Of a stretch of 64,000 nucleotides of DNA, positions 1 to 64,000 are shown piece after piece (position 1 is the first letter of the stretch; every line of letters starts with the position of its first letter). The DNA comes from Amycolatopsis sp. WQ 127309. Its GTDB lineage: Bacteria; Actinomycetota; Actinomycetes; Mycobacteriales; Pseudonocardiaceae. Location: assembly GCF_023023025.1 (NCBI RefSeq), contig NZ_CP095481.1, positions 4,030,001-4,094,000 of the forward strand, given 5' to 3'. The position numbers were made by a program, and so were the translations under genes. The notes below the pieces were generated by a model, which was not told where the DNA came from, did not search any database, and was given only the letters and a program-made list of their open reading frames with translations.

Positions 1-19
1 GTGGGCTCGGCCAGAGCGC

Positions 20-97
20 CCCAATGTGGCGTTGGGTGCGTTGGACGCACCGAACGCCACATTGGGTGCGTCAGATGCACCCAACGCCACATTGGGG
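20..97. repeat. Three-arm inverted repeat upstream of the GH3 gene
   Basis: One 22-nt arm (20-41, starting CCCAATGTGGCG) is followed by two near-perfect reverse complements, at 45-66 and 75-96. The first arm could pair with either one, with a 3-nt or a 33-nt loop. The core GCCACATTG recurs in the hairpin at 3399-3445. This is probably a terminator or intergenic repeat of the preceding, unseen gene. Confidence 0.7.
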
Positions 98-238
98 CGT
101 TTGGGGTCGGGCCAGCTGAGCGGTGAAGCGCAATCCCGCTCAGTGGCAACCGAGTTCGCTCAGAGGTCTGGACCAACGTCGAAAGCCTGTGTCTTAATTC
201 AAGGCGTGAATTTCGGTCTCTCGACGAGGAGGACCCGG

Positions 239-2065
<1,827 letters not shown>

Positions 2066-2096
2066 TCGGTCCCCGCCCCCACCGGAAGGAACACGT

Positions 2097-3386
2097 ATGC
2101 CGTCCAGAACCCGCCGCCCGCTGATCCGGATATTGGCGTTCTTCGCCGTCTTGCTGGGGCTCAGCCTCGGCGGCCCGGCCGCGCCGGTCGCCCACGCCGC
2201 GACGCCGTTCAAGGTGCTCGCCTTCTACAGCGGCACCTACGACGCCGCGCACATCAGCTTCGAAAAGGAAGCCAACGTCTGGTTCCCGCAGCAGGCGGCG
2301 GCCAACGGCTTCACCTACACCTCGACGACCAACTGGAACCAGCTGACGTCCATCACGCCCGACCAGTACCAGGTGGTCATGTTCCTGGACGACCAGCCGC
2401 AGTCGCAGGCGCAGTTCCAGGGCTTCCAGCGGTACATGCAGGCGGGCGGCGGGTTCTACGGCTTCCACGTCACGGCCTACAACGACAGCAGCACGCCGTC
2501 GTACGCCAACTGGTTCCACAACGACTTCCTCGGCACCGGCCGGTTCACCACGAACACGTGGGGCCCGACGCCGGAGACGCTGAAGATCGAGAACCGCACC
2601 CACCCGTCGACGGTGAACCTGCCGGCGACGATCAAGTCGTCGACGTCCGAGTGGTACGCCTGGCAGAACGACCTGCGCCAGAACAGCAACATCACCATCC
2701 TGGCGTCGATGGACCAGTCCACGTTCCCGATCGGCACCGACCCGAGCCAGACCTGGTACAGCGGGTACTACCCGATCTCGTGGACCAACAAGAACTACAA
2801 GATGATCTACTCGAACTTCGGCCACAACGCGATGAACTACGACACGAACACCGCGCTGTCCTCGACGTTCGAAAGCGCCGACCAGAACCGCTTCCTGCTC
2901 GACGGCCTGAAGTGGCTCGGTGGCGGCGGCACGACCACCCCGCCGCCGGACGGCACGATCGACCCGTCGGCCTGGTACGCCGTGTCGAACAAGGCGAACG
3001 GCAAGTGCGTCGACGCGCGGGCCGCGGCCGGCGCCAACGGCACCGTGATCCAGCAGTACACCTGCAACGCCACCACGGCGCAGCAGTTCCAGTTCGCCCC
3101 GACCAGCGGCGGGTACGACCGGATCAACAACCGGATCAACCCGGCGCAGGTCATCGACGTCGCCAACGTGGCGACGACCGACAACGCCGGCCTGCAGCTG
3201 TGGGCCTACGGCGGCGGCAACAACCAGCAGTGGCAGCCGGTGTCGGAAGGCAGTGGCTACTACCACTTCGCCGTCCGTCACACCGGCAAGTGCCTGACCG
3301 TGCCGGGATCGTCCACAGCGGACAGTGTCCAGCTGGTCCAGGCGACCTGCAACGGCAGCGCCGCGCAGTCGTTCAAGGTCGGCTAG
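2097..3386 (+). CDS. Secreted ThuA-like protein with C-terminal ricin-type lectin domain
   Basis: A 429-residue secreted protein. Its start at 2097 has GGAAGGA seven bases upstream. A signal peptide ends near ATPFK (about residue 33). Residues 35-275 form a ThuA domain (FKVLAFYSG, GGGFYGFHVT), a glutamine-amidotransferase-like fold of unsettled biochemistry often attached to sugar-utilisation proteins. After a Pro/Gly/Thr linker, residues 290-429 form a ricin-type beta-trefoil (CBM13) with degenerate QxW repeats (QQF, QQW, QSF), expected to bind polysaccharide. It follows the GH3 gene closely and ends at a strong hairpin. A role in polysaccharide binding or breakdown is likely; a catalytic activity cannot be assigned. 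Confidence 0.88.
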   Translation: MPSRTRRPLIRILAFFAVLLGLSLGGPAAPVAHAATPFKVLAFYSGTYDAAHISFEKEANVWFPQQAAANGFTYTSTTNWNQLTSITPDQYQVVMFLDDQPQSQAQFQGFQRYMQAGGGFYGFHVTAYNDSSTPSYANWFHNDFLGTGRFTTNTWGPTPETLKIENRTHPSTVNLPATIKSSTSEWYAWQNDLRQNSNITILASMDQSTFPIGTDPSQTWYSGYYPISWTNKNYKMIYSNFGHNAMNYDTNTALSSTFESADQNRFLLDGLKWLGGGGTTTPPPDGTIDPSAWYAVSNKANGKCVDARAAAGANGTVIQQYTCNATTAQQFQFAPTSGGYDRINNRINPAQVIDVANVATTDNAGLQLWAYGGGNNQQWQPVSEGSGYYHFAVRHTGKCLTVPGSSTADSVQLVQATCNGSAAQSFKVG

Positions 3387-3396
3387 AGGGGAAGGT

Positions 3397-3447
3397 CCGT
3401 GAATGCCACATTGAGGGACGTAGTGTCCCTCAATGTGGCATTCACGG
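3397..3447. terminator. Long perfect hairpin, probable bidirectional terminator
   Basis: Arms 3397-3419 and 3425-3447 pair over 23 bp around a 5-nt loop. It lies exactly between the convergent lectin gene (ends 3386) and small membrane gene (ends 3451). The outer end reads CCGTGAATG. There is no U-tract, as is usual in actinobacteria. Confidence 0.85.
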
Positions 3448-3450
3448 CTT

Positions 3451-3795
3451 TCAGCGCCAGGTCGTCTGGAGGCGGATCACTACGACGGCCAGGGTGAGTA
3501 GTGCGACAGCGAGGAGTGCGCCTGCCGAGCGGGTGGCGTCGCGGGCGCCCCACGCCAGGGCGGCGGGGAGGACCGCCAGTGAGGTGAGCAGGTAGGCCAC
3601 GTGCGTGCCGGGTTCCGCTGGGTGGTGAGTGGACGCCAGGCCTGCGATCGCTTGCGCCAGCAGGGCCAGTTCGATCAGGACGGCCAGCGGGCGCCAGGGT
3701 GGCCAGCGGTAGCGGCCCGTCGCGCTCACGACCAGGGCCGTCAGGCCGGACAGCAAGCAGAGCGCCGTCGTGGCGAAGGCCAGGGGCTCGATCAC
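3451..3795 (-). CDS. Small four-helix membrane protein
   Basis: A 114-residue hydrophobic protein with about four predicted membrane helices separated by short Arg/Trp/Pro loops (RYRWPPW). The start is taken as the GTG at 3795 because it overlaps the stop of the upstream PepSY gene in a GTGA junction, implying translational coupling. A longer open frame to 3912 would overlap that gene by about 120 bp with non-membrane sequence and is unlikely. I do not recognise the family. By position it may help the PepSY protein in an iron-related membrane function. Confidence 0.7.
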   Translation of the reverse strand: MIEPLAFATTALCLLSGLTALVVSATGRYRWPPWRPLAVLIELALLAQAIAGLASTHHPAEPGTHVAYLLTSLAVLPAALAWGARDATRSAGALLAVALLTLAVVVIRLQTTWR

Positions 3796-5057
3796 GCCCG
3801 GCGCGCTTTGCGGCGACGGCGTTTCGTGCCGAGGCGGAAGAGCCACGTCGAGATGCCCGTGAGCATCAACGCCAAGGGCGCCAGACCGAGGACGACCCAG
3901 ACGAGCCGCCACCAGCCGTCGACCAGCCAGCCGAAGTGCGCGGCCTCGAACACTTTGCTGTAGAAGCGGTTCGCGGCCGGCTCCGGCGCGGCGTCCACAG
4001 AGGACACGTGAGTGACGTCGTGGCTGTCGACGTACACCGTGCGGTCGCCGCCGAAGAACGCGCGGGCGCCGTACGGCTGGTAGCCGTCATCCGCGATCGA
4101 CACCGAGTAGTAGTCGGTGCCTTCGGACGGCGGCACGAGGTAGCGGACGGTGCCGGGGGACGCGGCCAAAGCGGCCGAAGACGCCTGGTCGATGCCGATC
4201 TCCGGCGTGCCGGGCGCGGCCGGGTTCGCCGTGAAGCTGTACTTCGCCTCGTCCGCCGTGGTGCCGCCGGTGATCGCGAGCCACGCGCTTTCCACCGGCG
4301 GCAGGTAGAACGCGGCGCCGGTGACGCCCCACATCAGCACGAACGGCACCGACACGAGGCCGATCACGTTGTGCAGGTCGTAGTCGCGGGCGAAGCGGCC
4401 CTTGCCGAGCCGGACGCGGAAGCCGTGCGAGAACTTCTTGAAACCCGGCCACCAGACGACGATCCCGGTGATCGCCAGCAGGATCATCAGCAGCCCGAGC
4501 ACGACCAGGAGCAGCAGTCCCCAGTTCGTCCCGGCCGGCCAGTCGAAGCCGATCGACGGCACCGGCGCGGCCAGCCACGACACGTACCCCGGGTCGTCCT
4601 TGCAGGTGAACGCGCAGTCGTGCAGGTTCGTCAGCCAGCCCATGACGCCGTCGTCGAGCTGCTGCGGCCCGGTGATCCGCCCGCTGCCGGGGTCGACGGC
4701 GTAGGCGGTGGTGTAGCCGGTGTCGCCGACGGCGATGATCCCGCCGTCGGCGCTGACCCAGGCCGCGGCGAACTCCGGGTGGGCCTGGCGGACCAGGTCA
4801 CGCGCCTGCTGCAGGCCGAGCGGGCGCGCGCTGCCGGTGTGCGCGTAGAAGTCGCCGTGCGTGGCCCGGAAGTACTCGGCGCGGTAGAGCAGGATGACGC
4901 CGGAGGTGGTCTCGAGGACCAGCAGCAGGCCGAGCACGAGCGACGTCCACCGGTGCGTGACGACCAGCGCGCGCCGCACGGGCTTGCGCCGGTACCAGCG
5001 CCGGACCGCGCGTCGCGGCGGAACGGTCCTGGTCAGCGTGGGTGCTTCGGCGGTCAT
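3792..5057 (-). CDS. PepSY-associated transmembrane protein, probable iron-uptake accessory
   Basis: A 421-residue membrane protein of the PepSY-TM family (PiuB/FoxB-like). It has one N-terminal helix (THRWTSLVLG...), PepSY-type external regions around residues 50-140 and 240-350, two central helices (WGLLLLVVLG..., VIGLVSVPFV...) and a C-terminal helix. Conserved His in THRW and DLHNVIG could hold haem or metal, as proposed for related siderophore reductases. The start at 5057 has an AAGGA-type ribosome site. Thirty bases upstream is a sequence close to the DtxR/IdeR consensus, so expression is probably raised under iron limitation. The small membrane gene downstream is coupled by a 4-bp overlap. 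Exact activity is unproven. Confidence 0.85.
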   Translation of the reverse strand: MTAEAPTLTRTVPPRRAVRRWYRRKPVRRALVVTHRWTSLVLGLLLVLETTSGVILLYRAEYFRATHGDFYAHTGSARPLGLQQARDLVRQAHPEFAAAWVSADGGIIAVGDTGYTTAYAVDPGSGRITGPQQLDDGVMGWLTNLHDCAFTCKDDPGYVSWLAAPVPSIGFDWPAGTNWGLLLLVVLGLLMILLAITGIVVWWPGFKKFSHGFRVRLGKGRFARDYDLHNVIGLVSVPFVLMWGVTGAAFYLPPVESAWLAITGGTTADEAKYSFTANPAAPGTPEIGIDQASSAALAASPGTVRYLVPPSEGTDYYSVSIADDGYQPYGARAFFGGDRTVYVDSHDVTHVSSVDAAPEPAANRFYSKVFEAAHFGWLVDGWWRLVWVVLGLAPLALMLTGISTWLFRLGTKRRRRKARRA

Positions 5058-5086
5058 GACGTCCTTCTGCTCGGTGAAGATCGAAG

Positions 5087-5105
5087 TGAGGTTAGCCTTG
5101 CTTTA
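5087..5105 (-). promoter_or_regulatory. Putative IdeR/DtxR iron box
   Basis: On the minus strand the 19-mer at 5105-5087 contains AAGGCTAACCT and matches the actinobacterial iron-box consensus (TTAGGTTAGGCTAACCTAA) at about 14 of 19 positions by eye. It lies 30 bp upstream of the PepSY gene start, where an iron-loaded repressor would block transcription. Confidence 0.6.
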
Positions 5106-5160
5106 CTTCCGTTGTCTTCCGTCCTTCGGTGGATGTGCGGCGAGTCACCGCGCCGCTAAC

Positions 5161-5175
5161 ATGAAGCTCCTTCAT
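5161..5175. promoter_or_regulatory. Short palindrome at the GH1 start
   Basis: ATGAAG-CTC-CTTCAT has 6-bp perfect arms and ends on the first candidate start codon of the GH1 gene. It could be an operator or a small 5' hairpin affecting initiation. The evidence is only the symmetry and position. Confidence 0.3.
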
Positions 5176-6496
5176 GAATGGGGGAGCGATGCGGCGCAGT
5201 GCGGTCCTCGTGGTCCTGGCGGTGCTCGCGGGTCTCGTCGCGGGGGTGTCCCCCGCGGTGGCTGTCACCCAGCCGTTCTTCTGGGGCGTCGCGACCTCGG
5301 GCTACCAAGCCGAGGGTTCGGCGCCCGACAGCAACTGGCGTCGCTACGAGCAGGCGAAGACGTCGTCGATCAAGGAGCCCTACCGCGAGTCCGTCGACTT
5401 CCGGCACAACTACGTCGCGGACATCGACCGCGCGAAGCAGCTGGGCGTGAACGTGTTCCGCTTCAGCGTCGAGTGGGCCCGGATCGAACCGCGGCCCGGG
5501 CAGGTCGACCAGGGCGAGCTGGCGTACTACGACGACGTCGTCCGGCACGTCCTCGACGCCGGGATGCGGCCGATGATCACCCTCGACCACTGGGTCTACC
5601 CCGGCTGGGTCGCCGACCAGGGCGGCTGGGACAGCGACCGCACGGTCGACGCCTGGCTCGTCAACGCCCGCCGCGTCGTCGACCGCTACAAGGGCCTCGG
5701 CGCGCTGTGGATCACGATCAACGAGCCGACCGTCTACCTGCAGAACGAGACCGCGAACGGCGGGCTCGCCGGGTGGAAGCTGCCGTGGGCGCAGGCCCGG
5801 CTGGTGCGCGTCCACCGCGCCGCGTACGACCTGATCCACCAGCTCGACCCGGGCGCGCTCGTCTCCAGCAACACCGCGTACGTCCCGGCGGTGCAGGGTG
5901 TGCTGGACGCGTCGTTCCTGGACCAGGTGCGCGACAAGCTCGACTTCGCCGGCCTGGACTACTACTACGGCGCGAGCCTCGACAACCTCAGCGCGATCCA
6001 CGCGGCGAGCGGCGAGTTCTGGAAGGTGATGCCGCAGCCGGACGGGATCTACTACGCGCTGCGGTACTACGCGCGGAAGTTCCCGGGGCTGCCGCTCTAC
6101 GTCGTCGAGAACGGCATGCCGACCGACAACGGCAACGCGCGGCCGGACGGCTACACGCGCTCGGACCACCTGCGCGACCACATCTACTGGGTGCAGCGCG
6201 CGAAGGCCGACGGCATGAACGTGATCGGCTACAACTACTGGAGCCTCACGGACAACTACGAGTGGGGCAGCTACCAGCCCCGCTTCGGTCTGTACACAGT
6301 GGACGCCGCCACCGATCCGTCGCTGACCCGGCGTCCGACGGACGCGGTCACGACGTACCGGCAGCTGATCGCGGACCACGGCGTCCCGGCGGGCTACACG
6401 CCGGTCCGGCCGCCGGGCTTCTGCTCGGTCGTCGACGGCCTGGGCAGCTGCCTCGACCCGGCCCGCTACCCGGGCCCGCTGGCCCAGCTGGGCTGA
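5174..6496 (+). CDS. Secreted glycoside hydrolase family 1 beta-glucosidase
   Basis: A 440-residue GH1 enzyme with a signal peptide (MRRSAVLVVLAVLAG, cleavage after about AVAV). The GH1 barrel begins at FFWGVATSGYQAEG. The acid/base is E184 in INEP and the nucleophile E312 in VVENG, so both catalytic residues are present. Secretion is unusual for bacterial GH1 enzymes, which are mostly cytoplasmic. The start is uncertain: ATG 5174 lacks a clear ribosome site, while ATG 5189 has GGGGAG only two bases away; both give a signal peptide. It is divergent from the PepSY gene. The exact glycoside is unknown. Confidence 0.9.
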   Translation: MNGGAMRRSAVLVVLAVLAGLVAGVSPAVAVTQPFFWGVATSGYQAEGSAPDSNWRRYEQAKTSSIKEPYRESVDFRHNYVADIDRAKQLGVNVFRFSVEWARIEPRPGQVDQGELAYYDDVVRHVLDAGMRPMITLDHWVYPGWVADQGGWDSDRTVDAWLVNARRVVDRYKGLGALWITINEPTVYLQNETANGGLAGWKLPWAQARLVRVHRAAYDLIHQLDPGALVSSNTAYVPAVQGVLDASFLDQVRDKLDFAGLDYYYGASLDNLSAIHAASGEFWKVMPQPDGIYYALRYYARKFPGLPLYVVENGMPTDNGNARPDGYTRSDHLRDHIYWVQRAKADGMNVIGYNYWSLTDNYEWGSYQPRFGLYTVDAATDPSLTRRPTDAVTTYRQLIADHGVPAGYTPVRPPGFCSVVDGLGSCLDPARYPGPLAQLG

Positions 6497-6559
6497 CCTC
6501 ACCTGTCACTTCAGCCCCAAAAGCCGGAGCTTTCGCTAGGAAAGATGCGGCTTCCGGGC

Positions 6560-6594
6560 TTGATAAATACATGCCGGTCTGTATGTTTGTTGCA
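6560..6594 (+). promoter_or_regulatory. Leaderless-type promoter with embedded operator
   Basis: TTGATA (6560-6565) and TATGTT (6582-6587) are spaced 16 bp, placing the transcript start at or next to the ATG at 6594. There is no ribosome binding site. The palindrome ATACA-tgCCGGtc-TGTAT (6567-6584) fills the spacer and enters the -10, a position suited to a TetR-type repressor. Confidence 0.55.
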
Positions 6595-7778
6595 TGGCGA
6601 ACAAGGTGTACGTCGTCGGCGTCGGGATGACGAAGTTCGAGAAGCCGGGCCGGCGTGAGAACTGGGACTACCCGCAGATGGCGAAGGAGTCCGGGACCCA
6701 CGCGCTGGCGGACGCCGGGCTCGGGTACGACGCCGTCGAGCAGGCCTACGTCGGGTACGTCTACGGCGAGTCGACGTCCGGGCAGCGTGCGGTGTACGAG
6801 CTGGGGATGACCGGGATCCCGGTGCTCAACGTCAACAACAACTGCTCCACCGGCTCGACCGCGCTGTACCTGGCCGCGGAGGCGATTCGCGGCGGCCGCG
6901 CGGACTGCGTGCTGGCGCTGGGCTTCGAGAAGATGAAGCCGGGTTCGCTCGGGTCGACCTTCGACGACCGCGAACAGCCGATGGGCCACCACATGCAGGC
7001 GCTCGCCGAGATCTCCGAGGTGCTGTTCCCGCCCGCGCCGTGGATGTTCGGCGCCGCCGGCCGCGAGCACATGAAGGCGTACGGCACGACCGCCGAGCAC
7101 TTCGCCAAGATCGGCGAGAAGAACCACCGGCACTCGGTGAACAACCCGTACGCGCAGTTCCAGGACGTCTACTCGCTCGACGACATCCTCGCGTCCCGGA
7201 TGATCTACGACCCGCTGACCAAGCTGCAGTGCTCGCCGACGTCCGACGGCTCCGGCGCGGCGATCCTCGCGAGCGAGGCCTTCGTCGAGACGAACGGCCT
7301 GGCCGAGCGGGCCGTCGAGATCGTCGGGCAGGCCATGACCACCGACTTCCGCAGCACCTTCGACGGCAGCGCGAAGAACATCGTCGGCTACGACATGACG
7401 CGCCAAGCCGCGTTGAAGGTGTACGACCAGGCCGGGCTCGGACCCGCCGACTTCCAGGTCATCGAGCTGCACGACTGCTTCTCCGCCAACGAACTCCTGA
7501 CGTACGAAGCGCTCGGGCTCTGTGAAGAGGGCGAAGGCGGAACGCTCGTCGACGCGGGGGCCACGACGTACGGCGGCAAGTGGGTGGTCAACCCGTCCGG
7601 CGGGCTGATCTCCAAGGGCCACCCGCTCGGCGCGACCGGCCTCGCCCAGTGCGCCGAACTGACCTGGCAGCTGCGCGGCGACGCCGGCAACCGGCAGGTC
7701 GACGGCGTGCAAGCCGCACTGCAGCACAACATCGGACTCGGTGGCGCCGCCGTCGTCACCGCCTACCAGCGAGCTTAG
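6594..7778 (+). CDS. SCP-x-type thiolase (lipid-transfer-protein-like acetyl-CoA acetyltransferase)
   Basis: A 394-residue thiolase-fold enzyme of the non-specific lipid-transfer (SCP-x) type, expected to cleave 3-ketoacyl-CoA in the last step of beta-oxidation. The nucleophilic cysteine is C84 in NNNCSTGS. The two other active-site motifs are HDCFSANE and [14 protein letters not shown]. Size fits SCP-x thiolases lacking the sterol-carrier domain. It is the first gene of a five-gene operon with 4- to 5-bp overlaps (or under 10 bp spacing) and is preceded by an apparently leaderless promoter with an operator. Neighbours suggest branched or sterol-like acyl-CoA substrates, which is inference. 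Confidence 0.92.
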
Positions 7779-7785
7779 GAGAAAC

Positions 7786-8217
7786 ATGGGTCAGATCACC
7801 GCGTCCGTCGAACTGCCCGCCACGCCGGACAAGGTGTGGGCGGAGTTCTCGAACCCGAACAACTTCGAGAAGTGGCTGACCATCCACACCAAGTGGAAGG
7901 GCGACGTGCCCGCCGAGTTCGCGCCGGGCGCCCAGGTGTCCGAGGTCGTCACGATGCTCGGCATGGCGAACACGATCACCTGGACCGTCGACGCTTACGA
8001 GGCGCCGCACCGGCTGGTCATCTCCGGGACCGGGATGGCCGGGGTGAAGATCCGGTTCTCGCTGTCGGTCGCGGCGGCCGGCCCGGGCTCGGTGGCTTCG
8101 ATCGACGCCGAGTTCACCGGCCAGATGATCGTCGGCGCGCTCGGCAAGGCCGTCGAGAAGGACGGCAAGAAGAACCTCGACGAGTCCCTCGGCAAGTTCA
8201 AGGCCCTGGTCGCATGA
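7786..8217 (+). CDS. SRPBCC-fold protein (Rv0910-like)
   Basis: A 143-residue START/Bet v 1-like (SRPBCC) protein with the typical opening ASVELPATPDKVWAEFSNPNNFEKW and a C-terminal helix ending KNLDESLGKFKALV. The start at 7786 has AGGAGAAAC just upstream, seven bases after the thiolase stop. It resembles the Rv0910 group, annotated in databases as a toxin of a toxin-antitoxin pair. No antitoxin gene is adjacent and it sits inside a catabolic operon, so a hydrophobic-ligand binding or aromatase-like role is more plausible here. Its stop overlaps the next start (ATGA). Confidence 0.85.
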   Translation: MGQITASVELPATPDKVWAEFSNPNNFEKWLTIHTKWKGDVPAEFAPGAQVSEVVTMLGMANTITWTVDAYEAPHRLVISGTGMAGVKIRFSLSVAAAGPGSVASIDAEFTGQMIVGALGKAVEKDGKKNLDESLGKFKALVA

Positions 8218-9053
8218 AGTTCGACGCCACCGGGCTGGACAAGTGGACCGACCCCGTCTCCTTCGACGTCACGCGCGAACGGCTCGTCGAATACGCCTTG
8301 GCGACCAACGACCCGATCCCCGCCCACCGCGCCGGCGACGTCGCGAGCCCGGTGTTCGCGATCGTGCCGGTGTTCCAGTCACTGCTGGAACCGGCGCTGG
8401 AAGTGGTGCCGACGTCGCTGTTCGGCAAGGTGCTGCACGGCGAGCAGGACTTCCGGTTCCACCGCCCGATCCGGCCCGGTGACGCGCTGGTGTCGCGGGC
8501 CAAGATGACCGGCTACGAGGGGCTGCCGAAGGGGACGCGCGCGACGGTCTACCTCGAGTGCCGTTCCGTTTCCGGCGAACTGGTGAACGAGCAGTACGTG
8601 ACGTTCTTCGTGCGCGGCTTCGACACCGGTTCGAAGGAAGGTTCGCTCGGACCTTCGCACCGGTTCGACGACTCGTTGCGCTCGCAGTCGCCGGTGGCGA
8701 AGGTCAGCCAGCACGTCGACGACGACCAGACGTTCCGCTACGGCCCGGCCGCCGGCGACCCGATGCCGATCCACCTCGACGAGGACGTCGCGCGGGCCGC
8801 CGGATTGCCGGGGATCATCGCGCACGGGCTCTGCACCATGGCGTTCACGTCGTGGGCGGTGCTGACCGAGGTCGCCGGGTCCGATGTGGACAGACTGCGG
8901 CGGCTGGCCGTGCGGTTCGCGTCGCCGGTCCTGCCCGGGCAGGACCTCTCGACGTCGATCTGGCCGGCGGGTCCTGGTGCTTACGCCTTCGAGACCACCG
9001 TAGGGGACAAGGTCGTCGTCAAGGACGGCTTCGCCGAGATCGGAGACCACTGA
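8214..9053 (+). CDS. MaoC-like double hot-dog enoyl-CoA hydratase
   Basis: A 279-residue protein with an N-terminal MaoC-N-like hot-dog (1-130) and a C-terminal MaoC domain. The hydratase-2 motif is clear: GDPMPIHLDEDVARAAGLPG followed by IIAHG, giving the catalytic Asp and His. It should hydrate 2-enoyl-CoA to (R)-3-hydroxyacyl-CoA. The start overlaps the SRPBCC stop (ATGA) and its stop overlaps the SDR start (TGATG). With the SDR, thiolase and dehydrogenase it completes a four-step beta-oxidation set. Confidence 0.92.
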   Translation: MKFDATGLDKWTDPVSFDVTRERLVEYALATNDPIPAHRAGDVASPVFAIVPVFQSLLEPALEVVPTSLFGKVLHGEQDFRFHRPIRPGDALVSRAKMTGYEGLPKGTRATVYLECRSVSGELVNEQYVTFFVRGFDTGSKEGSLGPSHRFDDSLRSQSPVAKVSQHVDDDQTFRYGPAAGDPMPIHLDEDVARAAGLPGIIAHGLCTMAFTSWAVLTEVAGSDVDRLRRLAVRFASPVLPGQDLSTSIWPAGPGAYAFETTVGDKVVVKDGFAEIGDH

Positions 9054-9922
9054 TGGGTGCACTCGACGGGCGCGTCGCGCTGATCACCGGCGCGGGCCGC
9101 GGGATCGGACGGGAGCACGCGCTGCTGTTCGCCCGCGAAGGCGCGCGAGTGGTCGTCAACGACCTCGGCGGTGACAACGACGGGAGCGGCGCTTCCGCCG
9201 GGCCCGCGTCCGACGTCGTCGCGGAGATCCGCGCGCTGGGCGGGGAGGCGGTGGCCAACACGTCGAGCGTGACGTCGTGGGCGGGCGCGTCGGAGCTGGT
9301 CGAGCAGGCGGTCGCGGAGTTCGGCCGGCTCGACGTCGTGGTGAACAACGCGGGCATCCTGCGCGACGCGTTCGTCGCCGGGATCACCGAGCAGCAGTGG
9401 GACGACGTCATCGCGGTGCACCTCAAGGGCCACGCGGCGGTGCTGCACCACGCGGCGGCGTACTGGAAAGCGCAGTCGAAGGCGGGTGCGCCGGTCGCGG
9501 CGGCGGTGGTCAACACGGCGTCGGCGTCCGGAGTGACGCTGCCGAACGCGGGCCAGGTCAACTACGGCGCGGCGAAGGCGGGCATCGCCGCGATGACGCT
9601 GGTGGCGGCGGCCGAGCTGGAGCGCTACGGCGTGCGCGTCAACGCCATCGCCCCGATCGCCCGGACGCGGCTGACGCTGGCGACCCCGGGGATGGGCGCG
9701 ATCTTCGCGGCACCGGTTGCCGAAGACGAGTTCGACGCGTTCTCGCCGGCGAACATCTCGCCGCTGGTGGCCTATCTGGCGTCTGAAAAGTGCGCTTTGA
9801 CGGGGAAGGTGTTCGCGGTCCAGGGCGGCGCGATCTCGGAACTGGCGGGCTGGCACGACGTCAAGGTGATCGAGACGGAAGGCCCGTGGGGGATCGACGA
9901 CATCGCGACGAGGCTGCCGTGA
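9053..9922 (+). CDS. SDR-family 3-hydroxyacyl-CoA dehydrogenase
   Basis: A 289-residue classical short-chain dehydrogenase. The Rossmann motif TGAGRGIG is near residue 13, NNAG near 99, the catalytic serine lies in NTASASG and the Tyr/Lys pair in NYGAAKAG. The extended C-terminal half and the phrase VVVNDLGGDNDGSG resemble the dehydrogenase domain of peroxisomal multifunctional enzyme type 2, which oxidises (R)-3-hydroxyacyl-CoA. That stereochemistry matches the MaoC hydratase encoded just upstream. Translation appears coupled to both neighbours (TGATG before, GTGA after). Confidence 0.92.
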   Translation: MGALDGRVALITGAGRGIGREHALLFAREGARVVVNDLGGDNDGSGASAGPASDVVAEIRALGGEAVANTSSVTSWAGASELVEQAVAEFGRLDVVVNNAGILRDAFVAGITEQQWDDVIAVHLKGHAAVLHHAAAYWKAQSKAGAPVAAAVVNTASASGVTLPNAGQVNYGAAKAGIAAMTLVAAAELERYGVRVNAIAPIARTRLTLATPGMGAIFAAPVAEDEFDAFSPANISPLVAYLASEKCALTGKVFAVQGGAISELAGWHDVKVIETEGPWGIDDIATRLP

Positions 9923-11097
9923 TCGAGTGGTCCGAGACGGACCTGCTGGTCCGCGACTCGATCCGCGAGTTCATCGCGAAGGAGATCCGTCCTCAGCTGG
10001 ACGCGCTCGAGAGCGGTCAGCTGCCGCCGTACGACATCATCCGGAAGCTGTTCAAGGCGTTCGGGCTGGATGTTCTCGCCGCAGAGGCGGTCTCCCGGGT
10101 CTTGTCGCCTTCGTCTGCTGGTTCGTCTTCCTCGATGGGCGGTCAGGAGACGCTGGCGCTGATCGCGATCAGCGAGCTGGCCGGGGTGAGCCTGGGCATC
10201 GTGGCGTCGCTGGGCGTGTCGCTGGGCCTGACCGCGGCGACGATCCTGTCGAAGGGTTCCCAGGCGCAGAAAGAGCGTTGGCTGCCGGGCTTGGCGACGT
10301 TCGAGAAGATCGGCGCGTGGGCGATCACCGAGCCGGATTCCGGCTCGGACGCGTTCGGCGGCATGCGGACGTCCGTGCGGCTCGACGGCGACGAGTACGT
10401 CCTGAACGGCCAGAAGACGTTCATCACGAACGGCCCTTTTGCGGATATCGCGGTGGTCTACGCGAAGCTGGACGACGGGTCACCGCCGCGGGACCGGCCG
10501 GTGCTCGCCTTCGTGCTGGATCGCGGCATGCCGGGCTTCGTGCAGGGCAAGGCGTTCAAGAAGATGGGCATGATGTCGTCCCCGACGGGCGAACTGTTCT
10601 TCGACGACGTCCGCCTCGGCCCCGATCGGCTGCTGTCGTCGTCCGGTTCCGAAGGCGCACGGGAGAGTTTCGCGGCGGAGCGCGTCGGCGTGGCGGCGCT
10701 GTCGCTCGGGATCATCAACGAGTGCCAGCGGCTGTGCATCGACTACGCGAAGTCGCGGAAACTGTGGGGTCAGGAGATCGGCCGCTTCCAGCTGATCCAG
10801 CTGAAGCTGGCGAAGATGGAGGTGGCGCGGCTGAACGTCCAGAACATGGTGTTCCAGACGGTGGCCAAGCTGCGGGCCGGCAAGCGCCCATCGCTGGCGG
10901 AGGCGTCGGCGATGAAGCTGTACTCGTCGGAGGCCGCGACGGAGGTGGCGATGGAAGCGGTGCAGCTGTTCGGCGGCAACGGCTACATGGCGGAGTACCG
11001 GGTGGAGCAACTGGCCCGGGACGCGAAGTCGCTGATGATCTACGCGGGGAGCAACGAGATCCAGGTGACCCACATCGCGAAGGCCCTGCTGGCCTAA
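9919..11097 (+). CDS. Acyl-CoA dehydrogenase with isovaleryl-CoA-dehydrogenase-type active site
   Basis: A 392-residue FAD enzyme introducing the 2,3 double bond into acyl-CoA. The GTG at 9919 overlaps the SDR stop (GTGA). Motifs include AWAITEPDSGSD, NGQKTFITNG, ER...KLWGQEIGRFQ and LFGGNGYM. At the usual catalytic position (YEGT in short- and medium-chain enzymes) this protein has A376 in YAGSNEIQ, whereas E254 in AAERVGVAALS fits the helix-G glutamate of isovaleryl-CoA dehydrogenase. That points to a branched or bulky acyl chain. A Ser-rich insert (SPSSAGSSSS, about residues 66-75) is unusual. It ends the operon at a strong hairpin. Confidence 0.92.
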   Translation: MIEWSETDLLVRDSIREFIAKEIRPQLDALESGQLPPYDIIRKLFKAFGLDVLAAEAVSRVLSPSSAGSSSSMGGQETLALIAISELAGVSLGIVASLGVSLGLTAATILSKGSQAQKERWLPGLATFEKIGAWAITEPDSGSDAFGGMRTSVRLDGDEYVLNGQKTFITNGPFADIAVVYAKLDDGSPPRDRPVLAFVLDRGMPGFVQGKAFKKMGMMSSPTGELFFDDVRLGPDRLLSSSGSEGARESFAAERVGVAALSLGIINECQRLCIDYAKSRKLWGQEIGRFQLIQLKLAKMEVARLNVQNMVFQTVAKLRAGKRPSLAEASAMKLYSSEAATEVAMEAVQLFGGNGYMAEYRVEQLARDAKSLMIYAGSNEIQVTHIAKALLA

Positions 11098-11100
11098 CGG

Positions 11101-11148
11101 GGTCGTGAGTGAGAAACAGTGTTCTGACACTGTTTCTCACTCACGACC
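11101..11148. terminator. Perfect 21-bp hairpin between convergent operons
   Basis: Arms 11101-11121 and 11128-11148 are perfectly complementary around a 6-nt loop. It fills the gap between the dehydrogenase stop (11097) and the parC stop (11150), so it can end transcription from both sides. The outer end carries TCGTGAGTG. Confidence 0.88.
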
Positions 11149-11149
11149 G

Positions 11150-14100
11150 TCAGTCGCGCTCGATGAGGTGACCCACTACGTCCGGGCCCGGGTGCGCGTG
11201 GCCCGAGCCGTCGCGGCGGACGTCCACCTCCGGTAGCTCCACCGGGTCGCCGTTGCGGGCCGAACCGGCCGGGCGTGGGCCGATCCAGGCCACCCTCAGC
11301 TCTGTCTCGCCCTTCAAGAACCGCTGGGCCCTGACGCCGCCCGTGGCTCGGCCCTTGGCCGGGTACTCGCTGAACGGCGTCACCTTGACGCTGACGCCCG
11401 TCGCCGTGATCACCATCGGCTCGCCGTGCTCGTCGTCATCCGTGCGGAGCGCTCCGAAGAACACCGCCGCGCCCGCGCCGACGTTGATGCCCGCCATACC
11501 GCCGCCCTTCAGGCCCTGGGGGCGGACCAGCGACGCCGCGTACTTCAGCAGCGAGGCCTCCGACGTCAGGAACGCCAGCATCTCCGAGCCGTCGCGGAGC
11601 CACGTCGCGCCGACGACCTCGTCGCCGTCCTTCAGGCTGATCACTTCGAACTCGTCCGAGCGGACCGGCCACTCCGGCGAACACACCTTCACGACGCCCG
11701 CGCGCGTGCCCAGCGCCAGGCCCGGCGATCCTGCCGCCTGCTCGCCCAGCGGCGCGATGCCGACGACCGTCTCGCCCTTCTCCAGCGGGACCAGCTCGCG
11801 AGCCGCCATGCCGCCGCGCAGGGAGACCGTGCCCGCTTGCTCCGGCAGCACCGGCAACGGCAGCACGTCCGTCTTGAACGCCCGGCCGCGGCTCGTCACC
11901 AGCAAGACCTGGCCGCGCGCGGTCGTGTGGACCACCGCCGCGACGGCGTCGTGCTTCACACGGCCGTTGCGCCGGCGTGTCTCCGTCGACTCCTCGGACT
12001 CCGCCGCCGTGCGCGCGACCAGGCCGGTCGCCGACAGGATCACCTGACACGGGTCGTCCTCGACCTCCAGCGGCCCGGACGGCTTCGACGCGGCCAGGAC
12101 CTCCTTCAGGTCGCCGTCGATCAGGGCGGTGCGGCGCTCGGTCGGGAAGTCCTTCGCGATCTTCGCCAGCTCAGACGAGACGAGCTTCTTGAGCACGGAC
12201 TCGTCGTCGAGGATCTTCGTCAGCTCCGCGATCTCCTCGCGCAGCCGCTCCTGCTCGGACTCCAGCTCGATGCGGTCGTACTTGGTCAGCCGGCGCAGCG
12301 GGGTGTCGAGGATGTAGGTCGCCTGGATCTCGGAGAGCTTGAAGCGCGACATCAGGCCGTCTTTCGCGGCCTGCGCGTTGTCGCTCTCGCGGATGAGCTT
12401 GATCACCTTGTCGATGTTGAGCAGGGCGATCAGCAGGCCGTCGACCAGGTGCAGCCGCTCTTCGCGCTTGCGGCGCCGATACTTCGTGCGCCGCGTGACG
12501 ACCTCGTAGCGGTGCCGGAGGAAGACCTCCAGCAGCTCCTTGAGGCCCAGGGTCTGCGGCTGGCCGTCGACGAGGACGAGGTTGTTGATGCCGAACGACT
12601 GCTCCAGCGGCGTGAGCCGGTAGAGGTCGGCCAGCAGGGCCTGCGGGTTGACGCCGACCTTGCACTCGATGACCAGCCGGGTGCCGTTCTCGCGGTCGGT
12701 GAGGTCCTTGACGTCGGCGATGCCGGTGAGCCGCTTGGACTTGTTGACCTCGTCGGTGATCTTCTCGATCACCTTCTCCGGGCCGACGCCGTAGGGCAGC
12801 TCGGTGACGGTGATCGCCTGCCGCCCCCGGCTGCCTTCGAGCGGCCCGGTCTCGACGTTCGCGCGCATCCGGACGACGCCGCGGCCGGTCTCGTACGCGC
12901 GGCGCACCTCGTCGAGGCCCAGCAGCTTGCCGCCGGTGGGCAGGTCGGGGCCGGGGACGAACTCCATCAGCTTGTCGAGCGTCGCGGTCGGGTGCGTGAT
13001 CAGCCACCGCGCCGCCGCGACGACCTCACCGAGGTTGTGCGGGATCATGTTGGTCGCCATCCCGACCGCGATCCCGGACGTGCCGTTGACCAGCAGGTTC
13101 GGGAACGCCGCGGGCAGCACGGTCGGCTCTTCGAGCGAGCCGTCGTAGTTGGGCCGGAAGTCGACGGTGTCCTCACCGAGCTCACCGACGAGCTGCATGG
13201 CTTCGGGCGACATGCGTGCTTCGGTATAACGCGAAGCAGCCGGGCCGTCGTCCGGTGAGCCGAAGTTTCCGTGCCCGTCGATGAGCGGCGCGTTCAACGA
13301 GAAGTCCTGTGCGAGGCGGACCATCGCGTCGTAGATCGCCGTGTCACCGTGCGGGTGGTACTTGCCCATGCAGTTGTGGACGACGAAACCCTCGGCCGTG
13401 AATTCGTGATCGTCGGTGCCGACCTGGATGTCGTAGGTGACGTCCGCCGCGACCGGTTCGACCGAAACGACTTCGAGGAACGAGAACCCCTTCAGCGCGT
13501 CGAGGTTGTCGGCGAGCGGGGAGCCGATCCGGCGCAGCTTGTCGATCCAGCCGTCTTGGCACGCGCGGCCGAGCGGGAACGAGCGGTCGGCGAGAGCGGT
13601 GCCGTGCCGGTCCTTGCCGTAACGGACCTTGGCTCCGCTCGCCGCGGACAGCGACGCCCGGAACGCGGTTCCGGTGGTGTCGCGGAACCAGCCGCCGCCG
13701 ACGTGGGCGGCCGAGAACTCGGCCATGACCGCCTTGGCGGGCAGGCGGTCGTGGCCCTGCTTGCCGCCGTAGCCGTAGACGATCTCCGTGAGCCGTTCCA
13801 GATCGCTCTTTTTGTAGCCGATCTCGGTCCACGGCAGCAGGATGCGCGCCAGCGCGGCGGCGTCCGATCCGCTGACGGACAGGCCGAGCAGGGTCTTGTG
13901 GCCATCGGTCTTCTGGTTGGACCAGTGGTGACCGTGGATCCCCAGATCCGCGAGCATCGCGTAGACCTGCCGGACGAGCGTTTCGCTCGTGCTGACGTAG
14001 ACGATCTCCCGGTGGTTCTTGCGGATGTAACCGTCGCCGTCGAAGATCCCGGCGAGGAACGGCGCCCACGAAGACCGGTCCGCGAGGACCTCCGCCGGAA

Positions 14101-14938
14101 CGGCCTTCGCGTCACTGAGCGGGCTCCCGGCCGCGAGCAGACCATCGTGGCGGGAGAAGGTGAGGATGTGCTGGTCGCGCCATTCCGGCTTCGCCGCGGC
14201 GCGGTGTCCCCGGGACACACCCAGACCGTTGGCCGTCGCCCATGCGTACACCGCGTCGAGCGGCTCGACGTCGCACATGTGGATCCGGACCCGGCCGTCC
14301 GCGTCGCGGTTGCGGTCGACCGCGAACCCTTCGGCCGTGATCAAGCCGAGGAGGTAGGCGTAGCGGTCGCCGCCCGCCGGCCGCTCGTCCCGGCGGGCGT
14401 TCCCGTAGGCGACGGTCAGCCGTCCGGTGAGATCGCGGGCGTCCGTCCAGGTCAACGTCGAGTCTTCGGCAACGGTCCGGAACCGCTGGCCCGGCGTCAC
14501 GAGCATCGTGTGCCCGTTCGACCACGTGATACGCACGAGGTCGGACACCGGGTTCTCGTAGACCTCGGTGACGGGAACCGCTCGGCCCCGGCTGTCGAGG
14601 ACCCGGTCGCCGATCTCGATCTCCTCGATCGGCCGCAATCCGTCCGGGGCCGAGACCAGCGCGCCGCGGACGAAGCAGTCACCGACGACGCGGGACGACT
14701 TCACATACGCGTGCGTGGGCCGGTAACCCTGCTCGTGCATGGAAAAGAGGATCCGGCGGTGCACCGGCTTCAGGCCGTCCCGTGCGTCCGGGAGGGCGCG
14801 TGAGTGGATGACCGAATACGCGTACTCCAGGTAGGAGTCTTCGATCTCCGTCTTCAGCGAGTTGTCGAAGACGTTCGCACCGGCGGAGTCGAACGCGCTG
14901 GGATCGACCTTGGTGGTGGGGCCCTTGCGGCGTGCCAC
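11150..14938 (-). CDS. parC: DNA topoisomerase IV subunit A (ParC) precursor with intein
   Basis: A 1262-residue precursor that yields an 827-residue type IIA topoisomerase breakage-reunion subunit after splicing. The GTG start at 14938 has AAGGAG seven bases upstream. Extein residues 1-87 end at SSRVVGD; an intein covers 88-522; the protein resumes at CMGKYHPHGDTAIYD. The catalytic tyrosine is Y571 of the precursor in AASRYTEAR. The coiled-coil gate and a C-terminal beta-pinwheel follow, without a recognisable GyrA box, and the gene lies directly downstream of parE. Both favour topoisomerase IV (decatenation) over gyrase. Splicing is required for function because the intein interrupts the DNA-binding helix region where quinolone-resistance changes occur. 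Confidence 0.94.
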   Translation of the reverse strand: MARRKGPTTKVDPSAFDSAGANVFDNSLKTEIEDSYLEYAYSVIHSRALPDARDGLKPVHRRILFSMHEQGYRPTHAYVKSSRVVGDCFVRGALVSAPDGLRPIEEIEIGDRVLDSRGRAVPVTEVYENPVSDLVRITWSNGHTMLVTPGQRFRTVAEDSTLTWTDARDLTGRLTVAYGNARRDERPAGGDRYAYLLGLITAEGFAVDRNRDADGRVRIHMCDVEPLDAVYAWATANGLGVSRGHRAAAKPEWRDQHILTFSRHDGLLAAGSPLSDAKAVPAEVLADRSSWAPFLAGIFDGDGYIRKNHREIVYVSTSETLVRQVYAMLADLGIHGHHWSNQKTDGHKTLLGLSVSGSDAAALARILLPWTEIGYKKSDLERLTEIVYGYGGKQGHDRLPAKAVMAEFSAAHVGGGWFRDTTGTAFRASLSAASGAKVRYGKDRHGTALADRSFPLGRACQDGWIDKLRRIGSPLADNLDALKGFSFLEVVSVEPVAADVTYDIQVGTDDHEFTAEGFVVHNCMGKYHPHGDTAIYDAMVRLAQDFSLNAPLIDGHGNFGSPDDGPAASRYTEARMSPEAMQLVGELGEDTVDFRPNYDGSLEEPTVLPAAFPNLLVNGTSGIAVGMATNMIPHNLGEVVAAARWLITHPTATLDKLMEFVPGPDLPTGGKLLGLDEVRRAYETGRGVVRMRANVETGPLEGSRGRQAITVTELPYGVGPEKVIEKITDEVNKSKRLTGIADVKDLTDRENGTRLVIECKVGVNPQALLADLYRLTPLEQSFGINNLVLVDGQPQTLGLKELLEVFLRHRYEVVTRRTKYRRRKREERLHLVDGLLIALLNIDKVIKLIRESDNAQAAKDGLMSRFKLSEIQATYILDTPLRRLTKYDRIELESEQERLREEIAELTKILDDESVLKKLVSSELAKIAKDFPTERRTALIDGDLKEVLAASKPSGPLEVEDDPCQVILSATGLVARTAAESEESTETRRRNGRVKHDAVAAVVHTTARGQVLLVTSRGRAFKTDVLPLPVLPEQAGTVSLRGGMAARELVPLEKGETVVGIAPLGEQAAGSPGLALGTRAGVVKVCSPEWPVRSDEFEVISLKDGDEVVGATWLRDGSEMLAFLTSEASLLKYAASLVRPQGLKGGGMAGINVGAGAAVFFGALRTDDDEHGEPMVITATGVSVKVTPFSEYPAKGRATGGVRAQRFLKGETELRVAWIGPRPAGSARNGDPVELPEVDVRRDGSGHAHPGPDVVGHLIERD
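13373..14677 (-). other. Intein with LAGLIDADG homing endonuclease inside parC
   Basis: The 435-residue insert runs from C88 (CFVRGALVSAPDG, block A) to N522 (GFVVHN, block G) with C523 as the +1 residue. Block F shows YDIQVGTDDHEFTAEG with H511. Two dodecapeptides, LLGLITAEG (about 196-204) and LAGIFDGDG (about 295-303), mark a two-motif LAGLIDADG endonuclease. Block B reads MLVTPGQRF, with Gln151 where most inteins have His. The insertion lies between VVGD and CMGKYHPHG, unlike mycobacterial GyrA inteins, which sit next to the catalytic tyrosine. All other splicing residues are present, so activity is plausible. Confidence 0.93.
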
Positions 14939-14967
14939 GGCAGAACTCCTTGGTAGCTACGAAAATA

Positions 14968-17019
14968 TCAAGCGTCGATGGCGTCGCGGTCGATCCGGTC
15001 CGAGGAGGCGACCAGCCAGTTGCGCCGGGGCTCGACCTTCTCGCCCATCAGCAGTTCCAGCGCGCCCTCGGCGGCGTCGGCGTCGTCCATGGTGATGCGG
15101 CGGACCGAGCGGGTGGACGGGTTCATCGTGGTGTCCCACAGCTCGTCGGCGTCCATCTCGCCGAGGCCCTTGAACCGCGGGACCGGCGTGACGATGCTCT
15201 TGCCCGCCCGCTCCAGCTGGGCGAACTTCGACTCCATCTCCTGCTGGGTGAAGGTGAAGTGCGTTTCCGGGTTGCGGCCCTTGGTGACGAGCTTGTGCAA
15301 CGGCGGCATCGCGGCGTACAGCCGGCCGTCCTCGATCACCGGGCGCATGTACTTGGCGAACAGGGTGATCAGCAGGGTCCGGATGTGCGAGCCGTCGACG
15401 TCCGCGTCCGCCATCAGGATGACGCGGCCGTAGCGCATGGTCGTCAGGTCGAACGTGCGGCCGGTGCCCGCGCCCAGTACCTGCACGATCGACGCGATCT
15501 CGGCGTTCTTCAGCGTGTCGCCGAGCGAGGCCTTCTGGACGTTGAGGATCTTGCCCCGCAGCGGCAGCAGCGCCTGGTACTCCGAGACGCGCGCCATCCG
15601 CGCCGACCCGAGCGCGCTGTCGCCCTCGACCAGGAACAGCTCGCTGCGCGAGACGCCGGTGGTGCGGCAGTCGACCAGCTTCGGCGGCATCGCCGCGCCC
15701 TCCAGCGCGGTCTTGCGCCGGGCGGCGTCCTTCTGCTGCTTCTGGGTGAGCCGGACGCGGGAGGCGTCGACCACCTTCTGCAGCACGACCTTCGCCTCGG
15801 ACTTGGTCTTGCGGTCCTCGGTCCAGGCCTTGACGTGCTTGTCGACGATGCCCTGGATGACGCGGGTGGCGCCGGCGGTGGACAGCTCGTCCTTGGTCTG
15901 CGACGTGAACTGCGGCTCCGGCAGCCGGACGTGGATCACCGCGGTCATGCCCTCGAGGACGTCCTCGATGGTCGGCATGTCCTCCTTGGGCTTGAGCAGC
16001 CCGCGGGTCTTGGAGATGGCGTCCTGCAGCGCCTTGGCCATCGCGCGGTCGAAGCCACGGCGGTGCGTGCCGCCGTGCACGTTGCGGATCGTGTTGGTGA
16101 AGCACTCCACCGTGCGCTCGTAGCCGGTGCCCCAGCGCAGCGCCACCTCGATCTCGGCGCGGCGCTCCACATTGGACTGCATGACGCCCGCCGCGTCCGC
16201 CGCGTTCTCCTTGTAGGTGCCCTCGCCGGTGATCAGCAGCGTGCCGCAGACCGGCTTCTCGCCCGACGGGGTGAGGAAGTCGACCATGTCCACCAGCCCG
16301 TGCGGGAAGTGGAAGGTCTCCTCGTTGATCGTGTCCTCGATGGCGGTGCGCAGCACGTACGTGACGCCCGGGACGAGGAACGCGGTGTTGCGCATCTTGG
16401 CCCGCACGCCCTCGACGTCGAGCGCCGCGCCGGACTCGAAGTACCGCGAGTCGTACCAGTAGCGGATCGAGGTGCCGCCGCGCTCGCCGCGCTTCATCTT
16501 GCCGACGAGGTTCAGCCCGGAGCGGCGGGTGAACTTCGCCTTCGGGCCGGGCGCGTCGAAGGTGCCGGGGACGCCGTGCTTGAACGACATCTGGTGGACC
16601 TTGCCGTCCTGCTTCACGGTGACGTCGAAGCGGTGCGACAGCGCGTTGACCGCCGACGCGCCGACGCCGTGCAGGCCGCCGGAGGTCTTGTAGCCCGAGC
16701 CGCCGAACTTGCCGCCGGCGTGCAACCGGGTCAGGACCAGTTCGACGCCGGACAAACCGGACTTGGCGTGCGTGCCGGTGGGGATGCCGCGGCCGTCGTC
16801 GTCGACCTGGACGCTGCTGTCGGCGTGCAGGGTGACGACGATCTTGGTCGCGTACCCGGCGACACCTTCGTCCGTGGAGTTGTCCACCACCTCGGAGAAG
16901 AGGTGGTTGATACCACGGCTGTCGGTGGAGCCGATGTACATCCCGGGGCGTTTGCGGACGGCTTCGAGACCCTCGAGATGCGTCAGGTCATCGGCCCCGT
17001 ACAAGGTCTCGGCAGTCAC
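14968..17019 (-). CDS. parE: DNA topoisomerase IV subunit B (ParE)
   Basis: A 683-residue ATPase subunit that drives strand passage by ParC. The GTG start at 17019 has GGGAGA eight to nine bases upstream. GHKL ATPase motifs are evident: EVVDNSTDE, DDDGRGIP and SGGLHGVGAS. The transducer domain follows, then the TOPRIM domain with LFLVEGDSA and ILMADADVDGSHIRTLL, and the C-terminal PRFKGLGEMD. Length fits ParE or short GyrB. It lies 29 bp upstream of parC, so the pair forms one operon. Gyrase itself usually sits near dnaA, absent here, which supports the topoisomerase IV reading. Confidence 0.94.
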   Translation of the reverse strand: MTAETLYGADDLTHLEGLEAVRKRPGMYIGSTDSRGINHLFSEVVDNSTDEGVAGYATKIVVTLHADSSVQVDDDGRGIPTGTHAKSGLSGVELVLTRLHAGGKFGGSGYKTSGGLHGVGASAVNALSHRFDVTVKQDGKVHQMSFKHGVPGTFDAPGPKAKFTRRSGLNLVGKMKRGERGGTSIRYWYDSRYFESGAALDVEGVRAKMRNTAFLVPGVTYVLRTAIEDTINEETFHFPHGLVDMVDFLTPSGEKPVCGTLLITGEGTYKENAADAAGVMQSNVERRAEIEVALRWGTGYERTVECFTNTIRNVHGGTHRRGFDRAMAKALQDAISKTRGLLKPKEDMPTIEDVLEGMTAVIHVRLPEPQFTSQTKDELSTAGATRVIQGIVDKHVKAWTEDRKTKSEAKVVLQKVVDASRVRLTQKQQKDAARRKTALEGAAMPPKLVDCRTTGVSRSELFLVEGDSALGSARMARVSEYQALLPLRGKILNVQKASLGDTLKNAEIASIVQVLGAGTGRTFDLTTMRYGRVILMADADVDGSHIRTLLITLFAKYMRPVIEDGRLYAAMPPLHKLVTKGRNPETHFTFTQQEMESKFAQLERAGKSIVTPVPRFKGLGEMDADELWDTTMNPSTRSVRRITMDDADAAEGALELLMGEKVEPRRNWLVASSDRIDRDAIDA

Positions 17020-17151
17020 AGGGTCAATCTCCCGGATCGTGGCTCGCGAAGGTTCGGTGAGGTGCGGACTCGGCCTGCACCGTACTGCAGGATATCCGCC
17101 TGCCCCGACAACTTCCGCGCGTCCGTCCCCCGGTGTGGCGTGAACCGCCCC

Positions 17152-18480
17152 CTAGCGGGGGTCGAAACCGAGGTCGGGCCACAGGCTGAGCACCGCTTCG
17201 ATCTTCCGCGGGACCTGGAAGCTGTTCCGGAAGTTCGGCTTCTCGCCGATCGTGGCGAGCCCCTTCCGCAGGTCCCCGAACGCCGGCCGCGACACCGTCT
17301 CGCGCGTCAGGATGTAGCAGTAGGTGCGGCGCGGGTAGGCGTACTCGTCGATGTAGGCGTGCAGCACGAGGCCGGGGGCCTCGATCCGCGACCCGACCAG
17401 CGCCCGGCCCTGCTTCTGGCTGTAGACGCGGATCACGTGCACGCCGGCGCGCAGTGTGCGCGGCGGGTCCTGGCCCTGGCCGTCGTCGGCCCAGGACAGT
17501 TCGACGCGGAACGGTGCCTCGCCGTCGTCGCCGGGGTGGTTGTACTCACGGGCCAGCTCCTCCAGGCGGTACTCGGCCTCGGCCGACGGCTCGCCGCCTT
17601 CGACGAGGCTCAGCAGGTACAGCTCGGCCGGGCGCGGCCAGGCCGGCCGGGGGACGTCGGTGGCTTCGGCCGGTTCGGTTTCGGCCGGAGCCGCAACCGG
17701 TTCCGGGCTTCCGGTGGTGACCGCCGGGGCTTCGGCGGGCGTGGTGTCCGCCGGCTCGGCCGGGGCCGGCGTGTCGGCCACCGCGGGGCGCACCGGCGAC
17801 GGCGCGGGCGGTGCCGGGCGGACCGGCGTGACCGGCGGGGCCGGGCGGACCGGGGACGGCGGGGGAGTGGCGGCGGCCGGACGGACCGGCGTCACCTGCC
17901 GGGTCGTGACGACCGGCCGGGCCGCGGGCGTGCGGGCCGGCGTCGCCGGACGCGGCGGAGTGACCAGCTTCCCGGCGCCGTACTGCTCCAGGAGCGGCTC
18001 CAGGTCGCCGGCGGTCAGCGAGGGCCCGGCCAGGTCGGCCCATTCGAGCCAGGCCTCCTGAGCCTCCTCGACGGTGTGCTTCTCCGTCGAGAGCGTGACG
18101 GCCTCGAACAGCTGACGCGGGCCGGCGGCGGTGACGTCGGCCGAGCCGACCACCACGAACGCCGGGTCGTCCTCGGCGATCACCAGCTTCGCGTTCAGCC
18201 CGCGCAGCGAGTGCACGGCCACGCCGGCCTTCACCCAGTGCAGCAGGGCGTGCGGGCTCGTCGTGCCGGCGAGCACCGAATCCAGGCCCGCGTCCGTGAT
18301 CAGCGTGTCGCCCGGCTGCAACGGCAGCAGGGCGGCCGCGCCGGGACCGACGTGACCGAAGGCGGCCACCAGGTTCCGGCGCGGGCTGAGCAGTGGGGTG
18401 ATCGAGGCCCAGATGTCGCGGCCGGTGAGAAGTCGTACCGAACGTTCTGCCAAACCCAGCCGAGCGAACTCCGCGTCCAT
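17152..18480 (-). CDS. Phospholipase-D-like protein with proline-rich linker, function unknown
   Basis: A 442-residue protein starting at ATG 18480. The N-terminal 190 residues look like one PLD-type half-domain: HSLRGLNAKLVIAEDD with VVVGSADVTA resembles the HKD motif, but the histidine is replaced by Asn (NAK). A Pro/Ala/Thr/Val-rich linker of about 120 residues contains repeated PVRPA units. The last 145 residues form a globular domain I do not recognise (AYIDEYAYPRRTYCYILTRE). Without the HKD histidine, classic phosphodiesterase activity is unlikely; DNA or lipid binding is possible. It is transcribed toward parE as a single gene, divergent from the monooxygenase pair. Confidence 0.65.
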   Translation of the reverse strand: MDAEFARLGLAERSVRLLTGRDIWASITPLLSPRRNLVAAFGHVGPGAAALLPLQPGDTLITDAGLDSVLAGTTSPHALLHWVKAGVAVHSLRGLNAKLVIAEDDPAFVVVGSADVTAAGPRQLFEAVTLSTEKHTVEEAQEAWLEWADLAGPSLTAGDLEPLLEQYGAGKLVTPPRPATPARTPAARPVVTTRQVTPVRPAAATPPPSPVRPAPPVTPVRPAPPAPSPVRPAVADTPAPAEPADTTPAEAPAVTTGSPEPVAAPAETEPAEATDVPRPAWPRPAELYLLSLVEGGEPSAEAEYRLEELAREYNHPGDDGEAPFRVELSWADDGQGQDPPRTLRAGVHVIRVYSQKQGRALVGSRIEAPGLVLHAYIDEYAYPRRTYCYILTRETVSRPAFGDLRKGLATIGEKPNFRNSFQVPRKIEAVLSLWPDLGFDPR

Positions 18481-18535
18481 GCCTCTGACCTTAGCTGGTG
18501 CCCCTCGGACGCCGACGGGGCGGAATATCTCTTGC

Positions 18536-18564
18536 TTGGAAGTAGTTGAACGCGCATGTAAGAT
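18536..18564 (+). promoter_or_regulatory. Putative promoter of the monooxygenase/reductase operon
   Basis: TTGGAA (18536-18541) and TAAGAT (18559-18564) are spaced 17 bp, about 30 bp upstream of the start codon and its GGGAG ribosome site. Confidence 0.45.
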
Positions 18565-18594
18565 GGGCACGCGCCTTCGGAAAGGGAGCAGGTC

Positions 18595-19692
18595 ATGCAG
18601 TTCGGAATCTTCACGGTGGGCGACGTCACGACGGACCCCACGACCGGCACCACGCCGACCGAGCACGAGCGGATCAAGGCGATGGTCCGCATCGCGCTCA
18701 AGGCCGAAGAAGTCGGTCTCGACGTCTTCGCGACGGGTGAGCACCACAACCCGCCCTTCGTGCCCTCTTCGCCCACGACGATGCTCGGCCACATCGCCGC
18801 GCAGACGTCGAAGCTGGTCCTTTCGACGTCGACGACGCTGATCACCACGAACGACCCGGTGAAGATCGCCGAGGACTTCGCGATGCTGCAGCACCTCGCC
18901 GACGGCCGCGTCGACCTGATGATGGGCCGCGGCAACACCGGCCCGGTCTACCCGTGGTTCGGCGAGGACATCCGCCAGGGCATCCCGCTCGCCATCGAGA
19001 AGTACGCGCTGCTGCGCCGGCTCTGGCGCGAGGACGTCGTCGACTGGGAGGGCAAGTTCCGCACGCCGCTGCAGGGCTTCACCGCCACGCCGCGCCCGCT
19101 CGACGACGTCCCGCCGTTCGTCTGGCACGGCTCCATCCGCAGCCCGGAGATCGCCGAGCAGGCCGCCTACTACGGTGACGGCTTCTTCGCGAACCACATC
19201 TTCTGGCCGAAGGAACACTTCCAGCAGCTCATCGCCTTCTACCGCCAGCGCTTCGAGCACTACGGCCACGGGAGCGCGGACCAGGCCATCGTCGGCCTCG
19301 GCGGCCAGGCGTTCATCCGGCCGAAGTCGCAGGACGCGTGGACCGAGTTCCGGCCGTACTTCGACAACGCCCCGGTCTACGGGCACGGCCCGACGCTGGA
19401 GGAGTTCACCGACCAGACGCCGCTGACCGTCGGCAGCCCCCAAGAGGTCATCGACAAGACGCTGACCTTCCGCGAGCACTTCGGCGACTACCAGCGCCAG
19501 CTGTTCCTGATGGACCACGCCGGCCTGCCGCTGAAGGTCGTCCTCGAGCAGCTCGACCTGCTCGGCGAGCACGTGGTCCCGGTGCTGCGCAAGGAACTCG
19601 ACGCGATGCGCCCGGCGCACGTGCCGGACGCGCCGACGCACGAATCCCTGAAGGCCTCGAAGGACGCGGCGCTCGTCGGGAGCCAGGCGTGA
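18595..19692 (+). CDS. FMN-dependent luciferase-like monooxygenase (CE1758-like)
   Basis: A 365-residue LLM-class flavin monooxygenase: TIM-barrel start MQFGIFTVGD, ATGEHHNPPF, STSTTLITTNDPVKIAEDFA, and the glycine-rich MMGRGNTGPVYPWFG typical of the group. The start has GGGAGCAGGTC upstream. The gene for a matching FMN reductase overlaps its 3' end (GTGA), forming a two-component system in which the reductase supplies reduced FMN. The pair matches the CE1758/CE1759 families first named in Corynebacterium. The substrate is unknown; the pathway is not indicated by the neighbours. Confidence 0.9.
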   Translation: MQFGIFTVGDVTTDPTTGTTPTEHERIKAMVRIALKAEEVGLDVFATGEHHNPPFVPSSPTTMLGHIAAQTSKLVLSTSTTLITTNDPVKIAEDFAMLQHLADGRVDLMMGRGNTGPVYPWFGEDIRQGIPLAIEKYALLRRLWREDVVDWEGKFRTPLQGFTATPRPLDDVPPFVWHGSIRSPEIAEQAAYYGDGFFANHIFWPKEHFQQLIAFYRQRFEHYGHGSADQAIVGLGGQAFIRPKSQDAWTEFRPYFDNAPVYGHGPTLEEFTDQTPLTVGSPQEVIDKTLTFREHFGDYQRQLFLMDHAGLPLKVVLEQLDLLGEHVVPVLRKELDAMRPAHVPDAPTHESLKASKDAALVGSQA

Positions 19693-20279
19693 AGCTCGCG
19701 GTGGTGACGGCGGGCCTGTCCGTGCCGTCGTCGACGCGGTTGCTGGCCGACCGGCTGGCCGCGGCGACCGTCGCCGCGGCCGGGTCGCAGGTCGAGGTGA
19801 GTGTCGTGGAGCTGCGCGACATCGCGCTGGACGTCACGAAGAACCTGCTCACCGGCTTCCCGAGCCCGGACCTGCGCCAGGCGATCGGGACGGTCACCGG
19901 GGCGGACGCGCTGATCGCCGTCACGCCGGTGTTCACCGCCGGCTACAGCGGCCTGTTCAAGTCGTTCTTCGACGTCCTGGACGCGGAGTCGCTGGTGGGC
20001 AAGCCGGTCCTGCTCGGCGCGACCGGCGGCACCGAGCGGCACTCGCTGGTGCTCGACTACCAGCTGCGGCCGCTGTTCGGGTACCTGAAGGCGGACCCGG
20101 TCGCGACGGGCGTCTACGCGGCGTCGTCGGACTGGGGCAGTGGTGAAGGCGCGCTGCAACGGCGGATCGAGCGGGCGGGCGCCGAGCTGGCGACCCTCGC
20201 CGCGGGCCGCCCGGTCGTGCCCGAGACGCCGTCCTTCGTGCCCTTCGACCAGCTGCTGGCGTCCACTCAGGACCGGTAG
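19689..20279 (+). CDS. NAD(P)H-dependent FMN reductase (CE1759-like)
   Basis: A 196-residue flavodoxin-like reductase. The GTG start at 19689 overlaps the monooxygenase stop. Motifs include VTAGLSVPSSTRLLADRLA (phosphate loop), VTPVFTAGYSGLFKSFFDVLD and LLGATGGTERHSLV. It would deliver FMNH2 to the partner monooxygenase. Its last 13 bp overlap the 3' end of the convergent RibD-like gene. Confidence 0.9.
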   Translation: MKLAVVTAGLSVPSSTRLLADRLAAATVAAAGSQVEVSVVELRDIALDVTKNLLTGFPSPDLRQAIGTVTGADALIAVTPVFTAGYSGLFKSFFDVLDAESLVGKPVLLGATGGTERHSLVLDYQLRPLFGYLKADPVATGVYAASSDWGSGEGALQRRIERAGAELATLAAGRPVVPETPSFVPFDQLLASTQDR

Positions 20280-20866
20280 CGCACGCGGTAGCGCAGGTGG
20301 GTGACGCCTTCGCCCTCGACGACCTCGACCCGGTCCAGCTCGGCCCCGGGCATGGCGAGGTTTTCGAAGTAGCGCACGCCCTCGCCGAGGAACACCGGCA
20401 CGAGGTCGATCGCCAGCTCGTCCAGCAGGCCGAGGGCGAGGCACTGCTGGGCGATGGCCGGGCCGGAGACGCCGACGTTGCCGTCACCCGCGGCTTTCGC
20501 CCGCTCGATCGCCGTCTCGACGTCCGGGCAGAACGTGAACGGCGCGAGGTTCTCCGCGGGCCAGTCCGCGGGCGGTGGGCGGTGCGTGACGACGAACGCC
20601 GTGCCGCCGCCGGGCGGGCGGCCGCCCCAGCCGTGGGTGTGGTCGAAGACCGTGCGGCCGCACACGAACGCGCTGTGCTCGGCCTGCGCCAGCTGCCGGC
20701 GGAGGTAGCCCGCGCTCGGCTCGGCGACGCGGAACGTCATCGGGTAGCCGACCATCGGCACCTCGACGTCGCCGGCGGAGTACCAGTCGAACAGCGGCCC
20801 GACGGAGTTGTCGGGCCGCGCGACGAACCCGTCCAGCGACATGCAGAAGCTCGCCGCGACGGTCAT
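20267..20866 (-). CDS. Dihydrofolate-reductase-like protein (RibD C-terminal domain family)
   Basis: A 199-residue member of the RibD-C/DHFR-like family: FCMSLDGFVA at the N-terminus, FVCGRTVFDHTHGW, and GVSGPAIAQQCLALGLLDEL for NADPH binding. Such stand-alone proteins are common in actinobacteria and their substrates are mostly unknown; a role in riboflavin synthesis is unlikely. It is the last gene of an ArsR-SRPBCC-RibD operon, with its ATG one base after the upstream stop. Confidence 0.85.
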   Translation of the reverse strand: MTVAASFCMSLDGFVARPDNSVGPLFDWYSAGDVEVPMVGYPMTFRVAEPSAGYLRRQLAQAEHSAFVCGRTVFDHTHGWGGRPPGGGTAFVVTHRPPPADWPAENLAPFTFCPDVETAIERAKAAGDGNVGVSGPAIAQQCLALGLLDELAIDLVPVFLGEGVRYFENLAMPGAELDRVEVVEGEGVTHLRYRVRYRS

Positions 20867-20867
20867 C

Positions 20868-21335
20868 TCAGGCGTCCTTCTCGAGCAGCGTGTCCAGGCG
20901 CTCGTACGAGTCGGTGATGCCGGCCTCCATGCCGCTTTCCACGGCCGCGTCGCGGGCTTCGACCGACGGGAACACCGAGTGGCCGTCGATCCGCGTCCGG
21001 CCGTCGCCGAGGCCGGTGAAGGTGATCGTCTCGAGGCAGACGTCGCCGGGCGCGCCCGCGAACTCGAAGGTCTGGATGATCTTACCGGCGCTCACCGTGT
21101 GGTAGACGCCGCGGAAGCGGTACTCGCCGCGGTCGTCGCGGTGGACGTAGTGGTAACCGCCGCCGGACCGCGCGTCCAGCTCCAGCAGTTCCATCTCCAT
21201 GCCGTGCGGGCCCAGCCAGCGCACGATCAGGTCCGGGTCGGTGTAGGCCCGCAGCACCTTCTCCGGTGCCGCCGCGACCTCGCGGGTGACGTCGATGAAC
21301 GGGGTGCCGGGCTGGGCGGTGATCGTGGTGCTCAT
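20868..21335 (-). CDS. AHSA1/SRPBCC-family protein
   Basis: A 155-residue activator-of-Hsp90-like (AHSA1) START-fold protein: FIDVTREVAAAPEKVLRAYTDPDLIVRWLGPHGM and a late FTGLGDGRTRIDGHSVF strand pair. The ATG at 21335 has GGAGGAAAA upstream and overlaps the ArsR stop (ATGA). ArsR-AHSA1 pairs are widespread in actinobacteria, with the AHSA1 member of unknown ligand. No evidence ties it to Hsp90. Confidence 0.87.
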   Translation of the reverse strand: MSTTITAQPGTPFIDVTREVAAAPEKVLRAYTDPDLIVRWLGPHGMEMELLELDARSGGGYHYVHRDDRGEYRFRGVYHTVSAGKIIQTFEFAGAPGDVCLETITFTGLGDGRTRIDGHSVFPSVEARDAAVESGMEAGITDSYERLDTLLEKDA

Positions 21336-21667
21336 CCGTTTTCCTCCAGGGTTTCCAGGACGGCGTCGAGCCGCCGGTAACTGCGTTCGGTGGCCAGCCG
21401 GTAGGTGTCGATCCAGCCGGTCAGCTCTTCGAGGGCGGCCGGGACGAGCCGGCACGGCCGCCGCTGGCCGTCGCGGCCGCGGCTGATCAGCCCGGCGTGC
21501 TCCAGCACCTGCAGGTGCCGGGAGATCGCCTGCTTGGTGATCGCGAAGGGCTCGGCCAGCTCGTTGACCGTCGCCTCGCCGCGGGAGAGCCGGGCGATCA
21601 GCGCGCGGCGCACGGGGTCGCCGAGTGCGGTGAACGCCCGATCCAGCCTCTCGTCGTCAACCGCCAT
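21332..21667 (-). CDS. ArsR-family winged-helix repressor
   Basis: A 111-residue regulator: DRAFTALGDPVRRALIARLSRGEATVNELAEPF, then the recognition helix in TKQAISRHLQVLEHAGLI and the wing SRGRDGQRRPCRL. ATG 21667 is preferred; an in-frame TTG at 21676 is possible. No metal-binding cysteine pair is present, so it belongs to the non-metal ArsR group. It heads the ArsR-AHSA1-RibD operon and probably represses it through the repeats directly upstream of its start. Confidence 0.88.
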   Translation of the reverse strand: MAVDDERLDRAFTALGDPVRRALIARLSRGEATVNELAEPFAITKQAISRHLQVLEHAGLISRGRDGQRRPCRLVPAALEELTGWIDTYRLATERSYRRLDAVLETLEENG

Positions 21668-21668
21668 C

Positions 21669-21704
21669 TTTATCAACCAATCTGTTTATCAACCGATGTG
21701 TTGA
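21669..21704. promoter_or_regulatory. Repeated operator-like sites at the ArsR start
   Basis: TTTATCAACC occurs at 21669-21678 and 21685-21694. The second copy merges with the inverted repeat TCAAC-N6-GTTGA (21689-21704). No ribosome site fits between these repeats and the ATG. Probable autoregulatory region of the ArsR operon. Confidence 0.45.
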
Positions 21705-21809
21705 CTATAAGAACGCGCGGGGCTGCCGTCAAGGAGGTGCCGAAAGTAGGGGGTGGCTCGCGTCGTCCGGCAGCCGACGGCGGGTGGGGCCGCTGCCTAC
21801 TTTTGCGCT

Positions 21810-23270
21810 ATGACCAGGCTTTTCGCGCTGCTCGGCGCGTTCTTCTTCCTGCTGGCGACCCCGGCTTCGGCCGCTCCCGCCCGGGAAGGCATCGACGATT
21901 ACGTCCGCGCCTACCTCGACCACACCGGCCTGCCCGGCGCCGCGGTCGCCGTCACGCACGGCGCCGACGTCGTGCGCGTCGCCGGCTACGGCCACGACGC
22001 GGCGGGCGCGCCGATCACCGCGTCGACCCGGCTGCCGATCGCGTCGCTGAGCAAGTCGATGACGGCGTTCGCCGTGCTCCGGCTCGTCGACGCAGGCCGC
22101 GTCGGGCTCGATCAGCCGGTCACGCGCTACCTGCCGGAGTTCCGGCTCGCCGACCCGCGCGGCGCCCGGATCACCGTGCGGATGCTGCTCGACCAGACGT
22201 CCGGGATGGCCGACTCGGCGTTCCCCGACCTGACGCTGCCGCAGCCGCACACCCTCGCCGAAGCCGTCTCCCGGCTGCGGGACGCCGGCCTGGCCGACGA
22301 GCCGGGCGCGAAGTTCCACTACCACAACCCGAACTACGAGGTGGCCGCCCGGATCGTCGAGGTCGTGGCCGGTCAGCCGTTCGCAGAGTACCTGCGGACG
22401 CGGCTGTTCGCGCCGCTCGGCATGACCTCCAGTTCCACTGTGGACAGTCCACCGGCCGGTCTCTCGCCGGGGTACGTGCGGGCGTTCGGCTTCGCCGTCC
22501 CGGTCGGCGAGCCGGACTGGTTCACCGGCGGCAGCCACGGCGTGCTGAGCACCGCCACCGACCTGACGCGGTGGCTGATCGCGCAGCGGGACGGCGGCGG
22601 CGTGCTCTCGCCGGCGTCGGCCGCGCTCGCGCACACCCCGGCGCCCGGGCACGGCTACGCGTTCGGCTGGGGCGCCTACCGGCCGGGGCAGCTGTCCCAC
22701 AACGGCGAGTGGTTCGGCCACACCGCCGCCCAGATCCTGCTGCCCGGCGGCTACGGCGTCACGGTGCTCGCCACCACCGGCCTGGCCCTGGACAACGACG
22801 CCGATTCGCTGGCGCAGGGCCTCGCGACGCTGGTGCAGGGCGGGACGCCGGAGCTCGTGCTGCCCGCCGGCGTCGTCGCGGACCGGGTGCTCGCCGGGCT
22901 GATCCTGCTGTCGGTGGTGCTCGCCGTGCTCGGCGTGCGCCACGCGCGGCGGTGGGCGGCGCGGCGGACGTCGTGGTGGCGGGCCGGGCTGCGGCTGCTG
23001 CCGAGCCTGCTGCCGCCGCTGGTCCTGGCGCTGCTGCCGCAGCTGATGAGCGTCGTGTTCGCCGGGCGGCGGGGCACGTTCGGGCAGCTCCTCTACGTCT
23101 GGCCGGGCGTCGTGAGCTGGCTCGCGGCGGCCACGATCTGCGCATTGGTGGTGTCCGCCGCGCGGATCCGGGTACTCGCGAGTGGCACGCGACGGCACAA
23201 CCGGGAAGAATCGGACGGAACGAGGGGAGTGGCCGAGTGGGGATCGGTAAACAGGCCAAGCGCATCATGA
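21810..23270 (+). CDS. Secreted/membrane beta-lactamase-family serine hydrolase
   Basis: A 486-residue class-C-beta-lactamase-like (S12) serine hydrolase. Start ATG 21810 opens a signal sequence (MTRLFALLGAFFFLLATPASA). The catalytic SxxK is SLSK near residue 86, the YxN motif is YHN, and HTA replaces the KTG box. About 140 C-terminal residues carry three or four hydrophobic segments (LAGLILLSVVLAVLG, LPPLVLALLPQLMSVVF, SWLAAATICALVV), so the catalytic domain would face outside, anchored in the membrane. Peptidase or esterase activity on cell-wall or peptide substrates is likely. Its 3' end overlaps the next gene by 34 bp. Confidence 0.85.
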   Translation: MTRLFALLGAFFFLLATPASAAPAREGIDDYVRAYLDHTGLPGAAVAVTHGADVVRVAGYGHDAAGAPITASTRLPIASLSKSMTAFAVLRLVDAGRVGLDQPVTRYLPEFRLADPRGARITVRMLLDQTSGMADSAFPDLTLPQPHTLAEAVSRLRDAGLADEPGAKFHYHNPNYEVAARIVEVVAGQPFAEYLRTRLFAPLGMTSSSTVDSPPAGLSPGYVRAFGFAVPVGEPDWFTGGSHGVLSTATDLTRWLIAQRDGGGVLSPASAALAHTPAPGHGYAFGWGAYRPGQLSHNGEWFGHTAAQILLPGGYGVTVLATTGLALDNDADSLAQGLATLVQGGTPELVLPAGVVADRVLAGLILLSVVLAVLGVRHARRWAARRTSWWRAGLRLLPSLLPPLVLALLPQLMSVVFAGRRGTFGQLLYVWPGVVSWLAAATICALVVSAARIRVLASGTRRHNREESDGTRGVAEWGSVNRPSAS

Positions 23271-23653
23271 TCACGGTGGCGGGCGGGATCCTGCTGGTGG
23301 TCGGCGTGCTGCTGCTGGTCCTGCCGGGGCCCGGCCTGCTGCTGGTCCTCGCCGGGCTGCTGCTGCTCGCGTCGGAGTTCCCGAAGCTGGAGCGGTACGT
23401 CGACCCGGTCCGCGACCGCGCGATGAAGGCGGCCGAGGAGAGCGTCTCGTCACCTCTGCGGATCGCCGGTTCGGTGCTGGCCGGGCTCGCGCTGCTGGCG
23501 GCGGGCATCGTCTGGGGCACGGTGAAGTCCCTGCCGTTCAGCGGCTGGAGCACCGGATCGAGCCTGATCCTGTCGTCGGTGATCCTGTTCGCGCTGCTGA
23601 TCTGGAGCTATCGCCGGGTGAAGTCCCGCCGGGAGGAGAAGGCGGTCAGCTGA
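23237..23653 (+). CDS. PGPGW-family small transmembrane protein
   Basis: A 138-residue protein with GTG start 23237 (GGGGAG eight bases upstream), overlapping the serine hydrolase by 34 bp. It has a first membrane hairpin containing the family hallmark LVLPGPGLLLVLAGLLLLASEF, an amphipathic segment (KLERYVDPVRDRAMKAAEE), and two later helices. It matches the PGPGW (TIGR02611-like) membrane protein family of actinobacteria, of unknown function. The last 8 bp overlap the convergent TetR gene. Confidence 0.82.
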   Translation: MGIGKQAKRIMITVAGGILLVVGVLLLVLPGPGLLLVLAGLLLLASEFPKLERYVDPVRDRAMKAAEESVSSPLRIAGSVLAGLALLAAGIVWGTVKSLPFSGWSTGSSLILSSVILFALLIWSYRRVKSRREEKAVS

Positions 23654-24209
23654 TCAGCTTGCGGACCGCTTCGGTGACCGTCGCGCGGCGGTAGGCCTCG
23701 TCGTCGGGGGCCGTGGCGATCATCTCGACCGTCTGGGCCGACCACATCGCCGCCAGCGTCAGCACCATCATCAGCAGCTGCTCCGGCTCGAAGCGGTCCG
23801 AGACCGTGCCGGCCTCCTGGGCCGCGCGGATGGCCTCGACCTTGCCCTTGGCCGAGTCCGCGATCGCCTGGATCGTGCGGCCCGTGCCGGCGCGCTCGAG
23901 GCGGTACCAGGCGGAGATCCGCGTCACCTCGGGGTAGGCCACGTAGTTGTCGAACAGCCGGCCGGCGTACCCGGGCAGGTCGTCGGCGGTGATCGGCGTC
24001 TCGGCGAGGGTGCGCTCGACGATCGTGTCGAAGACCGCGTCGAACAGGTCGTCCTTGCTGCCGAAGTAGGTGTAGACGAGGCCCGCGCTGCACTTCGCGC
24101 GCGTCGCGATCCGGTCCATCCGGGCACCGGCGATGCCGTGCGCGGCGAACTCCGCCAGCGCGGCTTCGAGCAGCTGACGGCGCTTCGCGGCGGGGTCCCG
24201 GGTGGCCAT
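23646..24209 (-). CDS. TetR-family regulator
   Basis: A 187-residue TetR protein. The HTH lies in residues 10-55: RRQLLEAALAEFAAHGIAGARMDRIATRAKC with recognition helix SAGLVYTYFGSKDDLF. The C-terminal ligand domain contains several Trp and Met (MMVLTLAAMWSAQTVEM). It is divergent from a second TetR gene; the shared 60-bp gap contains a near-perfect palindrome that probably serves one or both. No obvious target gene is adjacent. Confidence 0.9.
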   Translation of the reverse strand: MATRDPAAKRRQLLEAALAEFAAHGIAGARMDRIATRAKCSAGLVYTYFGSKDDLFDAVFDTIVERTLAETPITADDLPGYAGRLFDNYVAYPEVTRISAWYRLERAGTGRTIQAIADSAKGKVEAIRAAQEAGTVSDRFEPEQLLMMVLTLAAMWSAQTVEMIATAPDDEAYRRATVTEAVRKLIS

Positions 24210-24223
24210 GACCCGATTCTAGT

Positions 24224-24237
24224 TGAACGAACGTTCA
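24224..24237. promoter_or_regulatory. TetR-type palindrome between divergent TetR genes
   Basis: TGAACG-AA-CGTTCA has 6-bp perfect arms. It lies 15 bp from the minus-strand start and 33 bp from the plus-strand start. Confidence 0.55.
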
Positions 24238-24269
24238 GCGCGGCCCGCCCGGACGGTAACCTCGGCCCC

Positions 24270-24941
24270 ATGAGCGGCGGATTCCAGCGCGCCCGGCGGC
24301 CCGAGCAGATCGAGGCGCGCCGCACCGCGATCCTCGCCGCCGCGCGCGAGCTGCTCGCCGAGCGGCCGGTCGCCGAGATCAGCCTGCGGGAGCTCAGCTG
24401 CCGGGTCGGGCTCGCGAAGTCCAACGTCCTGCGCTACTTCGACAGCCGTGAGGCGATCTTCCTCGAGGTCCTGGACGTCACCTGGACGGACTGGCTCTCC
24501 TCGCTGGAGGAGACCCTCGCCGACCCCGGCCCGGACGAACCCGGCTTCGCCCGCGAAGAACGTCTCGCCGGGACGCTCGCGACGTCGCTGGCCGGGCGTC
24601 CGCTGCTGTGCGACCTGATCAGCTCGATGGGGTCGGTCCTGGAACGCAACATCTCGCTCGAGTTCGCCCGCGGCTTCAAGCGCCGCGCGGCCGCGAACAC
24701 CGAACGGCTCGGCGAGCTGGTCCGGAAGCGGGTCCCCGAGCTGACGGCCGAGGGCGCGGCGCACTTCGCGGGGGCGGTGGTCGTGGTGGTGTCGGGGCTG
24801 TGGCCCTACGCCAACCCGACCGACGCCGTCGCGGCGGTGACCGCCGAGCTGGGCGGCCCGCCGGCGGGGGAGTTCTTCACGACGGCGCTGGCCGAGGGCC
24901 TGGCGAACCTGCTCGCGGGGCTGGTCGCGCGGGGCCGGTGA
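24270..24941 (+). CDS. TetR-family regulator
   Basis: A 223-residue TetR protein. The HTH is in residues 15-60 (RRTAILAAARELLAERPVAEISLRELSCRVGLAKSNVLRYFDSREAIF split over helices 1-4). It is divergent from the 23646-24209 TetR gene and convergent with the oxidoreductase operon that ends at 24946. The ligand domain (WTDWLSSLEETLADPG, GAVVVVVSGLWPYANP) resembles regulators of efflux or metabolic genes, but no target is indicated. Confidence 0.9.
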   Translation: MSGGFQRARRPEQIEARRTAILAAARELLAERPVAEISLRELSCRVGLAKSNVLRYFDSREAIFLEVLDVTWTDWLSSLEETLADPGPDEPGFAREERLAGTLATSLAGRPLLCDLISSMGSVLERNISLEFARGFKRRAAANTERLGELVRKRVPELTAEGAAHFAGAVVVVVSGLWPYANPTDAVAAVTAELGGPPAGEFFTTALAEGLANLLAGLVARGR

Positions 24942-24945
24942 CGGC

Positions 24946-25596
24946 TCAGCTCGCGCGTCCGGCGGCTGCATTGATGTCGGGGTTCTCGAGGATCTGCCGC
25001 TCGTAGCCGTGGGCCGCGACCTCCAGCATCGCGCGGCCGATGTCCTCGGTCGTCGTCACCACCCGCGGCGCCAGCCGGCTCAGCACCGGGTACAGCGGCG
25101 CCACCACGCGGTAGATCGTCCGGTACAGCGGGGTCTTCGACGTGATCCCGTGCCGCGGCTGGATGTAGCCGGGGCGGAAGAAGAACGTCCGCAGCGGCAG
25201 TTTGGCCAGCGCGTTCTCGGTCGCGCCCTTGACGCGGGCCCAGCGCACCCGGCCGCGTTCGGTGCTGTCGGTGCTCGCGCCCGAGACGTACACGAACGTG
25301 GTGTCCGCCGGCAGCGTCCGGGCGACCGAAAGGGTGAGCTGGTAGGTGATCCGCTCGTACTCCTCGGCCGCCACCCCGACCGAGGACAGGCCGAGGCAGA
25401 AGAAGCACGTGTCGTAGCCGGTGCTCGGCTCGAGGGCGAAGAGGTCCTTCTCGACCTTCTCGGTGAGCTTCGGGTGGGTGGTGCCGACCGGGGCCCGGCC
25501 CACGGTCAGCACCGCCTCGACCCGCTCGTCCAGCAGGCATTCGCGCAGCACGCCTTGCCCGACCATGCCGGTCGCGCCGAACAGGATCACCCGCAC
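24946..25596 (-). CDS. Atypical SDR, NAD(P)H-binding protein
   Basis: A 216-residue protein with the nucleotide-binding motif GATGMVGQGV at the N-terminus, FFCLGLSS, and YVSGASTDST followed by ARVKGATENALAKLPLRTFFFRPGY. This is the pattern of small atypical SDR/TIP30-like proteins, in which the Tyr-Lys catalytic pair is degenerate. Start GTG 25596. It follows the truncated carboxymuconolactone decarboxylase gene by 10 bp on the same strand. Function beyond NAD(P) binding is unknown. Confidence 0.82.
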   Translation of the reverse strand: MRVILFGATGMVGQGVLRECLLDERVEAVLTVGRAPVGTTHPKLTEKVEKDLFALEPSTGYDTCFFCLGLSSVGVAAEEYERITYQLTLSVARTLPADTTFVYVSGASTDSTERGRVRWARVKGATENALAKLPLRTFFFRPGYIQPRHGITSKTPLYRTIYRVVAPLYPVLSRLAPRVVTTTEDIGRAMLEVAAHGYERQILENPDINAAAGRAS

Positions 25597-25606
25597 GAGC
25601 CCGCCC

Positions 25607-25909
25607 CTACTCCCCGGCCACCGGCAGCAGCCCGCGCTCGCCGAAGACCTTCTTGGCCACGAAGGTCGCGTTCAGCGCCTTCGGGAATCCACAGTAGACG
25701 GCGGAGTGCAGCAGCGCCTCGACGATCTCGGCCGGCGTCAGCCCGACGTTGAGCGCCGCGTTGACGTGCACGTCCAGCTGCGGCTCACACCCGCCGAGCG
25801 CGGTCAGCATGCCGAGCGTCACGAGCTGCCGATCCCGCAGCGCCAGCCCCGGCCGCGAGCAGACCTCCCCGAACCCTTCCCCCAGCGGTCTTGACGGGAC
25901 CGACGTCAA
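25607..25909 (-). pseudogene. Carboxymuconolactone decarboxylase-family fragment, 5' end missing
   Basis: The 100-residue frame encodes most of a CMD/AhpD-like domain: RPGLALRDRQLVTLGMLTALGG, EPQLDVHVNAALNVGLTPAE and LLHSAVYCGFPKALNATFVA. Relatives have some 35-40 more residues before the GEV-SRPGL segment. Here homology begins almost at the first codon, and only a TTG (25909) is available, four bases from the long hairpin at 25912-25964, so no ribosome site can be placed. The gene has probably lost its 5' end. Initiation at the internal GTG or ATG would remove still more of the fold. A functional short protein cannot be excluded. Confidence 0.6.
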
Positions 25910-25911
25910 AC

Positions 25912-25964
25912 GTCGTGAAGGGCACCCTCATGGCTCTTACGTCCATGAGGGTGCCCTTCACGAC
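25912..25964. terminator. 22-bp hairpin ending the GH2/ABC operon
   Basis: Arms 25912-25933 and 25943-25964 pair perfectly around a 9-nt loop. In the minus direction it lies 22 bp after the GH2 stop and abuts the decarboxylase fragment. Arms begin GTCGTGAAGGGC, like the other large hairpins here. Confidence 0.85.
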
Positions 25965-25985
25965 AGTGAGCGGGTCAGCTCGCCG

Positions 25986-28484
25986 TTACTTGCCGCTGGC
26001 GTACAAGGCACTCACGTCCGCGTCGGACAGCGCTCGGTCGTAGACGTGCACCTGGTCCACCGCACCGTCGAGGTAGTCGACCGGGCCGCCGCCGTACTTG
26101 CCGCGGCCGATCACCGTGTGGCCCGTCGAAGCGTCGCCGAGGCAGACGCTCTTCGTGGCCGCCAGCTGGCCGTCCACGTACAGCTTCAGCGTGCCCGAAA
26201 CCGCGTCGCGGACGCCGACCACGTGGTACCAGCGGTTCGCCTCCGGGGCGGTGGGTGCCAAAGCCCGCGTGCCGACGAAGCTCATCGCCAGCCGGTGGTC
26301 CGCGCCCGAGTACTGCAGGAAGAACGCGCTGGTGCTGTCGCCGTCCTGGCTGACCACCGTCTGGAAGCCGTCACCCACGGCGTTGAACTTCACCCACGCC
26401 GCCGCGCTGTAGCTGCCTTCGGTGTTGACGAGCGCCGCGCCCGTGTCGGCGTACTGGCCTGAACCGTTGGTGGCCAGCGCCGAACCGCTCTTGCCCGCGG
26501 TCCAGGACGCGCCGCCGACCAGCGTGGCGTCGTGGTCGCCGACGGCGTCCGCGGCCACGGTGCCGGTGTTCTCGTCGAACGGGTAGGCGGCGATGCCGTC
26601 GATCCCCGGCGTGCCCGCCGGCACCGAAGGCCCGGACACCGGCTTGCCGGTAGCGCCCTTGATGACCGCCTGGTTGGCCGCGCGGACCGCCGCGAAGTCC
26701 ATCTTCTTCACCTGCCTGTCGTAGGTGAAGAAGCCGTTGACCTCCTTCTCGACGTCGGTGGTCTGCGTGTAGACGCCGGCCGAGACGCCGCACCGCTGGG
26801 CGACCAGCAGCAGGCGCTGCTGGAGCTCGCCGTAGCGCCGGGTCAGCGTCGCCCTGTCGGGCTCCATCTCATAGGCGAAGCTGCCCGCCGGGTCGAACTC
26901 GTGCCCGGCGACCTTCAGGCCGAGCCCGCCGTACTCACCGTCGACCGCGGCACGCGTGCCGGTCTGCACCGGCGTTCCCGGCCCGGTGTAGGTGTGGTCG
27001 TCGTAGATGTCACCGGCACCACTGTCCGGTTCGGACCGGCAGCAGTTGACGCCCGACTCGGCGTTGACCAGCCGCGAGGGATCCCACGACTTGACCTCGT
27101 CGGCGATCCGGCCGACCTCGTAGTCGCCCCAGCCCTCGTTGAACGGCACCCACGTGACGATCGACGGGAAACTGCGGTGCTGGTCGATCATCCGCCGCAT
27201 CTCGGACTCGTAGTTGACGCGCGACGCCGCGCTCGGCTCGACGTCGTCCTTCATCGCCGGCATGTCCTGCCACACCAGCAACCCGAGCTTGTCGGCGTAG
27301 TAGTACCAGCGGTCCGGCTCGACCTTGATGTGCTTGCGCACCATGTTGAAGCCGAGCGCCTTCTCCTGCTGCAGGTCGAACTTCAGGGCCGCGTCGGTCG
27401 GCGCGGTGTAGATGCCGTCCGGCCAGAAACCCTGGTCCAGCGGGCCGACCTGCATGACGAACTTGCCGTTGAGCAGCATCCGCTGCTTGCCGTCGGCGGT
27501 TTTGCCGACGCTGACCGACCGGATGCCGAAGTACGAGCCGACCTCGTCCCCTGTGGACAGTCGCACGCGCAGGTCGTAGAGGAACGGGTCGTCCGGCGTC
27601 CACAGGTGCGGCCGGTCCACCTTGAGCTTCAACGGCTTGTTCGCGTCACCGGTGACGCGCCCGACCTGGCGGCCGTGGTCGTAGGCGATCGCTTCGACGC
27701 GCTGCTTGACCGGCCCGCCGACCACGGCGTTGATCGTGACCGTCCCGGACGCGGCGTCCGGGGTGGTGTCGAGGCGGTCGATGTGCGCCGAGGCGACCGG
27801 TTCCATCCAGACGGTCTGCCAGATGCCGGAGGACGGCGTGTAGAAGATGCCGTCGCCGGGCTGGCGCTGCTTGCCGATCGGCTGCCCGCCCTGGTCGTTC
27901 GGGTCGGCGACGCCGACGACGATCTCCTGGGTCTTGGCCGTGGTCAGCGCGTCGGTGACGTCGACGGAGAACGCGTCGTACCCGCCGGTGTGACGGGTGA
28001 CGGTCTTGCCGTTGACGATCACCGTGGCGTCGTAGTCGACGGCCTGGAAGTGCAGCTGCAGCCGCTGTCCCTTGCCGACCTGCCAGTTCTTGGGCACCTC
28101 GAACGTGCGGCGGTACCACATGTTCGTCTCGTGGCGCATGATCCCGGACAGCGCGGACTCGACCGGGTACGGCACGAGGATCCGCTCGCCGAGCGTCTTC
28201 CCGATCGGCGCGGCCTCACCCGGGGTCGCCTTGGCGAACTCCCAGACGCCGTTGAGGTTCTGCCACTTGTCGCGGGTCAGCTGCGGCCGCGGGTAGTCGG
28301 GCAGGGCGTTGGCGGGCGAGACGTCCTTCGTCCACGGCGTGGACAGCGGGGGCGTCAGGCGCTGCCACTGGGGTTCAGCCGCAGCGGCACTCGCCGCCGG
28401 CACGGTGCCGAGACCGGCCACCGCGACGGCGAACGCGGCGGCGGCGGTGAGCCATCGGCGGGTTCTGAGGGCAGGACGAAACAT
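25986..28484 (-). CDS. Secreted glycoside hydrolase family 2 enzyme with C-terminal LamG domain
   Basis: An 832-residue secreted protein (signal peptide ending near ASAAAAEP; GGAGGT ribosome site). The GH2 sugar-binding, immunoglobulin-like and TIM-barrel domains run to about residue 620. The acid/base is E450 in NEGWG and the nucleophile E517 in DGEYGG. A LamG/concanavalin-like domain occupies about 640-830 (GIDGIAAYPFDENTGTVAAD ... YLDGAVDQVHVYDRALSDAD). It lies 31 bp after the ABC importer permease and is probably the last gene of that operon. GH2 covers beta-galactosidases, glucuronidases, arabinofuranosidases and galactofuranosidases; the linked YtfQ-like transporter makes a furanoside substrate attractive but unproven. 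Confidence 0.9.
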   Translation of the reverse strand: MFRPALRTRRWLTAAAAFAVAVAGLGTVPAASAAAAEPQWQRLTPPLSTPWTKDVSPANALPDYPRPQLTRDKWQNLNGVWEFAKATPGEAAPIGKTLGERILVPYPVESALSGIMRHETNMWYRRTFEVPKNWQVGKGQRLQLHFQAVDYDATVIVNGKTVTRHTGGYDAFSVDVTDALTTAKTQEIVVGVADPNDQGGQPIGKQRQPGDGIFYTPSSGIWQTVWMEPVASAHIDRLDTTPDAASGTVTINAVVGGPVKQRVEAIAYDHGRQVGRVTGDANKPLKLKVDRPHLWTPDDPFLYDLRVRLSTGDEVGSYFGIRSVSVGKTADGKQRMLLNGKFVMQVGPLDQGFWPDGIYTAPTDAALKFDLQQEKALGFNMVRKHIKVEPDRWYYYADKLGLLVWQDMPAMKDDVEPSAASRVNYESEMRRMIDQHRSFPSIVTWVPFNEGWGDYEVGRIADEVKSWDPSRLVNAESGVNCCRSEPDSGAGDIYDDHTYTGPGTPVQTGTRAAVDGEYGGLGLKVAGHEFDPAGSFAYEMEPDRATLTRRYGELQQRLLLVAQRCGVSAGVYTQTTDVEKEVNGFFTYDRQVKKMDFAAVRAANQAVIKGATGKPVSGPSVPAGTPGIDGIAAYPFDENTGTVAADAVGDHDATLVGGASWTAGKSGSALATNGSGQYADTGAALVNTEGSYSAAAWVKFNAVGDGFQTVVSQDGDSTSAFFLQYSGADHRLAMSFVGTRALAPTAPEANRWYHVVGVRDAVSGTLKLYVDGQLAATKSVCLGDASTGHTVIGRGKYGGGPVDYLDGAVDQVHVYDRALSDADVSALYASGK

Positions 28485-28515
28485 CGTTGAGACCTCCTGA
28501 TCGGGGGAACGGGGC

Positions 28516-29490
28516 TCAGCGGGTTCGGGAACGCGCCAACAGACGCTGGATCACCACGACGATGAGCAGGAAGGCCCCGCTCACCACCGTCTGGTAGTTG
28601 GAGTCGAGCGTGCCGACCTGGTTGATGACGTTCTGGATCAGCACCCGCAGCAGCACGCCGACGAGCGTGCCGACGATCGTCCCGGCGCCGCCGGTGAGCA
28701 GCGTGCCGCCGATGACGACGACCGAGATCGCGTCCAGCTCGGTGCCGACGCCGATCACCGTGACGCCGGACTGCAGGTACGCGGCGGTGAGGATGCCCGC
28801 GAAGCCGGCGAGGGCGCCGCTCAGCGTGTAGAGCGCGATCTTCGTGCGGACGACCGGCAGGCCCATCAGCAGTGCCGACTGCTCGGCCCCGCCGATGGCG
28901 AACACCGACTGGCCGAACCCGGTGCGCCGCAACAGCACGCCACCGAGCGCGAAGAGGACGAGCGTCAGGTACACCGGGACGCCGACGCCGAAGATCGTGC
29001 CCTGCCCGAGCCAGAGGATCGCCGAGCCGGGCTCGATCTTGAACGTCGTCGCGCCTTCGGAGGTGATGGCGAGCAGCAGGCCGCGGGCGAACAGCAGCGT
29101 CGCCAGCGTCACGATGAACGGCGCCATCCCGGTGCGGGCGATGAGCACGCCGTTGAGGAAGCCGATCGCCGAGCACACCACCAGCGGCAGCAGGAGCGCC
29201 ACGAGCAGGCCGTACTGCGCGCCGTACGCGGCGAGCACGCCGCCGAGCGCGTAGTTCGAGCCGACCGACAGGTCGATGCCGCCGGAGATGATCACGAACG
29301 TCATGCCGAGCGCGATCACCGCGAGGAACGAGCCCTGCAGCGCGAGGTCGCGCAGGTTGTCCGCGGACCCGAAGCGCGGGAACGCGAACCACGCGGCGGC
29401 GAGGCCGAGCACGAGCACGACGGCCGCGCCCTGGCGCTGCAGGACCCCGGCGAACGCCGCGTTGCGCGCTGTCGTCTGGGTGGCGGTCAT
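28516..29490 (-). CDS. Sugar ABC transporter permease (YjfF/RbsC-like)
   Basis: A 324-residue inner-membrane permease of the branched-chain/ribose type with eight or more hydrophobic segments and the conserved GIDLSVGSNYALGGVLAA and TGGAGTIVGTLVGVLL motifs. Its ATG overlaps the stop of the preceding permease (ATGA). Together they form the heterodimeric channel of a YtfQRT-YjfF-like importer. By gene order this is the YjfF equivalent. Confidence 0.92.
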   Translation of the reverse strand: MTATQTTARNAAFAGVLQRQGAAVVLVLGLAAAWFAFPRFGSADNLRDLALQGSFLAVIALGMTFVIISGGIDLSVGSNYALGGVLAAYGAQYGLLVALLLPLVVCSAIGFLNGVLIARTGMAPFIVTLATLLFARGLLLAITSEGATTFKIEPGSAILWLGQGTIFGVGVPVYLTLVLFALGGVLLRRTGFGQSVFAIGGAEQSALLMGLPVVRTKIALYTLSGALAGFAGILTAAYLQSGVTVIGVGTELDAISVVVIGGTLLTGGAGTIVGTLVGVLLRVLIQNVINQVGTLDSNYQTVVSGAFLLIVVVIQRLLARSRTR

Positions 29491-30449
29491 TTGCGGCTCC
29501 GCTCACGGGCGACGTAGACGGCGACGACGATGATGGCCGCCTGGACCATCTGCGCCGTCGAGTCCGGCAGGTTGTGCTTGATCAGGGTGGCGTGCACCAG
29601 CTGCATGAGCAGCGCGCCGAACACGGTGCCGAGCACGCGGACCCGGCCGCCGGTCAGCGGCGTGCCGCCGACGACGACCGCGGTGATCGCGGACAGCTCC
29701 ATCAGCAGCCCGAGGTCGTTGGGGTCGCTGGCGCCCAGCCGCGACGTCGCGAGCACGCCGGCCACCGCGGCCAGCGCCCCGGAGATGACGTAGACGCCGA
29801 CGAGCACGCGCTTCACCGGGAGCCCGGCCAGGGAGCTGGCCGTCCGGTTGCCGCCGACGGCGACCAGCTGGCGGCCGAACGTCGTGCGCTGCACCAGCAG
29901 CCCGGCCAGCACCGCGAGCACGCCCGCGACGATGACCATGACCGGCACGCCGAGGACGTCACCCGTGCCCAGCGCCAGGAAGTCCTCGTTGCGCAGCTGG
30001 ACGAGCTGGCCGTGTGCGATCACGAGCGCGAGCCCGCGGCCGCCGACGAGCAGCGCCAGTGTCGCGATGATCGGCTGGATCCCCAGGTAGGCCACCAGGT
30101 AGCCGCTGAACAGGCCGGACAGGATGCCCGCGATCACCGCGACGACGACCGCCGTCAGCGGCCCGGCGCCGAGGTAGAGCGGGATGAGCGCGGCGGCGAT
30201 CGACATCACCGAGCCGACCGACAGGTCGATGCCCTCGGTGCCGATCACCAGCGCCATGCCGAGCGCGACGATGCAGACGGGCGCGGCCTGCACCAGCTGC
30301 GTCCGGAAGTTGGCCGCGGACAGGAAGTTCTCGGTGAAGAAGACGTTGAACAGCAGCAGCACGACGACGGCCAGGTAGACGCCGTAGTTCTGCAGCCAGG
30401 CGGTGACCTTGGCCCGGTCCGGTGCCCTGGTCAGGGTGGCGCTAGACAT
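29487..30449 (-). CDS. Sugar ABC transporter permease (YtfT/RbsC-like)
   Basis: A 320-residue permease with about eight to ten membrane helices and the family motif GTEGIDLSVGSVMSIAAAL. The ATG at 30449 is preferred to an in-frame GTG at 30458, because GGAAGG lies eight bases before the ATG but touches the GTG. The start overlaps the ATPase stop. It pairs with the downstream permease. Confidence 0.92.
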   Translation of the reverse strand: MSSATLTRAPDRAKVTAWLQNYGVYLAVVVLLLFNVFFTENFLSAANFRTQLVQAAPVCIVALGMALVIGTEGIDLSVGSVMSIAAALIPLYLGAGPLTAVVVAVIAGILSGLFSGYLVAYLGIQPIIATLALLVGGRGLALVIAHGQLVQLRNEDFLALGTGDVLGVPVMVIVAGVLAVLAGLLVQRTTFGRQLVAVGGNRTASSLAGLPVKRVLVGVYVISGALAAVAGVLATSRLGASDPNDLGLLMELSAITAVVVGGTPLTGGRVRVLGTVFGALLMQLVHATLIKHNLPDSTAQMVQAAIIVVAVYVARERSRK

Positions 30450-31998
30450 CGTTGTCACCTTCCGCTGCGATCGCGGCCAGGACGTTCTCCTCGGTGATGC
30501 CGTCGCCGGTCAGCTCGCCGACGACCGAGCCGTCGCGGAGGACGACGACGCGGTCCGAGCCGTCGATCAGCTCCTCCAGCTCGGACGAGATGAGCAGCAC
30601 GCCGAGGCCTTCCTTCGCGAGTTCGTCGATCAGCGCCTGGACCTCGGCCTTCGCGCCGACGTCGATGCCGCGTGTCGGCTCGTCGAGCAGCAGGATCTTC
30701 GGGCCGGTGGCGAGCCAGCGGGCGAGCAGCACCTTCTGCTGGTTGCCACCGGACAGCTCGGACACCTTCTGCTCCGGGCTCGAAGCCTTGATCCGCAGGC
30801 GCTCCATGAAGATCTTCACGACCTTGTCCTGCTTGGCCTTGCTGACCAGGCCGAACGGTGAGAGCGTCGGGAGCGCGGCGAGCACGATGTTCTCGCGGAC
30901 CGACAGGTTCGGGATGATCCCGTCGGTCTTGCGGTCTTCGGCCAGCAGCGCGATGCCCGCGCGCATCGCCGCCGCGACCTTGCCCTTCTTGAGCGGTTTC
31001 CCGGCCAGCAGCACGGATCCGCCGTCGAGCGGGAACGCGCCGACGATGGCCCGCGCGGTCTCGCTGCGGCCGGAGCCGAGCAGCCCGGCCAGGCCGACGA
31101 CCTCGCCGGGCCGGATGCTGACCGAGACGTCGTGCAGCCGGCGCATGCCGGACAGGTGCTCGGCCTTGAGCAGCGGCTCACGCTCGACGTCGTGTTCCTC
31201 GCCGAACGCCGTGACGCCTTCTTCGCGGATCTGGCGGATCTCGCGCCCGAGCATCAGGGACACGAGCTCGATGCGCGGGAGCTTGGCCAGCGGTCCACTG
31301 TGGACGACGCGGCCGTCGCGCAGCACGGTGACGCTGTCGCAGACCCGGTACAGCTCGTCCATCCGGTGGCTGACGTAGACGATCGCGATGCCTTCGGCGT
31401 GCAACCGGTTCAGCACCTGGAAGAGCGTCTCGACCTCACGCGGTTCGAGCGACGACGTCGGTTCGTCCATGATGACGACCTTCGCCTCGGTCGACACCGC
31501 GCGGGCGAGGGCGACCATCTGCTGCGCGCCGACGCCCAGGGTGTGCAGCGGGCGCTTGACGTCGTCGTCGATGCCGTAGCCCTTGAGCAGCTCGCGGGCG
31601 TCGGCGTACATCTTGGACCAGTCGACGAGCCCCGCTTTGGTGCGCGGTTCGCGGCCGAGGAAGACGTTGCTGGCGATGCTCATCAGCGGGACGAGGTTGA
31701 CCTCTTGGTAGATCGTGGAGATCCCGGCCCGCTGTGCCTCGATCGGCCGCTTGAACGTCACCGGCTCGCCGAGGTGGCGGACCTCGCCCTCGTCGGGCTG
31801 GTAGACGCCGGTGAGCACCTTGATCAGCGTCGACTTGCCGGCGCCGTTCTCCCCGACGAGGGCGTGCACCTCGCCGGGGGCGAGCCGGAAGCTGACGTCG
31901 TCGAGCGCGAGGGTGCCGGGGAACCTTTTGGTCACCCCGGCCACCTCGAGCACCGGTGCGGTCGTCATCGCGACGTCCTCTTCGGTGGCTGCGGTCAT
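30442..31998 (-). CDS. Sugar ABC transporter ATP-binding protein (duplicated ATPase)
   Basis: A 518-residue ATPase with two ABC domains, as in RbsA, MglA and YtfR. The first has Walker A GENGAGKST and Walker B VVIMDEPTSSL; the second has LLGSGRSE and signature LSGGNQQKV with ILLLDEPTRGID. The start at 31998 overlaps the binding-protein stop (TGATG); an alternative ATG at 31968 with GAGGA upstream would remove ten residues. It powers the two permeases encoded downstream. Confidence 0.93.
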   Translation of the reverse strand: MTAATEEDVAMTTAPVLEVAGVTKRFPGTLALDDVSFRLAPGEVHALVGENGAGKSTLIKVLTGVYQPDEGEVRHLGEPVTFKRPIEAQRAGISTIYQEVNLVPLMSIASNVFLGREPRTKAGLVDWSKMYADARELLKGYGIDDDVKRPLHTLGVGAQQMVALARAVSTEAKVVIMDEPTSSLEPREVETLFQVLNRLHAEGIAIVYVSHRMDELYRVCDSVTVLRDGRVVHSGPLAKLPRIELVSLMLGREIRQIREEGVTAFGEEHDVEREPLLKAEHLSGMRRLHDVSVSIRPGEVVGLAGLLGSGRSETARAIVGAFPLDGGSVLLAGKPLKKGKVAAAMRAGIALLAEDRKTDGIIPNLSVRENIVLAALPTLSPFGLVSKAKQDKVVKIFMERLRIKASSPEQKVSELSGGNQQKVLLARWLATGPKILLLDEPTRGIDVGAKAEVQALIDELAKEGLGVLLISSELEELIDGSDRVVVLRDGSVVGELTGDGITEENVLAAIAAEGDNDV

Positions 31999-33074
31999 CA
32001 GTACGCGTTCCCGACCTTCTGCGCCGCGTTGGTCTCGTCGTACTGGTCGTCGGTGATCACGATGCTCGGCGCGATCGGCTGGCCGTCGGCGAACTTCTGG
32101 AGCGTGTCGAAGGCGAGCTGGCCGAAGCGCGGGTTGGACTCGATGACGGCGTTGTAGCTGCCGTCGGCGATCAGCTGCACGGCGTTGCGCGTGCCGTCGA
32201 CCGAGACGACCTTGACGTCCTTGCCCGGCGCCTTGCCCGCGGTCTTGAGCGCGTTGACGGCGCCGATGCCCATCTCGTCGTTCTCGGCGTAGACGGCGGT
32301 GAGGTCCGGGTGGCTCTGGATGAGCTGCTCCATCACGGCCTGGCCCTTGGACCGGTCGAACTCGCCGGTCTGCTCGGCGACCACGGACAGGCCGGGCGTC
32401 TTGGCCAGCTCGTCCTTGAAGCCCGAGGTGCGGTCGGTCGTCACGTTGTTGCCCGACGCGCCGAGCAGGATCGCAACCTTCCCGTTACCGCCGGTCGCCT
32501 TCACCATCGCGTCGGCCGCGCGCTTGCCCTGCTCGACGAAGTTGGAGCCGATGAAGGTCAGGTAGTCGGTGCACGGCGCCGACGTCACCTTGCGGTCGAC
32601 GGTGACGACCGGGACCTTCTTGGCCTTCGCGGCGTCGAGCGCCGGCTGGAGGCCGTCGGAGTTCAGCGGCGCGACGATCAGCAGCTGCGCACCCCGGTCG
32701 AGCAGCGACTTGATGTCGCTGATCTGCCGGTTGAGGTCGCTCTGGGCGTTGGTGACGAGCAGCTTGTCGGTGGGGATGCCGAGCTTCGCAGCCTGGTCGC
32801 GAATGGACTGCGTCTCGGCGATCCGGAAGGGGTTGGCCTCCTTTTCGGACTGCGAGAAGCCGATCACCGCGGTCTTCGGGTCGATCTTGGGGTAGCCGGT
32901 CTTCGCCAGCGTGCAGCCGTCGGCGGAGGGCGCGGCGGAGGAGGCGGACGCGGCCGGCCCGCCGCCGTTCGACGGTGCGGCCGGGGTCTCCTCCCGAGCG
33001 GTGCAGGAGGTGAGGGTGAGCGCGGCGGCGGCCGCGGTGACCAGGACCAGGCGGGGACGGGTGGACAGCGGCAC
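31998..33074 (-). CDS. Sugar-binding lipoprotein (YtfQ-like)
   Basis: A 358-residue periplasmic-binding-protein-like lipoprotein. A signal peptide with lipobox LTSC anchors it at about residue 24. The type I sugar-binding fold shows IGFSQSEKEANPFRIAET, LLIVAPLNSDGLQPALDAA, VVTVDRK, GDFDRSKG-like GEFDRSKGQAVMEQLI and YAENDEMGIGAV. These correspond closely to the E. coli galactofuranose-binding protein YtfQ, so furanose sugars are the best guess. GTG start with GAGGAG six bases upstream. It is the first gene of the importer-GH2 operon, divergent from a LacI regulator across a strong operator. Confidence 0.9.
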   Translation of the reverse strand: MPLSTRPRLVLVTAAAAALTLTSCTAREETPAAPSNGGGPAASASSAAPSADGCTLAKTGYPKIDPKTAVIGFSQSEKEANPFRIAETQSIRDQAAKLGIPTDKLLVTNAQSDLNRQISDIKSLLDRGAQLLIVAPLNSDGLQPALDAAKAKKVPVVTVDRKVTSAPCTDYLTFIGSNFVEQGKRAADAMVKATGGNGKVAILLGASGNNVTTDRTSGFKDELAKTPGLSVVAEQTGEFDRSKGQAVMEQLIQSHPDLTAVYAENDEMGIGAVNALKTAGKAPGKDVKVVSVDGTRNAVQLIADGSYNAVIESNPRFGQLAFDTLQKFADGQPIAPSIVITDDQYDETNAAQKVGNAY

Positions 33075-33149
33075 AGCGACTCCTCGGGCAGCGACGGTGG
33101 TGGCCCGCTCACCGGGGTGATCGGAGTCACCGCGGGAGCCTTGAGGTAC

Positions 33150-33199
33150 TTTTTACATCGTTGGAACAACGTTGTAAACCGGCAAATTGTCGCTATGCT
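33150..33199. promoter_or_regulatory. Divergent promoters sharing a 27-bp LacI-type operator
   Basis: Arms TTTACATCGTTG (33152-33163) and CAACGTTGTAAA (33167-33178) are inverted with one mismatch around a 3-nt spacer. On the minus strand TTTACA and TAAAAA, 17 bp apart, coincide with the operator and would drive the importer operon. On the plus strand TTGTAA (33172-33177) and TATGCT (33194-33199), 16 bp apart, would drive the LacI gene. Confidence 0.7.
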
Positions 33200-33229
33200 C
33201 TGGCTCACGCCGATGTGAAGGGATCGCCC

Positions 33230-34234
33230 GTGACCGTGACGCTCAAGGACGTCGCCACGCTCGCCGGAGTGTCGGTGAAGACGGTGTCGAACGTGGTGAA
33301 CGGCTATGCCTTCGTCAAGCCGGACAACCGCCGGCGCGTCGAGGAAGCCCTGGCGGCGACCGGTTACCGGCCGAACGTGGGGGCGCGCAACCTGCGTCGC
33401 GGCCGCACCGGGTTCCTGGCGCTGATGGTGCCGGAGCTGTCCATCCCGTACTTCGGCGAACTCGCCGGCCTGGTCATCACGGCGGCCCAGAAACGGGGCT
33501 GGAGTGTCTTGATCGAACAGACCCAGGGCACGCGCGAGCGCGAACGCAAGACGCTGTCGTCGCTGGGCCCCCACCTGGTCGACGGCGCGCTGGTCCACCC
33601 GGAGGCGCTGGAGGCCGCGGATTTCCCCGAGGAACCGGGCGGCATCCCCCTGGTGATGCTGGGCGAGCACGCGGTCGACGTCCCCATCGATCACGTCGCG
33701 ATAGACAACGTCCTGGCCGCGCACATGGCCGTGTCCCACCTGGCCTCCCTGGGCCGCACGCGCATCGCGGCGATCGGCCGCAACCCGGCGCGCGGGACGT
33801 CGTCCCAACGCCTGGCGGGCTACCGCTCCGCGCTGACCGACGCGGGACTGTCCTATTCGGACTCCCTGGTGGCGCCGGCCGAGAAGTGGCACCGAGGTTA
33901 CGGAGCGGCGGCGATGAAGTCGCTGCTGGCGTTGCCGTCGCGGCCTGATGCGGTCTTTTGTTTCAACGACCTCCTGGCGATCGGCGCACTGCGGGCGGTG
34001 GCGGAGCTGGGGCTCCGGGTACCCGAGGACGTCGCGATCGTGGGCTTCGACAACAACGAAGAGAGCGCATTCTCCCTGCCGGCGCTGACGACGATCGCCC
34101 CGGACAAGACCGCACTGGCGGAAGCGGCGATCGACCTGGTGCACCGCCGCATCACGGGGGAGAAGTCGGCACCACCACAGGACGTCCAGACCCCGTTCGC
34201 ACTGGAGATCCGCGAAAGCACCAAGGGCCGCTGA
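33230..34234 (+). CDS. LacI-family transcriptional repressor of the importer-GH2 operon
   Basis: A 334-residue LacI/GalR protein. The start is GTG 33230 (GAAGGGA six bases upstream), giving the usual N-terminus VTLKDVATLAGVSVKTVSNV with the HTH and hinge helix. The periplasmic-binding-like core has the expected FCFNDLLAIGALRA and VGFDNNE motifs. It is divergent from the YtfQ-like operon and almost certainly binds the 27-bp operator between them, releasing on the imported sugar or a derivative. It also probably represses itself, since the operator overlaps its -35. Confidence 0.92.
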   Translation: MTVTLKDVATLAGVSVKTVSNVVNGYAFVKPDNRRRVEEALAATGYRPNVGARNLRRGRTGFLALMVPELSIPYFGELAGLVITAAQKRGWSVLIEQTQGTRERERKTLSSLGPHLVDGALVHPEALEAADFPEEPGGIPLVMLGEHAVDVPIDHVAIDNVLAAHMAVSHLASLGRTRIAAIGRNPARGTSSQRLAGYRSALTDAGLSYSDSLVAPAEKWHRGYGAAAMKSLLALPSRPDAVFCFNDLLAIGALRAVAELGLRVPEDVAIVGFDNNEESAFSLPALTTIAPDKTALAEAAIDLVHRRITGEKSAPPQDVQTPFALEIRESTKGR

Positions 34235-34238
34235 CCCG

Positions 34239-34690
34239 TACCTGGACAGCGAACTCACGTATCTAGGCAGTCATCTCACGTACCCCGACGGCCGGCTCGC
34301 GCACCTGGGCAGTCGGCTCACGAACCGACCCTCCCGGTACACGAACCGACCCTCCCGGTACACGAACCGACCCTCCCGGTACACGAGCCGACCCTCCCGG
34401 TACACGAGCCGACTCTCCCGATACGCGAGCCGACTCTTCGGGTACGCGAACTGACCCTCTAGGTACATGAGCCGACTGCCCAAGTGCCGGTCAGCAGGCT
34501 GGCGGCCGCGGCGAGATCGGAGCCGTAGAACGCAGTCGAGCGTGCCCAGCCGGTCGTCTCGCGTACCTCGACGGTCGGTTTCGCGTACCTGGGCAGTCAG
34601 CTCAGGAACCGACCCTTCAGGATCATGAGCCGATTCTCCCGATACGTGAGCCGACTTTTCGGGTACGCGAGCCGACCGCCTGGGGACAGC
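34239..34690. repeat. Array of about 18 degenerate 21-bp repeats in two inverted clusters
   Basis: Twelve contiguous 21-bp units fill 34239-34490. Units 1-4 run as left-facing copies (TACCTGGGCAGTCGG-type); units 5-12 run right-facing (AGCCGACYCTCCCGG-type), three of them identical. After a 70-bp spacer the same arrangement repeats at about 34542-34690 with six degenerate units. Units keep a GTAC-containing joint. The array fills the gap between convergent genes ending at 34234 and 34693. Because 21 is divisible by three, frames stay open and yield spurious heptad proteins (VYREGRF), which I do not treat as genes. Confidence 0.9.
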
Positions 34691-34692
34691 CC

Positions 34693-35856
34693 TCAGCGGG
34701 TGGGCCAGTGCCAAGACGGACGGTCCAGCCGTCCCTGGCCCACCAGTTTCGTCTCGCCGTAGTCCTTCTCCAGCTCCACCTCGCCCACCTCCGCGATCGC
34801 CGACAGTGCACGGATCAACGGCTGGGCGTGCGAGACCACCACCACCTGCATCTCCTTGGCGGCCGTCGCGATCAGGGTGGCCAAGGCCGGCAGCAGGTCC
34901 GGGTGGAGGCTCGTCTCCGGCTCGTTCAGGACCAGCAGTTCCGGCGGGCGCGGCGTGAGCAGCGCTGCCACCCACAGCAGGAACCGGAGCGTTCCGTCCG
35001 ACAGCTCCGCGGCTTCCAGCGGACGCAGCAGGCCGTGCTGGTGGAAGCGGACCGTGAACCGGCCGTCCGGGGCCGCCACCTCCAAGCGCGATCCCGGGAA
35101 CGCCTGGTCCACCACCTCGGCCAGTTCGGAAGTGCGGCCGATCTCGATGATCGTGCGCAACGCCGCCGCCAGGTCGGCGCCGTCGTGGGCCAGCACCGGG
35201 GTGCGCGTGCCGATGTGGGACTGGCGCGCGGGCGCCAGCGCGTCCGTGCGGAAGTGGTCGTAGAAGCGCCACGACCGGATCCGCTCGCGCACCACCAGCA
35301 GCTCCGGGCACGCGCGCGGGTCGGCGAACTCGCTCAGCATGCTGTCCGTCATGCGGATCTTGAACCGATCGGCACCCCAGCCGCCCGACGCCACCCGCGT
35401 GCGGACCATCGGGCCGCCGCGGTCCGCGAGCAAGGTGGCCGGGCGCAGGACCGGGCCGGACCACACCACTTCCCGCTTGAACTCCGGGTCCAGGTTGAAC
35501 ATCGTCTCCCCGGCCACCGGCATGCCCAGGTCCAGCGCGTAGCCGAAGTCGTCACCCGCGAACCCGAGCCGCAGCCCGACCGGCTTCGTGCGTTTCGTGC
35601 CCTGGACCGGCGTGCGCCCTTCGCGCACCGACCGCCCGATCGTCTCCGGGCCGGCCCACAACGTCGACGGCAGCCCGCCCTCGCGGGCCAGCGCCGCCAC
35701 GGCGCCGTTGCGGGACGCGTCCGCCAGCAGCCGCAGCGCCCGGTACAGGCTCGACTTGCCGCTGCCGTTCGGCCCGGTGACGACGGTCAGCCCGGACAGC
35801 GGCAGCACCAGGTCGCGCAGCGAGCGGTAGTTCTCGACGGCGAGCGTGGTCAACAT
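34693..35856 (-). CDS. AAA-family ATPase (RecF/SMC-like, AAA_21)
   Basis: A 387-residue stand-alone ATPase: Walker A GPNGSGKSS near residue 29 after VENYRSL, signature-like ELSDGTLRFL, Walker B LLVLNEPETSLHPDL and a switch histidine in VVVVSHAQPLI. This is the OLD/RecF-like architecture without a TOPRIM nuclease domain. Such ATPases occur in DNA repair and in defence systems, but no nuclease or partner gene lies next to it, so no role can be assigned. Its 3' end meets the 21-bp repeat array. Confidence 0.85.
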   Translation of the reverse strand: MLTTLAVENYRSLRDLVLPLSGLTVVTGPNGSGKSSLYRALRLLADASRNGAVAALAREGGLPSTLWAGPETIGRSVREGRTPVQGTKRTKPVGLRLGFAGDDFGYALDLGMPVAGETMFNLDPEFKREVVWSGPVLRPATLLADRGGPMVRTRVASGGWGADRFKIRMTDSMLSEFADPRACPELLVVRERIRSWRFYDHFRTDALAPARQSHIGTRTPVLAHDGADLAAALRTIIEIGRTSELAEVVDQAFPGSRLEVAAPDGRFTVRFHQHGLLRPLEAAELSDGTLRFLLWVAALLTPRPPELLVLNEPETSLHPDLLPALATLIATAAKEMQVVVVSHAQPLIRALSAIAEVGEVELEKDYGETKLVGQGRLDRPSWHWPTR

Positions 35857-35920
35857 GCCCCGAACCTAACCGCCACCCCCGACAGTCCGAGATTCGTCTG
35901 ATCTCTGTCCGACGCGGCCG

Positions 35921-35975
35921 TTGACATTCGTGAACTCCAACAGCCAGAATCTCCAGTCGTAGATCCTATAGGATC
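35921..35975 (+). promoter_or_regulatory. Promoter and operator of the GH27-ABC-GH95 operon
   Basis: A consensus -35 TTGACA (35921-35926) is followed, 18 bp on, by CAGAAT (35945-35950). The 14-bp perfect palindrome GATCCTATAGGATC (35962-35975) sits just after the predicted transcript start. It is the expected kind of site for the FadR-type GntR regulator encoded at the end of this operon. Confidence 0.6.
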
Positions 35976-36035
35976 CACGGTTCAGCCGAAACGAGCTGTG
36001 GTCCTCCGATGTCTGCAGACCTCAAAGGAGTGGTC

Positions 36036-38024
36036 ATGGCCGCACGCGGCAGACGGGCACTGGGTGCCCTCGCCGGACTGATGGTGACCGCGGGCCTGCT
36101 CACGGCCCCCACCGCGGACGCCCAGCCGGAAGCGCCGAAGCCGGTGGCGCAGAAGCCCTACATGGGCTGGAGCAGCTGGAGCCTCGAGTCGACGAACTAC
36201 CCCGGCGTCAACCCGGCCGGCCCGGCCAGCTGGCTCACCGAAAAGCACGTCCTGCAGCAGGCGGACGTCCTCGCCGCGAAGTTCAAGCAGCACGGCTACA
36301 CCTACGTCAACATCGACGCCGGCTGGTCGAACTCCTTCGACCAGTACGCCCGCCCGGTGGTCAACCCGGCGACCTTCCCGGACGGCATGGCCTACGTCGC
36401 CGACTACGTCCACAAGAAGGGCCTCAAGCTGGGCTCGTACCTGGCGTTCGGCCTGGACCTCAAGGCCTACAACGACGGCAACTCGCCGATCGCGGGCACC
36501 ACGAACTGCCACACCAAAGACCTCGTCTACCCGGACCTGCGCAAGACCAACGGCTGGGACTCCGCCTACAAGATCGACTTCACGAACCCGTGCGCCCAGT
36601 CCTACGTGGACTCGGTGGCGCGGCTGCTGGCCGGCTGGGGCGTCGACTTCCTCAAGCTCGACGGCGTCGGACCCGGCTCCTTCAAGGGCGGCCCGAACTA
36701 CACCAACACCACCGACGTCGAGGCCTGGCACCAGGCCATCGCCAAGACCGGCCGCCCGATGGAGTTCGTCGTCTCCTGGGCGCTGAGCCACCGCCAGGCC
36801 GACGTCTGGAAGGCGAACACGAACGGCTGGCGCGTCGACACGGACGTCGAGTGCTACTGCGACACCCTCGTGACCTGGAACAACTCGGTCAAGCAGCGCT
36901 GGAACGACGTCGTGCAGTGGATCCCCGACGCCGGCCCCGGCCACTGGAACAACCTCGACTCCCTCGACGTCGGCAGCGGCAAGATGGACGGCCTCACCGA
37001 GGCCGAGCGCCAGAGCTACATGACGCTGTGGGCGATCGAAGCCGCGCCGCTCTACATCGGTGACGACCTGACCCAGCTCGACGACTACGGCGTCAAGCTC
37101 CTGACCAACGACGAGGTCATCGCCGTCAACCAGGCCGGGATCCCGGCCAAGCCGGTGAGCCAGACGAGTGACCAGCAGGTCTGGTCGAACCGCAACGCCG
37201 ACGGCAGCTACACGGTCGCGCTGTTCAACCTGGCCGCGACGCCCGCCCGCGTCACCGCGGACCTCGCGCAGCTCGGCATCACCGGCCCGGTCCAGATCCG
37301 CGACCTCTGGTCCCACCAGGACAGCACCGCTTCCGCCGACCTGCCGGTGCACGGCTCGCGCCTGCTGAAGGTCACCCCGCGCGACCGCGACGTGCTGCAG
37401 GCGCCGGGTGTCGTGCACGCCACCGGCGTCACCGGCACCAGTGTCTCGCTGGCCTGGGACGCGTCGAAGGGCGCGCAGAACTACGACGTCTTCGCGAACG
37501 GTCGCAAGATGACGTCCACCAACACCGCCAACGCGACCGTCGCCGGGCTCAAGCCGTCGACCGCGTACGACTTCACGGTCGTGGCGAACCAGCGGAACGG
37601 CCGCCCGTCCGCGCTCAGCAAGAAGTACTCCCTGACGACACCGACAGTCGACGGCCCGAAGACGTACGAGGCGGAGAACGGCACCCCGCAAGGCGGTGCG
37701 ACCGTCTACGACTGTGCGTGCTCGGGCGGCAAGAAGGTCGGCTACCTCGGCGGCAGCGGCTACGTCGTGCTGCCGGCGGTGACCGTGCCCCAGGCCGGCG
37801 TCTACCTGCTGGAGCTGTCCTATGTGGATGGCGACTCCAGCCGGACCGGCATCGTGACGATCAACGGGACGTCGTTCCCGCTGCCCGTCGCCGGGAGCAA
37901 CGACGACGACTGGAACACGCCGCAGAGCACGACCGTCCAGGTCTGGCTGCAGGCCGGGGCCAACACGGTCCAGATCGGCAACCAGGCCGGGTACGTCTAC
38001 GACGTCGACAAGATCACCGTCTAG
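36036..38024 (+). CDS. Secreted GH27 alpha-galactosidase with Fn3 and CBM35 domains
   Basis: A 662-residue secreted enzyme. ATG 36036 is chosen because AAAGGAG lies five bases upstream; an in-frame ATG at 36009 has none. The signal peptide is cleaved near ADAQPE. The GH27 barrel has KPYMGWSSWS, the nucleophile D209 in FLKLDGVG and the acid/base D270 in WRVDTD. A C-terminal beta domain, an Fn3 domain (about 460-545) and a CBM35-like module (about 550-662, YEAENGTPQGGATV) follow. GH27 includes alpha-galactosidases and beta-L-arabinopyranosidases. It heads an operon of transport and cytoplasmic enzymes and would release galactose side groups outside the cell. Confidence 0.92.
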   Translation: MAARGRRALGALAGLMVTAGLLTAPTADAQPEAPKPVAQKPYMGWSSWSLESTNYPGVNPAGPASWLTEKHVLQQADVLAAKFKQHGYTYVNIDAGWSNSFDQYARPVVNPATFPDGMAYVADYVHKKGLKLGSYLAFGLDLKAYNDGNSPIAGTTNCHTKDLVYPDLRKTNGWDSAYKIDFTNPCAQSYVDSVARLLAGWGVDFLKLDGVGPGSFKGGPNYTNTTDVEAWHQAIAKTGRPMEFVVSWALSHRQADVWKANTNGWRVDTDVECYCDTLVTWNNSVKQRWNDVVQWIPDAGPGHWNNLDSLDVGSGKMDGLTEAERQSYMTLWAIEAAPLYIGDDLTQLDDYGVKLLTNDEVIAVNQAGIPAKPVSQTSDQQVWSNRNADGSYTVALFNLAATPARVTADLAQLGITGPVQIRDLWSHQDSTASADLPVHGSRLLKVTPRDRDVLQAPGVVHATGVTGTSVSLAWDASKGAQNYDVFANGRKMTSTNTANATVAGLKPSTAYDFTVVANQRNGRPSALSKKYSLTTPTVDGPKTYEAENGTPQGGATVYDCACSGGKKVGYLGGSGYVVLPAVTVPQAGVYLLELSYVDGDSSRTGIVTINGTSFPLPVAGSNDDDWNTPQSTTVQVWLQAGANTVQIGNQAGYVYDVDKITV

Positions 38025-38905
38025 TGGGGTCGGTCGCCCACCGGCGGGACGCGCCGATCGCGTGGCTGCTCATCAGCCCCGCGCTCGCCGGGTTCGCCGT
38101 GTTCTTCGCCTACCCGACCCTGCGCGGGCTGTACCTGAGCTTCACCGAGTTCCACGTCCTGTCCGAGCCGCGCTGGATCGGCCTGGGCAACTTCCGGGAA
38201 CTCTTCGGCGACGCCACGTTCTGGCACTCTCTGGTCGTCACGATCTACTTCGTGACGGTCTCGGTGGTGCTGGGCATCCTGGTTTCCCTGGTGACGGCGG
38301 TGATCCTGCACCGGCTCGCGGTGTCGGCCACCGTCCGCGGGCTGCTGATCCTGCCGTTCCTCATCTCCGGCGTCGTCACCGCGCTGGTCTGGTCGTGGAT
38401 GCTCGACCCGCAGCTCGGCATCGTCAACGTCGTCGTCACGAAGCTCACCGGCGAACCGGTGCTGTTCTTCGGTTCCGGTGGCTGGGCGGTGCCGACGCTG
38501 GCCGGGCTCAACGTCTGGAAGTCCATGGGCTACAACGCGGTCCTGATCTTCGCCGGGCTGCAGACCATCCCGGCGACGATCTACGAGGCCGGCCGGATCG
38601 ACGGCGCGAGCGAGCTGCAGATGTTCCGCCGGCTCACCGTACCGCTGCTGCGGCCGATCCTCGTGATGGTCGTGGTGCTGACGGTGATCAGCTCGTTCCA
38701 GATCTTCGACATCGTGCAGGTGACGACCAAGGGCGGGCCGGCGGACGCGTCGAAGGTGCTGCAGATGTACATCTACGACAAGGCGTTCGGCCAGTTCGAC
38801 TTCGGTTACGCCGCGACCATGTCGCTCGCGTTGTTCGTGCTGCTGGCCGCCGTCACCTTCGCCCAGCTCCGGATGGCTCGCGCGGGCGAGTCCGACACCG
38901 ACTAG
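38024..38905 (+). CDS. Carbohydrate ABC permease, MalF type
   Basis: A 293-residue permease with about six membrane helices and the EAA loop motif EAGRIDGASELQMFRRLTVPLL. The GTG start at 38024 overlaps the GH27 stop (TAGTG), so the genes are coupled. With the next permease and the lipoprotein at 43050 it forms a CUT1-type oligosaccharide importer. Confidence 0.92.
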   Translation: MGSVAHRRDAPIAWLLISPALAGFAVFFAYPTLRGLYLSFTEFHVLSEPRWIGLGNFRELFGDATFWHSLVVTIYFVTVSVVLGILVSLVTAVILHRLAVSATVRGLLILPFLISGVVTALVWSWMLDPQLGIVNVVVTKLTGEPVLFFGSGGWAVPTLAGLNVWKSMGYNAVLIFAGLQTIPATIYEAGRIDGASELQMFRRLTVPLLRPILVMVVVLTVISSFQIFDIVQVTTKGGPADASKVLQMYIYDKAFGQFDFGYAATMSLALFVLLAAVTFAQLRMARAGESDTD

Positions 38906-38913
38906 GAGGGTTC

Positions 38914-39795
38914 GTGCGCAGACGGTTGTCCCCGGGCCGGCTCGTCGCCTGGGCGTACCTCGTGATCGTCCTGGCGGTGACGATCTTCCCGTTCTACTGG
39001 ATCGTCCGGACGGCGCTGTCGAACAACTACGCGATGGCGACGGACCCGTCGTCGCTGGTCCCGGTCGACTTCACGCTGGGCGCGTTCAAGCGCGCGCTCG
39101 GCCTGGCGTCCCCGGCCGAGGCCGCCGCACAGGGCGGGTCGGCCGCGTCGATCGACCTGCTGTCGGCGCTGCGGAACTCGATCGTCTACGCGGTGCTGCT
39201 CACCGTCTGCACGGTGTTCTTCTCCGCGCTGGCCGCGTTCGCGTTCTCGCGGCTGCGGTGGAAGGGGCGCAACGCGCTGTTCGCGGTGCTGCTGACCGCG
39301 CTGATGGTGCCGCAGGTGCTGACGCTGCTGCCGAACTTCGTGCTGATCAAGGACCTCGGGCTGCTCAACAGCTTCGGCGGGATGATCCTGCCGACGGCGT
39401 TCTTCTCCGCGTTCAACATCTTCTTCCTGCGCCAGTTCATGCTCGGCCTCAGCACCGAGATCGAGGAAGCCGCGATCATCGACGGCGCCGGCCCGCTGCG
39501 CGTCTGCTTCCGGATCGTGCTCCCGATGAGCGCCGCCCCGATCGCGACGCTGGGCCTGCTGACGTTCATCAACACCTGGAACGACTACCTGTGGCCGCTG
39601 CTGGTCACCAACGACGACACCGTCCGTCCGCTGACGCTGGCGCTCGCGGTGTTCAAGCAGTCCTCGCCGCAGGCGGCGCTGGACTGGGCCGGCCTGATGG
39701 CCGCCACGCTCGTCGCCGCGCTCCCGATGCTGCTGCTGTTCGTGGCGTTCGGCCGCCGGCTCGTCAATTCCATCGGCTTCACGGGGTTGAAATGA
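38914..39795 (+). CDS. Carbohydrate ABC permease, MalG type
   Basis: A 293-residue permease with six predicted helices and the EAA motif EEAAIIDGAGPLRVCFRIVLP. GTG start 38914 has AGGAGGG only three to four bases upstream. It contains a short Ala/Gly/Ser-rich insertion (SPAEAAAQGGSAAS) in the first external loop. Its stop overlaps the GH95 start (ATGA). No ATPase gene is present in the operon; such importers in actinobacteria often share a common MsiK-type ATPase encoded elsewhere. Confidence 0.92.
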   Translation: MRRRLSPGRLVAWAYLVIVLAVTIFPFYWIVRTALSNNYAMATDPSSLVPVDFTLGAFKRALGLASPAEAAAQGGSAASIDLLSALRNSIVYAVLLTVCTVFFSALAAFAFSRLRWKGRNALFAVLLTALMVPQVLTLLPNFVLIKDLGLLNSFGGMILPTAFFSAFNIFFLRQFMLGLSTEIEEAAIIDGAGPLRVCFRIVLPMSAAPIATLGLLTFINTWNDYLWPLLVTNDDTVRPLTLALAVFKQSSPQAALDWAGLMAATLVAALPMLLLFVAFGRRLVNSIGFTGLK

Positions 39796-42077
39796 CGGAT
39801 CTCCTGCTCTCCTGGCCGCACCCGGCCGCGGAATGGACCGAGGCGATGCCGGTCGGCAACGGCCGGCTCGGCGCGATGGTCTTCGGCGGCGCCGGGTGCA
39901 CGCGGATCCAGGTCAACGACGCCACCGTCTGGTCCGGCACGCCGAACGGTCCCGCGTCTGCTTTGAAGGACATCGACGCCGGACCGGACCAGCTCGCCAA
40001 GGTGCGCGAAGCCGTGTTCGCGAAGGACTTCCGGCGCGCCGAAGCCCTCCTGATGGCGTTCGAAGGGCCGTACAGCCAGGAGTTCCTGCCGTACGTCGAC
40101 CTCTGGCTGACGCTGCCCGAAGGGACGTCCCACGGCCGGACGCTCAACCTCGACAACGGCGTCGCCACCGAGCGGCTCACCATCGGCGGCCACGACGTCG
40201 AACGCACGACCTGGGTGAGCCGTCCCGCGCAAGCTCTGTGCATCGGACTGTCCGGCGCGATCGATGTTGAAGTCGATGTGTCGACACCGCTGCGGGAGGT
40301 TTCGCGAGACGGCCTCGACCTGGGCATCGAGATCCCGATCGACGGCGCACCCAGGCACGAACCGCAGGTGGAAGAGCCACTGCGGTACGGGACCGTCGAG
40401 GGGTACGACCCGTTCGCCGCGGTGTCCGTCCGGGTCGCCCGGACGGAAACCGGCGTCCTGATCGTCCTGGCCAGCTCGACCAGCGCGTACGACGCCTGGA
40501 TCGGCGACCGCCAGCACACGCGCGACGAACACCGCCGACGTGCTGCGGTCCTCGCCGAGCAGGCGATCGAGACCGGGACGGCGGAGCTGCGACGCGCGCA
40601 CGAGGCCGACCTGCGCCCGCTGCTGAGCGCGTCCTCGCTCAGGATCGGCGAGCGCCGCGGCGGCGCCCACGACGTCGCCGAACTGCTGTCCGGAAAGGAC
40701 GAGCAGCTCACCGCCACCGTCCTGTTCCAGTACGGCCGTTACCTCCTGGCCGGCGCGTCCCGGCCGGGCACGCCGCCCGCGAACCTGCAGGGCATCTGGA
40801 ACGACGACCTCCGTCCGGCCTGGTCGTCCAACTACACGGTCAACATCAACACCCAGATGAACTACTGGGGCGCCGAGACGACCGGGCTCGGCGAATGCCA
40901 CCTCCCGCTGTTCGACCTGCTCGGCAAGCTCGCGGTCACCGGCGCCGACGTCGCGCGCGAACTGTACGGCGCCCGCGGCTGGGTCACCCACCACAACACC
41001 GACCCGTGGGGCTGGGCGCTGCCGGCCGGCATGGGGCACGGCAACCCGTCGTGGGCGCTCTGGCAGCTGGGCGGCGCGTGGCTGGTCCAGCACGCCTGGG
41101 AGCACTGGGACTTCACCCGCGACCGCGCGTTCCTCGAGAAGACGGCGTGGCCGTTGCTGCGCGGGTGCGCCGAGTTCTGCCTGGACTGGCTGGTCGAACG
41201 AGACGGCTTCCTGGAGACGTGCCCATCGACGTCCCCGGAGAACCTCTTCCTCTCCGAAGCCGGGACGAAGGAGTCGCTGACGTACTCGGTGACGATGGAC
41301 ATCGCGCTGATCCGCGCGGTGTTCGAGCGTTGCCTCGCCGCGGCGGACGCGCTCGACGTCCACGATCCGTTGTGCGCCGAGATCGCCCTCGCCCTGCCGC
41401 GCCTGCGTCCGCTGGCGATCACGGAAGGCGGCTGGCTGCAGGAATGGGCCGAGGACTTCCCGGAGGACGATCCGGCGCACCGGCACATGTCCCAGATGGT
41501 CGCGCTCTACCCGCTCGGGCAGATCGACGCCGTCGCGACACCAGCCCTCGCCGAGGCTGCGCGAGTGCTGCTCGAACGCCGTGGACCAGGGGCGATGGGC
41601 TGGTCGTGGGCCTGGAAGATCGCGTTGCGCGCGCGGCTCGGCGACGGCGAGACCGCGCGGAAGCTGCTCGGCGAGGCGTCGCAGCCGTTCACCGGCGACC
41701 GCCACCGTGACGCCCCGGTCGACGGCTCCGAGTGGGGCGGGCTGCTGCCCAACCTGTTCAGCACGCACCCGCCGTTCCAGATCGACGGCACCTACGGCTT
41801 CCCCGCCGGGCTCGCGGAACTGGTGCTGCAGAGCCAGAACGACGTCGTGACGCTGCTCCCGGCGCGGCCCGCGGAGTGGGCGAACGGCGAGGCGCGGGGG
41901 CTGCGCTGCCGCGGTGGGCTCGCGGTGGACCTCGAATGGCGCGAAGGTGAGCTGGTCTACGCCGTGCTGCGGCGGCTGTCCGGCGACCCGGCCGACGTGG
42001 TGCGCGTGCGCTACCGCGGCCGGGAGACCGAGCTGCGGCTGCGGGCCGGCGAGTCCACCGTCCTGAAAGGACTCTGA
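39792..42077 (+). CDS. Cytoplasmic GH95 glycosidase (alpha-L-fucosidase/alpha-L-galactosidase type)
   Basis: A 761-residue enzyme without a signal peptide, so it acts on imported oligosaccharide. The GH95 signature is complete: NLQGIWNDDLRPAWSSNYT leading to N351 and N353 in NINTQ, acid E483 in STSPEN, and D665 in FQIDGTYG. These correspond to the catalytic Glu, Asn pair and Asp of the bifidobacterial AfcA enzyme. GH95 cleaves alpha-1,2-L-fucose or related alpha-L-galactose. The start overlaps the permease stop and its own stop overlaps the esterase start (TGATG). Confidence 0.92.
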   Translation: MTDLLLSWPHPAAEWTEAMPVGNGRLGAMVFGGAGCTRIQVNDATVWSGTPNGPASALKDIDAGPDQLAKVREAVFAKDFRRAEALLMAFEGPYSQEFLPYVDLWLTLPEGTSHGRTLNLDNGVATERLTIGGHDVERTTWVSRPAQALCIGLSGAIDVEVDVSTPLREVSRDGLDLGIEIPIDGAPRHEPQVEEPLRYGTVEGYDPFAAVSVRVARTETGVLIVLASSTSAYDAWIGDRQHTRDEHRRRAAVLAEQAIETGTAELRRAHEADLRPLLSASSLRIGERRGGAHDVAELLSGKDEQLTATVLFQYGRYLLAGASRPGTPPANLQGIWNDDLRPAWSSNYTVNINTQMNYWGAETTGLGECHLPLFDLLGKLAVTGADVARELYGARGWVTHHNTDPWGWALPAGMGHGNPSWALWQLGGAWLVQHAWEHWDFTRDRAFLEKTAWPLLRGCAEFCLDWLVERDGFLETCPSTSPENLFLSEAGTKESLTYSVTMDIALIRAVFERCLAAADALDVHDPLCAEIALALPRLRPLAITEGGWLQEWAEDFPEDDPAHRHMSQMVALYPLGQIDAVATPALAEAARVLLERRGPGAMGWSWAWKIALRARLGDGETARKLLGEASQPFTGDRHRDAPVDGSEWGGLLPNLFSTHPPFQIDGTYGFPAGLAELVLQSQNDVVTLLPARPAEWANGEARGLRCRGGLAVDLEWREGELVYAVLRRLSGDPADVVRVRYRGRETELRLRAGESTVLKGL

Positions 42078-43027
42078 TGCTCACCGACCTCGGTCTCGCC
42101 GCGCTGTGGGAGTACCGCAGCGACTACGCCGCCCCCGCCGACTTCGACGAGTTCTGGACGTCGACCCTCGACGACGCCCGCGACCACGACCTGGCCCTGA
42201 AAGTGACGCCGGTCGAGACGCCGTTGCGGACCCTCGACGTCTTCGACGTGCAGTTCGCCGGCTTCGGCGGCCACCCGGTCCGCGCCTGGCTGCGGCTGCC
42301 GCGCGGCATCGAGGGCCCGCGGCCCGCGATCGTCCAGTTCCACGGCTACGGCGGCAGCCGGGGGAGCGCGCTGCAGGAGCTGACCTGGGCGTCCGCCGGG
42401 TACGCGCACCTGCAGGTCGACGTCCGCGGCCAGGGCGGCGTGACCCCCGACCCGGTCGGCAGCGGACCCGCGTACCCCGGCCACCTGACGCGCGGCATCG
42501 ACAGCCGCGAAACCTACGTCTACCGGCGGATCTTCGCCGACGCGGCCCGCGCGGTGGACGCTGTGCGCGCCCTCGACGCCGTCGACCCGGCGCGGGTCGC
42601 GGTGCTCGGCAACAGCCAGGGCGGCGGCATCGCGCTGGCCGCGGCGGCGCTGGTCCCGGACGTCGCCGCGCTGCACGCCCAAGCGCCGTTCCTCTGCGAC
42701 TTCCGGCGAGCGAGCCTGATCGCGGGGGAGCGGCCGTACGTCGAGCTGACGCGGTACCTGGCCGACAAGCGGGACGCCGTCGCGCGGACGTTCGAGGTGC
42801 TGTCCTACTTCGACGGTGTCGGCTTCGCGGCCCGCGCGACCGCGCCCGCCTGGTTCTCCGCCGGGCTGATGGACGGGATCGTGCCGCCGTCCACGGTGTT
42901 CGGCGCCTACCACGCCTACAAGGGCCCGAAGCGGATCGGCGTCTGGGAATACAACGGCCACGACGCCGGCGGCGCGGACGACGTCCAGGCGGTACTCGAA
43001 GGGTTCCGGCCGATCCTGCGGCCATGA
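42077..43027 (+). CDS. CE7-family acetyl esterase
   Basis: A 316-residue alpha/beta hydrolase of the cephalosporin-C deacetylase/acetylxylan esterase family (CE7). Motifs RGQ (DVRGQGG) and GNSQGG carry the family signature and the nucleophile serine. The third family motif, His-Glu, is His-Asp here (NGHDAGG), keeping the catalytic His. The catalytic Asp is expected in the GLMDGIVPPS region. It has no signal peptide, so it would remove acetyl groups from imported oligosaccharides. Translation is coupled to GH95. Confidence 0.9.
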   Translation: MLTDLGLAALWEYRSDYAAPADFDEFWTSTLDDARDHDLALKVTPVETPLRTLDVFDVQFAGFGGHPVRAWLRLPRGIEGPRPAIVQFHGYGGSRGSALQELTWASAGYAHLQVDVRGQGGVTPDPVGSGPAYPGHLTRGIDSRETYVYRRIFADAARAVDAVRALDAVDPARVAVLGNSQGGGIALAAAALVPDVAALHAQAPFLCDFRRASLIAGERPYVELTRYLADKRDAVARTFEVLSYFDGVGFAARATAPAWFSAGLMDGIVPPSTVFGAYHAYKGPKRIGVWEYNGHDAGGADDVQAVLEGFRPILRP

Positions 43028-43049
43028 CCATCCACAATGGAGTGACAAG

Positions 43050-44396
43050 ATGAGAACTTTGGCGATCGGCCTGGTGGCGACGCTGGGTGCGCTGGTGGCC
43101 GCCTGTGGCGGCGGCTCGGCGAGCGGCAACGGGAACACCGTCAACTGGTGGACCTGGGACGACAAGCAGGCGGCGGCCTACCAGAGCTGCGCGTCCGCCG
43201 TCGAGAAGGCCAACCCGGGCACCACGGTGAAGATCACGCAGTACAACGTGGACGACTACTTCACCAAGCTGACCGCCGGGTTCGTCGCGGGCACCGCGCC
43301 CGACGCGTTCCAGAACAGCGTTCAGTACTTCCAGGCCTACGCCGCGCAGCACCAGCTGCTGCCGCTGGACGACCTCGTCGCCCGCGACAAGTTCGACCTC
43401 AAGCGGTTCTCCGTCGGCGTCGACTCGTGGAAGTTCACCGACGGCAAGCAGTACGCGCTGCCGCTCGACTGGTCCGCGACCGGGCTCTACTACAACGTCG
43501 ACACCATCACGAAAGCCGGTTACACCCCCGCAGACCTGGCGAAGCTGACCTGGAACCCGGACGACGGCGGGACGTTCGAGAAGGTCGCGGCGCACCTGAG
43601 CGTCGACAAGAACGGCGTCCGCGGCGACCAGCCGGGCTTCGACTCCGGCCACGTCGCCACCTTCGGCACCGGCCAGCTCGCCTCGCGGGACTTCATCGGC
43701 GAATCGACGTGGAGCTCGTTCGCAATGACCACCGGCTGGCGGCTGGCCGACAAGCAGACCTGGCCGGCGAAGTTCGGCTACGACGACCCGGTCTTCGCCA
43801 AGACCATGCGCTGGGTGCGGTCACTGGCCGACCGCGGGTTCTCCCCGAAGATCGGCACGTTCACCACCGGCGGCCAGGCGACGATCAGCGACACCGACCT
43901 GATCGGCTCGGGCAAGGTGGCGATGGAGACGGCCGGGTCGTGGACGGCCGGCACGTTCGCGAAGCTGCCCGGCGTCAAGGTCGGGATCGCGCCCACCGTG
44001 CTGGGGCCGTCCGGGAAGCGCGCGCTGCTGTCCAATTCGAACGGGAACAACATCTGGGCGGGCACGAAGAACCCGGACCTGACCTGGAAGTGGGTCTCGT
44101 ACATGGGTTCGCCGGACTGCCAGTCGGCCGCCGGCGCGAGCGGCACGTTCTTCCCGTCGATCCCGGCGTCGATGGACGCGGCGGCGACGGCGATGCAGGG
44201 CCAGGGCGTCGACCTGTCGGTGTTCACCACGATGATGAAGGACGGCTCGCTCGTCCCGGCCGTCGTCTACGGCAACGGCGCCGCCCTGCAGGACGCGGAA
44301 CGGCCGCTGTTCGAAGCGTACTTCGCGCACCAGCGCGACGACGACGTCTTCGCCGAGATGGCGCGGAAGAGCAGCCAGATCCTGGGCAAGCAGTAG
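43050..44396 (+). CDS. Carbohydrate-binding lipoprotein of the CUT1 importer
   Basis: A 448-residue extracellular solute-binding protein with lipobox LVAAC (Cys at about residue 19) and a Gly/Ser linker. The MalE-like fold begins VNWWTWDDKQAAAYQ and contains YALPLDWSATGLYYN. It delivers the oligosaccharide to the two permeases encoded upstream. GGAG lies eight bases before the ATG. Separation from the permease genes by two enzyme genes is unusual, but spacing (22 bp) keeps it in the operon. Confidence 0.92.
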   Translation: MRTLAIGLVATLGALVAACGGGSASGNGNTVNWWTWDDKQAAAYQSCASAVEKANPGTTVKITQYNVDDYFTKLTAGFVAGTAPDAFQNSVQYFQAYAAQHQLLPLDDLVARDKFDLKRFSVGVDSWKFTDGKQYALPLDWSATGLYYNVDTITKAGYTPADLAKLTWNPDDGGTFEKVAAHLSVDKNGVRGDQPGFDSGHVATFGTGQLASRDFIGESTWSSFAMTTGWRLADKQTWPAKFGYDDPVFAKTMRWVRSLADRGFSPKIGTFTTGGQATISDTDLIGSGKVAMETAGSWTAGTFAKLPGVKVGIAPTVLGPSGKRALLSNSNGNNIWAGTKNPDLTWKWVSYMGSPDCQSAAGASGTFFPSIPASMDAAATAMQGQGVDLSVFTTMMKDGSLVPAVVYGNGAALQDAERPLFEAYFAHQRDDDVFAEMARKSSQILGKQ

Positions 44397-44426
44397 CCTG
44401 TAGTCACCGACGATGAGGGAGTCAGG

Positions 44427-45098
44427 GTGAGTTCCGGACGACGGCTCGAGGCACTGCCGAACCGGCAGGTGCTGGCGGACGGCGTCTACGAGCAGATCCG
44501 GGCGCTGATCATGAACGACGGCATCGAGCCGGGCGCGCGGGTGAACATCGACGAGATCGCCCGCGAGCTCGGCGTCTCCGGCACGCCGGTGCGCGAAGCA
44601 CTGGCGCGGCTGGAGTCCGAGGAGCTGGTCAGCCGGCTGCCGTTGCGCGGTTACCGCGTCACGGAGTTGCTGAACCGCAAGGAAGTCGACGACATGTACG
44701 CGCTGCGGCTGCTGCTGGAGCCGCCGTCCGCGGCCCTGGCGGCGGCGGCGATGTCGGACGCGAGTGTCGCCGCGCTGGAAGCCGAGCTGGCGACGTGCCC
44801 GGCGGCCCCGGCCGACGACGCGTACAGCGACTACAAGGCCCTGACCGCGCACGACGCCCGGCTGCACGAGCTGATCCTGCACCTGGCCGGCAACGTCGCG
44901 GTGGAGCAGGCGTTCGCCCGCACCCACTGCCACCTGCACTTCTTCCGGCTGAACTACAACCAGCCGTTCGGCGAGCAGACGATCGCCGAGCACCGCACGA
45001 TCGTGGACGCCCTGGTCGTGGGCAGCGCGTCCGGCGCCCGCAAGGCGATGACGGCCCACCTGGAAGTGGCCCGGGACCGCCTGGTCTCCCGCCTCTGA
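44427..45098 (+). CDS. GntR-family (FadR subgroup) regulator
   Basis: A 223-residue regulator with an N-terminal winged helix (LADGVYEQIRALIMNDGIEPG, IARELGVSGTPVREALARLE) and a C-terminal FCD helical domain (residues 85-215) with metal/ligand histidines in TAHDARLHELIL, HCHLHFF and AEHRTI. GTG start 44427 with GGGAG upstream. As last gene of the GH27-to-GntR operon it is the obvious local regulator and probably binds the GATCCTATAGGATC palindrome upstream of GH27, sensing a sugar acid or oligosaccharide derivative. Confidence 0.9.
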   Translation: MSSGRRLEALPNRQVLADGVYEQIRALIMNDGIEPGARVNIDEIARELGVSGTPVREALARLESEELVSRLPLRGYRVTELLNRKEVDDMYALRLLLEPPSAALAAAAMSDASVAALEAELATCPAAPADDAYSDYKALTAHDARLHELILHLAGNVAVEQAFARTHCHLHFFRLNYNQPFGEQTIAEHRTIVDALVVGSASGARKAMTAHLEVARDRLVSRL

Positions 45099-45144
45099 CC
45101 GTCCCGGCGCTCGGGTCCTGCGTGAGCCGGGCCGGACGTGCGAA

Positions 45145-45172
45145 GGCCGCACCGGGCGTACCCGGTGCGGCC
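45145..45172. terminator. GC-rich hairpin between convergent genes
   Basis: A perfect 12-bp stem, GGCCGCACCGGG with its complement, around a CGTA loop. It lies between the GntR gene (ends 45098) and the snapalysin gene (ends 45197), ending both. Confidence 0.85.
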
Positions 45173-45196
45173 TCCCCCGACGACGTCAGCTGCGGG

Positions 45197-45760
45197 TCAC
45201 TTGACCGGCATCGTCACTTCGTAGATGCGGGTCGGCGCGGCGGCCGCCGCGCGGAAACCGCTGGCCCACAGGGATTCCACCTGAGCGGACTCGTCCGCGT
45301 TCGGGTTCGCGTTGGTGCACGACGGGCCGGGGCCACCGCCCGACATCAGCTCGGTGCACGGGCCTTCGTAGTGGTCCGGCAGGCCCAGCGCGTGCCCCGT
45401 CTCGTGGGCCGTGATGCGGGTCTGGTTGTACTCCTCGGCCTGCGTGTAGTCGATGAAGATGGTGCCGCTGCCGTGGCCGTCGGTCTGGGCGTACGAACCC
45501 TGCGGGTCGTTGCCTTCGGTGTAGTGCAGCGTGGCGCCCGAGGAGCTTTCTTCGAGCTTGACGTTCGAGACCGCCGCGTTCCAGTTCGCCGCGCCGGCGT
45601 TGATCTGGGCGCGGAAGGTGGGGGCGTCCGAGGTGTCGTAGTAGACGATCGTGGCCGCTTCGGCCTGGGCCGGGGCCGCGAAGGCCGGGGCGGCGGTCAT
45701 CGGGGTGGCGATCATCGCCAGTGCGACAGCGGCTCCGGGCAGCAGGTACTTCCTGGACAT
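45197..45760 (-). CDS. Snapalysin (M7 zinc metalloprotease), secreted
   Basis: A 187-residue preproprotein with a signal peptide ending in AFAAPAQA and a very short propeptide. The zinc motif is H119-E120-T-G-H123-A-L-G-L-P-D129, the HExxHxxGxxD of snapalysins, and [18 protein letters not shown] is the family C-terminal signature with the Met-turn. Such small neutral proteases degrade extracellular protein (milk-hydrolysing activity in Streptomyces). Ribosome site GAGGAG lies eight bases before the ATG. Unlike Streptomyces snpA it has no adjacent LysR regulator. Confidence 0.93.
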
Positions 45761-45946
45761 CGGGACGGCTCCTCGCGGTAGGGCAGCTGTGGGGAATTTG
45801 CCGGGTTTGCGTGTGCTGTGGTCCGAATTTACGTATCCGGACGTCGCTTGTGACCCGACTTTCGTACTGCGTGTTTAGTGGTGATTTACCAACCATTTTG
45901 CAGTGTTGACATGCGCTGCCACGCATACGAGGATGCCCCGCCGGGC

Positions 45947-46438
45947 TCAGGAGATCGGCTCGGCCAGCGGGATCTCACCTTCGCTCAGCCACGAGCCGCG
46001 CCACGCCAGATCGTCCCTGACCAGCGGTTTTCCGCAGCTGTCGCAGTTCTGGCCCGGTCGGGTGAGCTGCCCGCAGCCGGTGTGGACGAGCTTCATCGGG
46101 CCGTACGCGCTCACCGAATCGGTGTGGGCGTCACCCCACGCGCCGAGGGCGTGGAGCACCGGGAGCGCGTCCGAACCGGCCTGCGTGAGCCGGTATTCGT
46201 GCCGGGTGCGGCCGCCGTCGCGGTAGGGGAGCTTCGTCAGCAGTCCGCGGTCGACGAGCTTGCCCAGCCGGGTCGTCAGCACGTTGTCGGCGATGCCGAG
46301 CTCGCTGCGGAAGTCCTCGAACCGGGTCGTGCCCGCGGTGGCGTTGCGCAGGATCAGCAGGGTCCACGGCTCGGCCAGGACGTCGGCGGCGCGGGCGATC
46401 GGGCAGGAGGCGTCCTCCCAGGTGATGCGGCGGCTCAT
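45947..46438 (-). CDS. HxlR-family regulator with C-terminal zinc-ribbon-like tail
   Basis: A 163-residue HxlR regulator. The winged helix spans residues 8-105 (CPIARAADVLAEPWTLLILRN, IADNVLTTRLGKLVDRGLL, YRLTQAGSDALPVL). It is about 50 residues longer than minimal HxlR proteins because of a tail holding HTGCGQ and CDSCGK, which could bind zinc. C11 near the N-terminus is at the position of redox-sensing Cys in some relatives. Divergent from an SDR gene across two identical inverted repeats, so it most likely controls that gene and itself. Confidence 0.9.
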   Translation of the reverse strand: MSRRITWEDASCPIARAADVLAEPWTLLILRNATAGTTRFEDFRSELGIADNVLTTRLGKLVDRGLLTKLPYRDGGRTRHEYRLTQAGSDALPVLHALGAWGDAHTDSVSAYGPMKLVHTGCGQLTRPGQNCDSCGKPLVRDDLAWRGSWLSEGEIPLAEPIS

Positions 46439-46458
46439 GTGTGATCCCTTCGAGCTGG

Positions 46459-46516
46459 CTTGCTTGGAGCAAGTTTACGCCGTAGGGTCGCCGGTAGCTA
46501 GCTTGCAACGAGCAAG
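46459..46516. promoter_or_regulatory. Two identical HxlR operator-like inverted repeats
   Basis: CTTGC-N5-GCAAG occurs at 46459-46473 and again at 46502-46516. Centres are 43 bp apart, about four helical turns, so bound dimers would lie on the same DNA face between the divergent HxlR and SDR genes. Confidence 0.65.
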
Positions 46517-46538
46517 TCAGATGCGAGAGGAGCTCGAC

Positions 46539-47243
46539 ATGGAGATCACAGGTGCGGTGGCGCTGGTCACCGGGGCCAACCGCGGGCTCGGCCGGCAGTT
46601 CGCGGCCGCCCTCGTGCAGCGGGGAGCGGCGAAGGTCTACGCGGCCGCGCGCAACCCGGAGTCGGTGGACCTGCCGGGAGTGATCCCGTTGCGGCTCGAC
46701 GTCACGGACCCCGACTCGGTCCGCGCCGCCGCCGCGATCGTCGGGGACGTCACGCTGCTGGTCAACAACGCCGGCTCGTCCACCGGGGCGTCGGTGCTCG
46801 GCGGGTCCCTCGAGGACATCCGGCTGGAGATGGACACGCACTACTTCGGCACGCTGGCCGTGACGCGCGAGTTCGCGCCGATCCTGGAGCGCAACGGCGG
46901 CGGCGCCGTGCTCAACGTCCTTTCGGTGCTGTCCTGGTTCACCTCGCCGCAGGTCGCGGCCTACTCCGCGGCGAAGTCGGCGGCCTGGTCGCTGACCAAC
47001 GCGCTGCGCCTGGAACTGGCGTCGCAGAAGACGCAGGTGACCGCGCTGCACGTCGGGTACATGGACACCGACATGGCCAAGCACGTCGACGGCCCGAAGA
47101 TCGACCCGGCGGTCGTGGCCGGTCTCGCTCTCGAAGGTGTCGAACAGGGCCGCTACGAGGTGCTCGCCGACGACGTCAGCCGGGGGGTGCGCGCCGGGCT
47201 TTCCGGCGACCTGACCGGGCTGTACCCGAGCCTGACCGCCTGA
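46539..47243 (+). CDS. Short-chain dehydrogenase
   Basis: A 234-residue classical SDR: TGANRGLG cofactor loop, NNAG, serine in NVLSVLSWF and catalytic YSAAKSA. Start ATG 46539 with GAGAGGAG upstream. HxlR-SDR divergent pairs are common in actinobacteria and often respond to electrophiles or aldehydes; that role is inferred only from the pairing. Confidence 0.92.
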   Translation: MEITGAVALVTGANRGLGRQFAAALVQRGAAKVYAAARNPESVDLPGVIPLRLDVTDPDSVRAAAAIVGDVTLLVNNAGSSTGASVLGGSLEDIRLEMDTHYFGTLAVTREFAPILERNGGGAVLNVLSVLSWFTSPQVAAYSAAKSAAWSLTNALRLELASQKTQVTALHVGYMDTDMAKHVDGPKIDPAVVAGLALEGVEQGRYEVLADDVSRGVRAGLSGDLTGLYPSLTA

Positions 47244-47277
47244 GTCCACTTAGGACGGCGAGTGGCCGCCATGGTCA

Positions 47278-47294
47278 TTCCGGGACCCCCGGAA
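47278..47294. promoter_or_regulatory. Palindrome upstream of TetR gene
   Basis: TTCCGGG-N3-CCCGGAA, 7-bp perfect arms, 25 bp before the chosen TetR start. It would be inside the coding region if a farther upstream GTG (47262) were used, which supports the shorter start. Confidence 0.45.
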
Positions 47295-47318
47295 CACGGC
47301 CGCGGCGGCCACCGGCGT

Positions 47319-47951
47319 ATGAATGGGCGGGTGCCGGACAACGCGGGAATCGGCCGTACCAGGAATCGTTGGGGCGAAGGGGATCGGCTGCGCGGGGAAA
47401 TCCTCGCGGCCGCCGCCCGGCTGCTCGCCGAGCTCGGCGGCGAGGACGGGCTGACGATCCGCGGGGTGGCCCGCGCGGTCGGGATCGCCCCGGCGAGCAT
47501 CTACCAGCACTTCGCCGACCGCGCGGAACTCGTGCAGGGGCTGCTGGACTACGAATACGCGCGGCTGCGCGACTCGATGCGCGCGGCGGAGGAGTCGCTC
47601 GGCGAGACCGACGTCGTCGGCCGGGTGCGGGCGCAGATCCACGCTTACTGCGCGTTCGCCATGGACCATCCCGGACATTACCGGCTGATGCTCGCGAACG
47701 GCGCGTCCCGGCCCGATCCGGACGCGCGTGCCGAAGGACCGCTGCTGGACGTCATCGACGGGCTGGCCGCGGCGTTCGAGCGGTGCGTCGAAGCCGGCCA
47801 CCCGCTGCGGGTTTCGCCGGGCCGCGCGGCCGCGGTGGTGTTCGTCGGCGCGCACGGGCGGGTCGCGCTGTTCCACAGCGTGCTGCACCGGACCGGGGCC
47901 GAGCTGGTGGAGCCGTTCGTCGACGAGCTGTTGTCCCTCGTGTTCGTGTGA
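47319..47951 (+). CDS. TetR-family regulator with WHG-type ligand domain
   Basis: A 210-residue TetR protein. The HTH covers RLRGEILAAAARLLAELGG to GIAPASIYQHFADRAELVQ. The C-terminal part (AFAMDHPGHYRLMLANG) matches the WHG/TetR_C_33 domain. Start is uncertain: ATG 47319 and GTG 47331 are both possible and neither has a strong ribosome site. It is followed by a P450 gene 104 bp downstream on the same strand, whose promoter region contains a different palindrome, so the two need not be linked. Confidence 0.87.
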   Translation: MNGRVPDNAGIGRTRNRWGEGDRLRGEILAAAARLLAELGGEDGLTIRGVARAVGIAPASIYQHFADRAELVQGLLDYEYARLRDSMRAAEESLGETDVVGRVRAQIHAYCAFAMDHPGHYRLMLANGASRPDPDARAEGPLLDVIDGLAAAFERCVEAGHPLRVSPGRAAAVVFVGAHGRVALFHSVLHRTGAELVEPFVDELLSLVFV

Positions 47952-47989
47952 TCTTCCCGCTGTCGCCTGAACGGAGTGTGGCGGAGTCG

Positions 47990-48027
47990 CGACAAGATGC
48001 TTAGCATAGCTATGTAATTTCTTGTCG
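47990..48027. promoter_or_regulatory. Nested palindromes upstream of the P450 gene
   Basis: CGACAAGA (47990-47997) and TCTTGTCG (48020-48027) enclose the perfect palindrome CATAGCTATG (48005-48014). This AT-richer island 28 bp before the P450 start is the likely promoter and regulator-binding region. Confidence 0.5.
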
Positions 48028-48055
48028 AACTGTGCGGCGGCTTCGGGAGGTCCTC

Positions 48056-49249
48056 ATGACGGACGGTGTGCCCGCTTTTCCGATGACCCGGCGGTGTCCC
48101 TTCGACCCGCCGGCCGAGCTCGGGGAACTTCAGCGTGACGAACCGGTTTCCCGCGTCAAGCTGTGGAACGGCAGCACGCCGTGGCTGGTGACGCGCTTCG
48201 AAGACGTGCGCACGATCCTGCGTGACCCGCGGGTGAGCGCCGATTCCGACCGGCCCGGCTACCCGCACCAGAGCGCGGCGTCGGCGGCGCGGCGCAACCG
48301 CGTCAAGTCATTCATCAACATGGACGGCGCCGAGCACGCGGCCCAGCGCAAGCTGCTGACCGGCGACTTCCTGGTCAAGAAGATGGAGGCGCTGCGCCCG
48401 GCGATCCAGCGGATCGTCGACGACCTCATCGACGACCTCTTGGCAGGCCCGAGGCCGGTCGACCTCGTGCCGGCGTTCGCGCTGCCGCTGCCGTCGCTGG
48501 TGATCTGCGAGCTGCTCGGGGTGCCTTACGAGGAGCGCGAGTTCTTCCAGGACATCACGAAGGTGATGATCTCGATGGACGCGGCGCCCGAAGAGGCCGT
48601 GAAGGCCACCGACGAGCTGCTCGCCTACCTTTCCCGCTTGGTGGAAAAGAAAGCGGCGTCCCCGGGCGACGACGTCCTGAGCCGCCTGGCGGTCTCGCAG
48701 CTGGGCACGATGACCGCCGAGCAGATCGCCGGCATGGGCCAGCTGCTGCTGGTGGCGGGCCACGAGACGACGGCGAACATGATCGCGCTCGGCACGGTGG
48801 CGCTGCTGGAGAACCCGGCCCAGCTGGACCTGGTCCGGTCCGGCGACGCGGAACTGCTGCGCAGCGCGGTCGAAGAGTTGTTGCGGTACTTGAACATCAC
48901 GCACTCGGGCCGCCGCCGCGTCGCCGTCGAAGACTTCGAGCTCGGTGGCCAGGTCATCCACGCCGGCGACGGCATCATCGGCGCCTCGGACATCGCGAAC
49001 CGCGACGACTCGGTGTTCGAGACACCGGACGAGCTGGACGTCACGCGCGGCGCCCGCCACCACGTCGCCTTCGGCTACGGCGTGCACCAGTGCCTCGGCC
49101 AGACACTGGCCCGGGTCGAGCTGCAGGTGGTCTACGGCACGCTCTACCGCAGGATTCCCTCGCTGCGCCTGGCGGTTCCGGTCGAGGAGCTGGAGTTCAA
49201 GAACGACATGCTGGTCTACGGCGTCCACTCGTTGCCGGTCACGTGGTGA
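48056..49249 (+). CDS. Cytochrome P450
   Basis: A 397-residue soluble bacterial P450. Start ATG 48056 has GGGAGGT five bases upstream. The I-helix has AGHETTANM, the K-helix EELLR, and the haem loop FGYGVHQCLGQ with axial ligand C346. Overall pattern (RRCPFDPP start, HHVAFGYGVHQCLGQ) resembles the CYP105 group, known for broad xenobiotic and secondary-metabolite hydroxylation. No ferredoxin gene is adjacent, so electron partners must come from elsewhere. Substrate unknown. Confidence 0.93.
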   Translation: MTDGVPAFPMTRRCPFDPPAELGELQRDEPVSRVKLWNGSTPWLVTRFEDVRTILRDPRVSADSDRPGYPHQSAASAARRNRVKSFINMDGAEHAAQRKLLTGDFLVKKMEALRPAIQRIVDDLIDDLLAGPRPVDLVPAFALPLPSLVICELLGVPYEEREFFQDITKVMISMDAAPEEAVKATDELLAYLSRLVEKKAASPGDDVLSRLAVSQLGTMTAEQIAGMGQLLLVAGHETTANMIALGTVALLENPAQLDLVRSGDAELLRSAVEELLRYLNITHSGRRRVAVEDFELGGQVIHAGDGIIGASDIANRDDSVFETPDELDVTRGARHHVAFGYGVHQCLGQTLARVELQVVYGTLYRRIPSLRLAVPVEELEFKNDMLVYGVHSLPVTW

Positions 49250-49254
49250 GGATT

Positions 49255-49302
49255 CTGGCGGATTCCCGCTCTGCCGGATTCCAGCGCTGCCGGATTCCGG
49301 TT
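49255..49302. repeat. Three tandem 16-bp repeats after the P450 stop
   Basis: Units CTGGCGGATTCCCGCT, CTGCCGGATTCCAGCG and CTGCCGGATTCCGGTT are contiguous, starting six bases after the stop codon. The third runs into a GCTTACCGGTAGC palindrome-like stretch that could act as terminator. Confidence 0.7.
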
Positions 49303-49708
49303 CTGTCGGTGCTTACCGGTAGCCTGGAATTCGGGGGCTTCTCGTCGCTCCTGAGCTGATGATTCGCTTGCGCCGCAACGGAAAGCTCGCTGTGCGCGGC
49401 GCTCGCGAGGATCACCCGGTTTAGCGATGGTGTTCGCACACGTGTTCGGTAACGTGGGATTCGTGACGACAACGATTCTCCGCCGCGTGTTCCGGTTCCT
49501 GTGCCGCGCCCGGTCAGAGCGCGCTCCGACAGGCGTCAATGTCCTGCCGTGGCACCAGTTCCAGCTTGGCCCGCCGGTCGATCGCCTCCGTGGCAGCGCG
49601 GAGACAACCGGCCGGCGGCCGCGGTTGTGCGGAAACTGCCGCGCACCTCTGCCGCTGGGCGGGAACTGCGGTAAACCCGGGCAGTGCTCGGCTCGGACCG
49701 CGAGCCCG
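49303..49708. other. Non-coding interval between convergent genes
   Basis: About 400 bp without a convincing gene. One minus-strand frame (about 49514-49690) ends in a protein-like stretch (EAIDRRAKLELVPRQDIDAC) and then a stop, but has no usable start codon; it may be a gene remnant or chance. No RNA gene or strong hairpin was seen. Confidence 0.5.
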
Positions 49709-50503
49709 TCAGCCGAGCTTTTCGGCGGCGTCCGCCAGATCTTCCGGCGTGGGCGCGTCGTCCTGCGTGAGCTTGCGGCGCCAGTAGCCGGTGAACTCGA
49801 TGTCCCGTTTGCCGAGCCCGCGGTCGCCCACCAGGTGCCGCCGCAGCGCCCGGACCATCCCCGCCTCGCCGGCGAGCCACGCCGAGACCGAGCCGTCGCC
49901 GAGTTTCGCCTCGCGCACCGCGTCCAGCAGCGCAGCCCCGTGCGGGGCGCCGTCCCGGTGCAGCCAGTGGACGTCGCCAGGCAGCGGTTGCTCCTCGGCC
50001 GCGTCCGGGACCTCCAGGAACACGACTGCGTTGTCGACTTCGGACAACAAGGAGGAGACCGCGGGGATCGCCGTCTCGTCCCCGGCCAGCAGCACGGTGT
50101 CGGCCACGGGGAGCGGACGGCGGTAGGCCGCGTCCGGGCCGTACCGGCCGAGGACGTCATCCGGAGCCGCCGTGCGGGCCCAGCTCGTGGCCGGGCCGCC
50201 CGCGTCGCCGTGCAGGACGAAGTCGACGTCGATCTCGGCGAGCGCCGGGCGCCGGTCGCGCACCGTGTAGCTGCGCATCACCGGTCGTTCTTCGGCCGGG
50301 ATTGCCAGGAATGCCTGATACCAGCGCATGACGTCGCCGTCGGCGGGAGGCAGGCGCACCGGGCGTCCCGGCGGCGGGAACATCAGCTTCAGCTGCTGGT
50401 CCGGCCACGCCTCCAAGACTTCCAAGCCCTCGCCGGTGAAGGTGACGCGCACCGTGCGCGGGGTCACCCGGCGGACCGCCGTCACTTCGAGCAGGCCCGT
50501 CAC
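49709..50503 (-). CDS. Siderophore-interacting protein (FAD-dependent ferric reductase family)
   Basis: A 264-residue SIP-family flavoprotein: N-terminal FAD-binding barrel with RSYTVRD, DVDFVLHGDAGGPATSWA, and a C-terminal NAD(P)-binding-like half ending EFTGYWRRKLTQDD, the family signature. Members reduce ferric siderophores to free iron in the cytoplasm. The GTG start overlaps the stop of the UvrA-paralogue gene (GTGA), an unusual partner. No iron box was seen; expression likely follows the TetR-controlled UvrA promoter. Confidence 0.9.
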   Translation of the reverse strand: MTGLLEVTAVRRVTPRTVRVTFTGEGLEVLEAWPDQQLKLMFPPPGRPVRLPPADGDVMRWYQAFLAIPAEERPVMRSYTVRDRRPALAEIDVDFVLHGDAGGPATSWARTAAPDDVLGRYGPDAAYRRPLPVADTVLLAGDETAIPAVSSLLSEVDNAVVFLEVPDAAEEQPLPGDVHWLHRDGAPHGAALLDAVREAKLGDGSVSAWLAGEAGMVRALRRHLVGDRGLGKRDIEFTGYWRRKLTQDDAPTPEDLADAAEKLG

Positions 50504-52773
50504 GGCTTCCCCAGGTACTCGCGCAGGTGGCGGGCGGTCAGGGTGGTGGCGTCGGCGACCAGCGAAGCCGGCGTGCCCTCGAAGACCACGCGGCCGCCGT
50601 CGTGGCCGGCGCCGGGGCCGAGGTCGATCAGCCAGTCGGCGTGGGCCATCACGGCCTGGTGGTGCTCGATGACGATCACCGTGTTGCCCGCGTCGACGAT
50701 CCGGTCGAGCAGCGCGAGCAGCTGGTCGACGTCGGCCAGGTGCAGGCCGGTGGTCGGCTCGTCGAGGATGTACGTCGAGCCGTGTTCGGCCATCCGGATC
50801 GCCAGCTTGAGCCGTTGCCGCTCACCGCCGGACAAGGTCGTGAGCGGCTGCCCGAGCGTCAGGTAGCCGAGGCCGACGTCGGCGAGCCGGTTCAGCACCG
50901 CCCGCGCGTTGCCGGACGGGAAGAACTCGCGCGCCTCGGTCACCGGCATCGCGAGCACCTCGCTGATGTTCTTGCCCCGCAAGGTGTACGTCAGCACTTC
51001 GGGCGTGAAGCGCTTGCCTTCGCACTCCTCGCAGACCGACGCGACGCCGGCCATCATCGCCAGGTCCGTGTAGACGAGCCCGAGGCCCTTGCACTTCGGG
51101 CAGGCACCTTCGGAGTTGGCGCTGAACAGGCTCGCCTTGACCCCGTTGGCCTTGGCGAACGCCGTCCGGATCGGGTCGAGCACGCCGGTGTAGGTGGCCG
51201 GGTTCGAGCGCCGCGAACCGCGGATCGCCGACTGGTCGACCACCACGACGCCGTCGCGGTGGGCCAGGGAGCCGTGGATCAGTGACGACTTCCCGGACCC
51301 GGCGACACCGGTGACCACGGTCAGCACGCCGAGCGGGACGTCGACGCTGACGTCGCGCAGGTTGTGCAGGCTGGCGCCGGTGATCCGGAGGTGCCCGGCA
51401 GGCGTGCGGACCTCCGGGCGCACGGTGACGCGGTGGTCGAGGTGGCGACCGGTGAGCGTGCCGGACGCGCGGAGGCCGTCGAGGTCGCCGGTGTAGCAGA
51501 GCCGTCCGCCGGCCTTGCCCGCGCCGGGACCGAGGTCGACGACGTGGTCGGCGATCCCGATGGTCTCCGGCTTGTGCTCGACGACCAGGATCGTGTTCCC
51601 CTTGTCCCGCAAGCAGAGAAGGAGGTTGTTCATCCGCTCGATGTCGTGCGGGTGCAGGCCGACGGTCGGCTCGTCGAAGACGTACGTGACGTCGGTGAGG
51701 CTCGAACCCAGGTGGCGCACCATCTTCACGCGCTGCGCCTCGCCGCCGGACAGCGTGCCCGACTCGCGGTCCAGCGAGAGGTAGCCGAGGCCGATCTCGA
51801 CCAGCGAGTCGAGCGTGTCGCGCAGGTTGCCCAGCAGCGGTGCGATCGAGGGCTCGTCGAGCTTCCGGACGAACTCGGCGAGGTCGCTGATCTGCATGGC
51901 CGAGCAGTCGGCGATGTTCCGGCCGTCGATCGTCGACGAGAGCGCGGCCTGGTTCAGGCGGGCGCCGCCGCAGGTGGCGCAGGTGCTGAAGGCCGCGGCC
52001 TTCTCGATGAACCCGCGCAGGCGCGGCTGCAGCGACTCGGTGTCCTTGTGCAGGTAGAGGCGCTTGACCTTCACCGCGAGGCCCTCGTAGGTGACGTTGG
52101 TCTTGCCGACCTTCACCTTGCAGGAGTCCTTGTGCAGCAGGTCGTCGAGCTGCTGCGGCGTGTAGTCCCGGATCTTGGCGTCCGGGTCGTAGAAACCGGA
52201 AGCGAGGTAGGTCTGGACGTACCAGGTGTCCGGGGTGAAGCCGGGTACCTGGATGGCGCCGTCGTTGAGGGACTTGTCGAAGTCGAGCAGGGCGCGGACG
52301 TCGAGGTCGGACACCCGGCCGAGGCCCTCGCACGCCGGGCACATGCCCTCGGGCAGGTTGAAGCTGAACGCGCCGGACGTGCCGACGTGCGGTTCGCCGA
52401 GCCGGGAGAAGGCGATGCGCAGCATCGTGTGGGCATCGGTCGCGGTGCCGACGGTCGAGCGGGAGTTGGCCCCCATCCGCTCCTGGTCGACGACGATGGC
52501 GGCGCTCAGGTTCTCCAGCAGGTCGACGTCCGGGCGCGAGAGGTTCGGCATGAACGATTGGAGGAAGGCACTGTAGGTCTCGTTGATCATGCGCTGGGAC
52601 TCGGCCGCGATGGTGCCGAAGACGAGGGACGACTTGCCGGAGCCGGACACGCCCGTGAACACCGTCAACCGGCGTTTCGGGATGTCCAGGTCGATGCCGG
52701 TCAGGTTGTTCTCCCGGGCCCCCCGGACCTCGATCACGTCGTGGGTGTCGGCGGCCCGCCTGGGTGAGGTCAT
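50500..52773 (-). CDS. UvrA paralogue (DrrC-like ABC ATPase)
   Basis: A 757-residue duplicated ABC ATPase of the UvrA family. Walker A motifs are VSGSGKSSL and VAGSGKSSL; signatures are LSGGEAQR and LSGGERQR; zinc modules are CPACEG, CATCGG, CPKCKG and CEECEG. It is about 200 residues shorter than housekeeping UvrA and lacks part of the UvrB-binding/insertion region, like DrrC of daunorubicin producers and the UvrA2 group, linked to tolerance of DNA-binding drugs. It is divergent from a TetR regulator with two copies of an 18-bp repeat between them, and is coupled to a siderophore-interacting protein. Export or removal of DNA-bound compounds is inference. Confidence 0.9.
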   Translation of the reverse strand: MTSPRRAADTHDVIEVRGARENNLTGIDLDIPKRRLTVFTGVSGSGKSSLVFGTIAAESQRMINETYSAFLQSFMPNLSRPDVDLLENLSAAIVVDQERMGANSRSTVGTATDAHTMLRIAFSRLGEPHVGTSGAFSFNLPEGMCPACEGLGRVSDLDVRALLDFDKSLNDGAIQVPGFTPDTWYVQTYLASGFYDPDAKIRDYTPQQLDDLLHKDSCKVKVGKTNVTYEGLAVKVKRLYLHKDTESLQPRLRGFIEKAAAFSTCATCGGARLNQAALSSTIDGRNIADCSAMQISDLAEFVRKLDEPSIAPLLGNLRDTLDSLVEIGLGYLSLDRESGTLSGGEAQRVKMVRHLGSSLTDVTYVFDEPTVGLHPHDIERMNNLLLCLRDKGNTILVVEHKPETIGIADHVVDLGPGAGKAGGRLCYTGDLDGLRASGTLTGRHLDHRVTVRPEVRTPAGHLRITGASLHNLRDVSVDVPLGVLTVVTGVAGSGKSSLIHGSLAHRDGVVVVDQSAIRGSRRSNPATYTGVLDPIRTAFAKANGVKASLFSANSEGACPKCKGLGLVYTDLAMMAGVASVCEECEGKRFTPEVLTYTLRGKNISEVLAMPVTEAREFFPSGNARAVLNRLADVGLGYLTLGQPLTTLSGGERQRLKLAIRMAEHGSTYILDEPTTGLHLADVDQLLALLDRIVDAGNTVIVIEHHQAVMAHADWLIDLGPGAGHDGGRVVFEGTPASLVADATTLTARHLREYLGKP

Positions 52774-52786
52774 ACCGTCCTTCTTG

Positions 52787-52839
52787 ATACTTTAGGCTGT
52801 AAGGTGATGGCTCTGGTTACAATACTTTAGGCTGTAAGG
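52787..52839. promoter_or_regulatory. Two 18-bp direct repeats, TetR operators
   Basis: ATACTTTAGGCTGTAAGG is present identically at 52787-52804 and 52822-52839. Each copy is partly symmetric (TTA-N5-TAA). TACAAT (52818-52823) between them could be the -10 of the TetR gene, and the second copy includes its AAGGAG ribosome site. Confidence 0.7.
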
Positions 52840-52849
52840 AGTCGGCAAG

Positions 52850-53674
52850 GTGGTCGTCTTCGCCGGTCAGGGCGACGCCCGGCGGTCCATGGAGCTGCTG
52901 TGGGGCCCGCGCGTCGGCGCCCCGCGCACCGGTCCCGGGCCCAAGCCGGGGCTGAGCGTCGAGGCGATCGTCGGTGCCGCGATCGGGATCGCCGACGCCG
53001 ACGGCATGGCGGCGCTGTCCATGCGCTCGGTCGGGGAACGCCTCGGCCGCACGGCGATGGCGCTCTACACGTACGTGCCGGGCAAGACCGAGCTGGTCGA
53101 CCTGATGTACGACCGGACGCTCGGCGAGCTGCCCGGGGACCCCGACCTGGCCCGCGGCTGGCGAGCGGCGGCGCTGGCCCTGGCCGACGAACTGTGGGAC
53201 CTGCACCTGCGTCACCCGTGGCTGCTGCAGGTCTCCCCGGCGCGGCCGGTGCTCGGGCCGGGGGAGTTCCACGTGCAGGAGACGCTGCTGCGCGTCCTGG
53301 CGGAGACGGGCCTGCCACTGCCGCGCGTGCGCTGGGTGGTGTCGGCGCTGTTCAACGTCGTGCGCGGCTCGGTCCAGTCGGCGGCGGAATCGCGTCAGGC
53401 GTCGCGCGAGACGGGGCAGTCCGAAGAGGACTGGTGGTACGCCCGCTCGGCGTTGCTCGGCGAGCTGGTCCCCGACCTCTCAGTCCGCTTCCCGACGGTG
53501 TCGGCCCTCGGCGCGGACATGGCCGCGGTCCCCGACGGCGAGCCCTACCTGGAGCGCGAGGCGCGGCTGTCGTTCGAGGCGGGGCTGGAACTGCTGCTCG
53601 ACGGCGTCGAGGCAGCGATCGTCAGGGCTTCCGGGCCTCGATCTTCCGACCCTCGTCCTTCCGGGCCTCGATGA
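52850..53674 (+). CDS. TetR-family regulator with TetR_C-type domain
   Basis: A 274-residue TetR protein. GTG start 52850, AAGGAG eight bases upstream. A 35-residue N-terminal arm (RTGPGPKPGLS) precedes the HTH (AIVGAAIGIADADGMAALSMRSVGERLGRTAMALYTYVPGK, in pieces). The ligand domain resembles the tetracycline-repressor C-terminal class. Divergent from the UvrA-paralogue/SIP operon and probably its drug-responsive repressor. Its last 53 bp overlap the 3' end of the convergent methyltransferase gene, giving a repetitive tail (GPRSSDPRPSGPR). Confidence 0.9.
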   Translation: MVVFAGQGDARRSMELLWGPRVGAPRTGPGPKPGLSVEAIVGAAIGIADADGMAALSMRSVGERLGRTAMALYTYVPGKTELVDLMYDRTLGELPGDPDLARGWRAAALALADELWDLHLRHPWLLQVSPARPVLGPGEFHVQETLLRVLAETGLPLPRVRWVVSALFNVVRGSVQSAAESRQASRETGQSEEDWWYARSALLGELVPDLSVRFPTVSALGADMAAVPDGEPYLEREARLSFEAGLELLLDGVEAAIVRASGPRSSDPRPSGPR

Positions 53675-54401
53675 GGAACCGGGTCGTGTGGGCGACGAAC
53701 GGGCCGTCGCGCTCGATCAGGTCGTGCAGCTCCCGCAGGCGCGGCCGGTACTGCTCGACCGTGAAGCCCGGGACCATCCAGATCACCTTGCGCAGGAAGT
53801 AAACCACCGCTCCGATGTCGCGGAACTCGGTGCGCAGCGACTCCGAGCGCAGGTCGACGACCTCGAGGCCGGCCTCCGAAGCCGCGGCGACGGCGTGGTC
53901 CGGGTGGCGGCCCTCGCGGACGTCGGCCGGCTGCGGGCCGAGGAAGTACTCGACCAGCTCGAACACGCTCGCCGGGCCGACCTGCTGGGAGAAGTACGTC
54001 CCGCCGGGGCGCAGCACGCGGGCGATCTCGGCCCACCACGTCCGGACCGGGTGGCGGCTGGAGACGAGGTCGAACAGGTCGTCCGCGAACGGCAGCGGCG
54101 GTTCGTCCGAAGTCGCCACCACGACGACTCCGCGCGGCCGCAGCAACTCCGACGCGACAGCGACGTTCGGGGGCCAGGACTCCGTCGCCGCCATCAGTGG
54201 CGGCAGCGCCGGGCAGCCGTCGAGGACTTCGCCGCCGCCGGTTTCCAGGTCGAGGGCCGCGTGGACGCCGGCGAGGCGTTCGCCCAGCAGCCGCTGGTAG
54301 CCCCACGACGGGCGTTGCTCGGTCGCGCGGCCGTCGAGCCACGAGAAGTCCCAGCCGTCGACGGACACCGCGTCGGCTTCGGCCACCAGTTCGTCGAACA
54401 T
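53622..54401 (-). CDS. Class I SAM-dependent methyltransferase
   Basis: A 259-residue methyltransferase-fold protein: motif I ALDLETGGGEVL (Asp-Glu variant of DxGxGxG), a VVVATSDEPPLPFADDLFDLVSS acidic segment and VLRPGGTYFSQQVG. Start ATG 54401, no clear ribosome site, 11 bp after the stop of the SH3-like gene. It is the last gene of a six-gene operon. Substrate unknown; related proteins include small-molecule methyltransferases. Confidence 0.85.
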   Translation of the reverse strand: MFDELVAEADAVSVDGWDFSWLDGRATEQRPSWGYQRLLGERLAGVHAALDLETGGGEVLDGCPALPPLMAATESWPPNVAVASELLRPRGVVVVATSDEPPLPFADDLFDLVSSRHPVRTWWAEIARVLRPGGTYFSQQVGPASVFELVEYFLGPQPADVREGRHPDHAVAAASEAGLEVVDLRSESLRTEFRDIGAVVYFLRKVIWMVPGFTVEQYRPRLRELHDLIERDGPFVAHTTRFLIEARKDEGRKIEARKP

Positions 54402-54412
54402 GGTCCCGATCG

Positions 54413-54643
54413 TCACAAAGCCGGGGGCGCGCCGCCAGCCGATTTCCGCGCCGGCGGCGGCGGTACCGGCTTGGCCAGGGTGACGGCGTCGAAGTCCACC
54501 ACCACCGGGCCGCGGCGGGTTTCGATCGTGCACGTCGTTTCGTCGCGGGCGACCAGCAGGCCGAGCGCGTCGGTGAAGCCGCCCTCGATGCGGTAGCGCG
54601 CCACGACCCGCGTCCCGATCGGCAGCTCTCGCAGCAGTTTCAC
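54413..54643 (-). CDS. Small SH3-like protein resembling the N-terminus of Rv0428c-type acetyltransferases
   Basis: A 76-residue basic protein: LPIGTRVVARYRIEGG, TDALGLLVARDETTCTIETR and VVVDFDAVTLAKPVPPPP. This strand-rich pattern matches the SH3-like N-terminal module found in Rv0428c-type GNAT proteins of mycobacteria, here without the acetyltransferase domain. GTG 54643 overlaps the stop of the glutaredoxin-like gene. Likely a nucleic-acid or protein-binding accessory; not an enzyme. Confidence 0.65.
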   Translation of the reverse strand: MKLLRELPIGTRVVARYRIEGGFTDALGLLVARDETTCTIETRRGPVVVDFDAVTLAKPVPPPPARKSAGGAPPAL

Positions 54644-54870
54644 AGCCGCGAACCCAGCTCGGCGTCGGACGGCTCGACCAGGAAGGTGCCGTCGTCCCAG
54701 ACGATCGTCGGGATGCGGCGTTCGCCGTCCTGCAGCGAGCGGACGCGCGCCTCGGCGGCCGCGTCCGCCTCGACGTCCACATAGGAGTACTCGACGCCTT
54801 CGCGGTCGAGCAACGCGCGGCTGCGCTTGACATCCGGGCACCAGGAAGCGCCGTAGACCGTCAGTTTCAC
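54640..54870 (-). CDS. Glutaredoxin-like protein with single active-site cysteine
   Basis: A 76-residue thioredoxin-fold protein related to mycoredoxin/NrdH: VYGASWCPDVKRSRALLD, RRIPTIVWDDGTFLVEPSDAEL. The expected CxxC is CPDV, so the resolving cysteine is missing, although the cis-proline (IPT) and length are normal. It could act by a monothiol mechanism with mycothiol. GTG start overlaps the phosphodiesterase stop; its own stop overlaps the SH3-like start. Confidence 0.8.
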   Translation of the reverse strand: MKLTVYGASWCPDVKRSRALLDREGVEYSYVDVEADAAAEARVRSLQDGERRIPTIVWDDGTFLVEPSDAELGSRL

Positions 54871-56996
54871 GAAGCGACCTCCGAAGCGACAGGGGTTTGG
54901 GCAGGGGCGGGGGCAGGGGCGGGGGAGGGGTGGCCCAGGTGCGTCAGCCAGCCGCGGAAGACCCGGTGCAGGGCCTCCGCGCCGACGACGTCGCCGGGCG
55001 GCGGGAACTCACGCGGGTGCACGACGAAGCCGCGCTGCTGCGGGCCGCCGAGGCCGCCGTGCGAGCCGACGTGCGTCTCGAACGGCGACGACTGGTCCGT
55101 CTCCGGGTCGTAGTTGCTGTTGATCATCACGTCGGCGCAGTGCGGGAACGTGTCGACGCGGCGCACCAGGTCCGCGGCGTGCGGGCCGTAGCGCAGCAGC
55201 GGGTCCTCGCCGATGACGACGCCGGTGGCGAGCCGGTGCAGCCCGTCGCGGCCCAGCACGACGGGCCCGAACTCGCGGCTGCGTATGAGCAGGAACCCGA
55301 CGCCGGGGTGGTCCACCAGCGACGGCAGCAGGTCGGGGAACTCGCGCTCGATCGTCTCCAGCTCGACGCGGCCTTCGTGCTCGGTGAACGACACCATCGC
55401 GGTGTGCCCGGACACGACCGCGACCACCCCGGGCGCCACGCGTGTGACCGCGCCGGGGGAGCCGGACTCCGTGCGCGGCCGGTCCTCGCCGCCTTCGGCG
55501 TTCTCGACGCGGCCCCGCAGCCGCCGTGCGATCAGGCCGCCGCTCTTCGTGGCCTCCGCGAGCGCCGCGTTGATCTGCCAGCTCTCGGCCTGGCGCCGCT
55601 TCCCCGAAGCCGCCGACGGCGAGCCGCCGCACAGCCGGCCGACGTACGCCTCGATCGTCTCGCCGAACCGCTGCGAGAACGCCTGGCCCTGGGTCTGGCC
55701 GTGGTCCGACAGCGCGACGACGTGGTAGCGGCGCGCGGAAAGCCGGCTCGCCCGGTGCAGCCGGGCGATCTGCTGGTCGATTGAGCGCAGCACCGACAGC
55801 GTGTCGAAGCGCTCGATGCCGGAGTGGTGCGCGACCTCGTCGTAGCCGAGGAAGTCGGCGTAGACGACCGGCCGTCCGGCCAGCATGTCGCCGAGGATCG
55901 CCGAGACGACGACGTCGCGCGCGATCACCGTCGTGCCCGGCCGGGCCAGCGGGTACCAGCCGCCGCGCGGGATCCGCGGCACGACGCCGGCGCGGCGCTG
56001 GCGGACCGACGCGCTGATCTCGCGGAAGACGTCGGCGAGCGCGACGACGAACGTCCGCAGCGCGTTGATGGGGTTCGCGAAGTAGGCGTAGTAGCCCGCG
56101 CCGAGGCGGTCGCGGTGCCGGTGGCGCAGGCCCTTCGGGACCAGCACCGGGATCGAGCTCATGGTGAGGCTGACGTGGTCGGCGTCGCCGGAGAACAGGT
56201 TGCCGCGGCTCGCGCCGTCGCCCGAGAGGAGGCCGCGCCCGTCGGAGTGGCGCCGTTCGATCTCGGCCGCGTCGGTCGGGTGCGCGCACGCCATCACGTG
56301 ATCGCGGTCCTTTTCGTACCAGCGGAACCCGAGGATGTCGTGGTTGGAGCCGTGCAGGATGCCGCAGACGCTCGCGCCGGTCTGGGAGCTCCAGTCGGTG
56401 TGCCACTGCGTCAGCGCGTGGCTGTCCTCGGTGAGCCACGCGGCGAACGTCGGCATGTCGCCGTCGCGGATGGCGCGGCGGACGGTGTCGTACCCGAGGC
56501 CGTCGATCTGCAGGAACACCACGCCGGGCGGCTGTTCGGCGTCGCCGGGCTCGGCGGCGTGCCGGCGACGGCGGCGGTTCGCGCGGCGGAAGAAGATCTC
56601 GTCCTCGTCGATGGCCAGCAGGCTGGAGATCACCGCGCCGACGCCGGCCATGGCCACGGTGACGATCACCGCGGTCCGGAAGCCGACGATCTCGACGCCG
56701 GGCACCGTCTTGAACACGGCGAGCGTGCCCGCGCCGAGCAGCAGGAACCCGAAGAGGCCGAAGGTGAAGAACGCGAGCGGGTAGGCGATCCGCATGACCA
56801 GCGGCCAGACGAACGCCGCCAGCACCCCCAGCAGCAGCGCGCACACCGTCGGCTGCCACCAGTGCGTCATCCGGAAGCCGGACAGCAGCACGTCGAGCAG
56901 GCGCAGCGCGCCGGTCACCGCCACCCACACCAGCAGGACGCGGGCGACGACCCGGCCGCCCCGCAGCAGCCGGCCCTTCGGCGCGGTCGTCGTCAA
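54867..56996 (-). CDS. Membrane-anchored alkaline-phosphatase-superfamily phosphodiesterase with holin-like N-terminus
   Basis: A 709-residue protein from a TTG start at 56996 (AGGAGA six bases upstream, TTGA overlap with the DedA stop). Residues 15-122 form four membrane helices like the mycobacterial four-TMS holin family. Residues 147-650 form an alkaline-phosphatase/nucleotide-pyrophosphatase-like domain: VFLQIDGLGYD (metal Asp), SSQTGAS (candidate nucleophile Thr), YADFLGYDEVAHHSG, ALSDHGQTQG and VVVSGHTAMVSF. The C-terminal tail is Pro/Ala rich. It probably hydrolyses a phosphodiester at the membrane; pairing with DedA suggests a lipid-linked substrate, which is inference. No phage genes are nearby, so a lysis role is unlikely. 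Confidence 0.85.
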   Translation of the reverse strand: MTTTAPKGRLLRGGRVVARVLLVWVAVTGALRLLDVLLSGFRMTHWWQPTVCALLLGVLAAFVWPLVMRIAYPLAFFTFGLFGFLLLGAGTLAVFKTVPGVEIVGFRTAVIVTVAMAGVGAVISSLLAIDEDEIFFRRANRRRRRHAAEPGDAEQPPGVVFLQIDGLGYDTVRRAIRDGDMPTFAAWLTEDSHALTQWHTDWSSQTGASVCGILHGSNHDILGFRWYEKDRDHVMACAHPTDAAEIERRHSDGRGLLSGDGASRGNLFSGDADHVSLTMSSIPVLVPKGLRHRHRDRLGAGYYAYFANPINALRTFVVALADVFREISASVRQRRAGVVPRIPRGGWYPLARPGTTVIARDVVVSAILGDMLAGRPVVYADFLGYDEVAHHSGIERFDTLSVLRSIDQQIARLHRASRLSARRYHVVALSDHGQTQGQAFSQRFGETIEAYVGRLCGGSPSAASGKRRQAESWQINAALAEATKSGGLIARRLRGRVENAEGGEDRPRTESGSPGAVTRVAPGVVAVVSGHTAMVSFTEHEGRVELETIEREFPDLLPSLVDHPGVGFLLIRSREFGPVVLGRDGLHRLATGVVIGEDPLLRYGPHAADLVRRVDTFPHCADVMINSNYDPETDQSSPFETHVGSHGGLGGPQQRGFVVHPREFPPPGDVVGAEALHRVFRGWLTHLGHPSPAPAPAPAQTPVASEVAS

Positions 56997-57595
56997 GCTC
57001 GGTCTCCTGTCTTCTCTTTCGCCTCGGCTTTGGTGCGGCGCCGGCGGGCGATCAGGTTCAGCAGCACGGTGACCAGCAGGACCAGCACCGTCGCCAGCAG
57101 GGTCGCGATGAGCGGTGAGTCGAAAATGCCCCCGCTGACGATGCCGAGCAGGCTGTAGGCGACCGCCCAGAGCACGCACGCGACGAGCGCGGCGGGCAGC
57201 AGGCGCCGCCACGGGTAGCTCAGCGCGGCCGCCGCGAGCAGCACCGGAATCCGGCCGGCCGGGACGAGCCTGCCGATCACGACGATCTGCCAGCCGCGGC
57301 GGGCGAACTGGTCACGCGCCTTCTCGAGCCGTTCGGCGGGCTGGCGGCGGCTGATCCAGCGGAACGCGGCTTCGCTGCCCAGGCGCGGGACGCCGAACGT
57401 CACGACGTCACCGACGTACGCGCCGAGCGTGGCCAGGACGATCACCAGCGGCAGCGAGAGGTGGTCGGTGGTGGTGGCGACGGCGGCCGCGGCGCCGACC
57501 ACCGCGCCGGTGGGCACGATCGGGATGATCGAGCCGAGCAGCACGCCGCCGAACAGCACCGGGTACCCGATGGCGGCCGGGTCGGTCCAGTTCAC
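56993..57595 (-). CDS. DedA-family membrane protein (VTT domain)
   Basis: A 200-residue DedA/VTT protein with about five helices, the re-entrant-loop signature GSIIPIVPTGAVVGAAAA and the VIGRLVPAGRIPVLLAAA motif with conserved Arg. Relatives flip undecaprenyl phosphate or phospholipids and affect envelope stress. GTG start overlaps the metallo-hydrolase stop (GTGA) and its stop overlaps the phosphodiesterase start. The tail is highly charged (RRRRTKAEAKEKTGDRA). Confidence 0.9.
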   Translation of the reverse strand: MNWTDPAAIGYPVLFGGVLLGSIIPIVPTGAVVGAAAAVATTTDHLSLPLVIVLATLGAYVGDVVTFGVPRLGSEAAFRWISRRQPAERLEKARDQFARRGWQIVVIGRLVPAGRIPVLLAAAALSYPWRRLLPAALVACVLWAVAYSLLGIVSGGIFDSPLIATLLATVLVLLVTVLLNLIARRRRTKAEAKEKTGDRA

Positions 57596-58383
57596 GCCCG
57601 GTCCGTCGAGGCCGGGAGCACGACGTCGGCGCCGGGCTCGGTGAACAGGACGCCGGTGGCGATCTTCGCCGCGGCCACGTGGGCCGCGAACTCCCGCGGC
57701 GGGTCGGCGAGCAGCCGCCGCATGCGCGTGGTGCGCCGGATCCCGGGGAGGGCGAGCGTGCCCCAGTGCACCGGCACGACCGCGCGGGCTTGCAGCAGGC
57801 CGGCGGCCTCGGCGGCGCGGGCCGGGTTCAGGTGGCCGGGCCCGAGGTTCGGCCCCCAGCCCCAGACGGGCAGGAGCGCGACGTCGACCGGGCCGAACGC
57901 GGCCATGCCGTCGAAGAGGTCGGTGTCGCCGGCGTTGTAGACGCGCAGGCCCGCGCTGTCGATCAGGTGCCCGATGGCCGGGCTCTGCGGGCCGTGGGTG
58001 AGGCGCGGGCCCCAGCGGTGTCCGGAGTGGATGGCCTCGGTCGCGGTGACGGTGAGGCCGCCCTCGGTGAGCGTCTCGCCGGGCGCGATCTCCTCGACGG
58101 CGGTGAAGCCCTTCTTGGTGAGCCAGCTCCCGGCCCCGCGCGGCACGACGATCCGGGTCCGCCGGCCGACCAGTTTCAGCGACGGCACGTGCAGGTGGTC
58201 GCCGTGCAGGTGCGACAGCAGCACGAGGTCGACGCCGGCGTACGCGCCGGGCGGGGGCGGCGGCACGACCCGGGTCAGCCCGCCGACCCGGGCGGTGAGC
58301 ACGGGATCGGTGAGGACGACGCGGTCACCGAGCTCGAGCCGGACGGTGGAATGGCCGAGGAAACGCAGGTTGAAGCCGCTCAC
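57592..58383 (-). CDS. MBL-fold metallo-hydrolase (UlaG/NAPE-PLD-like)
   Basis: A 263-residue metallo-beta-lactamase-fold protein: LGHSTVRLEL start, metal motif LSHLHGDHLH, YNAGDTDLFDGM and VPVHWGT. This order is typical of the UlaG/NAPE-PLD-like branch acting on phosphodiesters or lactones. It is the first gene of a six-gene operon with DedA and a membrane phosphodiesterase, so a lipid or cell-envelope phosphodiester is a reasonable guess. GTG start, weak ribosome site. Confidence 0.9.
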   Translation of the reverse strand: MSGFNLRFLGHSTVRLELGDRVVLTDPVLTARVGGLTRVVPPPPPGAYAGVDLVLLSHLHGDHLHVPSLKLVGRRTRIVVPRGAGSWLTKKGFTAVEEIAPGETLTEGGLTVTATEAIHSGHRWGPRLTHGPQSPAIGHLIDSAGLRVYNAGDTDLFDGMAAFGPVDVALLPVWGWGPNLGPGHLNPARAAEAAGLLQARAVVPVHWGTLALPGIRRTTRMRRLLADPPREFAAHVAAAKIATGVLFTEPGADVVLPASTDRA

Positions 58384-58510
58384 GCCCTTGAGTATCGCCT
58401 TCTCGCGCCGGGAATGCCCGGCGGAGTGGCGCGAACAACGCGACCGGTGTGATCCGGGCGCCCTTCACTCACGCGAGTTGACTTTCCGGTCACGTTAGTT
58501 GGCGGGGTCG

Positions 58511-58696
58511 TTATGCCCGGGCTCGGCGGCGGAGCCTGCGGGACGATCGGATCAGCCGGACCCGCAGGCGTCTTCGGGCTCGGCGCAAGCGCGCCCGGAG
58601 GTCCGTGCGCAGCGCCTGCTCGGCCTCGCGGTGCATGCCCACCGCGCGCAGCAGCCGGGCGATCTCGCACTGTTTCGTGGTCGGGGAGCCCGGCAC
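58511..58696 (-). CDS. Small Arg-rich protein downstream of geosmin synthase (tentative)
   Basis: A 61-residue frame whose GTG (58696) comes one base after the geosmin synthase stop, which suggests coupling. The first half is helix-like (CEIARLLRAVGMHREAEQAL); the second is very Arg-rich (RLRRARRRLRVRLI), which high GC alone can produce. No family is recognised. The rest of the interval down to 58384 shows no gene. Confidence 0.4.
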   Translation of the reverse strand: MPGSPTTKQCEIARLLRAVGMHREAEQALRTDLRARLRRARRRLRVRLIRSSRRLRRRARA

Positions 58697-58697
58697 G

Positions 58698-60935
<2,238 letters not shown>

Positions 60936-61143
60936 CTACGGCGGTTTCCGACACGATGAGGCAACCAAAAGCAGCCGGGCGAGCCAAGGGTCTCGGTCGG
61001 GTTGCACACGAACGGGAAGCCGCTGTCCCCCGGGCGGCCCAGTCGGGTTCACGGCCCGGGCGCGCGCGGCGGCCGGCCGTCGCACGATGGGGGAAGGCTT
61101 GGCGGCCGTCCGGTGTTCACGCCGCAGAGAGAATGGAGTCCAG

Positions 61144-61434
61144 ATGACCAAGGTGACCGACAACCCCGGCGAGAGCCGTTACGAAGTGTGGTCGGACGAG
61201 AAACTGGCGGGCTTCGCCGCGTACGACCAGCGGGGCGACCTGACCGTGTTCACCCACACCGAGATCGACGACGCCTTCGCCGGCCAGGGCCTGGGCAAGG
61301 TGCTGGCGGCGGGCGCGCTGGACGACGTCGTCGCGAAGGGCGGGACGATCGTGCCGGTCTGCCCGTTCATCGCCGGGTACCTCCGGAAGCACCCGGACTA
61401 CGAGGCGCACGTCCGTTGGCCGTCCGGGTCTTGA
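61144..61434 (+). CDS. Small GNAT-family acetyltransferase (YjdJ-like)
   Basis: A 96-residue minimal GNAT protein of the COG2388 type: YEVWSDEKLAGFAAYDQRG, VFTHTEIDDAFAGQGLGKVL (acetyl-CoA loop GQGLGK) and VPVCPFIAGYLRKHPDY. ATG 61144 has GGAG six bases upstream. Usually a stand-alone N-acetyltransferase of unknown substrate. The 230-bp gap to the divergent geosmin gene shows no clear operator. Confidence 0.9.
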   Translation: MTKVTDNPGESRYEVWSDEKLAGFAAYDQRGDLTVFTHTEIDDAFAGQGLGKVLAAGALDDVVAKGGTIVPVCPFIAGYLRKHPDYEAHVRWPSGS

Positions 61435-61525
61435 GCCGAAGGGACTACACCAGGCGTTTGTTACGCCGAACGCAGTAGTGGCACGGAGTCGTCGCGTCCT
61501 GAGTGCGAGGTATGTCCGGTTCTGC

Positions 61526-61575
61526 TGGTTATTAACCAACCTTAGTCGGTGGTGCGTTGGTTGCTCGGCAACCAA
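61526..61575 (+). promoter_or_regulatory. Palindrome and leader hairpin of the S1 protease gene
   Basis: TGGTTATTAACCA (61526-61538) is a perfect 13-mer palindrome. Nineteen bases later TTGGTTGC-TCG-GCAACCAA (61557-61575) forms an 8-bp stem. Both contain GGTT/AACC and may be operator copies or an RNA hairpin ahead of the GGAGGAAG ribosome site. Confidence 0.45.
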
Positions 61576-61618
61576 AGTGACCGGCGCAGGCTTCGAACCG
61601 GCAAACTGGAGGAAGTTG

Positions 61619-62635
61619 ATGACTCCCCGGAAGACCGCTCTCAAGACCTTCGCCGTGTTGTCGGCCGCGGCGCTGACGTCCGGCGTGTGCGCGTCGGCGG
61701 CCACCGCGTCCCCACTGGCCTTCTCCGAGATGCAGGCCAACGCCGTCAGCAACGCCACGCAGGTGGCGGGATCGCTCGGCGCCACCTCCGGTGGCATCTA
61801 CCTGGAGAACGGCAAGGCCGTCGTCAACGTGACCGACGACGCGTCGGCGCAGAAGGTGCAGGCCGCGGGCCTCACCGCGAAGAAGGTCAAGCACACCTTC
61901 GCCGCGCTCACCGGCGTCAAGAACTCGCTGGACGCCGTGAAGAACGTCCCGCAGACCGCGTGGGGCATCGACACCAAGACCAACCAGGTCGTGGTGAAGG
62001 TCTACGACTCGGCCAGCAAGGAGACCGCCGACAAGGTCACCGCGGCCGCCGCGCAGTACGGCGACAGCGTCCGGGTCGAGCACCGCACCGGCAAGCTCGA
62101 ACTGCACATCGCCGACGGTGACGCGATCCAGAACGACCAGGGCCGCTGCTCGCTCGGCTTCAACGTGACGCGCGGCGGGGAGCCCTTCCTGCTCACCGCG
62201 GGCCACTGCACCAACCTCGGCGGCACCTGGGCCGGCGGTGACGTCTCCGGCGCCACGGTCGTCGAGAGCGACTGCCCCGACGCCGACTCCGGCCTGCTGA
62301 CCCGCCCGAACGGCACCGGCCCGAGCGAGATCAACACCGGCCAGGCGATCACCAGCGCCGCGGAGCCGACGGTCGGCGAGCAGATGGAGAAGCAGGGCTC
62401 GACCACCGGTGGCGGCAGCGGCGAGGTCACCTCGGTCGACGAGTCGGTCAACTTCGACGTCGGTGTCCTCAACCACGAGTTCGGCACGACCGCGCACACC
62501 GACCACGGTGACTCGGGCGGCCCGGCGTACGACGGCTCGAAGGGCCTCGGCACGCTGTCCGGCGGCGACACCGTGACCAGCTACTTCTACCCGCTCACCC
62601 TCGAGCTGCAGGCTTACGGTCTGTCGCTCGCCTGA
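61619..62635 (+). CDS. Secreted S1 serine protease (alpha-lytic/streptogrisin type)
   Basis: A 338-residue preproprotease. ATG 61619 follows GGAGGAAG. The signal peptide ends near ATASP, a propeptide covers about 30-170, and the mature chymotrypsin-like domain begins near the DQGRCSLGFNV region. The catalytic triad is H196 in TAGHC, D223 in DADSGLL and S299 in HGDSGGP. Cysteines pair as in streptogrisins (C...C around the His). It would degrade extracellular protein along with snapalysin. It ends 20 bp before a strong hairpin. Confidence 0.92.
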   Translation: MTPRKTALKTFAVLSAAALTSGVCASAATASPLAFSEMQANAVSNATQVAGSLGATSGGIYLENGKAVVNVTDDASAQKVQAAGLTAKKVKHTFAALTGVKNSLDAVKNVPQTAWGIDTKTNQVVVKVYDSASKETADKVTAAAAQYGDSVRVEHRTGKLELHIADGDAIQNDQGRCSLGFNVTRGGEPFLLTAGHCTNLGGTWAGGDVSGATVVESDCPDADSGLLTRPNGTGPSEINTGQAITSAAEPTVGEQMEKQGSTTGGGSGEVTSVDESVNFDVGVLNHEFGTTAHTDHGDSGGPAYDGSKGLGTLSGGDTVTSYFYPLTLELQAYGLSLA

Positions 62636-62655
62636 TCCACACTCCGGTGAAACAC

Positions 62656-62706
62656 CCGCGAGGGTCTCTTCACACGCGTCGAGGGCGCGTGAAGAGGCCC
62701 TCGCGG
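62656..62706. terminator. Hairpin terminator between protease and methyltransferase genes
   Basis: Arms 62656-62673 and 62689-62706 (18 bp with one G-U pair) enclose a 15-nt loop, followed by CTTTCT. It lies between the convergent genes ending at 62635 and 62711. The arm CGTGAAGAGGCCCTC resembles the 25913 hairpin. Confidence 0.85.
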
Positions 62707-62710
62707 CTTT

Positions 62711-63334
62711 CTAGAGGCGCTTCGCGCGGTAGACGGCGTCGGTGTGGTGGCCCTCGCCGCGCGTCTCGCACGTCTCGACGACCCACTCCCGGGCGTCGCT
62801 CAGGTAGTTCGTGATCTCCTCCGGCTCGAAGAACAGCTCCTGCGGCGGCGCCTGGCCGTCGAACTCCCGCATCGCCTTCGGGGAGTGCCCGACGATCAGC
62901 AGCGAACCGCCGGGCCGGACCGCCGCGGCGGCCGCCGTGAACACGTTCTTGCGCAGGTCCGGCGGCAGGTGCATGTACTGCGCCGAGATCAGGTCGTAGG
63001 TCTCCTCGGGCCGCCAGGTGAGGATGTCGCGGTGCAGCCACCGGACGTCCACGCCGTGTTCCTTGCCCGCGGCTTCGGCGCGGGACAGCGCGAGGGTCGA
63101 GATGTCGGCGCCGTCGACCGTCCAGCCCTGCTGGGCCAGCCAGATCGCGTCGCCGCCTTCACCGCTGCCGAGGTCGAGGGCGTGCCCGGGTTTCAGCCCG
63201 GTCACCTCGCTCTCCAGGTTGCGGTTCACGTTCCCGCTCCAGATCCGGTGCTCGTCACGCTGGTAGAGCGCTTCCCAGAACTCCTGCTTGAGCATGTTCT
63301 CGACGGTCATCGGCTGTTCGTGGGTGTGGGCCAT
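62711..63334 (-). CDS. Class I SAM-dependent methyltransferase
   Basis: A 207-residue methyltransferase resembling the thiopurine/tellurite-resistance TehB-like group: short N-terminal FWEALYQRDEHRIWSGNVNR, motif I ALDLGSGEGGDAIWLAQ, VDGADISTLALSRAEAAG, SAQYMHLPPDL and GGSLLIVGHSP. ATG 63334 has GGAGGAA upstream. The substrate is unknown; a role in detoxifying small electrophiles or metalloids is suggested by family only. Confidence 0.88.
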   Translation of the reverse strand: MAHTHEQPMTVENMLKQEFWEALYQRDEHRIWSGNVNRNLESEVTGLKPGHALDLGSGEGGDAIWLAQQGWTVDGADISTLALSRAEAAGKEHGVDVRWLHRDILTWRPEETYDLISAQYMHLPPDLRKNVFTAAAAAVRPGGSLLIVGHSPKAMREFDGQAPPQELFFEPEEITNYLSDAREWVVETCETRGEGHHTDAVYRAKRL

Positions 63335-63411
63335 GGTTCCTCCTCGGGGACGTCCTCCCACCATGCGGAGAACGTCCCCGGGAAGGCAAATCCAGTTGCC
63401 GGTTCGGCAAC

Positions 63412-64000
63412 TTACGCGGTGCCGTACACCTGCATCTCGTACAGCGAGTAACCGTACGCCGTGCCGCGCGTGACGCCGTTCATCCGCACGTACCGGCCGC
63501 TGCCGGCGAGCCCGGTCAGGTCGTCCGTGGCGCCGTTGCCGGTGGTCGTGCTGTAGATCGTCGTCCAGATCGTGCCGTCCGGCGAGGTCTGGATGCTGTA
63601 CGCCTTCCCGTACGCGGCCTCCCAGGTCAGCTTGACGTGCGAGACGGCCTTGGTCGCGCCGAGGTCGACGCGCAGCCACTCCGCCGCGGTCTCCTCGCTG
63701 GCCCAGCGGGTGCCGGTCAGGTTGCCGTCGAAGGCCGCGCTCGCCGGGTAGGACGACGACTCGGTCGACGACGCCGTCGCCGTCTTGCCCTGGGAAAGCA
63801 GCGTCTCGGTGCCGTCACCGCCGCCGGTGACCGTGACGCCCAGTGACGCGGTCTTCGTGCCGCCCGTGATGGTGATCGTCGCCGTGCCGGGGGTGGCGGT
63901 CGCGGCGGCGGTGACCGTGGCGGTCGAGGTGCCGCCGGCCGGTACCGACGTCGGTGAGAAGGAGACGCTGACGCCCGCGGGAGCGCCGCTCGCGGACAAC
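63412..64000 (-). CDS. C-terminal part of a secreted protein with CBM32 (F5/8 type C) domain, cut by window edge
   Basis: The 3' 589 bp of a larger gene entering from the right. It encodes an Ig-like/alpha-galactosidase-NEW3-type segment (VSVSFSPTSVPAGGTSTATV), a Gly linker and a discoidin/CBM32 domain (TASSTESSSYPASAAFDGNL, RWASEE, WLRVDLGATKAVSHVKLTWE, GRYVRMNGVTR, EMQVYG). Such tails are usual on secreted glycoside hydrolases; the catalytic part lies beyond the window. Confidence 0.85.
   Translation of the reverse strand, partial: LSASGAPAGVSVSFSPTSVPAGGTSTATVTAAATATPGTATITITGGTKTASLGVTVTGGGDGTETLLSQGKTATASSTESSSYPASAAFDGNLTGTRWASEETAAEWLRVDLGATKAVSHVKLTWEAAYGKAYSIQTSPDGTIWTTIYSTTTGNGATDDLTGLAGSGRYVRMNGVTRGTAYGYSLYEMQVYGTA

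Follow-up and report, generated by a model that had tools for sequence, protein, structure and literature searches.

A LAGLIDADG intein in Amycolatopsis ParC likely belongs to an old GyrA/ParC family whose splicing dispenses with the block B histidine

The window analysed here, a stretch of 64,000 nucleotides from the genome of Amycolatopsis sp. WQ 127309, contains on its reverse strand a topoisomerase IV subunit gene whose single open frame includes an intein (Table 1). The frame matches the Pfam family DNA_topoisoIV with an E value of 1.2e-146. The host gene is parC and not gyrA, since a parE-type ORF adjoins it upstream, a pattern search for the GyrA box gave no match in the extein, and the genome has a separate gyrA. 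A search of the whole genome with PF00521 recovered only the window parC, in two pieces, and this one gyrA, an intein-free open frame of 872 aa in which QKRGGKG is present.

Table 1. Features of the parC locus, in positions of the window.
Feature	Position	Strand	Remarks
parE-type gene	14968..17019	(-)	683 aa, without intein; GyrB/ParE-type ORF directly upstream of parC
parC precursor frame	11150..14938	(-)	single open frame, 1262 aa + stop
N-extein, residues 1-87	14678..14938	(-)	ends ...SSRVVGD
Intein, residues 88-522	13373..14677	(-)	435 aa; VVGD/CFVRGA...GFVVHN/CMGKYH
Cys1 codon	14675..14677	(-)	TGC
Block B, intein residues 61-64	14486..14497	(-)	TPGQ
Block B Gln codon	14486-14488	(-)	CAG, position of the usual His
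LAGLIDADG motif 1, residues 109-117	14327..14353	(-)	LLGLITAEG, acid E116
LAGLIDADG motif 2, residues 208-216	14030..14056	(-)	LAGIFDGDG, acid D215
Conserved region past the endonuclease core, ~residues 310-395	13493..13750	(-)	
Block F, residues 414-426	13400..13438	(-)	TYDIQVGTDDHEF, with Asp and His
Terminal His-Asn, residues 434-435	13373..13378	(-)	
+1 Cys codon of the C-extein	13370..13372	(-)	TGC
C-extein, residues 523-1262 + stop	11150..13372	(-)	
Tyr/Thr site	13225..13226	(-)	empty in the window parC

The original prediction of a parC intein of this length holds for its coordinates, Cys1, His-Asn and Cys+1. The insert is in frame and missing from close homologues, and it is not a chance frame because in 58 of 80 genomes of the genus this gene is uninterrupted at both of the sites considered below. 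Pfam matches and a predicted structure agree on a Hint fold: Hint_2 is matched just below its cut-off of 28.4 (27 bits, E 6.7e-6), Intein_splicing likewise below cut-off (2e-4), and the NCBIfam model intein_Cterm at 24.7 bits with a cut-off of 15.6. The two-motif LAGLIDADG endonuclease that had been predicted is present with both catalytic acids, and the intein matches LAGLIDADG_3 at E 4.3e-12. The conserved region downstream of the endonuclease core gave no family match and is possibly a DNA-recognition part. The splice junctions had been called complete, which is true of Cys1, the C-terminal His-Asn and Cys+1; these residues, like the Asp and His of block F, are those of a class 1 intein (Cys or Ser at position 1, C-terminal Asn, Cys, Ser or Thr at +1). 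Block B, however, reads T-x-x-Gln, where canonical class 1 inteins are described as having T-x-x-His (PMC10663303, in the portion of text available).

The aligned end of the N-extein corresponds to residue 72 of the full-length E. coli GyrA chain 7z9c_A. In E. coli GyrA numbering, the intein separates the counterparts of residues 72 and 73. This point lies inside the quinolone-resistance region (67-106), at a distance from the contacts at 83 and 87. The insertion at VVGD/C is also distinct, as had been predicted, from the Tyr/Thr position, which is presumably that of the mycobacterial GyrA intein, and the window intein falls outside that allele. The mycobacterial intein (Mxe GyrA, PDB 1am2; NCBIfam NF038098), at its Tyr/Thr site, differs further in its Thr+1 and block B His, and NF038098 scores 34 bits on the window intein against a cut-off of 1850.

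The site itself is not novel, as a search of relatives for insertions after VVGD, proposed earlier, makes clear: it is commonly occupied, both in the ParC proteins of Pseudonocardiaceae and Micromonosporaceae and among GyrA proteins from several phyla. No paper in open-licence PMC text (without supplements) brings "inteins" and "parC" together, and an earlier listing of the site elsewhere, in InBase or a 2016 survey, is possible. One study left 23 intein-containing archaeal GyrA sequences out of its data set, and the part of its text available gives neither site nor motif (PMC9348778).

Among the best 120 of 125 proteins in a first search with the intein as query, 115 have a clean insert at the site of the window intein, and the remaining five are N-terminally truncated, starting inside or after the intein. 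The nearest named relatives are from Amycolatopsis. Pseudonocardiaceae and Micromonosporaceae ParC proteins make up most of the hosts in this set; four hosts (P0083, P0084, P0087 and P0090) are GyrA-like and share 42-45% identity with the window extein, and 12 of the 120 carry a second intein at Tyr/Thr. A scan of species genomes (best 80 of 148 relatives, with clean intein extraction from 79) extended the hosts to GyrA of Acidobacteria, Gammaproteobacteria, Aquificota, Omnitrophota and other bacteria, and to archaeal GyrA of Thermoplasmata, Woesearchaeota, Lokiarchaeota and Methanophagales; these non-actinobacterial hosts are mostly metagenome-assembled, and binning errors are possible. In an unrooted tree of 68 inteins (48 hand-picked and 20 random, with hosts labelled by flank identity), 13 ParC inteins form one side of a branch with an SH-aLRT support of 99 and lie next to inteins from acidobacterial and gammaproteobacterial GyrA; P0080, one of the ParC rows, sits on a long branch. 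This arrangement would fit one ancient move of the intein between the GyrA and ParC paralogues.

Some observations touch on the same proteins. A third GyrA intein site, GNFG/CFTGDT or GNFG/CFTKDT, lies between the other two (P0087; L122, L129, L132 and L183). The proteins that begin inside the intein are P0059, P0081, P0098, P0114 and P0117. A split intein was considered and rejected: the window frame is continuous, and two of the five truncated records, P0114 and P0117, have full frames in genome DNA of the same organism (L141, M. lupini, and L166, Actinoplanes sp. RD1), so that the truncated records are probably gene-caller mis-starts. Phage spread was likewise dismissed after a scan of viral_contigs with the precursor as single query, which detects close relatives only and gave one match that is not a relative.

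The glutamine of block B is a property of the whole lineage. It is found in 115 of the 115 inteins from the first protein search (best 120 of 125), in 182 of 182 distinct inteins once the listed matches of the genome scan are added, and, among all matches listed, in each of the 266 distinct inteins cut out at the site. When an Omnitrophota GyrA served as query for a second search of proteins (best 120 of 255 relatives), T-x-x-Q was seen in 116 untruncated proteins plus four truncated ones. The extraction pattern partly required Cys1 and the final Asn and left block B unconstrained; since members were found by similarity, the invariance describes the lineage and not every intein at the site. 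The Asp and the His of block F are each retained in all 266 distinct inteins among the matches listed, and the penultimate His in 264 of them; the two acidobacterial GyrA inteins L121 and L122 have a penultimate Ser (VSN/C). Controls show the usual residue: inteins at the Tyr/Thr site, often in the same proteins, have block B His in 36 of 36 distinct cases, TPDH is the block B sequence of the ParE inteins in five genomes, and in other inteins, with hosts named by recognition, a His is likewise visible by eye. The family profile aligns the glutamine with the block B His of TliVMA (7qss) and PI-PfuI (1dq3), two endonuclease-bearing inteins of other hosts.

The block B His is ranked as the most conserved intein residue, with two exceptions, in the available part of a 2014 review (PMC4031507), and inteins without it are called a very small subset (PMC6333167, as excerpted). 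One of the two described cases, the Tko CDC21-1 intein, resembles the window intein in naturally having no block B His and differs from it in using Lys58 and in residing in an MCM helicase (PMC4031507, same part); it compares with 266 distinct Gln sequences here. Among positions conserved in at least 95% of the sequences, no independent residue able to replace His could be identified. The -1 residue is Asp in 167, Glu in 110 and Asn in one of 278 cases among the matches listed, and in an engineered intein a bulky -1 residue can compensate for the missing His (PMC6333167, as excerpted). The TXXQ motif was not found in the 15 papers listed of 18 matches in open-licence PMC text (without supplements).

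Loss of the block B His could also mean that the intein is decaying, with weakened or lost splicing, as reported for a DnaB intein pseudogene of Arthrobacter (PMC4031507, in the part available). The Gln does replace the residue that reviews rank highest in conservation, and the endonuclease acids are gone in 52 of 66 short relatives. Of 116 long inteins, nevertheless, 113 keep the acids, and such retention in long and loss in short inteins is the usual picture of the homing cycle. The intein has a median dN/dS of 0.20 and its endonuclease core one of 0.19, compared with 0.10 for the extein. This selection and the conserved endonuclease acids disfavour decay, and the constancy of Gln, of the block F residues and of the penultimate His, together with the presence of a single parC in the genome, speaks in the same direction; we consider decay very improbable. 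The original prediction had further suggested that Cys1 ties topoisomerase IV to the redox or metal state of the cell. Both nucleophiles, Cys1 and Cys+1, are available for such a switch, and conditional splicing through a Cys pair is known from a mycobacterial DnaB class 3 intein, but in the same source, as far as available, redox inhibition of cysteines is not universal and spares DnaBi2 (PMC6195587). No further Cys is conserved: apart from these two nucleophiles, the window intein contains Cys 135 and Cys 373, which occur in 61 and 4 of the 115 listed relatives, and sequence comparison found no redox or metal motif in the window intein or in these relatives. As 65 of 80 genus genomes do without an intein at this site, we see scarcely any room for the proposed switch, which finds no support in the sequence.

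We are fairly confident that the best explanation as a whole is an old LAGLIDADG intein family at the DNA gate of gyrase and topoisomerase IV that splices without the block B His. The intein would be translated in frame with ParC and most likely splices in the ordinary way, initiated by Cys, except that the first step is non-standard: Cys1 would perform the N-S acyl shift, Cys+1 the transesterification and Asn435 the cyclisation, leaving a ParC of 827 residues in which VVGD is followed by Cys and not by the usual Val. The masses predicted earlier, about 90 kDa for the product and 47 kDa for the intein, agree with the computed 89.8 and 47.4 kDa, and the idea that decatenation depends on splicing can fairly be upheld because only one parC was found in the genome. 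In this single old GyrA/ParC lineage the block B His would have given way to an invariant Gln, and because of this replacement the first step presumably needs an alternative activation, whether the Gln provides it, other residues do, or it comes from strain in which the acidic -1 residue takes part. We lean, with some reserve, towards the Gln being the catalytic replacement matched to the acidic -1 residue in a lineage confined, as sampled, to the DNA gate; next to such a residue a His might cause premature N-terminal cleavage.

The endonuclease would cut intein-less alleles, whose repair copies the intein in, and the distribution within the genus is patchy. In ParC of the 80 genomes, 14 have the intein at the window site only, seven at Tyr/Thr only, one at both and 58 at neither, which brings Tyr/Thr occupancy to 8 of 80; on a quick ParC tree with SH-aLRT support only, these states require at least ten changes for the window site and six for Tyr/Thr. 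Across the order, 21 of 397 genomes match at E 1e-20. Distances of intein and extein are correlated (Mantel r 0.757, with none of 5000 permutations as high), and the flanks of carriers show no excess likeness (near/far ratio 1.23 between carriers and 1.11 between carriers and non-carriers). Recent homing among genomes of the genus is disfavoured by this correlation and by the lack of flank homogenisation, and thus appears unsupported; the corresponding site in gyrA of the same genome is empty although 32 of 36 bp match.

An alternative to repeated homing is that the patchiness stems mainly from old presence and repeated loss by recombination with intein-less alleles, and here we find the balance even. 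The distance correlation favours it, as do alleles without the intein that carry Cys at +1, the residue of all 15 occupied genus alleles. Such alleles, likely scars of intein loss, occur in ParC of G062 (L033; a genome with 6% contamination) and in 2 of the 397 order genomes, G112 (L235) and G205 (L236), the last with its Tyr/Thr intein still present. On the other hand, 63 of the 65 genus alleles without the window-site intein have Val at +1 (with one Ala and one Cys), implying that most were never occupied or were replaced whole, and close pairs of genomes differ in occupancy. In the order, gyrA and parC pooled, the Val pattern is present in 218 of 397 genomes.

Other inteins accompany the family. 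Five genomes (G022, G047, G073, G046 and G070; L223-L227) have an intein of 459-485 aa in ParE at GDSALG/C...HN/SARMAR with an endonuclease that looks HNH-like by eye, and in G022 topoisomerase IV carries three inteins, one in ParE and two in ParC. Outside the window, the genome of the window intein holds a second, distant intein (L002, C1:2004562-2005239; 27% identity, block B TPDH), whose host resembles, by eye, GTP cyclohydrolase I. The original prediction mentioned neither the missing block B His nor ParC proteins with two inteins nor inteins in ParE.

If the reading proposed here is true, the most conserved rule of intein chemistry would have, in this family, a natural exception on a large scale. 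With hundreds of natural Gln sequences, what the block B His does can be tested directly within a single protein context, and the family would offer a scaffold for splicing that is suited to acidic residues at -1. In the genus ParE can host an intein as well, and because the type IIA paralogues ParC and GyrA share two intein sites, jumping between paralogues and long-term persistence become open to study.
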